DNA of 34,360 bases from Mogibacterium sp. (lineage in GTDB: Bacteria > Bacillota > Clostridia > Peptostreptococcales > Anaerovoracaceae), in NCBI GenBank assembly GCA_017505405.1, contig JAFVPI010000013.1, forward strand, positions 1 through 34,360. Reading direction: 5' to 3'. Positions 1 through 34,360 of the stretch are shown one piece after another (the first letter of the stretch is position 1; every line of letters begins with the position of its first letter). The position numbers and the translations under genes were made by a program. A model generated the notes under the pieces. It was not told where the DNA came from, did no database searches, and was given only the letters and a program-made list of their open reading frames with translations.

Positions 1-287
1 AGAAGGTTGTTCTCGCGGATCGCTACTGTGGAGAATCTGTCGGCCGTGCCCATCTCGGCAGCTGTCAGCACGACTCCGCGCAGGCAGCCCGCGGCGCACA
101 CGAATATTTCGTGTGCCTCCGGGATGAGCATCCCGGTGTGGACTATGTTCCACGTGCCGCGGGCCGGAGATGAATACTCCAGCCCCGACCTGAACGGCGC
201 CGGGAAGCCCGCGTCCGCGATCCTTACATGTGGGATCTCATCCGCACTCAGCCTTTTATTCTGTTTTTCGTTTACTTTTTTCAGCAT
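1..287 (-). CDS. Nitrogenase component 1-like protein (NifD/NifK-like), N-terminal fragment
   Basis: The reading frame opens with an ATG at 287, overlaps the stop of the upstream NifH-like gene by 7 bases (ATGCTGA) and runs off the window edge with no stop, giving about 95 residues. After a basic N-terminus it contains [20 protein letters not shown] followed by CAAGCLRG and VLTAAEMG. This resembles the P-cluster-type cysteine region near the start of component-1 proteins (NifD, NifE and the nitrogenase-like group). Together with the adjacent Fe protein it should form the catalytic half of a two-component reductase that receives electrons from the NifH-like partner. The substrate is unknown. 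It could instead be a scaffold of the NifE/N kind. The class call is fairly secure from these motifs and the context; the subgroup cannot be assigned from a fragment. Confidence 0.72.
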
Positions 288-1051
288 TTTCTCATTCCCG
301 AATTGCATATCTCAAGGAGCTTCTTAGCCAGCCTGCGGTACTCTCCGGCCATTTCGCTGTCAGGGAAAGCTTCGATGACAGTTTTTCCGAGGTCCTCCGC
401 GTCAGTGACCGTCTCGCTCCTGCTAAGTTCTCCGATCACCTCGGAGTGGATGTCCGAAGCGAGTTCCGCTACCTTCGCGTCCTCATCGCGGACGTTCCTG
501 CGGTTGAGTATGATGCCGCCGAGCGTTGCGTAGCCTCTGTCCTTAAAGCCATCGAGCGCGACTGCTATATTCGCGGCGGCATGGATGGCCATGTTCTCGC
601 CCGAAGTGATCACGAACACCTTGTCGGCATAGCCGCCGCGCATAGGCATCGAAAATCCGCCGCAGACCACATCGCCCAGCACATCATAGATGACGACATC
701 AGGTTTGAATGTCTCATATGCGCCTTTTTCCTTAAGCTTGTCGAGAGCTGCGATGATCCCGCGTCCCGCGCATCCGAGGCCCGGAGTAGGACCGCCGGCC
801 TCCACACAGATGACTCCGCCGTAGCCTTCCTTTACCATATCCGAAAGTTCAAAGGCGTTCTTGCGTTCTCTTACAAGATCGAGCACCGTAGTCATGTCGC
901 CCTGTCCGTGCAGGCTAGATGTCGAGTCAGCTTTAGGATCGCAGCCTATCTGCATCACCTTGTAGCCCATGTCCGCGAGCGCAGCCGACACGTTCGACAC
1001 AGTGGTCGACTTGCCGATCCCGCCTTTTCCGTATACTGCAATTTTAATCAT
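281..1051 (-). CDS. NifH-like nitrogenase iron protein (MgATP-dependent Fe-S reductase)
   Basis: A 256-residue protein, slightly shorter than true NifH (about 270-296). It has the P-loop GKGGIGKST at residues 8-16, switch [10 protein letters not shown] at 36-44, the first [4Fe-4S] ligand Cys94 in GLGCAGRG with the Arg97 that follows it, and the second ligand Cys130 in DVVCGGF. Every residue expected of a dimeric, cluster-bridged, ATP-dependent electron donor is therefore present. In the family such proteins feed electrons one at a time to a component-1 partner; here that partner starts in the next, overlapping frame. The start ATG has an AGGAAGG ribosome binding site, 15 bp after the ABC ATPase stop. 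No full nif gene set is visible, so a nitrogenase-like (group IV/NflH, CfbC-type) role is more likely than nitrogen fixation. Confidence 0.9.
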
Positions 1052-1066
1052 TTCGAATCCCTTCCT

Positions 1067-2197
1067 CTATTCGTATGTCGTCTTCACGCTGATGTCAGGG
1101 ATGAGGCTCAGCCTGTGCGAAAGAGCATCGATCTCCGCCGCCGGTCCCTCGAGCATCACGCTTATTATGTATTTTTCGGACCTCCTGTGAGGCAGTCCCA
1201 TCCTGCCTATGAGGAGGTGGTTGTAATCCCTGAACGCGCTGTTTATGAGGGCTGCCCTCTCGTTGCTCCGCATGATCACGGTTATGGAAGCGAGTATCGC
1301 TTCCTCTTTGTGCCCTGCCTTTTCAGAAGCAGCCGCGCCTGCAGCGCCATCTGCCGCTTCCGGAGCGCCGTCTTCTGAGATCCCGACAGCCACGACGTTC
1401 TTCATTATGTTATGCGGCGTCTCCACCTCGCCTATGAGGGCATCGACACCGAAAGCATGGCGTATGTTCTCTTCGGTCACCACGCTCGTAGTATCCCCGA
1501 AGATGCTCCTGCCGTCTTTCGAAAGCATCAGCGCCTTGCCTGCACGCTGGAGCGCGTGTGCCGGGTAGTGCGTGTTGAATATGCACGCGACTCCCTCAGC
1601 CGCAAGGGCGGTCATCGCGTCGAGCACGATGAGCTGGTTCTTGAAGTCCAGATTGGACTCCGGTTCGTCGAGCACCAGTATCTCCGGTTCGGCCGCCATG
1701 GCACGCGCTATGAGCACCATCTGCAGCTCTCCGCCGCTTATCGCGTAGCACGCTTTGTCGGCCAGATGCGATATCCCAAGCCTCTCCATCACACTTTCCG
1801 CGATCTTCATATCTTCAGCGGAAGGAGCGGAAAAAGCGCCTATGCGGCTGCTCCTACCCAGGAGCACGGTCTGGAATGCCGTGTATGAAACCGCGGCCGA
1901 CCTGGCCTGAGGAACGTATGCCATCCTGCGCCAGAGCTTCGAGGCAGGTATGCTACGTATGTCTTCGCCATCGAGAAGGCTGCGTCCGCTCTGCCAGTGG
2001 AGCATGTCCATCATGCACCTGAGAAGCGTAGTCTTTCCCGCCCCGTTAGGTCCCAGCACGGCCAGTATCTCGCCGGGCCCGACCTCTATATTTATATCTT
2101 TGAGTATCTGCGGTCCGCTCTTGTATGCGAAGTTCCCGTTTTCTATCCTGAGAAGAGCCCCGCCGGAACGCGCGTCATTTCTTACCTGTCCGCTCAT
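1067..2197 (-). CDS. FecE/BtuD-type ABC ATPase fused to a C-terminal TM1266-like domain
   Basis: 376 residues from an ATG at 2197 that overlaps the permease stop as ATGA, so the pair is translationally coupled. Residues about 15-260 are a complete iron/cobalamin-type ABC ATPase: Walker A GPNGAGKTT (49-57), Q-loop Gln97, signature ISGGELQ (153-159), Walker B ILVLDEP (173-179) and switch His210. An Ala/Gly/Glu-rich linker (about 272-298) leads to a second domain (299-376) containing IGRMGLP at 330-336. That domain closely resembles the free 81-residue protein at 3414-3659, which belongs to the TM1266 'iron-only hydrogenase system regulator' family. The fusion suggests that transport is gated or sensed by the ACT-like small domain; this is inference. 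A longer frame upstream exists but lies inside the permease gene, so I rejected that start. Confidence 0.88.
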   Translation of the reverse strand: MSGQVRNDARSGGALLRIENGNFAYKSGPQILKDINIEVGPGEILAVLGPNGAGKTTLLRCMMDMLHWQSGRSLLDGEDIRSIPASKLWRRMAYVPQARSAAVSYTAFQTVLLGRSSRIGAFSAPSAEDMKIAESVMERLGISHLADKACYAISGGELQMVLIARAMAAEPEILVLDEPESNLDFKNQLIVLDAMTALAAEGVACIFNTHYPAHALQRAGKALMLSKDGRSIFGDTTSVVTEENIRHAFGVDALIGEVETPHNIMKNVVAVGISEDGAPEAADGAAGAAASEKAGHKEEAILASITVIMRSNERAALINSAFRDYNHLLIGRMGLPHRRSEKYIISVMLEGPAAEIDALSHRLSLIPDISVKTTYE

Positions 2198-3216
2198 ATG
2201 CGCCAGCCTCCGCTTCTTCTCATCAGAACTATGAAGAACGGCGCGCCTATCATGGCAGTCAGTATCGAAACAGGTATCTCCGCTGCGGATATGCTGCGCG
2301 CCAGAGTGTCTACAATTATCATGAATACGGCTCCGAAGCTCACGGATGCCGGTACTATCGAAAGATGGTTGTTGCCGAAGAGCATGCGGCACATGTGAGG
2401 GATCAGAAGTCCCACCCAGCCTACCTGTCCGCACATCGATACGCACGATGCCGTGATGGCAGTCGCCGCCACAACAGTGATTCCCCGCAGGAGCCGGATG
2501 TTTACACCCGATGCCTTCGCTTCATCGTCGGAAAGAGGCAGCAGGTTCATGCGCCATCTTATGAGCATGAAGAGTATAAGGCCGGCTATTATCACCGGCG
2601 CTCCGAGCGCGAGAGTGCGGTAATTTGCCTTGTCGAGACCGCCCATCAGCCAGTAGGTTATGGCCGGGAGCTGGGACTCGGCATCAGCCGCAAACTTTAT
2701 GAAAGATATGAGCGCAGAAAAGAGCGATCCGATCATTATGCCTGAGAGAACTATGTAGCTCAGGCCTCCTCTGTCCCTGCCCGATCCCGCGAGCCAGGTT
2801 AGAGCGACAGCAGCGCCGCCCATAAACAGTCCGAGCAGCTGTATGCCTATCAGGTCGAATCCGAGCAGTATGCCGAGGGCGGCGCCGAAAGCCGCACCGC
2901 TTGCCACGCCCAGCGTGTCCGGTGTCGCGAGCGGATTCGCGAAGAGGCTCTGGAACGCGCATCCGGACACGGAAAGTCCGGCTCCGACCAGCATTGCCAG
3001 GATTATGCGCGGGAGTCTCAGCTGCATCACGGTCTTTTCAATGAGCGCGCTTTCAGCATGTTTGCCGGACAGAGCGGCGCGGAGCACGTCAAAGACCTCG
3101 CCAGGGGCGATCGACATACGTCCGATCCCGAGAGCGATGACTGCTGCAATAAACGGCAGCACAATAAGTATTGCGATCCATGCGGCTCCAAGCCTTCCGT
3201 CTCTTCTGAGGCTCAT
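2194..3216 (-). CDS. FecCD/BtuC-family ABC transporter permease
   Basis: 340 residues with about ten hydrophobic segments, typical of the permeases that import Fe(III)-siderophores, haem or cobalamin. Recognisable family stretches include RLPRIILAMLVGAGLSVSG near residues 68-86, FANPLATPDTLGVASGAA near 92-109, and the coupling-helix region GQVGWVGLLIPHMCR near 264-278. It starts at an ATG with an AAGGA-like site at rather long spacing and overlaps the ATPase by 4 bases. No periplasmic-type binding protein is visible in the window; it may lie downstream beyond the left edge. Because the reductase genes follow immediately, the transported compound may be the substrate, a metal or a cofactor precursor of the nitrogenase-like enzyme. 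Metal-siderophore and corrinoid are equally possible. Confidence 0.9.
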   Translation of the reverse strand: MSLRRDGRLGAAWIAILIVLPFIAAVIALGIGRMSIAPGEVFDVLRAALSGKHAESALIEKTVMQLRLPRIILAMLVGAGLSVSGCAFQSLFANPLATPDTLGVASGAAFGAALGILLGFDLIGIQLLGLFMGGAAVALTWLAGSGRDRGGLSYIVLSGIMIGSLFSALISFIKFAADAESQLPAITYWLMGGLDKANYRTLALGAPVIIAGLILFMLIRWRMNLLPLSDDEAKASGVNIRLLRGITVVAATAITASCVSMCGQVGWVGLLIPHMCRMLFGNNHLSIVPASVSFGAVFMIIVDTLARSISAAEIPVSILTAMIGAPFFIVLMRRSGGWRI

Positions 3217-3266
3217 CTGCTTGATTTGTTTTCCTTTTTTAGTTTTTTTGCGGTGTCCCTACCCTC

Positions 3267-3303
3267 AAATAAAAACAGCCCCGCTCCGTGTGAAGCAAGG
3301 CTG
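3267..3303 (-). terminator. Intrinsic terminator between the TM1266-like gene and the permease
   Basis: Read on the minus strand, CAGCC and GCTTC pair with GGAGC and GGCTG around an ACAC loop, and the run TTTTTATTT follows. It lies about 110 bp after the TM1266-like gene and 50 bp before the permease start. It therefore ends the upstream unit, or could act as an attenuator for the permease-ATPase-nifH-like operon. Confidence 0.75.
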
Positions 3304-3413
3304 CATGGATACAAATATACAGTACGCAAAAAAACGTCCTTTCAAATGATCAGCATCGCATCTTGCTTCGGCCTCAAACCCGGTCCATGGGATTTCGGCT
3401 TCAGGAGGATGTT

Positions 3414-3659
3414 TTAAACTTTGGCGTAGGTCACCTTGGCATTTATACCGTCAAGACGTCCGAGCGCTCCGGTGAGTGAATTGATCTTATCCATCGGTGC
3501 GTCAATGGCTATGCTGATGATGCTTATCCCCTTTTCCTTGTACGGGATCCCCATGCGTCCGATTATATAAGCGGAATACTCATGGAGCAGATCATTCAGC
3601 ATTTCCACCCTGTCGGACTCCGTGACGATAATGCTTATCACGGCGACTCTGGTTTCCAT
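3414..3659 (-). CDS. TM1266-like (iron-only hydrogenase system regulator family) small protein
   Basis: An 81-residue protein starting at the ATG at 3659 behind an AGGAG site; an upstream in-frame start at 3722 has no such site. It fits the small ferredoxin-like/ACT-like fold annotated as 'iron-only hydrogenase system regulator' (TM1266): an N-terminal strand with VISIIV, a helix, the signature IGRMGIP (33-39), then ISIISIAID and a C-terminal strand. The molecular function of the family is not established. The same fold, with IGRMGLP, is fused to the ABC ATPase 1.2 kb downstream, so the two probably arose by duplication and may sense the same signal or form mixed assemblies (inference). Confidence 0.78.
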   Translation of the reverse strand: METRVAVISIIVTESDRVEMLNDLLHEYSAYIIGRMGIPYKEKGISIISIAIDAPMDKINSLTGALGRLDGINAKVTYAKV

Positions 3660-3718
3660 TGTTGATCTCCTGTTTTCAGTTGCATTGTGATTGTAACACA
3701 CAGGCCTCCCCGCGGCAA

Positions 3719-4942
3719 TCATCTGTGTGACTTTACTTTATCAATACTGAGAAATACCACCGCGGCTCCGGCAGCCGTCACCAGCGCTCCCGCGAATGTA
3801 AGAGCCTTTGCTCCGGAAGCGTCAAGTATCCAGCCTCCCGCGAAGCTTGCGATGATAGTTGAGAAAGTAAACATCATAGTGAAGAGAGACTGTCCCTTTA
3901 CCGCCTCTCCCGGGCTCATTATCTCATCTATGTAATACACCATGGCAGGTGTCAGGAGCGCGAATGCCACAAGCTGGAACGCCTGTGCGGCAAACAGCAG
4001 TCCGACAGAACCGGCAAGCCAGCAGACCACGATCTTCCCCAGGAAGCCGACAGACGCGATCTTTATCAGCGTGCGGCTCCGGAAATGCTTCCGTATCGTT
4101 CCGATGAACATCATCGTAGGCATCTCGAGTATGGCCATCAGGGAAAGTATCCTTCCTGTCTGCTCTGTGGTGCCTCCTACTCCGGCTGCTATCTGCGGCA
4201 TATAATTGCTGAGGATGCCATTGCTGAAGAGCAGTCCTGAAAGACCCAGGTTCAGTATGAAGAAGTATTTATTGCGCCCGATGAATGCCCTGAGATCTAT
4301 CCTTTCATCTTCCGCGTCCGTTTCGTCCGGCGCTCTGCCGGTGTGCTCAGCGATCCCGATATCGTTTGCCCTCTTCATTTTTGCGAAGCTGTGCTTTGTA
4401 AGGAAGAGCAGCGCTATGAGCAGCGCGCATGCTGCCTCCATGCATACCGGTATCGACATCTCGCCTTTTTTCTCTACGAGGGTTCCGAGCACGGCCACTA
4501 TGACGGAAAAACCCAGCGAGCCTCCGGCCCTTCCTATACCATAGCTTACCTCAGAGCCGCTTTCGCTGAGCCTGAAGGCAAGCGAATTCAGCAGCGGCTG
4601 GATCAGGGCGTGTACGGCCAGAACGGCCGCGAGAGCTGCAGCCAGCATGAACGATCCGCCGGCGAAAGCAAAGTAACCCATCCCGGTCAGCATCATGAGA
4701 ACTGTCATCCAGACTATGGCGTCGATTATCTTTATCCCCTTTGCCCTGTCCATATGGTCAGCGACAAAAGGCTGCAGTCCCAGCGCCAGCAGATTTGCAG
4801 CAGCCATCGTTATGCCGATGTGCATGTTGCTGTAACCTTTTGCAAGCATAAAAACCGAGGCAAAACTGCCTGTGATACCGTAGATCATCCAGTATGCCCC
4901 GTGTGTTGATGCGTATTCAGCATTAAGTTTTAAAGAATTCAA
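3719..4942 (-). CDS. Major facilitator superfamily transporter
   Basis: 407 residues with about twelve hydrophobic segments and a basic/acidic central loop near residues 195-225 that separates two six-helix halves. The loop after helix 2 reads ADHMDRAKG, an MFS-type loop motif. The start is a TTG at 4942 with a GGAG-like site; the first ATG downstream would cut into helix 1, so I prefer TTG. It is an inner-membrane secondary transporter of unknown substrate and lies 59 bp upstream of the TM1266-like gene. Its neighbours suggest that it moves a small metabolite, perhaps the substrate or product of the thiazoline hydrolase encoded just upstream; that is inference. Confidence 0.82.
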   Translation of the reverse strand: MNSLKLNAEYASTHGAYWMIYGITGSFASVFMLAKGYSNMHIGITMAAANLLALGLQPFVADHMDRAKGIKIIDAIVWMTVLMMLTGMGYFAFAGGSFMLAAALAAVLAVHALIQPLLNSLAFRLSESGSEVSYGIGRAGGSLGFSVIVAVLGTLVEKKGEMSIPVCMEAACALLIALLFLTKHSFAKMKRANDIGIAEHTGRAPDETDAEDERIDLRAFIGRNKYFFILNLGLSGLLFSNGILSNYMPQIAAGVGGTTEQTGRILSLMAILEMPTMMFIGTIRKHFRSRTLIKIASVGFLGKIVVCWLAGSVGLLFAAQAFQLVAFALLTPAMVYYIDEIMSPGEAVKGQSLFTMMFTFSTIIASFAGGWILDASGAKALTFAGALVTAAGAAVVFLSIDKVKSHR

Positions 4943-4963
4943 TATTTATCAGTCTCCAGTCTG

Positions 4964-5656
4964 TCAGAACTCGTCCGGCGAGAACTCCAGAAGGCAATCA
5001 TACGCTTCCTGACCGAAAAGCGCAATATAGTCCGCAACAGCTCTGTCGATCATCGCCTTTGATTCCTCCGGGAAATGCTTGCAGAGCTCATCCGCGACCG
5101 AGCAGTAAATGTGTGCGGTATGGAAATTGAAATCCCTCATGGCGCTTGTGCCGAGCTCAGCCTTTTTGTCCGCTACCATTCTGACTTCTTCTTCACTCAG
5201 CGGCTTTCCCCAGTCGAAATCGCAGCGCTCTCCGCCCCAGCTCATCGATGTGGTAAGAGGTGTGCACACGGCTCCGCATCCGAATCCCTCGTAAACAGCC
5301 GCATCCACATTCACGCAGTACTCGCGCCCGTACTCGAGGATGTCGTATTTCTTCCATGCCTCGCACCAGGCGCACTTTGCGATATATGTCTGATAAGTCG
5401 GCTCTGAGCGGAGCATGCCGAACTCCATCTGTCCCGCATAGTCAGGCTTCCACTCTCCGTATGCCTGGTTTGTCCAGAGGTCGACAGGATCGCCCGCTTT
5501 GCGTGCGCGCTCCGCCATCCTGGCTCCGCGCTCTCTTCCGTAGCGTATCATGCCGTCCTGGATCGCTTTTCTGCCTTCTTCTCCCTTGGCCTCAATGGCT
5601 GCGCGGCTGAGAAAGGCGAACATCATCGCCTGGTTTTCTATCTTAAGTTCTGCCAC
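4964..5656 (-). CDS. Putative L-2-amino-thiazoline-4-carboxylic acid (ATC) hydrolase family protein
   Basis: 230 residues from a GTG start at 5656 behind an AAGGAG site in the preceding 3' end. It resembles the ATC hydrolase family: a helical N-terminus, then KCAWCEAWKKYDILEYG (about 93-109), a YCVNVDAAVYEGF segment and a Cys/Asp-containing stretch GGERCDFDW (about 140-148). Characterised members open the thiazoline ring of L-ATC to N-carbamoyl-L-cysteine on the way to cysteine. Most homologues in anaerobes are uncharacterised, so another cyclic substrate is possible. The gene starts 2 bp after the thioredoxin-reductase-like gene and is almost certainly co-transcribed with it. Confidence 0.68.
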   Translation of the reverse strand: MAELKIENQAMMFAFLSRAAIEAKGEEGRKAIQDGMIRYGRERGARMAERARKAGDPVDLWTNQAYGEWKPDYAGQMEFGMLRSEPTYQTYIAKCAWCEAWKKYDILEYGREYCVNVDAAVYEGFGCGAVCTPLTTSMSWGGERCDFDWGKPLSEEEVRMVADKKAELGTSAMRDFNFHTAHIYCSVADELCKHFPEESKAMIDRAVADYIALFGQEAYDCLLEFSPDEF

Positions 5657-5658
5657 TG

Positions 5659-6519
5659 TTAATTCTCCTTTTCGATCCCGCTGAGATGCTCAAGTATCGC
5701 ATGAGCAGCAACGTTTCCTTCGCCGACCGCCTTCGCTATCTGATACGGCCTGCCCGTGCAGTCGCCCGCAGCGTAGCATCCTTTGAAATTCGTCTCCTGG
5801 CTGCGGCCTACCTTTATATGCGCACCGTCCATCTCAAGGCCCGGGAGCACAGTCGACGGTGCGATGGCAGGCCTCAGTATGAAGATTCCATCCACGTCGA
5901 TCTTAGTCCCGTCAGTGAGCTCTATGGAATCGCACTTCATGCCGCCGTCAAGCTTCTTTACCGGCAGCTTCAGCACCTCCGCATTCTCCGCGTCTGTCTT
6001 ATAGCCGAAGCTCGTGTAGATATACAGCTTGCCGCAGATCTCCTCGAGGTACTTTATGTCATGTTCCATGCGCTCATCCGTGCAGTACACGGCTGCGGTC
6101 TTTCCCTTGTAAAGGAACCCGTCGCATGTAGCGCAGTAGCTTACGCCCGCGCCGAGGAGCCTTGACTCGTTCTCCATCCCCTTAGCAGCAGCGATGCCTG
6201 TTGAAAGCAGCACCGTGCGCGCCTCAAACATCTCGTTGTCTGCGAGGATCATGAAAGTGCCGCCCATGTCGGCGATGTTGGTCACGCGCTTGTCCACAGG
6301 CTCGAGCCCCATCTCTGCAGCCTGCTCGCGGAACTTCTTGTTCAGATCAGATCCAGAAACCATGGCAACGCCCGGATAATTCGCGATCTTTTCTGACTTG
6401 CCTACCTTGTCGCTCAGCTCATTTGAGCCGAACCAGATGATCTCCTTGTTGTGGAGCTTCAGCGTAAGAGCTGCGGAAAGGCCCGCAGGTCCGGTCCCGA
6501 TAATTGCTACATCAAACAT
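5659..6519 (-). CDS. Thioredoxin reductase-like flavoprotein without a canonical NADPH motif
   Basis: 286 residues from the ATG at 6519 behind AAAGGGG; the longer frame upstream runs through an inverted repeat and was rejected. It has the FAD-binding GTGPAG (8-13), the redox-active CATC (129-132) and the second FAD motif AAGDCTG (250-256), as in TrxB. In TrxB the CxxC domain continues into an NADPH-binding GGGDSA-type motif. Here the equivalent stretch reads GKTAAVYCTDER (138-149), so that fingerprint is missing, and the protein is shorter than the usual 305-320. Pyridine-nucleotide-independent, ferredoxin-linked thioredoxin reductases (FFTR) are known in clostridia and are the best precedent. 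It may reduce a partner of the neighbouring system. Confidence 0.83.
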   Translation of the reverse strand: MFDVAIIGTGPAGLSAALTLKLHNKEIIWFGSNELSDKVGKSEKIANYPGVAMVSGSDLNKKFREQAAEMGLEPVDKRVTNIADMGGTFMILADNEMFEARTVLLSTGIAAAKGMENESRLLGAGVSYCATCDGFLYKGKTAAVYCTDERMEHDIKYLEEICGKLYIYTSFGYKTDAENAEVLKLPVKKLDGGMKCDSIELTDGTKIDVDGIFILRPAIAPSTVLPGLEMDGAHIKVGRSQETNFKGCYAAGDCTGRPYQIAKAVGEGNVAAHAILEHLSGIEKEN

Positions 6520-6547
6520 AAATACCCCTTTCATAACCAGTGTTGCA

Positions 6548-6697
6548 GAAGACTCAAAAGTATCCGAGCGAGGGGCCAATTTGCAGCCGGTTGCGAGGGG
6601 AGAGCGAGCAGTCTTGCTGCGAAGCTCGAGCCCGAAACCGTTGCGTCGCAAATTTTGAGCCGAGAGGCGTACCCGAGCGAGGAACTTTTGAGGCTTC
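6548..6697. repeat. Long imperfect inverted repeat (150 bp) filling the gap after the second hypB
   Basis: The ends GAAGACTCAAAAGT (6548-6561) and ACTTTTGAGGCTTC (6684-6697) are complementary with one mismatch. Nested inside, AATTTGC near 6579 pairs with GCAAATT near 6648, and an apical stem GAGC/GCTC lies near 6602-6627. A direct repeat CCGAGCGAGG also occurs at about 6564 and 6673. The element begins 2 bp after a stop codon and ends 28 bp before the next start. Confidence 0.7.
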
Positions 6698-6699
6698 AG

Positions 6700-7380
6700 T
6701 TACAGTGCCTTTGACAGCTCTACCTGACGGCGGAGCCAGCTGAGCCATGCGTCGAAGCCTTCGCCTGTCTTTGCAGATACGAAGAACACCTCTGACAGCG
6801 GATTCAGCGCGTGTACTCTCTCAACGAATGCCTCATCATCGAAGGCGAAGAATTTACGCGTATCTGTCTTGTTTACCAGAACAGCCTGTGTGACCGTGAA
6901 CATCAGAGGATACTTCAGCGGCTTGTCGTCGCCTTCAGGCACCGAAAGTATCTCAATATTGATGTTTGCTCCGGTATCCTGCTCGGCAGTGCAGACAAGG
7001 TTGCCTACATTTTCAAGGAATACGATGTCGAGATCCTCTGTGTCGAACTCGTTGATCGCTGCCTGTGTCATCGCAGCATCCATGCAGCACTCGCCGCCAG
7101 TATGGATCTGCATAGAACGGACTCCCGCCTCAGCCATCTTCTCGGCATCGACTGTCGCCTCTATGTCGGCCTCCATTACGCCTATATTATATTCACCGCC
7201 CAGTTCTTTGATGGTGCGCAGGAGCGTGGTCGTCTTGCCGGCTCCCGGCGATGCCATAACGTTCACCATGAAGGTCCCGTTTGCCTTGTTCTGCGCCCTT
7301 ACTTCCGCGGCGATCCGGTCATTTTCTTCGAAAATGCCTACGTTTACGTCTATTACTCTTACATTATTATTTTCTGACAT
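6700..7380 (-). CDS. HypB-family GTPase, second copy (Cys-Cys variant)
   Basis: 226 residues of the SIMIBI-class HypB nickel metallochaperone GTPase. The P-loop is SPGAGKT (44-50), the guanine-specificity motif NKTD (170-173), and ENVGNLVC (123-130) carries a cysteine at a known metal-site position. In HypB the metal-binding pair after TGG is Cys-His; here it is Cys98-Cys99 in GGECCMD, so the histidine is replaced. It sits 15 bp downstream of another HypB that keeps Cys-His. Neither has a long N-terminal His-rich region. No hypA, hypC-F, hydrogenase or urease gene is in the window. The paralogue may deliver a different metal or a different target; this is inference. Confidence 0.88.
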   Translation of the reverse strand: MSENNNVRVIDVNVGIFEENDRIAAEVRAQNKANGTFMVNVMASPGAGKTTTLLRTIKELGGEYNIGVMEADIEATVDAEKMAEAGVRSMQIHTGGECCMDAAMTQAAINEFDTEDLDIVFLENVGNLVCTAEQDTGANINIEILSVPEGDDKPLKYPLMFTVTQAVLVNKTDTRKFFAFDDEAFVERVHALNPLSEVFFVSAKTGEGFDAWLSWLRRQVELSKAL

Positions 7381-7395
7381 GTCTGTTTCCCCATT

Positions 7396-8073
7396 CTAAT
7401 CGATGTATTCAAGTATTTCCTTGACGCGTTCGCCGATCCACTCGGACAGCGCGATGATCCCTTCGCCTGTCGCGGCCGATACCATGAACACCGGCGCTTC
7501 AGGAGCGCACTCAGCCACGTTCTGCTTGAATTTCTCAGGGCTGAAGTCGAACACCTCCATGGCGTCGATCTTGTTGACGACCACCACGTCAGCCTTAGTG
7601 AACATCAGAGGATACTTGAGCGGCTTATCATCGCCTTCAGGCACCGACAGTATCACGAGGTTGATCTGAGCTCCTGTGTCGAATTCAGCAGGGCAGACCA
7701 GGTTGCCTACATTTTCAAGAATGACCACATCGAGATCCTGTGAATTGATCTCGCGGAGAGCCTGACGGCTCATGTCTGCGTCAAGGTGGCACATGCCGCC
7801 CGTATGGAGCTGCACTGCAGGGATGCCTGCATCCAGCATGGTCCTTGTGTCGACGTCGCCATCGATGTCAGCCTCGAGGACTCCCACCCTGCAGAGCAGT
7901 CTGAGCTGCTCAACAAGTCTGAGGATCGTCGAAGTCTTGCCGGATCCCGGCGAACTCATTACATTTATATATACAGTTTTCTCTTCTGCGAGTTCCTCAC
8001 GCAGCTTATCCGCATCCGCGTCATTGTCCGCAAGGATGCTTTCCTTCAGATCTATGATCCTTACTTCTTCCAT
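7396..8073 (-). CDS. hypB: HypB-family GTPase, first copy (canonical Cys-His metal site)
   Basis: 225 residues, ATG at 8073 behind AGGAAG. Motifs: P-loop SPGSGKTS (41-48), EADIDGD (67-73, switch region), the metal site Cys95-His96 in GGMCHLD, Cys127 in ENVGNLVCPAE, and NKID (167-170). The family inserts nickel into [NiFe]-hydrogenase with HypA and dimerises on GTP binding. It is the first gene of the minus-strand run that continues through the second hypB, the flavoprotein and the ATC hydrolase-like gene. A function outside hydrogenase maturation is possible because no hydrogenase gene is nearby. Confidence 0.9.
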   Translation of the reverse strand: MEEVRIIDLKESILADNDADADKLREELAEEKTVYINVMSSPGSGKTSTILRLVEQLRLLCRVGVLEADIDGDVDTRTMLDAGIPAVQLHTGGMCHLDADMSRQALREINSQDLDVVILENVGNLVCPAEFDTGAQINLVILSVPEGDDKPLKYPLMFTKADVVVVNKIDAMEVFDFSPEKFKQNVAECAPEAPVFMVSAATGEGIIALSEWIGERVKEILEYID

Positions 8074-8192
8074 TCCATTATCTTCCTTTCTATATATTCA
8101 GCCCCGTGTCCTCTCTCAAAAGTTACATGTAAAATAACAGATCAAAAAATTTAACTTTTTTTTAAAGTCCTCACGGAGCGTGTATTTAACCA

Positions 8193-8355
8193 GGAGCAAA
8201 GCTCCAACAAGCTCGCTTGATTGGAGCGAGCGACGCCGTTAACAGACGCCGGGAGCTTCAGCTCCTGAGAGCGTCGGTCGGGGATTGTTACCCGCCACCG
8301 ACGGTCGAAGATGGACCCCGCCGCCTACAAAGGCGGGGGACTTTCGGCGTCTGTT
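8193..8355. other. Structured GC-rich element in the hypB / acyl-CoA synthetase intergenic region
   Basis: The 414-bp gap 8074-8487 holds no gene. An 11-bp inverted repeat, AACAGACGCCG (8241-8251) with CGGCGTCTGTT (8345-8355), closes a domain with three internal hairpins: GGGAGCTTCAGCTCC near 8251-8265, CGTCGGT/ACCGACG (8272-8278/8297-8303) and CCCCGCC/GGCGGGG (8316-8322/8332-8338). Two more hairpins precede it: GGAGCAAAGCTCC at 8193-8205 and GCTCGC/GCGAGC at 8211-8231. The layout is that of a multibranched RNA or a non-autonomous repeat element. I do not recognise a known riboswitch. Confidence 0.55.
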
Positions 8356-8376
8356 ATATGCTCTCGTATGATTATG

Positions 8377-8385
8377 TGATATAAT
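8377..8385 (+). promoter_or_regulatory. Extended -10 promoter (TGATATAAT) for the acyl-CoA synthetase gene
   Basis: A perfect TATAAT at 8380-8385 is preceded by TG one base upstream, an extended -10 motif. There is no good -35 at the usual distance. It lies about 100 bp before the start at 8488 and just after the structured element. Confidence 0.55.
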
Positions 8386-8487
8386 ATTGTTTCGTAAACT
8401 ACATTATATGACTAAGTTTCAATTAATGCACGAATTATATAGAAACAAAGCTGTCAGCGCAAGCAGGCAGCGAATCGGGACACTTTT

Positions 8488-10329
8488 ATGAGCAGAAAAT
8501 ATACAGACGCAGAATACAGAAATATCAAGAGGCGTGAGCGCGAGGTCATCGAGCAGATGCTCGCAGATCTTAAGAAGTCCAAGGACAAGCGCTACCTCTT
8601 CAAGGACAAGCACGTCGTGACTGATCTCAAGGACATGCTCAACTACAGCGCAGATGAGCATCCTGACCTTCCGCTCTTCATGCAGAAGTATAAACCGAAT
8701 CAGCCGTTCAGGGAGATCAGCTTCCGCCAGGCGCGCGAGGATGTGAATGCGATCGGCACCGGCCTTCTTGAGCTCGGTCTCGAAGACAGACACATCGGTC
8801 TCATCGGCCGCAACTCGTCAGAGTGGGGCGAATCCTACCTCGCTATAGTAGGCGGAGTCGGAGTCGTGGTCCCTCTTGACAGGGAGCTTAACGAGAGCGA
8901 GCTGACGCAGCTCACCATCAAGGGCGAACTCGAAGCTGTCATCACGGTCAACAACAAGTACTACGAGATCTTCAAGCGCATCAAGGCAGGCGGCGAAACC
9001 AATCTGAGATTCGTCATCAACGCCGACATGGAAGAGGACGAAGATGCTGAAGCCGGTCTCATCTCCTGGAAGAAGCTGCGCGAGAAAGGCCGCCACATGG
9101 TCTGGGACGGAGACCGCCGCTACGTCGACGCACAGGTAGTCAATACCGACCTCGCAGCGATCATATTCACATCGGGCACAACTGGCGTGGCCAAGGGCGT
9201 AATGCTCTCGCACCGCAACCTGATGCTCGACACCATGCTCGTGCAGTCGATGTTCGAAGCGCGTCCTAAGGACATCTGCTTCTCCGTGCTGCCTATGCAT
9301 CACTGCTACGAATGCACCGCGACCTTCCTCAGCTGCGTATACAGCGGAGCAACTGTCGCGTTCAGCCGCGGACTCAAATACATCCGCAAGGACATCCTCG
9401 AGGTAAGACCGACCATCATGCTGGCCGTGCCTGCAATCATCGAGAACTTCCACAATAAGATAAGACGCTCGGTCGCAGACAAGCTGAGCGAAAAGCAGAT
9501 GAAGGTGTTCGAGCTCATGGACCGCGAAGCGAGCCGCTTCAAAGTAAGGCTTCCTAAGTCTGTCAGAAAGGACATCGAGGCAGTTTTCGGAGGCAGGATG
9601 CATACGATAATCTCGGGCGGCGCCCCTATAGACGGAGCGATACTCGACTCGTTCTGCAACTTAGGCTTCGACGCCATCCAGGGCTACGGCCTTTCAGAGT
9701 GCGCTCCTATCGTCGCTCTGAATCCTGCAAAGCGCAAGTACATGAAAAACTCTTCGGCCGGTCACATCATGCCGTTCACGGAGTGCAAGATCCTCGATGC
9801 GGACAGCAACGGCATCGGCGAGATCTGCTTCCGCGGACCGCAGGTAATGATGGGCTACTACAAGGATCCTGAGAATACCGCCGCAGTGCTTGATGAAGAA
9901 GGCTGGTTCCACACCGGCGACATCGGTTATCTCGACCGCGACAATTACGTGTTCATCACGGGCCGCAAGAAGAACGTCATCATCGCCAACAACGGCAAGA
10001 ACGTTTTCCCGGAGGAGCTCGAAAGCTATATTCTGGCATTGCCTATCGTTTCTGAGTGCATGGTATGGGGCGGCGACCGCGACCCTAACTCGCAGTGGAA
10101 CGGTATACATGCCACGATCAGACTCGATAAGGAAGCTCTTGAGAGGAAGCTTGGACCGGACTACACACCTGAGCAGGCTGAAGCACTGATCGAGGCGGCA
10201 GTCGACAAGATCAACAGCGACCTGCCGAGGTTCAAGAGGATCGCACACGTGATAGTGCGCAACCGCGATTTCGACAAGACCACGACAAATAAAATAAGAC
10301 GCTTCGTTGAGGACAACAAGCGCGCATAA
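8488..10329 (+). CDS. Long-chain fatty acyl-CoA synthetase (AMP-forming)
   Basis: 613 residues of the ANL adenylating superfamily. It has the phosphate-binding loop FTSGTTGVAKG (227-237), the GYGLSECAP motif of the A5 region near 398, GWFHTGDIGYLD near 476-487 carrying the ribose-binding Asp, and the hinge GRKKN just after. The C-terminal lysine region reads FDKTTTNKIRR near the end. It should activate a fatty acid with ATP and CoA through an acyl-adenylate at the membrane surface. The N-terminal 50 residues are charged and predicted helical. A weak GGGA lies before the ATG. It stands alone on the plus strand with its own promoter and terminator. The exact chain length of the substrate cannot be told. 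Confidence 0.9.
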   Translation: MSRKYTDAEYRNIKRREREVIEQMLADLKKSKDKRYLFKDKHVVTDLKDMLNYSADEHPDLPLFMQKYKPNQPFREISFRQAREDVNAIGTGLLELGLEDRHIGLIGRNSSEWGESYLAIVGGVGVVVPLDRELNESELTQLTIKGELEAVITVNNKYYEIFKRIKAGGETNLRFVINADMEEDEDAEAGLISWKKLREKGRHMVWDGDRRYVDAQVVNTDLAAIIFTSGTTGVAKGVMLSHRNLMLDTMLVQSMFEARPKDICFSVLPMHHCYECTATFLSCVYSGATVAFSRGLKYIRKDILEVRPTIMLAVPAIIENFHNKIRRSVADKLSEKQMKVFELMDREASRFKVRLPKSVRKDIEAVFGGRMHTIISGGAPIDGAILDSFCNLGFDAIQGYGLSECAPIVALNPAKRKYMKNSSAGHIMPFTECKILDADSNGIGEICFRGPQVMMGYYKDPENTAAVLDEEGWFHTGDIGYLDRDNYVFITGRKKNVIIANNGKNVFPEELESYILALPIVSECMVWGGDRDPNSQWNGIHATIRLDKEALERKLGPDYTPEQAEALIEAAVDKINSDLPRFKRIAHVIVRNRDFDKTTTNKIRRFVEDNKRA

Positions 10330-10330
10330 C

Positions 10331-10370
10331 AAAAAAGTATCCGGAGCCCGAAAGCTCCGGATTTTTTATT
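10331..10370. terminator. Bidirectional intrinsic terminator between convergent genes
   Basis: ATCCGGAGC (10339-10347) pairs perfectly with GCTCCGGAT (10354-10362) around CCGAAA. A six-A run precedes the stem and a T run follows it, so it can stop transcription from both the acyl-CoA synthetase gene and the converging secreted-protein gene. Confidence 0.9.
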
Positions 10371-10388
10371 TGCTTATCATGCTGATCA

Positions 10389-11504
10389 TCATGGCACCCA
10401 GGCGTATGTAGTAGTGGTTATCCACGGGCTGTATTCTGAAGCAGTGCTCCCGCCGCCGCTTCCGACCGCCATGACCTTATACCAGTACTTTTTGCCGCGT
10501 TTCATCTTGCTGTTTGTATAGGATGTGTCCGTTGTAGACGCGATCTTTTTCCACTTTCCGCTGTCCGGCCTTCTGTATATGTCATAGCGGTCAGCCTGAG
10601 GCACCGCATTCCATACCAGAGTGCCCTTCCCGCCCTTTGCATACTTAAGCGAAGTATGCGGACGGTCAAGCTGTGTTTTAGCGCTTACCACACCGCTCCA
10701 GTGCGACTTGCCGTTTTTGTCAACTGCCGCTACTTTATAGTAGTAGGTCTTTCCGGCTTCCGCAGCAGTGTCCTTATATGAGCAGACGTCTGTTTCTGCG
10801 ACACATGAATACTCCCCGCCTTTTGATGCCGAGCGGTATACTCTGTACTTCTCCGCGCCTGAAGTTTTTGTCCAGACTACCCTTGCGGTCCCGTCCGTAA
10901 CAGTATTGGCCGATGCGATCTTCGGAGTGCTGTAGTGGCGGTACGAATTGATCTTCACTATAAAGTGCAGATAGCTGTATTTTGATTTCTTGTAGTGATA
11001 GAAATTGACGAAATCCTTAACTGTTCCATGACGGTAATGCACTACATTGTCGTGGTTCCAGTTGCAGTCGGCCCACCAGACCTCATTCGCAGTCACCTTG
11101 AACAGGATTATCGCGTGCGAAAGCGTTCCGTTCTCGTACTTCGCCTGTCCGAGCACCAGCTTTGTGCCCGCCTTGCAGCCCTTGCACTTCGCCAGAAAGT
11201 TCTTCTCGTTGAAGCGCAGTCCGTAGTAGTTTATCTCTTTCATCGAGGATGAGAAGGTCTTCCTCACCGAATTGCTCCAGCGGCCGCAGAGTGCTCCCTT
11301 TTTAGCCAGCCTGGTATCGCACTTCCAGACGCCCTGAACATAGTCAACGTACGATGCCTCAAGTGAGCCAGGCTCATAAATGTCCTCTCCGCAGTATGTA
11401 TTATGCTCGTAGTGGCACGGAGGCAGCGCATAGGACTGCACCGGGGCAGCGCAGAACGCGATCAGTATCAAAAGAATAACGCTTAAGTGAAATTTTCTCT
11501 TCAT
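10389..11504 (-). CDS. Secreted papain-like/CHAP-like peptidase candidate with two fibronectin type III domains
   Basis: 371 residues. The N-terminus has a Sec signal peptide: KRK, a hydrophobic core (about 8-20) and cleavage near the residue-20s. The middle domain (about 30-185) has Cys73 in ALCGRWSN, His130 in LSHAIILF and WADCNWN (144-150, Asp146/Asn148). This spacing and order match a papain/CHAP-type Cys-His-Asn/Asp active site, but the similarity is weak and I call it by pattern only. Two FnIII-like repeats follow (about 192-281 and 282-367), each with a YRVYR or YDIYR strand and a KxYYYKV or KYWYKV strand. It is likely extracellular or wall-associated. No good Shine-Dalgarno precedes the ATG, which lies just past the pta terminator, so expression may be weak or the start misplaced. 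Confidence 0.65.
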   Translation of the reverse strand: MKRKFHLSVILLILIAFCAAPVQSYALPPCHYEHNTYCGEDIYEPGSLEASYVDYVQGVWKCDTRLAKKGALCGRWSNSVRKTFSSSMKEINYYGLRFNEKNFLAKCKGCKAGTKLVLGQAKYENGTLSHAIILFKVTANEVWWADCNWNHDNVVHYRHGTVKDFVNFYHYKKSKYSYLHFIVKINSYRHYSTPKIASANTVTDGTARVVWTKTSGAEKYRVYRSASKGGEYSCVAETDVCSYKDTAAEAGKTYYYKVAAVDKNGKSHWSGVVSAKTQLDRPHTSLKYAKGGKGTLVWNAVPQADRYDIYRRPDSGKWKKIASTTDTSYTNSKMKRGKKYWYKVMAVGSGGGSTASEYSPWITTTTYAWVP

Positions 11505-11523
11505 ATCTAAAAAACAGTCAACA

Positions 11524-11558
11524 AAACAGACCGGCGCTGTTTTTGCAACGGTCTGTTT
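11524..11558 (-). terminator. Intrinsic terminator of pta
   Basis: On the minus strand, AAACAGACCG pairs with CGGTCTGTTT (stem 11549-11558 with 11524-11533), and a TGTTGACTGTTTTTT tail follows. It lies 10 bp beyond the pta stop and just upstream of the secreted-protein gene. Confidence 0.8.
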
Positions 11559-11567
11559 ATGGATTTA

Positions 11568-12578
11568 CTAGAGTGCAGCAGTGATAATTGACATCTTGTA
11601 GACTTCTTCAGCATCGCAGCCTCTGGAGAGGTCGTTGATCGGAGCATTGAGTCCGAGCAGGATAGGTCCGTAAGCAGCGTAGCCGCCGAGTCTCTGAGCG
11701 ATCTTGTAGCCGATGTTGCCTGCCTCGATGATAGGGAATACGAATGTGTTTGCATAACCTGCAACAGGCGATCCAGGGAACTTCAGCTGGCCTACTGTAG
11801 GCGATACGGCAGCGTCGAACTGCATCTCACCGTCGATAGCCATGTCAGGATTGAGCTCCTTGGCGATCTTTGTAGCCTCTGCCGAGAGAGCAACAGTGTT
11901 GCCCTTGCCGGATCCCTTTGTGGAGAAGCTGAGCATTGCAACCTTAGGATCGATTCCGAAAGTCCTTGCGCATTTCTCGATCTCTACTGCTACCTCAGCG
12001 AGCTTCTGAGCGCCTGTGAATGTAACATTTCCTTCTTTGTCCTTGCTGTCCTCGTACGAGAGGTTTACAGCGCAGTCGCCCATAGCGATCGTTCTGAGGT
12101 TCTCGTCTCCGCCCTCTCTTGTGAGGATGAAGCAGGAGCTTACGAGGTGAGCGCCCGGTTTTGTCTTAACGAGCTGAAGTGCAGGACGGATCGTGTCAGC
12201 TGTTGAGTATGTAGCTCCGCCGAGCAGGCAGTCAGCCTTGCCCATCTTTACGAGCATTGTGCCGAAGTAGTTACCTTTCTTAAGAGCGGCAGCGCATTCT
12301 TCTTCAGTCATTTTGCCCTTTCTGAGAGCTACCATGGTCTCAACCATCTCAGCCATTCCGTCGTACTTTTCAGGATCGATAATCTCAGCCTTGCTGATGT
12401 CGAATCCCTTCTCAGCTGCTGCAGCCTTGATCTCATCTTCATTGCCGACGAGCACTACGCCCATGAGATCCTCAGCAAGAAGTCTTGCTGCTGCCTCCTG
12501 GATGCGGGCATCCGAACCTTCTGTAAAAACGATCTTCTTTGGCTCTGCTTTAACTTTTTCGATCAGTTTGTCAAACAT
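11568..12578 (-). CDS. pta: Phosphate acetyltransferase
   Basis: 336 residues, the usual size of short (class I/EutD-like) Pta enzymes, from the ATG at 12578 behind GGAG; a longer frame has no ribosome binding site. It begins MFDKLIEKV and has IVFTEGSDARIQEAAARLL (about 17-35). Family stretches GGATYSTADTIRPALQLV, LSFSTKGSGKG and the C-terminal GLNAPINDLSRGC are all present. It converts acetyl-CoA and phosphate to acetyl-phosphate and CoA; with acetate kinase (not in the window) this gives ATP by substrate-level phosphorylation, standard in fermentative anaerobes. Codon choice near this gene (many GCC, CTT, GAG) suggests high expression. It is monocistronic, with its own terminator. Confidence 0.95.
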   Translation of the reverse strand: MFDKLIEKVKAEPKKIVFTEGSDARIQEAAARLLAEDLMGVVLVGNEDEIKAAAAEKGFDISKAEIIDPEKYDGMAEMVETMVALRKGKMTEEECAAALKKGNYFGTMLVKMGKADCLLGGATYSTADTIRPALQLVKTKPGAHLVSSCFILTREGGDENLRTIAMGDCAVNLSYEDSKDKEGNVTFTGAQKLAEVAVEIEKCARTFGIDPKVAMLSFSTKGSGKGNTVALSAEATKIAKELNPDMAIDGEMQFDAAVSPTVGQLKFPGSPVAGYANTFVFPIIEAGNIGYKIAQRLGGYAAYGPILLGLNAPINDLSRGCDAEEVYKMSIITAAL

Positions 12579-12671
12579 GTCTTGTCTCCGTATTTTAAAT
12601 TCATTTGAGCAATAGGAAATAATCGCGGGGATGCGGCAGCACTTTTGCCGGCTTGCCCCCTTTACACTGCA

Positions 12672-12680
12672 ATTGTACCA
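12672..12680 (-). promoter_or_regulatory. Possible extended -10 promoter of pta
   Basis: Read on the minus strand this is TGGTACAAT, a TGn-extended -10 with five of six consensus bases. It lies about 95 bp upstream of the pta ATG. There is no clear -35. Confidence 0.4.
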
Positions 12681-12798
12681 TATCCTTGCCAATTCGTGGC
12701 GATGTGAAGTATACTTTTTGCAAATCAGTATAACGGTGAAAACAAAGTCCGCGTTACCGGAGCGGGATGCGGTCCGGCGCGGCCTCCACGATGGAAAG

Positions 12799-13989
12799 AT
12801 GGCTAAGAAAATAATATTAGGAATCAGCGGAGGCATCTCCGCCTACAAATCCGTATACATCGCAAGCGGCCTCAAGAAGAAGGGCTACGACGTACACGTC
12901 ATAATGACTGATGGCGCTGCAAAGTTTGTCACTCCTCTTACCTTCGAGACCATGAGCGGCAACAAGGTGGTCACCGACGTATTCGATCCTGCCAATGAGA
13001 CTCCTACCGAGCACATAACACTCGGCCAGTCTGCCGACCTCGTGCTGATCGCTCCTGCTACGGGAAACACCATAGCCAAGCTTGCGAACGGAATAGCAGA
13101 CAATATGCTGACTACGACAATGCTGGCATGCACCTGCCCTGTTCTCATCTCGCCGGCAATGAATACCGCGATGTTCGAGAACCCGGCTACACAGGCTAAC
13201 CTCGAGACGCTGCGAGAGAGAGGTTTCGTCATCATCGAGCCGGCTGAAGGAATGCTGGCATGCGGCGTAGAGGGCAAAGGCAAGATGCCGGAGCCAGACG
13301 TGCTGATCGGCTATGTTGAGCAGTGGGCTTCGAAGGAGAAAGACATGGCGGGTCTCAAGGTGCTGGTAACAGCCGGCCCTACCCAGGAAGCGATCGACCC
13401 GGTGCGCTACATCACGAACCACTCAAGCGGCAAGATGGGCTACGCGATCGCGCGCATGGCCGCAAGGCGCGGAGCTGAAGTAACTCTCGTCTCCGGCAGG
13501 ACAGCTCTGCCGAAGGAACCGTTCGTAGAGACTGTAGACGTGCTGAGCGCGCAGGATATGTTCGATGCGGTGACATCACGTGCGCCTGAGATGGATATAA
13601 TCATCAAGGCGGCGGCCGTCGCGGACTACAGACCGGCGGAAGTCGCTACCGAAAAAATCAAGAAGAGCGATGCCGCCTCCGGCCGCAGTATAGAGCTCGA
13701 GCCTACACAGGACATCCTCGGATACCTCGGCGAGCACCGCAGGGAAGGTCAGTTCCTATGCGGATTCGCGATGGAGACGCAGAACCTCCTCGAGAACGCG
13801 GCAAAGAAGCTGGTCAAGAAGAACGTGAACATGATCTGCGCCAACAGCCTTAAGACAAAAGGCGCAGGCTTCGCAGGCGACACCAACGTGATCACCGTGC
13901 TGACCAGAGAGGGCATGAAGCAGCTTCCGCTGATGAGCAAGCTCGAGGCAGCAGATGCGATCCTCGACGAGATAATGGCCAGCAGATAG
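12799..13989 (+). CDS. coaBC: Bifunctional phosphopantothenoylcysteine decarboxylase / phosphopantothenate-cysteine ligase
   Basis: 396 residues from the ATG at 12799 (MAKKIILGI). The N-terminal CoaC flavoprotein half (1-180) has GGISAYK (11-17), the His72 region EHITLGQ, the FMN-contacting SPAMNTAMF (118-126) and the flexible flap with Cys155 in MLACGVEGKGKMPEP. The CoaB half (from about 186) starts VLVTAGPTQEAIDPVR and has ITNHSSGKMG, the usual nucleotide- and dimer-site motif. It makes 4'-phosphopantetheine from phosphopantothenate, cysteine and CTP in CoA biosynthesis. The upstream region is short and shared divergently with pta. The Shine-Dalgarno is weak. Confidence 0.95.
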   Translation: MAKKIILGISGGISAYKSVYIASGLKKKGYDVHVIMTDGAAKFVTPLTFETMSGNKVVTDVFDPANETPTEHITLGQSADLVLIAPATGNTIAKLANGIADNMLTTTMLACTCPVLISPAMNTAMFENPATQANLETLRERGFVIIEPAEGMLACGVEGKGKMPEPDVLIGYVEQWASKEKDMAGLKVLVTAGPTQEAIDPVRYITNHSSGKMGYAIARMAARRGAEVTLVSGRTALPKEPFVETVDVLSAQDMFDAVTSRAPEMDIIIKAAAVADYRPAEVATEKIKKSDAASGRSIELEPTQDILGYLGEHRREGQFLCGFAMETQNLLENAAKKLVKKNVNMICANSLKTKGAGFAGDTNVITVLTREGMKQLPLMSKLEAADAILDEIMASR

Positions 13990-14007
13990 GGCTGACCATG
14001 GCTTACC

Positions 14008-14068
14008 GAAGGTCTCCGCTTTAGAGAGATCCGAAAGAGGCCTTCGAGAGATCTGAAAGAGGCCTTCG
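14008..14068 (+). repeat. Tandem 22-bp direct repeats downstream of coaBC
   Basis: GAGAGATCCGAAAGAGGCCTTC at 14024-14045 is repeated at 14046-14067 with one change, and a decayed third copy follows near 14070-14090. CGAAGG (14008-14013) can also pair with CCTTCG (14041-14046). The 358-bp gap 13990-14347 holds only this repeat, the terminator at 14191 and AT-rich inverted repeats near 14268-14329. No gene is seen in it. Confidence 0.6.
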
Positions 14069-14190
14069 AATATCTCCTGAAAAGGACTTTTCAAAAAATT
14101 GTTAAAAAAACAAGCGTAAAAATTTATATGTTTAGCAATTAGGAGCCACGATCCTCGAAATTGAAGCAATAACAGCTGCACACAACGAAA

Positions 14191-14242
14191 ACAACTTGAC
14201 AATAACCATGATCTCGCGGGTTATCGTCAAGTTGTCTTTGTT
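14191..14242. terminator. Bidirectional terminator between coaBC and nfnB
   Basis: ACAACTTGACAATAACC (14191-14207) pairs with GGTTATCGTCAAGTTGT (14219-14235), a 17-bp stem with one mismatch. TCTTTGTTTTTT follows on the plus strand and TTTTCGTT on the minus strand, so it serves both converging genes. Confidence 0.85.
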
Positions 14243-14347
14243 TTTTGTGAAACTATCTCTGAGATTTGCTAAATATATAAATTCCGGAGCCCGAATATTT
14301 AGCAAAAATTTTTAAACTCCTATTTTTGCAGAAATGAAGCAAGGATC

Positions 14348-15760
14348 CTATTTACTGCTGAGGTATTTGTCTATTGAAGCTGCTGCGAGTTTGCCGGCGC
14401 CCATGGCCGAGATTACTGTAGCAGCTCCTGTTACTGCGTCACCGCCGGCATATACTGCCTCGCGGCTGGTCAGTCCGTCCTCGTTTACTACGAAGCCGCC
14501 CTTGCGGTTTACTTCGAGGCCCTTGGTCGTGTTCTTGATCAGCGGGTTCGGTCTTGTGCCGAGTGCCATGATGACAGCGTCAACATCGAGTTCGAACTCG
14601 CTTCCCTCTACTGGGATAGGTCTCCTTCTGCCGGATGCATCAGGCTCTCCGAGCTCCATCTTGATGCAGCGGATCCCCTTTACGAATCCGTTCTTAGGAT
14701 CTCTCGGATCGTCCGGATTGTTGTATCCGAGGATCTCAACAGGGTTGTTCAGCAGTCTGAAATCGATGCCTTCCTCGATAGCGTGCTCGACTTCCTCTTT
14801 CCTTGCAGGAAGCTCTTCCATCGATCTTCTGTATACGATGTATACGTGCTCCGCTCCGAGTCTCAGCGCAGTACGCGCAGCGTCCATCGCTACGTTTCCG
14901 CCGCCTACTACTGCTACCTTGCCGCCCTTCATGATAGGCGTCTTAGGGTCGTCCAGGTATGCCTTCATGAGGTTCGATCTTGTCAGGTATTCGTTTGCCG
15001 AGAACACTCCCTTGAGCGATTCGCCCGGGATGTTCATGAACATCGGCAGACCTGCTCCGGAGCCGATGAACACTGCCTCGAATCCCATCTCATCGAAGAG
15101 CTCGTCTACTGTCAGTGTCTTTCCGATGATGACGTTTGTCTCGATGTCCACGTCGAGGTCCTTGAGGCCTTCTACTTCCCTTGCCACGATGGCCTTCGGG
15201 AGCCTGAACTCAGGGATACCGTATACCAGTACTCCGCCTGCCGTGTGCAGTGCTTCGTATACTGTTACCTTGTAGCCCTTCTTTGCCAGGTCGCCTGCGC
15301 AGGTAAGTCCCGCAGGACCGGAGCCTACGATGGCTACCTTGTGGCCGTTGCTCTCAGGAGCTACAGCCTTCTCTGTTGCATTCGCATTATGCCAGTCAGC
15401 CGCGAATCTCTCGAGACGTCCGATGCCTACAGGCTCAAACTTGATGCCCATCGTGCACTTAGCTTCGCACTGCGTCTCCTGCGGACATACTCTTCCGCAT
15501 ACTGCAGGGAGAGTCGATGTCGCATTGATGATCTGGTATGCGCCTTCCCAGTCGCCTTCCTTCGCCTTCATGATGAAGTCAGGGATGTTGACATTCACAG
15601 GGCAGCCTGCAACGCATGGCTTGTTCTTGCAGTTGAGGCATCTCTGCGCTTCTGCGATAGCTATCTCTTCTGTATATCCGAGGGCTACCTCGCTGAAATT
15701 ATGCGCGCGGACCTGAGGGTCCTGTGACGGCATTTCATGTTTCTTAGGATCAAGTGCCAT
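14348..15760 (-). CDS. nfnB: NfnB: NADPH-dependent glutamate-synthase-like subunit of bifurcating transhydrogenase
   Basis: 470 residues, ATG behind GGGGGAAG. The N-terminal [4Fe-4S] domain has Cys41, 44, 49 and 53 (CLNCKNKPCVAGC) and Cys88, 92, 98 and 102. The FAD motif VGSGPAG is at 145-151, and the NADPH motif VVGGGNVAMDAA is in the middle of the protein. With NfnA it forms NADH-dependent reduced ferredoxin:NADP+ oxidoreductase, which couples NADPH, NAD+ and ferredoxin by flavin-based electron bifurcation. The protein alone could be annotated as the small subunit of glutamate synthase (gltD), but its linkage to the NfnA-type gene 18 bp upstream makes Nfn the better call. The complex is cytoplasmic. 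Confidence 0.92.
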   Translation of the reverse strand: MALDPKKHEMPSQDPQVRAHNFSEVALGYTEEIAIAEAQRCLNCKNKPCVAGCPVNVNIPDFIMKAKEGDWEGAYQIINATSTLPAVCGRVCPQETQCEAKCTMGIKFEPVGIGRLERFAADWHNANATEKAVAPESNGHKVAIVGSGPAGLTCAGDLAKKGYKVTVYEALHTAGGVLVYGIPEFRLPKAIVAREVEGLKDLDVDIETNVIIGKTLTVDELFDEMGFEAVFIGSGAGLPMFMNIPGESLKGVFSANEYLTRSNLMKAYLDDPKTPIMKGGKVAVVGGGNVAMDAARTALRLGAEHVYIVYRRSMEELPARKEEVEHAIEEGIDFRLLNNPVEILGYNNPDDPRDPKNGFVKGIRCIKMELGEPDASGRRRPIPVEGSEFELDVDAVIMALGTRPNPLIKNTTKGLEVNRKGGFVVNEDGLTSREAVYAGGDAVTGAATVISAMGAGKLAAASIDKYLSSK

Positions 15761-15778
15761 TATTCTTCCCCCTTTCCT

Positions 15779-16636
15779 CTACGCGTTCTCTGCCTGTTTG
15801 AACAGGTTGCATGTCGCTTCGTGTGCATGTCTCTCATATTCGAAGTACATGCGGCCTCTCGAGATCGCCTCGTCGAAGTCCACTTCATATCCGTTGAAGT
15901 CAGGGCCGTCCACGCATGCAAACTTCATCACAGGGCCTTCCTCTGTGTTCAGCGTCAGTCTGCAGCCGCCGCACATGCCCGTTCCGTCGATCATGATAGG
16001 GCTCATCGATACAGTGATCGGCGCGTCGTACTTCTTTGCTGTCAGGGTCACGAACTTCATCATGATCAGCGGTCCGATCGTGATGATCATGTCGAACTTC
16101 TCCCCTGCTGCAAGCATCTCTTCCAGAGGTACTGTTACGTTGCCGTGTCTGCCGTAGCTTCCGTCATCTGTCATGACATAGAGCGTGTCGGAGCACTCAT
16201 TGAACTCTTCCTCGAGGATCACCAGGTCTTCGCTCCTGAAGCCGATGATGCTCGTTACCTCTGCGCCGATACGGTGGAACTCCTGAGCTACAGGCATCGC
16301 GATAGCGCAGCCTACGCCGCCGCCTACGATGCACACCTTCTTTATACCCTCTGTCTCTGTCGGGTTACCCAGAGGTCCTACGAAGTCCTGCAGGTATCCG
16401 CCTTCAGGTACGTGGTTCAGTAACTCTGTCGTTGCTCCTACCACCTGGAAGATGATCTTTACTGTACCTTCTTCAGGGTTCACTCCCGCTACTGTCAGCG
16501 GGATGCGCTCGCCCTCTTCATTGACACGCAGGATGATGAACTGGCCCGGCTTCGCCTTGCGCGCTACCAGCGGTGCCTCGATCTCCAGCTGCGTGACCGT
16601 AGGTCTGAGAGCCTTTCTTCTTACTACTTTATACAT
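15779..16636 (-). CDS. nfnA: NfnA: FAD/NAD-binding ferredoxin-NADP+ reductase-like subunit
   Basis: 285 residues of the dihydroorotate dehydrogenase electron-transfer (PyrK/sulfide dehydrogenase) type. An FAD-binding beta-barrel occupies residues 1-95, and the NAD-binding fold begins with VCIVGGGVGC (101-110). The C-terminal [2Fe-2S] site shows Asp217, Cys222, Cys225 and Cys241 (MIDGTGMCGGC and KFACVDGPDF), the Asp-plus-three-Cys ligand set known for NfnA. It is upstream of nfnB in a two-gene operon behind a GAGGAGA site. It provides the NAD(H) side and the [2Fe-2S] cluster of the bifurcating complex. Confidence 0.92.
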   Translation of the reverse strand: MYKVVRRKALRPTVTQLEIEAPLVARKAKPGQFIILRVNEEGERIPLTVAGVNPEEGTVKIIFQVVGATTELLNHVPEGGYLQDFVGPLGNPTETEGIKKVCIVGGGVGCAIAMPVAQEFHRIGAEVTSIIGFRSEDLVILEEEFNECSDTLYVMTDDGSYGRHGNVTVPLEEMLAAGEKFDMIITIGPLIMMKFVTLTAKKYDAPITVSMSPIMIDGTGMCGGCRLTLNTEEGPVMKFACVDGPDFNGYEVDFDEAISRGRMYFEYERHAHEATCNLFKQAENA

Positions 16637-16683
16637 TTGCTGTCTCCTCTTTATTCCGATTTGGAAATAGTGCTAACATATCA

Positions 16684-16713
16684 ATATTACCACGCTGCAT
16701 CAGATGTTAACAA
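16684..16713 (-). promoter_or_regulatory. Possible promoter of nfnAB
   Basis: On the minus strand TTGTTA (16713-16708) and TAATAT (16689-16684) are separated by 18 bp. They lie about 50 bp before nfnA. The match is moderate. Confidence 0.35.
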
Positions 16714-16743
16714 TACCAGTTGAATACCGCGATGCATAAAACG

Positions 16744-16758
16744 CAGCATCGGATGCTG
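16744..16758 (-). terminator. Second small hairpin after the rubredoxin gene
   Basis: CAGCATCGGATGCTG is a short perfect stem followed on the minus strand by CGTTTTAT. It comes 16 bp after the stronger terminator at 16775. Confidence 0.45.
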
Positions 16759-16774
16759 ATTTTTCATAAGAAAA

Positions 16775-16796
16775 CAGGGTCTTAATACAAACCCTG
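16775..16796 (-). terminator. Intrinsic terminator of the rubredoxin gene
   Basis: On the minus strand CAGGGT pairs with ACCCTG around a 10-base loop and TTTTCTTAT follows, 42 bp after the rubredoxin stop. Confidence 0.65.
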
Positions 16797-16837
16797 CTTC
16801 TTCAGTAATTATTTCTGTCTGTTTTCTGTTTCGGCGC

Positions 16838-16996
16838 TTACTCAGCTTCGAAGTTGTCCTTGCCTACTCCGCACAGAGGGCATACCCAATCTTCAGGAAC
16901 ATCTTCCCATGCTGTGCCCGGCTCTACTCCGTTATCCGGATCACCAACTTCAGGGTCATATACATAACCGCAGATAGCGCATACATACTTATCCAT
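16838..16996 (-). CDS. Rubredoxin
   Basis: 52 residues, the classic size, from the ATG at 16996 behind a perfect AGGAGG. The iron ligands are Cys6 and Cys9 (CAICG) and Cys39 and Cys42 (CPLCG). The conserved [10 protein letters not shown] and the acidic [11 protein letters not shown] core are present. It is a small one-electron carrier, commonly serving oxygen and peroxide detoxification in anaerobes. It is monocistronic, between its own promoter and terminator. Confidence 0.97.
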
Positions 16997-17044
16997 AACA
17001 TTCCTCCTGTTTTTATAAAGCAAAGTGAGCTTTCCTACAACTGC

Positions 17045-17073
17045 ATTCTACAATTAAAGCCGCTACAAAGCAA
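17045..17073 (-). promoter_or_regulatory. Possible rubredoxin promoter
   Basis: On the minus strand TTGCTT (17073-17068) and TAGAAT (17050-17045) are spaced by 17 bp, about 50 bp before the start codon. Confidence 0.45.
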
Positions 17074-17131
17074 TAACAGTATGCGGCCAGTATTCTCACA
17101 TTGTATTTTGTGTTAAGTATTACTATTCACA

Positions 17132-17163
17132 TTGATTAAAATCTATAGTTTTACTTTAATCAA
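17132..17163. promoter_or_regulatory. Inverted repeat overlapping a -35 box (operator candidate)
   Basis: TTGATTAAA (17132-17140) and TTTAATCAA (17155-17163) are perfectly complementary with a 14-bp spacer. The right arm overlaps the -35 box of the promoter at 17150-17178 by one base and covers the first part of its spacer. That is the position expected for a dimeric repressor site in this divergent region. Confidence 0.5.
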
Positions 17164-17178
17164 AAACAGGCCTATAAT
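17150..17178 (+). promoter_or_regulatory. Sigma-A-type promoter of the 28-codon gene
   Basis: TTTACT at 17150-17155, a 17-bp spacer and a perfect TATAAT at 17173-17178. Transcription would start near 17185 and give a leader of about 90 nt with small hairpins (CGCCGGACGGCG; GAAGACTCCGATCTTC). Confidence 0.7.
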
Positions 17179-17276
17179 ACAGATAAGAAGAGAAGAGAGA
17201 CGCCGGACGGCGAAGCGAAGACTCCGATCTTCAGGAATAAAGCCGAGGGGCGTATGGATATAAAGGAGGTAACACC

Positions 17277-17363
17277 ATGTTAGTAGAGGGAATCGTTCTG
17301 GCAATCGCAATGGCAATGTACGTAGGAGCTGAATGGACAGCAGAGGACGTAATTGATAAATAA
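17277..17363 (+). CDS. Putative 28-residue small protein
   Basis: ATG at 17277, stop TAA at 17361, behind a near-perfect AAAGGAGGT at 17262-17270 with ideal spacing and downstream of a strong promoter. The peptide has a hydrophobic first half (MLVEGIVLAIAMAMYVG) and a charged tail (EWTAEDVIDK), compatible with a short membrane-associated helix. I do not recognise a family. The supporting evidence is the complete set of expression signals: promoter, Shine-Dalgarno and, before IS insertion, a terminator. The transcript could alternatively be a regulatory RNA with an incidental frame. Confidence 0.6.
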   Translation: MLVEGIVLAIAMAMYVGAEWTAEDVIDK

Positions 17364-17410
17364 GACGAAAAAGATTTTATAATCCATAATACGATCATAA
17401 AAAGGGACCC

Positions 17411-17426
17411 GGAGGTGAAAGCCTCC
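17411..17426 (+). repeat. Left copy of a 16-bp target duplication
   Basis: GGAGGTGAAAGCCTCC directly abuts the left end of the insertion sequence and is repeated exactly at 18771-18786. It is itself a stem-loop (GGAGG/CCTCC), the core of the terminator that was split. Confidence 0.85.
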
Positions 17427-17507
17427 TGAACTTGTAAGATCAAAGTAGACATGCAAAAAAGCGTGTCTACTTTTCTTATGTTAGGATTTATGTAAGGAGG
17501 TGGTTGT

Positions 17508-17873
17508 ATGGGAAGACCAAAAGGAGGAAAGAATCGCAGATGGACTGTTGAAGAGAAATTGCGTATCGTAAACAGACATTTGAAAGATCACATCTCAATG
17601 GAACAGGTTGCAAGAGAAGAAAGCATCAGCAGTGGAATGTTATCGTCATGGGTTGGTAAGTATCTTGATGGCGGTGAAATTGCATTGGCCGGTAAGTCGG
17701 GCAATCCGTATGCAGCTCTTCATACCAGTAAGAATTTGTCAGAAGAAGAACGGCTGAGATTGATTATTGCGAAACAGGAAGTAGAGATAGCACGGTTAAA
17801 AAAAGGATACTTCGTGAAAGGAGATCGTGCAAAGAAGGAATACGTTACTGGCAAAGAAAAGATTACGAAATAA
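17508..17873 (+). CDS. IS3-family transposase OrfA
   Basis: 121 residues behind a strong AAGGAGGT. The N-terminal helix-turn-helix (about 10-60, EEKLRIVNRHL to SSGMLSSWV) is the transposon-end-binding domain. A leucine-zipper-like helix (about 78-100) ends at the slippery site. Translation without frameshifting gives OrfA, usually an inhibitor in this family; with a -1 shift at 17798-17804 it joins OrfB. Confidence 0.93.
   Translation: MGRPKGGKNRRWTVEEKLRIVNRHLKDHISMEQVAREESISSGMLSSWVGKYLDGGEIALAGKSGNPYAALHTSKNLSEEERLRLIIAKQEVEIARLKKGYFVKGDRAKKEYVTGKEKITK
17798..17804 (+). other. Programmed -1 frameshift site (A7)
   Basis: Seven adenines in the orfA phase TTA AAA AAA GGA. A slip by -1 continues as RILRERRSCKEGIRYWQRK straight into the OrfB frame with no stop. 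A Shine-Dalgarno-like AAAGGAG follows a few bases downstream. Confidence 0.8.
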
Positions 17874-18733
17874 TCGATGAAATGAAACCGAAATATTCAG
17901 TTAAGCTGTTATGTGAATTGCTCGATGTCAGCAGATCCGGTTATTACAAATGGCTAAAAAGAAAAGATACACCTAACAGATACGAACAGGATAGAGCAAT
18001 ACTGACTGAACTGCTTCAGGACGCTCATGAGAAGCATCCATCGTATGGTTACCACAGACTTGCACAATCTGTGAGGAACGAGACGGGATGGCTGTTTTCT
18101 CACAATCTGGCACATAAATGCTGTAAACACGCAGGAATCTATTCATTGGCTAGAAAGCATCGTAAGTATCGCAAGCCTGGAGAAGAAAGCATTAAATTTC
18201 CTAACCTTGTTAGAGGCAGATGGAATGTCTGCAGACCACTTGAACTAGTAACATCAGATATGACCATGTTCAAGAACAATGGCAAGTGGTATGAATGGAC
18301 CTTACTGGTCGATGTATTCAACAATGAGATCCTGGCACATAGTGTAACGGACAAGCTGGGATACAACAAACCCTACTACGACTGTCTTGATGAATTAAAA
18401 AGACTTGCAGGAACTAAAAAAGAGCAGAACTCCCCAATCACTTTCCACACCGACCAGGGAGCTGTCTACTCATCCAAAGCATACTGCTTGGCTCATGCAG
18501 AGTATAACATAATACGATCAATGTCGCGAGGTGGCACACCTACAGACAACCCCGTAATAGAGGCTTTGAACGGGTGGATCAAGGAGGAACTATACAGGGA
18601 TTTCGATCTTGCTAATGCCCCTGACGTGCCAGCGCTCTTGGATAAATACGTTACTTACTACAACGAGGTTCGAGCTGCATATTCACTGGATTACAAAAGC
18701 CCTGTTCAATACAGGATCGAACAAGGCTTTTGA
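17804..18733 (+). CDS. IS3-family transposase OrfB (DDE catalytic part)
   Basis: The open frame runs from the slippery site; an internal ATG at 17882 gives a 283-residue version. In that numbering the DDE triad is Asp126 (TSDMTMF), Asp191 (FHTDQG) and Glu227 (NPVIEALN) with 35 residues between the last two, the IS3/retroviral integrase pattern. An HTH_21-like N-terminal segment includes HEKHPSYGYHRL. No stop or frame break is seen, so the element may still be active as the OrfAB fusion. Confidence 0.94.
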   Translation, partial: RILRERRSCKEGIRYWQRKDYEIIDEMKPKYSVKLLCELLDVSRSGYYKWLKRKDTPNRYEQDRAILTELLQDAHEKHPSYGYHRLAQSVRNETGWLFSHNLAHKCCKHAGIYSLARKHRKYRKPGEESIKFPNLVRGRWNVCRPLELVTSDMTMFKNNGKWYEWTLLVDVFNNEILAHSVTDKLGYNKPYYDCLDELKRLAGTKKEQNSPITFHTDQGAVYSSKAYCLAHAEYNIIRSMSRGGTPTDNPVIEALNGWIKEELYRDFDLANAPDVPALLDKYVTYYNEVRAAYSLDYKSPVQYRIEQGF

Positions 18734-18770
18734 TGCTTTTTTCAGTGTCTACTTTTTGTTGACAAGTTCA

Positions 18771-18798
18771 GGAGGTGAAAGCCTCCGGATCTCTTTTT
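18771..18798 (+). terminator. Surviving distal copy of the interrupted terminator
   Basis: GGAGGTGAAAGCCTCC plus GGATCTCTTTTT. The 5' end of the original stem (CC before GGAGG) stays on the left side of the IS at 17409-17410, so the ancestral hairpin was CCGGAGG/CCTCCGG followed by the T run. This copy probably now terminates the transposase transcript; it is also the right target duplication. Confidence 0.7.
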
Positions 18799-18836
18799 AT
18801 GTCAGTTCGCCGCAGTCCGATGACCCCCGTGGGCGG

Positions 18837-19709
18837 TCACTTTCCTTTTATACACAGTATGGCATAGTCATAGAACTTCTTCGCTGCTGCGGTCATGTGC
18901 TCCTTGGATGTATATGCAATTCCGAACTCGACCTTCTGAGGCGGATCGAGCGGGAGCTTCACAATGTGGTCATTCCAGAACTGTGCCGACAGTTCATTGA
19001 CGAAGCTCACTCCCAGCCCCATCCTCACCATCGCGAGAGTGGCGGGCGTGTCGTATGTGGTGTACTTAACGTTAGGCGATACGTTGTTTTTCCTGAAGAT
19101 ATTCTGTATCTCGAGGTCCTTGCCCCACGAAGTCATGATGAAATTGTCTTTTTCGCATTCCTTTATAGGATAAGCATCGGCATTAGCAAGCCTGTGGTCC
19201 TCAGGCACGACCGCGATCACGGCTTCTTCCGCAAGCGGGGTCCACTCGTAGTTCATCGGCTCAGCATAGGCCAGGAATCCCATGTCTGCAACGTGGTCAT
19301 CGAGGTGCCCGAATATCTCGCTGCGTATGCCTTCCATTATATCGAACTGTACTTCCGGATAGTCGCGCTGGAATGTACGGACTATCTCCGGGAGCCAGGT
19401 AGTGGCAACGCTCGGATATGCAGCGATCGTAAGGTTTCCGACAGATATGCCCTGCATTTCCGAAGCCAGCTCATACATCTCCTTTTCACGGGCAAGATAT
19501 GAACGGACTATCGGCGCAAGCTTTGCTCCCTCGGAAGTCACCGTAACACCCTTCTTTGAGCGGACCAGAAGTGTGAGTCCGAGATCCTTCTCGAGCGCAG
19601 CGACAAGCTGGCTCACGGCTGACGGTGTGTAGCCGAGAGCTTCTGCGGCAGCCCTGAAGCTTCCGCGTTCCACTGATTCTATGAATGCCTTGCAGCGTGC
19701 GCTTTCCAT
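18837..19709 (-). CDS. LysR-family transcriptional regulator
   Basis: 290 residues. The N-terminal winged helix-turn-helix (1-60) contains SFRAAAEALGYTPSAVSQLVAA in two blocks around residue 17-38. The effector domain starts near residue 90 (VGNLTIAAYPSVATTWLPEI) and has the usual two-lobed pattern. The ligand is unknown. It lies 27 bp downstream of the cyclodeaminase-like gene but behind a terminator-like palindrome, so it may be only partly co-transcribed. No divergent target gene is next to it; its other flank is the IS-split region. Confidence 0.92.
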   Translation of the reverse strand: MESARCKAFIESVERGSFRAAAEALGYTPSAVSQLVAALEKDLGLTLLVRSKKGVTVTSEGAKLAPIVRSYLAREKEMYELASEMQGISVGNLTIAAYPSVATTWLPEIVRTFQRDYPEVQFDIMEGIRSEIFGHLDDHVADMGFLAYAEPMNYEWTPLAEEAVIAVVPEDHRLANADAYPIKECEKDNFIMTSWGKDLEIQNIFRKNNVSPNVKYTTYDTPATLAMVRMGLGVSFVNELSAQFWNDHIVKLPLDPPQKVEFGIAYTSKEHMTAAAKKFYDYAILCIKGK

Positions 19710-19725
19710 TGATTTGCAAAAATAA

Positions 19726-19743
19726 CGGCTGATATATCAGCCG
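19726..19743 (-). terminator. Perfect 18-bp palindrome overlapping a stop codon
   Basis: CGGCTGATATATCAGCCG includes the stop codon of the cyclodeaminase-like gene. On the minus strand TTATTTTTGC follows, giving a compact terminator between that gene and lysR. Confidence 0.6.
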
Positions 19744-20474
19744 AGGAGTCCGTTGATTATCGTATCTGTTTCAGCCAGGATACCGGCAGAGCGCAGGCGG
19801 ATCGAGGATGCAGCCTCAGGATCGGCCTTTTCGATCGCCGGCAGATTTGCTTCAACATTGAAGTTTGCCGATCTGATGCCGGCAGCGAGACTGAGAGCCG
19901 CAACATAGATGTCGCTTTCGAGCATCCTGTTGGAGCGCCCTTTCATGGTAGCCGCCAGCCTCAGCGCCGAGAGTGAATCCTCCATGAGAGCAAGAGGAGC
20001 TTCGGCTGCTTCCTCTGAAGCCGCGGAGATCTCAGCCTGTCTGTCAGCCTTGAGAGCGTTCTCTATCTGATCCATGATCTCTTCGGTCATGCCGTCTTCA
20101 TTAATGTCATCTATGGTATGACCTTCCGCTCTGAGTCTGTCTATCTCAGCAGAAACTCTGTCGATCTGTATGTCCGAGAACAGGCGCGGAAGAGCATAGG
20201 CGTCTGACACTCTGCCGAATGCCTTCGCATCTCTGTCCATGCCTGCTTCGAGCTTCACAAGAAGCTCTTTTGCCTCTTCAAGAATGAAGGTGTTGAGTTC
20301 TTCGAACTCGGCATATTTAGGTTTGCCTATTGTATGGTTCGCGACCATCATTATGAGGGCGGCTCCCTGCGCTGAGGTCAGCGCAGCGGCGGCTCCGCCG
20401 CCGGGGGTCGGGCTTCCCGACCCGAGCCGCTCCAGATATTCTTCTATACTAATTTTTTTAAAAGAGTTCACCAT
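19737..20474 (-). CDS. Formiminotransferase-cyclodeaminase family protein (FTCD_C / FchA-like)
   Basis: 245 residues. The N-terminus carries the family hallmark SGSPTPGGGAAAAL (19-32) followed by the helical bundle typical of methenyl-THF cyclohydrolase/cyclodeaminase proteins. Relatives usually have about 205-215 residues. Here an acidic charged insertion of about 35-40 residues lies between about 98 and 145 (region INEDGMTEEIMDQ). If active it would interconvert 5,10-methenyl-THF and 10-formyl-THF or deaminate formimino-THF, giving the formyl donor used by purN and purH in the same neighbourhood. It is preceded by an AGGA site. Confidence 0.85.
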   Translation of the reverse strand: MVNSFKKISIEEYLERLGSGSPTPGGGAAAALTSAQGAALIMMVANHTIGKPKYAEFEELNTFILEEAKELLVKLEAGMDRDAKAFGRVSDAYALPRLFSDIQIDRVSAEIDRLRAEGHTIDDINEDGMTEEIMDQIENALKADRQAEISAASEEAAEAPLALMEDSLSALRLAATMKGRSNRMLESDIYVAALSLAAGIRSANFNVEANLPAIEKADPEAASSIRLRSAGILAETDTIINGLLG

Positions 20475-20576
20475 TATTTGATCCTATTCTTTTTTATTAA
20501 TGAGACTCATAAGCATCCTGACAGAAATCGTACCCGGGCGGGGATGTTCTGAGGCTCTCTATAGTATCCTGAAATT

Positions 20577-21539
20577 TTATTGTTCCGGGAATTCCACGAC
20601 CGGTGTCTTTTTCGATGCCATCACAGGCATCTCACCTCTGGACTCCCTGCTCTCGAGCAGCTCGCCCAGACGCCCCTTCTTCCATGCGGCCCAGAGGATC
20701 ACCACTGCCAGCAGCGTGTCTATGAATACCGCAGGCAGCGCGCCTTCAACGCCGAATTCATAACTGTAGCACCAGTTGCTCAGGGCTGTCGAAGCATCGA
20801 GATGAAATACCGATGCCTCCGACACCAGACCGCTGTTAGGCAGTCCGAAAAGGAAGTTCTGCGTGAAGTTCCACATCGTGTGTATGCCGAAGCAGGTCCA
20901 TATGCTTCCGGTGTACCAGCGGAGCAGCGAGTAAGATATTCCGCAGACAGCGATGTCCGCGATCGCAAGGGCCGTTACCCCCGGATTAAAGCAGTGCATC
21001 AGTCCGAATAAAACGCCGTTTATAAGCACAGCCACCCACAGCGGATAATGAACGTTTATCCTGTCATACAGGAAGCACCTGCACCAGAGTTCTTCGGAAG
21101 TGCTCTGGAAAAACACACTTATCAGAGCAAAGGCCATCAGCGGGATCTGCGATGCGGAGAAATCAGGATACAGCTTGATGTCCCCGTGAATAAGCGCGCA
21201 GAGGATGCAGAAGAAGTTCGTGAGGAACCCCAGCAGGAGCCCTATCCCCAGCATCTTCATGCTCCTTCCCTCCTTCGAAGGTCTGAAAGTGTCGATCAGG
21301 AATCTGTTCTTCTTCACGATCAGACACAGAAGAATGAAGAACACGCATGACACCAGCAAAGGTGTATAGTACTCGAGCACAAAAGCCAGGCCGGCAGACT
21401 GGTTCGGGATCAGCTGCCCCGGCAGGCCGCCTACAGTAAGTATCAGCAGGCCGTCCACGAGCTCATAAAGCAGGAACCACAGAGCCAATATCCATATTAT
21501 CCGGTTGGAAAAGTGTGTTTTTGTAAATATTGCTTTCAT
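20577..21539 (-). CDS. CPBP-family intramembrane metalloprotease (Abi/Rce1-like)
   Basis: 320 residues with about eight hydrophobic segments. The three family motifs are present: EExxxR as Glu149-Glu150-Arg154 (TSEELWCR), FxxxH as FGLMH with His182, and HxxxN as His220 to Asn224 (IHTMWN). The glutamates and histidines bind the catalytic metal. Bacterial members act in bacteriocin self-immunity, membrane protein processing or unknown roles. It lies 21 bp downstream of purL on the same strand, probably by read-through rather than a purine function. The C-terminal 40 residues are charged and cytoplasmic. Confidence 0.88.
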   Translation of the reverse strand: MKAIFTKTHFSNRIIWILALWFLLYELVDGLLILTVGGLPGQLIPNQSAGLAFVLEYYTPLLVSCVFFILLCLIVKKNRFLIDTFRPSKEGRSMKMLGIGLLLGFLTNFFCILCALIHGDIKLYPDFSASQIPLMAFALISVFFQSTSEELWCRCFLYDRINVHYPLWVAVLINGVLFGLMHCFNPGVTALAIADIAVCGISYSLLRWYTGSIWTCFGIHTMWNFTQNFLFGLPNSGLVSEASVFHLDASTALSNWCYSYEFGVEGALPAVFIDTLLAVVILWAAWKKGRLGELLESRESRGEMPVMASKKTPVVEFPEQ

Positions 21540-21560
21540 AAGCCCGGTTCCTCTGTCTTC

Positions 21561-24500
21561 TTATTTGAAGTACTTTATTCCGCTTTCGAACATGTTCATG
21601 AAGTACTTGCCCGGAACGTTCTTATAGAGCCCGTTTCCTACTCTCTCCGCATGGCCCATCTTTCCGAAGACCCTGCCGTCAGGTGACGTGATACCCTCGA
21701 TGGCCATCATGGAACCGTTAGGGTTGAACAGTATATCGGATGAAGCGTTACCGTCGAGATCGACATACTGAGTAGCGATCTGTCCCATGGTCGCGAGGTT
21801 CTTTATCACCTCGTCAGGAGCTATGAATCTGCCCTCGCCGTGCGATACAGGCACAGAGTAGATATCCCCCACATTGCAGTATCTCAGCCATGGCGATTTA
21901 TTCGAAGCTACCCTCACGCGGACTATCTTCGACTGGTGGCTGCCGATCGTGTTGAACGTCAGTGTCGGAGAGTTCTCGTCCGTGTCGATGATCTTTCCGT
22001 AAGGCACGAGCCCGAGTTTGATGAGCGCCTGGAATCCGTTGCAGATACCGCACATGAGTCCGTCGTTTTTATCGAGGAGCTCCGTGACGCCCTCAGTCAC
22101 GGCCGCATTCCTGAAGAACGCAGTGATGAACTTCGCGGAACCGTCCGGCTCATCGCCGCCCGAGAATCCTCCCGGTATGAATACGACCTGTGTCTCTTTC
22201 AGAGCTGCCGCGAATGCCTCGACCGATCTGCTGATCTCGTCGGAACTGCGGTTCTTTATCACCATTATCTCAGGCTTGCCGCCTGCCTCGCGTATTGCGC
22301 GGGCGCTGTCATACTCGCAGTTGGTGCCCGGGAATACAGGTATGAGCACCTTAGGCTCAGCGCGCTTGAATACCGGTGTACGCCAGCTGCGCGCCTTGTA
22401 TTCCACATTGCTGACCGGACCGGTCATGCCCGCTACCAGTGTCGGGAACACCGTCTCGAGCCTGCCCTGATACAGTCCGAGCAGCTCTCCAAGCCCTATT
22501 TTCTCCGAGCTGTATGATATCGCCTGTTCCTCTGTTGTATGTCCGAGGAGCACCACATCGAACGAGCGTCCGGTGAGATCCGCCTTGTCCGTGACCTCGA
22601 GTATGATGCCGCCGTAGCAGTATCCGAATATGTCTTCGAGGTCCATCGTCTCAAAGCTGAATCCGATGCCGTTTCCGAAGCTCATCTTCATCACAGCTTC
22701 AGCAACGCCTCCGATGCCCGGTGTGTATGCAGCGACAGCCCTTCCTGACAGGATCAGTTCAGCAGCCTTGTCCCACAGTCTGATAAGGGAATCCGCCCTC
22801 GGCAGTCCCTTGCCTGCGCCGTCACCGTCTTCATCCGTGTAAGGCTTCAGCAGCACGACTCTGTGACCTGCTTCCTTGAATTCAGGTGAAACTATATTGT
22901 CCGTCTTGCCCATGGTGACCGCGAAGGAGATGAGAGTCGGAGGAACGTCGAGATCCTCGAAGGTTCCGCTCATTGAATCCTTGCCGCCTATGGAACCTAT
23001 TCCGAGACCCATCTGTGCCTCGAAAGCTCCGAGCAGTGCCGCGAAAGGCTTGCCCCATCTTGCGCCGTCCTGCTTAGGCGATCCGAAATACTCCTGGAAC
23101 GAGAGGTAAACTTCCCTGAAGGATGCTCCCGTCGCGATCAGTTTGGCCACGGATTCGATGACTGCGAGGTAAGCGCCGTGGTAAGGCGATGCCTCGGATA
23201 TGTATGGGTTGTAGCCCCATGACATAAGCGAGCAGTCGTTTGTCTTTCCCTTCTCGAGCGGTATCTTGTGGACCATGGCCTGGATAGGCGTGATCTGGTT
23301 GATCCCTCCGAAAGGCATGAGGACTGTGCCCGCTCCTATCGTGGAGTCGAAGCGCTGTGACAGCCCCTGCCTGGAGCAGGTGTTGAGGTCGGCCGCCACA
23401 CGGTACATGCCCGCGGTAAAGGTCCTTCCGCTGCTGTACATGCTGGTCGACTTCCAGTCACGCGGTGACTCAGGTGTAATGTCTATATGTTTGTCAGCTC
23501 CATTCGAATTGAGGAATTCCCTGGAGATGTCCACTATCTTTTTTCCGTTCCAGTACATGACGAGACGAGGCTCTTCGGTGACTGTCGCCACCTTCACGCA
23601 CTGAAGGTTCTCGCCGGCAGCTATGACCCTGAAGACCTTCTCGTTCTCAGCTGCGATCACGCATGCCATCCTCTCCTGAGACTCGCTTATGGCGAGCTCT
23701 GTTCCGTCGAGGCCTTCGTACTTCTTAGGAACTGCATCGAGGTCGATCTCCAGACCGTCAGCCAGCTCGCCTATGGCTACACTGACTCCGCCGGCTCCGA
23801 AATCGTTGCACCTCTTGATCATGCGGGTCGCGACTCCGTCGCGGAAGAGCCTCTGTATTTTGCGCTCCTCAGGCGCGTTGCCCTTCTGCACTTCTGCGCC
23901 GCATGTCTCTACCGAGTGAACGTCGTGTGCCTTGGATGAGCCGGTCGCTCCGCCTATGCCGTCACGCCCTGTTGAACCACCGAGCAGCATGACTATGTCG
24001 CCCGGCTCCGGACGCTCCCTTCTGACATTGACAGCAGGAGCGGCTGCCATTACCGCGCCGACTTCCATGCGCTTTGCGGCGTATCCCGGATGATATATTT
24101 CATCGACTATGCCGGTGCACAGTCCGATCTGGTTTCCGTAGCTGGAGTATCCCTTTGCAGCCGTAGTCGTGATCGATCTCTGCGGCAGCTTGCCCGGCAT
24201 CGTCTCCGAAACGGGCTGCAGCGGATTCGCCGCGCCCGTGACTCTCATTGCGGAGTAAGCGTATGCCCTGCCCGAGAGCGGGTCTCTTATGCATCCGCCA
24301 AGGCAGGTCGCCGCTCCGCCGAACGGCTCTATCTCGGTCGGATGGTTGTGTGTCTCATTCTTGAAGAGGAGGAGCCACGGCTCGTTCTCACCGTCGACTT
24401 CAACATTGATCATCACAGTGCATGCGTTGATCTCTTCTGACTCGTCAAGCTTGTCGAGCTTGCCTTCTCTCTTCAGATGCCTTACCGCGATGGTCGCTAT

Positions 24501-25358
24501 ATCCATCAGCGTGACAGGCTTGTTTCTCCTGAGTTCCTTCCTTACGCTCAGATAATCCTTATAGGCTTTCTCGAGCAGAGGATCCTCAAAAGTAACACTG
24601 TCGATCACAGTGTTGAATGTGGTATGCCTGCAGTGATCCGACCAGTATGTATCGATCATTCTCAGCTCGGTGATCGTCGGGTCCCTGTGCTCAACGTCGC
24701 GGAAGTACTCCACGCACATAGCCAGATCCGCTTCGTCCATCGCCAATCCCATCGACATGATGCAGCCTCTGATCTCGGCCTCGGTCATGTTGTTGAAACC
24801 TTCAAGCACTTTGACTTCGGTAGGGATCTCAAAGTGCATCTCGAGAGTCTCAGGCCTATCCAGTGAAGCCTCCCTGGACTCTACCGGGTTGATCACATAA
24901 TTCCTTACTGCATCGATATCGGCCGGCATGAGATCGCCGTAAAGCACATACACCCTGGCGTACCTTACAGTCGGTCTCTCTCCGCGGCTGATGATCTGGA
25001 TGCACTGCTCAGCTGAATCCGCGCGCTGGTCGTACTGTCCCGGAAGAGCTTCCACGGCAAAGGTGAATGCCTTTCTGACTGCTCTCTCTTCATCTTCGTA
25101 CGCATAGCCGTTTCCGTCGATGAAAAGACCGGTCATCTCTTCAAGCGAATCAGCCGTGTTGTCGAGCTGCGGCTCGGCGAACACCTTCCACCTGCAGTCC
25201 GCAAACAGCGCTTCATCGATGTTCTCAACATCGTATCTGTTTATGACCCTTACATTCTCGATGCGCTCGATGCCCAGCAGTGTCTTCAGCTTACTCCTGA
25301 GCGCCGCCGCCTCATTCGCAAGGCCTTCTTTTTTCTCTACGTAGATCCTGTAGACCAT
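21561..25358 (-). CDS. purL: Phosphoribosylformylglycinamidine synthase, single-chain (PurL-PurQ fusion)
   Basis: 1265 residues from an ATG behind AAAGGAG, the size of the large FGAM synthase. An N-terminal PurS-like part precedes the two AIR-synthase-like halves. DTYWSDHCRHTTF and FKNETHNHPTEIEPFGGAATC mark the first active half. The C-terminal glutaminase (from about 1030, VLIPVFPGTNCEYDSARA) has the nucleophile Cys1106 in GICNGF and His1173 in SHGEGRF. It converts FGAR, glutamine and ATP to FGAM in purine step 4. Unlike PurF in this locus, its glutaminase site looks intact. It starts 11 bp after purD. Confidence 0.97.
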   Translation of the reverse strand: MVYRIYVEKKEGLANEAAALRSKLKTLLGIERIENVRVINRYDVENIDEALFADCRWKVFAEPQLDNTADSLEEMTGLFIDGNGYAYEDEERAVRKAFTFAVEALPGQYDQRADSAEQCIQIISRGERPTVRYARVYVLYGDLMPADIDAVRNYVINPVESREASLDRPETLEMHFEIPTEVKVLEGFNNMTEAEIRGCIMSMGLAMDEADLAMCVEYFRDVEHRDPTITELRMIDTYWSDHCRHTTFNTVIDSVTFEDPLLEKAYKDYLSVRKELRRNKPVTLMDIATIAVRHLKREGKLDKLDESEEINACTVMINVEVDGENEPWLLLFKNETHNHPTEIEPFGGAATCLGGCIRDPLSGRAYAYSAMRVTGAANPLQPVSETMPGKLPQRSITTTAAKGYSSYGNQIGLCTGIVDEIYHPGYAAKRMEVGAVMAAAPAVNVRRERPEPGDIVMLLGGSTGRDGIGGATGSSKAHDVHSVETCGAEVQKGNAPEERKIQRLFRDGVATRMIKRCNDFGAGGVSVAIGELADGLEIDLDAVPKKYEGLDGTELAISESQERMACVIAAENEKVFRVIAAGENLQCVKVATVTEEPRLVMYWNGKKIVDISREFLNSNGADKHIDITPESPRDWKSTSMYSSGRTFTAGMYRVAADLNTCSRQGLSQRFDSTIGAGTVLMPFGGINQITPIQAMVHKIPLEKGKTNDCSLMSWGYNPYISEASPYHGAYLAVIESVAKLIATGASFREVYLSFQEYFGSPKQDGARWGKPFAALLGAFEAQMGLGIGSIGGKDSMSGTFEDLDVPPTLISFAVTMGKTDNIVSPEFKEAGHRVVLLKPYTDEDGDGAGKGLPRADSLIRLWDKAAELILSGRAVAAYTPGIGGVAEAVMKMSFGNGIGFSFETMDLEDIFGYCYGGIILEVTDKADLTGRSFDVVLLGHTTEEQAISYSSEKIGLGELLGLYQGRLETVFPTLVAGMTGPVSNVEYKARSWRTPVFKRAEPKVLIPVFPGTNCEYDSARAIREAGGKPEIMVIKNRSSDEISRSVEAFAAALKETQVVFIPGGFSGGDEPDGSAKFITAFFRNAAVTEGVTELLDKNDGLMCGICNGFQALIKLGLVPYGKIIDTDENSPTLTFNTIGSHQSKIVRVRVASNKSPWLRYCNVGDIYSVPVSHGEGRFIAPDEVIKNLATMGQIATQYVDLDGNASSDILFNPNGSMMAIEGITSPDGRVFGKMGHAERVGNGLYKNVPGKYFMNMFESGIKYFK

Positions 25359-25369
25359 TCTTCGCTCCT

Positions 25370-26635
25370 TTATCTGACAGCTTTCAAAGCTCTTTGTCCA
25401 ATATCCGCCCTGTAATACTTGTTTGCAAAATCTATTCTGTCGAGCATGTCGTATGATGCTTCTATGGCCTCAGCCAGAGTCGGCTCCACGGCCGTGACTC
25501 CGAGCACCCTTCCGCCCGATGTGAGCAGCCTGCCCTCTTCTTCGACAGCTCCTGCCACATATACATGCGGAAGCACATCCTCAGGTATGTCTATCTCATA
25601 ACCCTTTTCATAGCTGACCGGGTATCCGTCCGAAGCGGCGATGACGCAGCACGCGCTGCCGTCTTTCCACTTTACATCGACCTCAGCCAGTCTCTCCTCG
25701 GTGACCGCCTGCATTATAGTCAGGAGATCGGTGTCGAGGAGCGGGAGCACCACCTGCGCTTCAGGGTCGCCGAATCTGCAGTTGTACTCTATGACCTTCG
25801 GGCCTTTTTCGGTGATCATGAGGCCGAAGTAGAGGCATCCCTTGAAGGTCCTCCCCTCAGCGTTCATCGCGCGCATCGTCGGCACGAATATCTCCTCCAT
25901 GCAGCGTGCCGCCGCCTCATCCGTATAGTACGGATTCGGTGCGACGGTGCCCATGCCGCCCGTGTTGAGCCCGGTGTCACCGTCGCCTGCGCGCTTGTGG
26001 TCCATCGAGCTTATCATCGGGACTATGGTCTTGCCGTCGGTGAATGCGAGCACAGACACCTCAGGCCCCTCAAGGAACTCCTCAATGACGATGCGGTCGC
26101 CGCTCTCTCCGAATTTATGATCTTCCATCATCGATCTGACAGCAGCAACAGCATCCTCGCGGGTCTCAGCGATCACGACTCCCTTGCCGAGAGCCAGGCC
26201 GTCAGCCTTGATGACTGTAGGGATCGGCGAACTCTCCAGGTAGTAAAGCGCATCGCTGATGTTATCGAATGTATGATAGCGAGCAGTCGGTATGCCGTAT
26301 TTTTTCATAAGGTTCTTCGAGAACACCTTGCTGCCCTCTATAACTGCGGCAGCCGCTTTCGGCCCGAAGCACGGTATGCCGATGTTTGTCAGCTCGTCCA
26401 CACAGCCCATTACAAGCGGATCGTCCGGCGCAACCACTGCGTAATCCGGTCTGTACTCCTTTGCAAAAGCCTTGATGCCCTCGATGTCCGTCGCCTTGAT
26501 CGGGAAGCATTCCGCATCCATGGCGATGCCGCCGTTTCCCGGCAGAGCGTAGATCCTGTCTACGCCGGCATTCTCTCTCAGTTTCTTTATGATGGCGTGC
26601 TCGCGGCCGCCTCCGCCGACTACCAGAATATCCAT
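25370..26635 (-). CDS. purD: Phosphoribosylamine-glycine ligase
   Basis: 421 residues, standard length. It begins MDILVVGGGGREHAI and shows the ATP-grasp features: SKVFSKNLMKKYGIPTA (about 107-123), a KADGLALGKGVVIA loop and the metal site in EYNCRFGDPE. It makes GAR from phosphoribosylamine, glycine and ATP, purine step 2. It is followed directly by purL and preceded by a 177-bp inverted-repeat element that separates it from purH. Confidence 0.97.
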   Translation of the reverse strand: MDILVVGGGGREHAIIKKLRENAGVDRIYALPGNGGIAMDAECFPIKATDIEGIKAFAKEYRPDYAVVAPDDPLVMGCVDELTNIGIPCFGPKAAAAVIEGSKVFSKNLMKKYGIPTARYHTFDNISDALYYLESSPIPTVIKADGLALGKGVVIAETREDAVAAVRSMMEDHKFGESGDRIVIEEFLEGPEVSVLAFTDGKTIVPMISSMDHKRAGDGDTGLNTGGMGTVAPNPYYTDEAAARCMEEIFVPTMRAMNAEGRTFKGCLYFGLMITEKGPKVIEYNCRFGDPEAQVVLPLLDTDLLTIMQAVTEERLAEVDVKWKDGSACCVIAASDGYPVSYEKGYEIDIPEDVLPHVYVAGAVEEEGRLLTSGGRVLGVTAVEPTLAEAIEASYDMLDRIDFANKYYRADIGQRALKAVR

Positions 26636-26659
26636 ATATCACTCCTATACTCTCTTAGT

Positions 26660-26836
26660 AAAGCTTTAAAAACCATCGCAGTCGACCGGCTCTCGCCTAT
26701 CGCGTCTTAACGCAGCGGTACTAAGCTCTGTCTTCGCAGCCGACACAGGCTCCTCGCTTACTCGTCGCTAAGGCTGCTTGCCAATCGCTAAGTGCCGGCT
26801 AACGCTCAGTCTCCTGCTCACGCTTTTTAAAGCTTT
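26660..26836. repeat. Inverted-repeat element between purH and purD
   Basis: AAAGCTTTAAAAA (26660-26672) is an exact inverted copy of TTTTTAAAGCTTT (26824-26836). The interior is GC-rich with many CGCTAA/GCGAG-like short words. It starts 8 bp past the purH stop and ends 24 bp before the purD start, the same placement as the element at 6548-6697. Confidence 0.65.
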
Positions 26837-26844
26837 TTGCAGAC

Positions 26845-28059
26845 TTAATGATGGAAAAGGCGCATTCCCGTAAACGCCATCGCTATTCCCAGCTTATTGC
26901 AGCAGTCGATCACATCATTGTCGCGGATCGATCCTCCGGGCTGCGCAATGTAACTTACGCCGGATGCAGCCGCTCTCTGCACGTTGTCAAAGAACGGGAA
27001 GAATGCATCCGATCCGCAGGAGACTCCGCTGATGGAATCAAGGTATTCCCTCTGCTCCTCGTCTGTAAAACGCTCAGGCTGCTCCGTGAAATACTTCTGC
27101 CATACGCCGTCGGCGCAGCAGTCCTCTTCGTTCTTATTTATGTAAGCGTCTATGACGTTGTCCCTGTCAGGACGCCTGATCTCATCCTTGAACGGCAGAC
27201 CCAGCACTTTGTCGTGCATGCGCAGGAACCAGGTATCTGCCTTGCCGCCTGCGAGCCTTGTGCAGTGAACTCTCGACTGCTGACCGGCTCCGACGCCTAT
27301 CGCCTGTCCGTCATGCGCGTAGCAGACGGAATTCGACTGTGTATATTTCAGAGTAATAAGCGCTACTATCAGATCGCGGACAGCTTCCTCCGGAAGCACA
27401 GGCTTGCCGGTCTCATCCTTATCAAGCCCTGCCGGATCAGTCACAATGTTTGACAGCAGCCCGCGGTCGATTTTGAAGAAGTTGTGGCCCTGCTCAAAAG
27501 TCACTCCGAACACCTGCTTTCTCTCCTTTTCAGGAGGCAGATAGTCAGGGTCTATCTGAACTATATTGTATCCGCCCTTTTTCTTCTGCTTCAGAAGCGC
27601 CAGCGCTTCGTCGGTGTAGCCCGGAGCTATGACTCCGTCAGAGACCTCGCGCTTGATGATGCGCGCAGTAGTCTCGTCGCAGACATCCGAGAGAGCGATC
27701 CAGTCGCCGAACGAGCACATGCGGTCAGTTCCCCTTGCCCTTGCATATGCGCAGGCGAGAGGCGAATCATCCAGGCCTGCGATGTCATCAACGAAGCATG
27801 CCTTCTTCATCTTCTCTGTGAGTGGGAGTCCTACGGCGGCGCCTGCCGGGCTGACGTGCTTGAAGGAAGCGGCAGCCGGCAGTCCGAGAGCTTCCTTAAG
27901 CTCGCGGACGAGCTGCCACGAGTTCAGCGCGTCGAGAAAGTTTATGTATCCCGGTCTTCCGTTGAGGACCTCGAGTGGCAGCTCAGCGCCGCCCTCCATG
28001 AAGATCCTCGCCGGCTTCTGATTCGGGTTGCAGCCGTATTTAAGTTCAAGTTCTTTCAT
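26845..28059 (-). CDS. purH: Stand-alone AICAR transformylase (PurH C-terminal activity only)
   Basis: 404 residues from the ATG at 28059; a GTG four codons earlier is also possible. It contains the AICAR transformylase active-site motif KHVSPAGAA (67-75, Lys67-His68) and family stretches such as LKYTQSNSVCYA, GVGAGQQSRVHC and DAFFPFFDNV. The roughly 200-residue N-terminal MGS-like IMP cyclohydrolase domain of bifunctional PurH is absent. The frame has its own start, with no remnant upstream, so this looks like a genuine monofunctional enzyme. It transfers formyl from 10-formyl-THF to AICAR. The missing last step is supplied by the PurO-like gene at 28750. Confidence 0.9.
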   Translation of the reverse strand: MKELELKYGCNPNQKPARIFMEGGAELPLEVLNGRPGYINFLDALNSWQLVRELKEALGLPAAASFKHVSPAGAAVGLPLTEKMKKACFVDDIAGLDDSPLACAYARARGTDRMCSFGDWIALSDVCDETTARIIKREVSDGVIAPGYTDEALALLKQKKKGGYNIVQIDPDYLPPEKERKQVFGVTFEQGHNFFKIDRGLLSNIVTDPAGLDKDETGKPVLPEEAVRDLIVALITLKYTQSNSVCYAHDGQAIGVGAGQQSRVHCTRLAGGKADTWFLRMHDKVLGLPFKDEIRRPDRDNVIDAYINKNEEDCCADGVWQKYFTEQPERFTDEEQREYLDSISGVSCGSDAFFPFFDNVQRAAASGVSYIAQPGGSIRDNDVIDCCNKLGIAMAFTGMRLFHH

Positions 28060-28100
28060 AGTCCGATTCACTTTCTGTTTTATCTCTTCTCTATACTATT

Positions 28101-28156
28101 ATTTCTTGAGTCCCCATAACTATTCTCTGAATCCCAAATGCCATTCTCTAAGTCCC
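28101..28156. repeat. Three direct repeats with an exact 21-bp period upstream of purH
   Basis: ATTTCTTGAGTCCC, TATTCTCTGAATCCC and CCATTCTCTAAGTCCC end with TCCC at 28111, 28132 and 28153, a spacing of 21 and 21 bp (two helical turns). They lie 42-97 bp upstream of the purH start, where regulator sites would be expected. A chance 17-codon frame also crosses them. Confidence 0.55.
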
Positions 28157-28298
28157 TGCTACTGATCTTTTCCCGCCGCTCACCTTTTTATGCGGCTTAC
28201 TTTTTGCGCGGCTTACTTTTTTTGTGTAGCCTGCCTTTGCTGCGTATTTGTGATCTTCGTTAATTCTGAAAGCGCGAAAAAGGAGTTTCTGAAAAAAT

Positions 28299-28335
28299 TC
28301 TAAAAACCGGGTCTTTTTTTGGGTGTTTTTTAGAA
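28299..28335. terminator. AT-armed hairpin A in the purO-purH gap
   Basis: TTCTAAAAACC (28299-28309) pairs with GTTTTTTAGAA (to 28335) around a T-rich loop. It is similar in plan to hairpin B at 28492-28535 and is a candidate for ending the purO transcript or a small repeat. Confidence 0.45.
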
Positions 28336-28491
28336 AATCTCGTGTCTTTCCTCTTTATGCATGATTATACGCAGGCAAATAACCTGCCATCAGTGATTAT
28401 TGTAAAGTCGTTAGGTTGATAAACAGCCACAATTACTGCGTTTTCAGTTTTCACAGATCATCACATCCGAAAAGGCTGTTGTCGGGATTAT

Positions 28492-28535
28492 TTTTTCTAA
28501 AAACAGGCCCTTTTGAGGGGTGATTTTTAGAAAAA
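28492..28535. terminator. AT-armed hairpin B in the purO-purH gap
   Basis: TTTTTCTAAAAA and TTTTTAGAAAAA flank a CCC/GGG core with loop TTTTGA. It is symmetrical, so it could terminate in either direction. Confidence 0.5.
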
Positions 28536-28749
28536 TTTTTTAAACTCCTTTTATGAGGTGTTATCGATCTATTTCTTATTCATTGTTGTGATTATTTATT
28601 AATTTTGCGACTCCGCCCGCGCGAGCGGCATTCCGCTCAGACTTCGCCCGGCCCGGACATGCTTCCCGTCCGGCCGCTCGCCGCTGAGCCACTACTTATT
28701 CTTATTTATAAGACGGCTCTCGCTCATGCCGCACGTGGCAACTTAGATA

Positions 28750-29532
28750 TCAGGAGTTCTTATTAATTAAACGACTCTCATATTCCCCACTTACCAGGTC
28801 TGTGTAACGTACATAAAGCGAGATCTTGTTCTCTTCATCGAGGGAGTTCCATATCTCATCGGTGAACGCGTCGATGTCATCAGGTATCTCCACGCGCTCC
28901 GGCTCTCCCTGGAATGTAGGGAGCGGATTGCCATCGTGTTCGTATGTATGGATGAAGTGTCCGACTCCTGCGACAGGCGAATAGTCGTAGCCGAAGCGGT
29001 TGCATGCGCTGCCCTCCGCGTCGGCGCTCTTCAGAATGCTCATCCTGTATTTAAAGCTGCCATGTGCCGGAGCTGCTACCGGCGCGCTGTCATCTGACCC
29101 GCCTGTACATCCGTCCTTTGCTCCTGCTTCGAACACAGCTTCCGCGCTGATACGCGGCGTGAAGTTCGGCGCATCAGGCTCAAAGCATCTCGACTCAAGC
29201 GCCTCGTAGAATGATTTGCCTTCAGCAAGACCATCGTAGATCGTATCTGTCTGATCACCGTTGGTAACGATGAGATGATCTTTATATGTCCTTACTGCTG
29301 CGTAGATTATGAGGCTCGGGTCCTCGAGCTTCGAAACATCGAACGGCTCCGTGAATATGGCCCCGTCTCTCTCTACAAATACGCGGTTTCTCGAATTGAC
29401 CGACCGTCCCATAATAAAATATGCGATGACAGCTTTGGTGCCATCGCAGGACTGTCCGACCACGATGCCGCGGCCGGGATATCTGTTTCCCTCTACCGCA
29501 TCACCGAATTTCCTGACTTTATAAATGCTCAT
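28750..29532 (-). CDS. purO: PurO-type IMP cyclohydrolase
   Basis: 260 residues from an ATG behind AAAGGAGAGG inside the 3' end of purN, overlapping it by 14 bp. The N-terminal half has RYPGRGIVVG (17-26) and YFIMGRSVNSRNRVF (about 38-52), the signature of the PurO family first known from archaea, which closes FAICAR to IMP. Archaeal PurO has about 200 residues; here an acidic/Ala-Ser-rich insertion (about 133-155) and a longer C-terminus account for the extra length. Because the neighbouring PurH lacks its cyclohydrolase domain, this gene completes the pathway. I am fairly sure of the family; activity is inferred. Confidence 0.82.
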   Translation of the reverse strand: MSIYKVRKFGDAVEGNRYPGRGIVVGQSCDGTKAVIAYFIMGRSVNSRNRVFVERDGAIFTEPFDVSKLEDPSLIIYAAVRTYKDHLIVTNGDQTDTIYDGLAEGKSFYEALESRCFEPDAPNFTPRISAEAVFEAGAKDGCTGGSDDSAPVAAPAHGSFKYRMSILKSADAEGSACNRFGYDYSPVAGVGHFIHTYEHDGNPLPTFQGEPERVEIPDDIDAFTDEIWNSLDEENKISLYVRYTDLVSGEYESRLINKNS

Positions 29533-30142
29533 GCCTCTCCTTTACTATACTGCGGCAGATCTTGGCCACCGCTACCGGCAGAATAAGCCATTCGGCCTGT
29601 TCCATTACACGCCTCTGAAGCACCTCCGGCGTATCGCCTTCTTCTACGCTGACCGCCTTCTGGGCTATTATCTCACCGCCGTCCGCGATCTCATTGACGT
29701 AGTGGACCGTTGCGCCTGTCACCTTGACACCCCTTTCGAGCGCCGCAATGTGAGGCTTCAGCCCGTAGAATCCGTCGCCGCAGAAAGACGGGATCAGAGA
29801 CGGGTGTATGTTTATGATCTTATGATCATAGCGCGTTACGAAATCCTTGCTGAGTATCATAAGGAAGCCCGCAAGCACTATGAGATCTATGTTTCTGGAA
29901 TCGATGATCTCGCAGCACGCCTCCTCGAATCCCTGCTGTCCGCCGCTTGCCTTGCGCGTTATTGTAAAGGCCTCAATGTTATTTTTGCGGGCACGCTCAA
30001 GCGCGTACGCGTCTTCCCTGTTGGAGATTACGAGCACGATCTCGCCCTTTTCGATGAGACCTGATTTCTGGGCATCTATCAGGGCCTGCAGATTGGTGCC
30101 TGTGCCGCTTACCATCACGGCGATCCTTGCTTTATCTGTCAT
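29519..30142 (-). CDS. purN: Phosphoribosylglycinamide formyltransferase (folate-dependent)
   Basis: 207 residues from the ATG at 30142 behind GGGGG. It has VSGTGTNLQALID near the N-terminus (about 9-21) and the catalytic INIHPSLIPSF segment (about 104-114, Asn and His) with a downstream Asp in IADGGEII. It transfers formyl from 10-formyl-THF to GAR, purine step 3. It is translationally coupled to purO (overlap) and separated from purM by a 348-bp gap with palindromes. Confidence 0.95.
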   Translation of the reverse strand: MTDKARIAVMVSGTGTNLQALIDAQKSGLIEKGEIVLVISNREDAYALERARKNNIEAFTITRKASGGQQGFEEACCEIIDSRNIDLIVLAGFLMILSKDFVTRYDHKIINIHPSLIPSFCGDGFYGLKPHIAALERGVKVTGATVHYVNEIADGGEIIAQKAVSVEEGDTPEVLQRRVMEQAEWLILPVAVAKICRSIVKERHEHL

Positions 30143-30189
30143 GCGGATACCCCCATAATACAAGTTTTTCGGAGGAGCCATCCTCCGGA

Positions 30190-30233
30190 CTACATGTAAG
30201 GGTACCACGCAGTGGTAGATTCCTTACATGTAG
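30190..30233. repeat. 44-bp nested palindrome in the purM-purN gap
   Basis: CTACATGTAAGG (30190-30201) is an exact inverted copy of CCTTACATGTAG (30222-30233), enclosing TACCAC/GTGGTA (30203-30208/30212-30217). Another stem, CGGAGGA/TCCTCCG, lies just to the left near 30170-30187, and CCTGCGC/GCGCAGG near 30384-30404. The gap 30143-30490 contains no gene. Confidence 0.6.
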
Positions 30234-30490
30234 ATCAGTGATTTCTACATTACGGGCTTGCCAGAAGGATACGCCTGCGAAGTGGCAGGGACCCTTACGG
30301 CAGCACCGTTGAATACTGAGTTAATTATATATTGTTATAGCTTGAATATCTATACGAATCGGTGCGCAATTACGTGTTTAGCCGCCTGCGCACAGCCGCG
30401 CGCAGGATCGTTCCCATAGTAAAGAGTCAACCGCTGCACGGTATCTCTTGCTGTAAGTCCGCCCGGAATGAGCGGCGTAAATCGCAAAGA

Positions 30491-31552
30491 TTATTCCAGC
30501 GTGATCTTTTCCGATCCGCGGGTTATGACTCCGATAACATACGCGTCCTCGCCGTTCTCCCTCAGCACGTTCAGCGCCGTCGGTGCATCCTCGCGCGACA
30601 CTATCACCGTCATGCCGACACCCATGTTGAAGGTGTTGAACATGTCGTGGTCGCTGATGACGCCAACCTTTGCGATAAGGTCGAATATTGGCAGTACTCT
30701 GATCGCCTTGCGGGAGATCTTCGCCGACAGGCCGTTTGGGATCGAGCGCGGGATGTTCTCATAGAATCCGCCGCCGGTAATGTGGGAAATTCCCTTCACG
30801 TTTTCAGGACCGAGCCTGTCGATGAGCGCCAGTATCGGCTTCACATATATCTTTGTCGGCGCAAGCAGAGTGTCTCCGAGCGATCTTCCTCCGAGCTCTA
30901 CATTGCCGGCTTTCATCGCCATGATATCAGGCTTATCCAGCGCGAACACCCTGCGCACCAGCGAGAATCCGTTCGAATGAACGCCGCTCGACGGCAGCGC
31001 GATGATAATATCGCCTTCAGCCATACGGTTGTTGTCTATGATCCTGTCCTTGTCTACTATGCCCGTGCAGTATCCGGCGAGATCGTATTCGTTAACCGGA
31101 TAAAAGCCCGGCATCTCGGCAGTCTCGCCTCCGATGAGAGCAGCTCCCGCCTGCACGCAGCCTTCGCACACACCGGCCACGATCTGCTCGATCTTCTCTG
31201 GGATGTTTTTTCCGCAGGCAATGTAATCAAGGAAGTACAGCGGCTTTGCCCCAACGCAGATGACATCGTTGACACACATGGCTACGCAGTCGATGCCGAT
31301 GGTATCGTGCTTGTCGAGCATGAACGCAAGCTTGAGCTTAGTACCGACACCATCCGTTCCGCTTACGAGCACAGGCTTGCTGATGCCTTCGAGATCGAGC
31401 TCAAAGAGCCCGCCGAAGCCTCCGACCTGACCCATGACTCCCGGGACTGCAGTCCTCGCGATGTGCTTCTTCATGAGCTCCACCGCCCTGTAGCCCGCTG
31501 TGATGTCGACTCCCGCCGCCTTATAACTGTTTGATGATGAATTCGTAATCAT
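30491..31552 (-). CDS. purM: Phosphoribosylformylglycinamidine cyclo-ligase
   Basis: 353 residues, standard AIR synthetase. It has [16 protein letters not shown] (about 64-79), [11 protein letters not shown] (about 141-151) and the C-terminal [16 protein letters not shown]. It makes AIR from FGAM and ATP, step 5. It starts behind AAGGTG, 42 bp after purF. Confidence 0.97.
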
Positions 31553-31594
31553 TGAGCACCTTCTGTTCTGTCTGCTTCTGTGATGCCTGTATCC

Positions 31595-33025
31595 CTAGTC
31601 GTCCCTGCCTGTCCAGCAATATTTGCAAAGCTTGCAGGATGGAAGCCCGATCGCCTCAACGACGCCTTCAAGCGTCTGGAACTCCAGTGTTTCGAAGCCC
31701 ATTCTCTCGGCGATGACCTCGCGCATCCTGCGCCCGCGTTCGGTATCTGCATCCGCGTACTCGTCCAGATGCTTCAGTCCCTCTTCTCCTTCGAGCTCGG
31801 ATATGATCCTTCTTGACAGGAGATCCATGTCGCTCTTGTTGCGGGAGAAGTTGAGATACTTGCATGCGTACATTATAGGCGGGCAGGCCGATCTCATGTG
31901 TACCGCCTCTGCGCCGTTGTCATAGAGGAACTCGACCGTTTCGCGAAGCTGCGTGCCCCTTACAATGGAGTCATCCACAAAGAGCAGTTTTTTGCCCTTG
32001 ATGAGCTCTGTCACCGGGATCTGCTTCATCTTAGCGACCTTGTTCCTCTCAGCCTGCGTGGTAGGCATGAAGCTGCGGGCCCACGTCGGCGTGTATTTTA
32101 TGAACGCTCTGGCAAACGGCAGGTGTGTCTCGTTGGAGTATCCGATCGCATGAGGTGTGCCGCTGTCAGGCACTCCGCCAACGTAATCGAGCTGGGAGAA
32201 ATCGAATCCCCGCTCCCTGTCGTTGCGGGCCATGATGTGGCCGTTGTTGTAGCGCATGAGCTCGACATTCATGCCCTCGTAGGTCGTCGTCGGGTATCCG
32301 TAGTAGCTCCAGAGGAAAGCGCAGATCTTCATCTCTTCACCCGGAGCCACAAGCTGCCTGCATCCGCCCGGTGTGAGTTCCACTATCTCTCCCGGACCGA
32401 GATCTCTGGTATCTTCAAAGCCTGCCTTAAGCAGAGCGAACGACTCAAAGCTTACCGCCGAAGCGTTTTCGCTTACTGCCACGCTCATCGGAAGTCTGCC
32501 TTTGATGTCGCGGGCTGCGATTATGCTGCCTCCCTCCCTGAGCACGAGTATGGTTGCCGAGCCTTCGATCGTCTCCTGCGCGTATCTGATTCCTTCCACG
32601 AGATTTTCTTTTTCGGAGATAAGCGCCGCTACCAACTCGGTCTGGTTGATCCTTCCGCCTGTCATTGCTTCGAGATGACCATGTGAGCCTTTGAGCACTA
32701 TGTCTGTGATCTCGTTGAGATTATTAATGATGCCGACCGTGCAGATCGCATATGTGCCTGCGGCTGAACGGAACAGAAGCGGCTGGGGATCCATATCGCT
32801 TATGCATCCGATAGCAGCCTGGCCCTGCATCTTGCCGATGACACCGCCGAACTTTGTACGGAAAGGAGCGTTCTCGATGTTATGGATCTCGCGCTGGAAG
32901 CCGAGCTCCTTATCGTATGAAGCCAGACCGCCCCGGCGGGTGCCGAGGTGGGAATGGTAATCTACGCCGAAATAGACGTCAAGTATGCAGTTTTCGTTCG
33001 AAGTGATGCCGAAAAATCCGCCCAT
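31595..33025 (-). CDS. purF: PurF-like amidophosphoribosyltransferase with a degenerate glutaminase site
   Basis: 476 residues. The N-terminus reads MGGFFGITS; functional PurF begins, after processing, with Cys in CGIFG-like context, so the nucleophile is a glycine here. The downstream glutaminase motifs are also altered: GHVRYST becomes AIGCISDMD (71-79), and the HNG motif becomes INN (about 100-102). The PRPP loop FVDDSIVRGTQ (349-359) is intact. Cys235, Cys388, Cys464 and Cys467 match the spacing of the [4Fe-4S] ligands in Bacillus-type PurF. I infer an enzyme that makes phosphoribosylamine from PRPP and free ammonia, or from a partner glutaminase. Its position between purC and purM argues that it is the working copy. 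Confidence 0.88.
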   Translation of the reverse strand: MGGFFGITSNENCILDVYFGVDYHSHLGTRRGGLASYDKELGFQREIHNIENAPFRTKFGGVIGKMQGQAAIGCISDMDPQPLLFRSAAGTYAICTVGIINNLNEITDIVLKGSHGHLEAMTGGRINQTELVAALISEKENLVEGIRYAQETIEGSATILVLREGGSIIAARDIKGRLPMSVAVSENASAVSFESFALLKAGFEDTRDLGPGEIVELTPGGCRQLVAPGEEMKICAFLWSYYGYPTTTYEGMNVELMRYNNGHIMARNDRERGFDFSQLDYVGGVPDSGTPHAIGYSNETHLPFARAFIKYTPTWARSFMPTTQAERNKVAKMKQIPVTELIKGKKLLFVDDSIVRGTQLRETVEFLYDNGAEAVHMRSACPPIMYACKYLNFSRNKSDMDLLSRRIISELEGEEGLKHLDEYADADTERGRRMREVIAERMGFETLEFQTLEGVVEAIGLPSCKLCKYCWTGRDD

Positions 33026-33046
33026 GTAACCTTCCTTTCGGTCGTT

Positions 33047-33727
33047 CTATGCGAAGAAGAGCTCGTTCAGCTTGAGCGGCTCGATGTACTCGCCGTTCTT
33101 GTATACGCGCATGTTTCCGGATGCGATCTCGTCGATCAGCATTACCTTGCCGTCTGCGTCATATCCGAACTCAAACTTGATGTCGTAAAGCTCGAGGCCC
33201 TTCTCTTTCATGTCGTCAGCCACGATTTTTGTGATCTTCTGAGTCATGTCTCTGAGATCGTCGTACTGCTCCTCTGTCATGACGCCGAGCACCACGAGTC
33301 CGTCCTTTGTTACCAGAGGATCGCCCAGTGCATCGTTCTTGAATGTGGTCTCAACATAGTAAGGAAGGTCAGTACCCGCCTCAACATATTCTCCGTATCT
33401 CTTGATGAAGCTGCCTACAGCCTTGAGCCTGCAGATGACCTCGAGTCCGTGTCCGAACACCTTCGCCGGCTTTACTTCCATCGTGGTATCTTCGAAGTTG
33501 GCCTTAACATAATGCGTTCTGATGCCTGCTTCGTTGATCTTTTTGAAGTAGTAATCGGTCATCTGAAGGTTGATGTCTCCAACGCCCTCGATGGTCAGTC
33601 CGATCTGGTTTTCGCCCGGATCAAACTTTCCGTCCTTGCCTGTGACATCATCCTTGAACTTCAGAAGATAGTTGCCGTTCTCAAGCTCAAATACATTTTT
33701 GGTCTTTCCTGTGTAAACCAGTTTCAT
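33047..33727 (-). CDS. purC: Phosphoribosylaminoimidazole-succinocarboxamide synthase
   Basis: 226 residues from the ATG at 33727 behind AAAGGAGG. It shows SAICAR synthetase features: [11 protein letters not shown] at the N-terminus, [13 protein letters not shown] in the middle and [13 protein letters not shown] near the end. It joins CAIR with aspartate using ATP. It is 13 bp after purE and 21 bp before purF. Confidence 0.96.
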
Positions 33728-33740
33728 CTTAGTCCTCCTT

Positions 33741-34229
33741 TTATATGCGGCTTTCAATTGTTTTGTCTTTTTCAAGTACTGCCTCAGACTCTGCTCTGCG
33801 GCGCGCGATCAGCGCCTCAGCGAGTTTTTCATCTGACAGCGCAAGTATCTCGGCGGCAAGGAGCGCTGCGTTTTTGCCTCCGTCGATCGCGACCGTTGCG
33901 ACCGGGATGCCGCTCGGCATCATCACGGTCGATAAAAGAGCATCCATGCCGTCAAGCGCAGCGCTCTTGCATGGCACCCCTATGACCGGGAGCGTCGTGT
34001 TTGCTGCTATCGCTCCCGCCAGGTGGGCTGCCATGCCGGCGAAGGCAATAACGACGCCGAAGCCTTCGTCCCTTGCCGCCATCGACCATGCGCCTGCCTC
34101 GGCAGGTGTGCGGTGTGCAGAATACACATGCGCCTCATATGGTATGCCAAGCTCTTTCAGTACGGATGCAGCCTTCTGCACTACCGGCAGATCGCTGTCG
34201 CTCCCCATAATAAGTCCGACCTTTTTCAT
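33741..34229 (-). CDS. purE: N5-carboxyaminoimidazole ribonucleotide mutase (class I PurE)
   Basis: 162 residues behind GGGAGGAG. It has the class I signature MGSDSDLPV (8-16), YSAHRTP (36-42) and a GMAAHLAGA segment (about 65-73). Class I PurE normally works with PurK, which is not seen in the window. It is the first complete purine gene of the run. Confidence 0.96.
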
Positions 34230-34246
34230 CGCTCCTCCCGTCTGTA

Positions 34247-34360
34247 TTATTTATCGTATCTGTCAAGGTCTTCTCTTGAGTAGACCTTGGTCTTTCTGTC
34301 GTCTCTATAGACCATCGCTTTGATTCCGTGGTAAAGACCTCTCAGGACAGCAAATATAAA
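34247..34360 (-). CDS. C-terminal fragment of an unrecognised protein
   Basis: On the minus strand an open frame enters from the right edge and ends at a TAA at 34247-34249, giving 37 residues (FIFAVLRGLYHGIKAMVYRD, then a charged tail ending DLDRYDK). It lies 17 bp before the purE start, so it may be the preceding gene of the same operon. I recognise no family; it could be a chance frame. Confidence 0.4.
   Translation of the reverse strand, partial: FIFAVLRGLYHGIKAMVYRDDRKTKVYSREDLDRYDK

Follow-up and report, generated by a model that had tools for sequence, protein, structure and literature searches.

A nitrogenase-like operon with its own FecCD-type importer is probably part of a second route to the metal centre of [FeFe]-hydrogenase

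The stretch of DNA analysed here (the window, 34,360 bp) is the whole of one contig (C114) in a Mogibacterium sp. assembly of 2.31 Mb and 148 contigs. At its left end we confirmed a real operon with every gene on the minus strand. It runs from a TM1266-like protein through an FecCD permease and an ABC ATPase that bears a fused TM1266 domain to a NifH-like Fe protein and the start of a component-1 gene:

3414 to 3659, minus strand: free TM1266-like (NikR-C-terminal-like) protein, 81 aa, the first gene of the conserved set
2194 to 3216, minus strand: FecCD-type ABC importer permease, 340 aa (PF01032, 275 bits)
1067 to 2197, minus strand: ABC importer ATPase carrying a TM1266-like domain at its C-terminus, 376 aa (a single frame matches both PF00005 and PF21699)
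281 to 1051, minus strand: nitrogenase-like Fe protein (H), 256 aa (PF00142, 292 bits)
1 to 287, minus strand: start of the component-1 D subunit, 95 codons, ending at the contig end, with a Cys64/Cys68 pair

The gene junctions claimed in an earlier note on this DNA hold at 3216-2194, 2197-1067, 1051-281 and 287-1: the ATPase start overlaps the stop of the permease gene (ATGA), the H gene follows the ATPase gene after a gap of 15 bp, and the D start overlaps the H stop as ATGCTGA. The nucleotide-binding and cluster residues claimed for the Fe protein were also found, namely the P-loop GKGGIGKST, Cys94 within GLGCAGRG and Cys130 within DVVCGGF. On gene content the note was right about the importer and the H and D genes; it missed the TM1266 domain fused to the ATPase (51.9 bits to PF21699) and the free TM1266 gene. 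The latter belongs to the TM1266 family by its score (TIGR03959, 108.6 bits with a cut-off of 60.8), also matches PF21699 and is a relative of PDB 2nzc. Two HypB genes lie upstream of the operon, a block seen only in Mogibacterium-type loci.

The D frame leaves the contig at base 1. When tested for truncation it proved to be cut by the contig edge: in locus L025, whose H is 98% identical, D is intact at 456 aa and is followed by K and then by a substrate-binding protein. The 95 residues of the partial D are 96% identical to D of L025 and score 171.9 bits with D alignment A1, and the FecCD permease shares 94.7% identity over 340 aa with its counterpart there. A full D orthologue in L024 matches PF00148 with 63.9 bits; in this locus the H-D overlap is not kept and about 380 bp separate the two genes. 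Judged by the close relatives, the missing parts are D, K and a substrate-binding lipoprotein. The second subunit and the substrate-binding protein that the note had looked for are thus present in relatives; their genes did not turn up in the assembly of the window itself. The parts of a FecCD-type importer (FecCD permease, ABC ATPase, PF01497 binding protein) are all represented, the binding protein only in relatives. The note's description as a nitrogenase-like reductase with its own importer is supported.

We analysed the gene neighbourhood in the best 80 of 416 relatives, ranked by likeness to the window's H, so that context counts lean to close kin. Locus genes were called by an ORF script and eight families were checked by tblastn; loci L023, L055 and L101 stop before D or K and show only H and its neighbours. 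All 80 loci carry TM1266, HydE, HydF or Hyp near H, with a TM1266 match in 66 and HydE or HydF in 35. In one genome (G236, locus L134) the genes form a single run, TM1266-hydF-hydE-D2-K2-H-D1-K1-hypF-hypD-hypE. Relatives of the operon occur in gut and acetogenic bacteria and in two contexts, either with an importer as in the window or with hypFCDE, the latter usually together with a second H-D-K set. The importer lies beside H-D-K in 34 of the 36 genomes without HypD and in none of the 14 with HypD. Exceptions are L028, L035 and L098, whose stretches contain no importer and no hyp genes (L028 and L035 come from genomes outside the HypD test), and G026, at 5% contamination, which carries both (L032, L125). 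A sister H-D-K set with importer in Sporomusa termitida (L137) lies between genes for TonB-dependent siderophore receptors, together with an alpha/beta hydrolase; no hydrogenase gene is in view there, which counts against a link to hydrogenase.

The operon does not encode a canonical nitrogenase, in agreement with the note. H scores 322.8 bits against the TIGR01287 cut-off of 394.35 and falls outside the NifH clade in a clade of its own (support 100/99, in a tree with two NifH references only). With D cut by the contig edge, neither of the outcomes that the note named as refuting its idea came about. In the relatives the P-cluster ligand set is incomplete (one of three in K, two of three plus one displaced Cys in D), and the column of the FeMoco ligand Cys275 is non-Cys in the six D2 and three D1 sequences aligned. 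The window's genome contains one full NifH-family match plus one short match of 37.9 bits. DPOR and COR were rejected as well (H at 195.2 bits for a BchL cut-off of 345 and at 164.3 for a BchX cut-off of 331), as was CfbCD of F430 synthesis (311.5 for a CfbC cut-off of 402), where a single CfbD subunit is expected and the relatives have separate D and K genes. The best PDB match of H is a chain of the methylthio-alkane reductase entry 9fmg (251.5 bits). This enzyme is described in a passage of PMC12552129 as holding a nitrogenase-type P-cluster and a large active-site cluster; the ligand columns for both are absent here (as aligned to Nif references, with no MarDK row), and MarHDK was rejected. 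Also set aside were the mlp clusters that Kountz and Balskus describe, which contain MarHDK-like genes of group IV-A according to a portion of PMC10418091; the sole mention of hydG in that portion is that its deletion in C. thermocellum raises mlp expression, with no link to nitrogenase-like genes. H stays below every NCBIfam equivalog cut-off, D and K of the relatives likewise fall under all equivalog cut-offs, and the function of the system is, as the note had supposed, apparently undescribed. In the alignment, three Cys of D and one of K, the latter at the place of NifK Cys95/NifN Cys44 (numbering of Dos Santos et al.), suggest one [4Fe-4S] cluster in D-K. D also has Cys156 and Cys223.

Genomes that carry the system almost always lack HydG, the radical-SAM tyrosine lyase of H-cluster synthesis, and this exclusion has good support. 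Among 196 genomes of the same class, for which 90% completeness was asked, HydF was found in 132, HydE in 134, HydG in 126 and orthologous D in 10. HydE and HydF are present in all 10 D carriers and HydG over the cut-off in none of them, whereas HydG occurs in 121 of the 122 HydF genomes without D. For D versus HydG among the 132 HydF genomes p = 3.5e-14, a value that ignores kinship and speaks for an association, not for a reaction. Both states occur inside each of four families and even within one genus (HydG in G132; D in G109, G176, G194 and G229). Similarly, the 50 genomes examined behind the best 80 related loci, which may overlap with the class genomes, contain HydF in 49 cases and HydG in five. 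These five, two named Clostridium species and three MAGs, count against a replacement of HydG by the system, as does G196 with HydE and HydF and neither HydG nor D. Weaker D matches of a sister group (324-328 bits) in G121, G187 and G174 all fall in HydG genomes; adding them as carriers gives p = 9.9e-12. A further weak match (G182, 301 bits) is in a genome with neither HydF nor HydG. Many of the sampled genomes are draft MAGs; HydG is also missing from G164 (one contig) and from the complete chromosome of C. carboxidivorans (L100). Close H is missing from 6 of 36 same-genus genomes. An [FeFe]-hydrogenase is present in 32 of the 33 carriers tested, with two matches in the window's genome, in which HydG, HypD and a CooS-type CO dehydrogenase were not found. 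A nickel or [NiFe]-hydrogenase role alone, suggested by the two HypB genes, was rejected since no HypD was found in this genome and the HypB block was confined to Mogibacterium-type loci among those seen. CO dehydrogenase was rejected as a general CO source on a search for the CooS type (TIGR01702) alone, as distinct from the archaeal CdhA type; CooS is absent in 31 of 40 carriers.

The CO and CN ligands of the H-cluster are all ascribed to HydG (part of PMC3105041). Parts of PMC9431212 report that HydG was not found in 5 of 8 clostridial acetogens with HydE and HydF, name atypical radical-SAM proteins of the same acetogens as possible HydG, and admit HydE, HydF and [FeFe]-hydrogenase without HydG, industrial acetogens included, as a puzzle. 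A section of PMC12134894 ranks the anaerobic origin of CO in the Hyp route as the most pressing question still open. Within the portions seen of open-licence PMC literature, which leaves subscription papers and most preprints outside, nothing joins nitrogenase-like genes to H-cluster maturation.

The TM1266 domains, the hydE, hydF and hypFCDE neighbours and the near-exclusion of HydG escaped the earlier note because relatives and whole genomes are needed to see them. Together they move the likely role of the operon to maturation of the [FeFe]-hydrogenase H-cluster. We consider it likely that H-D-K stands in for HydG in building this cluster, and the operon is probably part of a second, undescribed route to its metal centre. 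The best reading is a HydG-independent source of CO/CN-ligated iron for HydE and HydF. H would pass ATP-gated low-potential electrons to the intersubunit [4Fe-4S] cluster of D-K, to which D would contribute three Cys and K one, and D-K would then reduce a precursor bound to it, either iron or ligand, to yield a CO/CN-ligated iron unit for HydE/HydF. In the hyp version HypF/HypE would provide cyanide from carbamoyl phosphate on HypCD, and H1-D1-K1 and D2-K2 would supply CO, remodel the Fe(CN)2CO unit, or do both. For the window's genome, the FecCD importer and lipoprotein may take up an iron-ligand compound that corresponds to the product of Hyp plus H1-D1-K1. More tentatively, and at somewhat below even confidence, we propose that CO, CN or both, or else the complete CO/CN-iron unit, are made by the nitrogenase-like enzyme without tyrosine, in acetogens together with HypFCDE, and that in gut bacteria an imported iron-ligand compound fully replaces the Hyp half. 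On this proposal a Hyp-type Fe(CN)2CO route in acetogens would feed an [FeFe]-hydrogenase, and an H-D-K set could be an anaerobic CO source for Hyp. The reduction of an imported compound favoured in the note may still hold for the importer version; it is not the whole story because the hypFCDE version has no importer beside it.

An unlikely alternative is iron or metal-chelate acquisition, in which an imported metallophore is reduced by H-D-K so that the metal is released, and the tie to hydrogenase is indirect, through a high demand for iron. The FecCD and PF01497 genes fit, as do the receptor genes and hydrolase flanking the Sporomusa sister set and the names of several solved relatives of the binding protein, which refer to iron or nickel complexes; however, the scarcity of HydG, the hypFCDE version without importer and the presence of hydE, hydF and hyp in one run (L134) are left unexplained. 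It is improbable that H-D-K is instead the client, for which HydE, HydF and Hyp build an organometallic cofactor used in another reduction. H-D-K does adjoin maturase genes of both hydrogenase kinds, and extra Cys common to D1 and D2 (alignment columns 221 and 297) could hold such a cofactor, but nearly all carriers tested keep an [FeFe]-hydrogenase that still needs CO/CN iron without HydG.

That HydG is replaced by some different gene, such as one for a radical-SAM protein with atypical motifs, and that H-D-K merely travels along with it, has in our view very little probability. HydG-like radical-SAM proteins with atypical motifs are reported in the acetogens (part of PMC9431212), and several carriers have sub-cut-off matches of about 160-204 bits to the HydG profile, by inference ThiH. 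Against this idea, matches to the HydG profile are no better than 1.8e-21 in the window's genome and 7e-19 in C. ljungdahlii, and no other replacing gene was met in an unsystematic look. Least probable of all is a DPOR/CfbCD-type tetrapyrrole reductase with an imported corrinoid or porphyrin as its substrate. It would agree with cluster ligands of the 3+1 type, which DPOR and NifEN also have, and with the importer models that score best for the permease and ATPase, those for B12, F420-0 and corrinoids, all of them far under cut-off. Against it stand the CfbC and BchL scores of H and the scores of D and K, every one under its cut-off, and again the exclusion of HydG finds no explanation.

Substitution for HydG by H-D-K would add the building of organometallic iron to the roles of the nitrogenase superfamily. 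It may also point to metal-ligand compounds being exchanged between gut bacteria. For both the HydG-less puzzle and the Hyp CO source, a concrete set of genes can now be named, and it occurs in cultured species. Genetic tools exist for C. ljungdahlii.

Compared with the HydE-HydF-HydG system, the carriers belong to the same genomes, keep HydE, HydF and the TM1266 protein and presumably reach the same end product, whereas HydG is mostly absent and H-D-K with importer or hypFCDE is present instead. The HypCDEF assembly of Fe(CN)2CO for [NiFe]-hydrogenase recurs in the alternative version, with hypFCDE between two H-D-K sets; in contrast, HypD was not found in the window's genome. With NifEN and DPOR (BchLNB) the system shares an Fe protein plus D and K, as well as three Cys on D and one K Cys at the NifN/BchB ligand place, but D of L025 shares only 13-16% identity with NifD, NifE and BchN as aligned here, one D Cys of the operon type is displaced and the neighbours differ. 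Another close case was described by Dos Santos et al. (2012), who in part of PMC3464626 report nitrogenase-like sequences with two linked NifHEN-like sets in Coprococcus catus and Dorea longicatena. These share the gut Firmicutes setting, the two linked sets, the lack of FeMoco ligands and two P-cluster-type Cys on D/E with one on K/N, while neither a hydrogenase link nor a function is given in that part. The operon's group is probably the same one.

The window corresponds to the complete contig C114 in an assembly of 2.31 Mb. The operon runs on its minus strand to the contig end, in this gene order:

3659-3414, minus strand: free TM1266-like protein
3216-2194, minus strand: FecCD permease
2197-1067, minus strand: ABC ATPase with a C-terminal TM1266-like domain
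1051-281, minus strand: NifH-like Fe protein (H)
287 to contig end, minus strand: start of a component-1 gene (95 codons)

The ATGA and ATGCTGA overlaps, the 15-bp gap and residues Cys94 and Cys130, all reported in an earlier note, were borne out by a sequence check. The remainder of the component-1 gene, the second subunit and the binding protein, which that note had suggested looking for beyond position 1, are present in the related locus L025: its H is 98% identical to that of the window, and the operon continues with a 456-aa D, then K, then a binding lipoprotein. Locus L024 has the same gene set, H and D being separated by 380 bp; its binding protein matches PF01497. The closest named relatives of H come from MAGs of Mogibacterium and Clostridiales, whose record titles mostly point to goat, sheep and other ruminants.

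Elsewhere in the window two tandem hypB-like genes were found, one scoring over the hypB cut-off (7380-6700) and one recognized by eye (8073-7396). In Mogibacterium-type loci the genes ahead of the operon form the block hypB-hypB-TrxR-like-ATC hydrolase-MFS-TM1266. The gene at 5656-4964 belongs to the L-2-amino-thiazoline-4-carboxylate hydrolase family (91.6 bits); as this compound also arises from cyanide and cystine, a tie to cyanide handling is conceivable. An IS3-type transposase (17882-18733) was identified by eye.

Gene neighbours were surveyed by tblastn (>60 bits) in 80 loci from named genomes, the best 80 of 416 relatives by H. TM1266 lies in the stretch in 66 of these loci, HydE in 29, HydF in 18, either of the latter two in 35 and hyp genes in 14; every locus (80/80) contains at least one of TM1266, HydE, HydF and Hyp. 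Representative neighbours scored over their cut-offs: HydE 543 bits (cut-off 255), HydF 571 (326), HypE 422 (252), HypD 389 (193), HypF 776 (466) and HypC 68 (48). Acetogenic clostridia (C. ljungdahlii L084, C. carboxidivorans L100, C. drakei L083 and others) show the order H1-D1-K1-hypF-hypC-hypD-hypE-H2-D2-K2, with two linked sets. A single run in genome G236 (L134) comprises TM1266, hydF, hydE, D2, K2, H, D1, K1, hypF, hypD and hypE, and G109 (L135) has H-D1-K1-hypF-C-D-E-TM1266-D2-K2-hydF. The D of the window is of the D2 type. In L127-L129 (G005, G034, G031) D2 and K2 appear to form one ORF of ~840 aa immediately ahead of H1-D1-K1-hypF, a natural D-K fusion.

Our reading is that H-D-K probably stands in for HydG in building the H-cluster. 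Four profiles were run on one draw of 196 genomes of the same class (200 requested, 90% completeness), of which 126 were over cut-off for HydG, 132 for HydF and 134 for HydE. The D alignment matched 14 genomes, ten with orthologues (at least 496 bits, or the truncated gene in the window: G000, G046, G109, G164, G176, G183, G194, G229, G236, G250) and four weakly (301-328 bits). All ten D carriers have HydE and HydF and none has HydG over cut-off in the profile search, vs 121 with HydG among the 122 HydF genomes without orthologous D (Fisher test over the 132 HydF genomes, p=3.5e-14, kinship between genomes ignored). Three weak matches (G121, G187, G174) have HydG and HydF, and recounting them as carriers gives p=9.9e-12; the fourth (G182) has neither. 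The class genomes are not independent, yet both states recur within four families (f1, f45, f47, f67) and one genus (HydG in G132; D in G109, G176, G194, G229).

Of the 50 genomes behind related loci, 49 exceed the HydF cut-off and 5 that of HydG (the MAGs of L055, L056 and L072, C. thailandense L081 and C. drakei L083); many genomes in these co-occurrence counts are drafts. [FeFe]-hydrogenase occurs in 33/34 tested genomes and 32/33 carriers, the one miss being the 1.2 Mb G289. The genome of the window has HydE, HydF and two [FeFe]-hydrogenase matches, its best match to the HydG profile being no better than 1.8e-21. In an independent survey HydG was not found in five of the eight clostridial acetogens that have HydE and HydF, which the accessible text leaves unexplained, atypical radical-SAM proteins being put forward as HydG candidates (PMC9431212). 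G196, the one exception among those 122 HydF genomes, has a hydE-hydF pair (L141 7301-9544) and hydrogenase matches, while HydG over cut-off and a nitrogenase-like D are both missing; this may reflect either a gap in the assembly or a third solution. Full-length HydG scores in the 196 genomes cluster in two ranges, about 800-950 and 470-710 bits, which suggests a second HydG-like subfamily.

HypD was found in 35 of the 196 class genomes, including 6 of the 10 D carriers, and in 14 of the 50 genomes behind related loci; a profile search did not find it in the genome of the window. A permease or binding protein adjoins H-D-K in 34/36 HypD-less vs 0/14 HypD genomes (p=1.3e-10). The two HypD-less genomes without importer are those of L082, which starts inside hypE, and L098. 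Over the 80 loci (best of 416) the importer occurs in 58, hyp in 14, both in none and neither in 8. Three of these eight (L039, L050, L053) could be assigned through their contig positions to genomes G010, G035 and G008, which carry H1-D1-K1-hyp elsewhere (L124, L126, L123), and two (L051, L071) are short contigs; for L028, L035 and L098, with neither in the stretch, no such account was found. G026 holds both versions (L032, L125; contamination 5%). The single HypD match of the C. ljungdahlii genome is taken to be that of L084 between both H-D-K sets. Judging by this near-exclusive distribution over loci and genomes, the importer on one side and Hyp plus H1-D1-K1 on the other seem able to replace each other. 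CooS was missing in 31 of 40 carriers tested, including the genome of the window; of the importer-version genomes, those behind L052 and L055 have it. From the absences of HydG, HypD and CooS, most importer-version cells tested therefore lack all three of these sources.

In the established pathway, tyrosine cleavage by HydG yields [Fe(Cys)(CO)2(CN)], which passes to HydE and then HydF (PMC11736057). HydE and HydF are kept in the carriers, and a similar iron unit must therefore have another origin. The Fe protein, by ATP hydrolysis, would drive D-K, and a bound precursor would be reduced. Nitrogenase converts thiocyanate to cyanide and cyanate to CO. Such a reduction is reasonable because of nitrogenase chemistry, with CO2 reduced to CO by Fe proteins and thiocyanate described as a nitrogenase substrate (PMC9462850). 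In the Hyp version, cyanide would come from carbamoyl phosphate via HypF/HypE, with the iron held on HypCD; the CO source of the Hyp route is treated as an unsettled question in the accessible text of PMC12134894, and one H-D-K set or another is a reasonable candidate for it. In the importer version, an equivalent iron-ligand compound would enter the cell through binding protein and permease. Both proteins are well conserved among relatives, and among the solved structures related to the binding protein are proteins whose names refer to iron and nickel complexes. On the Sporomusa termitida plasmid pSPTER (L137, 1631-20361) a sister set of importer and H-D-K is flanked by genes for TonB-dependent receptors and followed by an alpha/beta hydrolase; it is possibly a nitrogenase-like siderophore reductase, a question separate from the window operon.

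Against models of known nitrogenase-like enzymes, H of the window stays under all four cut-offs and does not qualify as NifH (322.8 bits, cut-off 394), CfbC (311.5, 402), BchL (195, 345) or BchX (164, 331). A phylogeny of Fe proteins with two NifH references, a check of the kind proposed in the earlier note, places H in a clade of its own (support 100/99) outside the NifH clade (100/100), with a second H type also apart (97/94); BchL forms a very long branch and the deep branching order is untrustworthy. D and K of L024 exceed only the general family model PF00148 (63.9 and 85.6 bits), every NCBIfam model touched scoring them far under cut-off. Cysteines were aligned to NifD, NifE, NifK, NifN, BchN and BchB from plasmid records, numbered for NifD as in PMC3464626. 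D2 keeps Cys at the places of NifD Cys88 and Cys154, with an extra Cys four residues ahead of the first; K has a single Cys at the NifN/BchB ligand place, the other two being absent; and the FeMoco column holds no Cys in 6/6 D2 or 3/3 D1 rows. This pattern would fit one intersubunit [4Fe-4S] cluster rather than a P-cluster plus large cofactor, and in this predicted cluster D-K resembles NifEN and DPOR.

Our searches of the open PMC literature found no paper linking nitrogenase-like genes to H-cluster maturation, and as far as they reach this role for H-D-K is new. Dos Santos et al. 2012 (PMC3464626) described two linked NifHEN-like sets in gut Firmicutes, for which the accessible text gives no function, and which share this sort of Cys pattern and the pairing of sets. 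The window operon is the importer version of a protein group that was probably noticed there already, without an assigned function.
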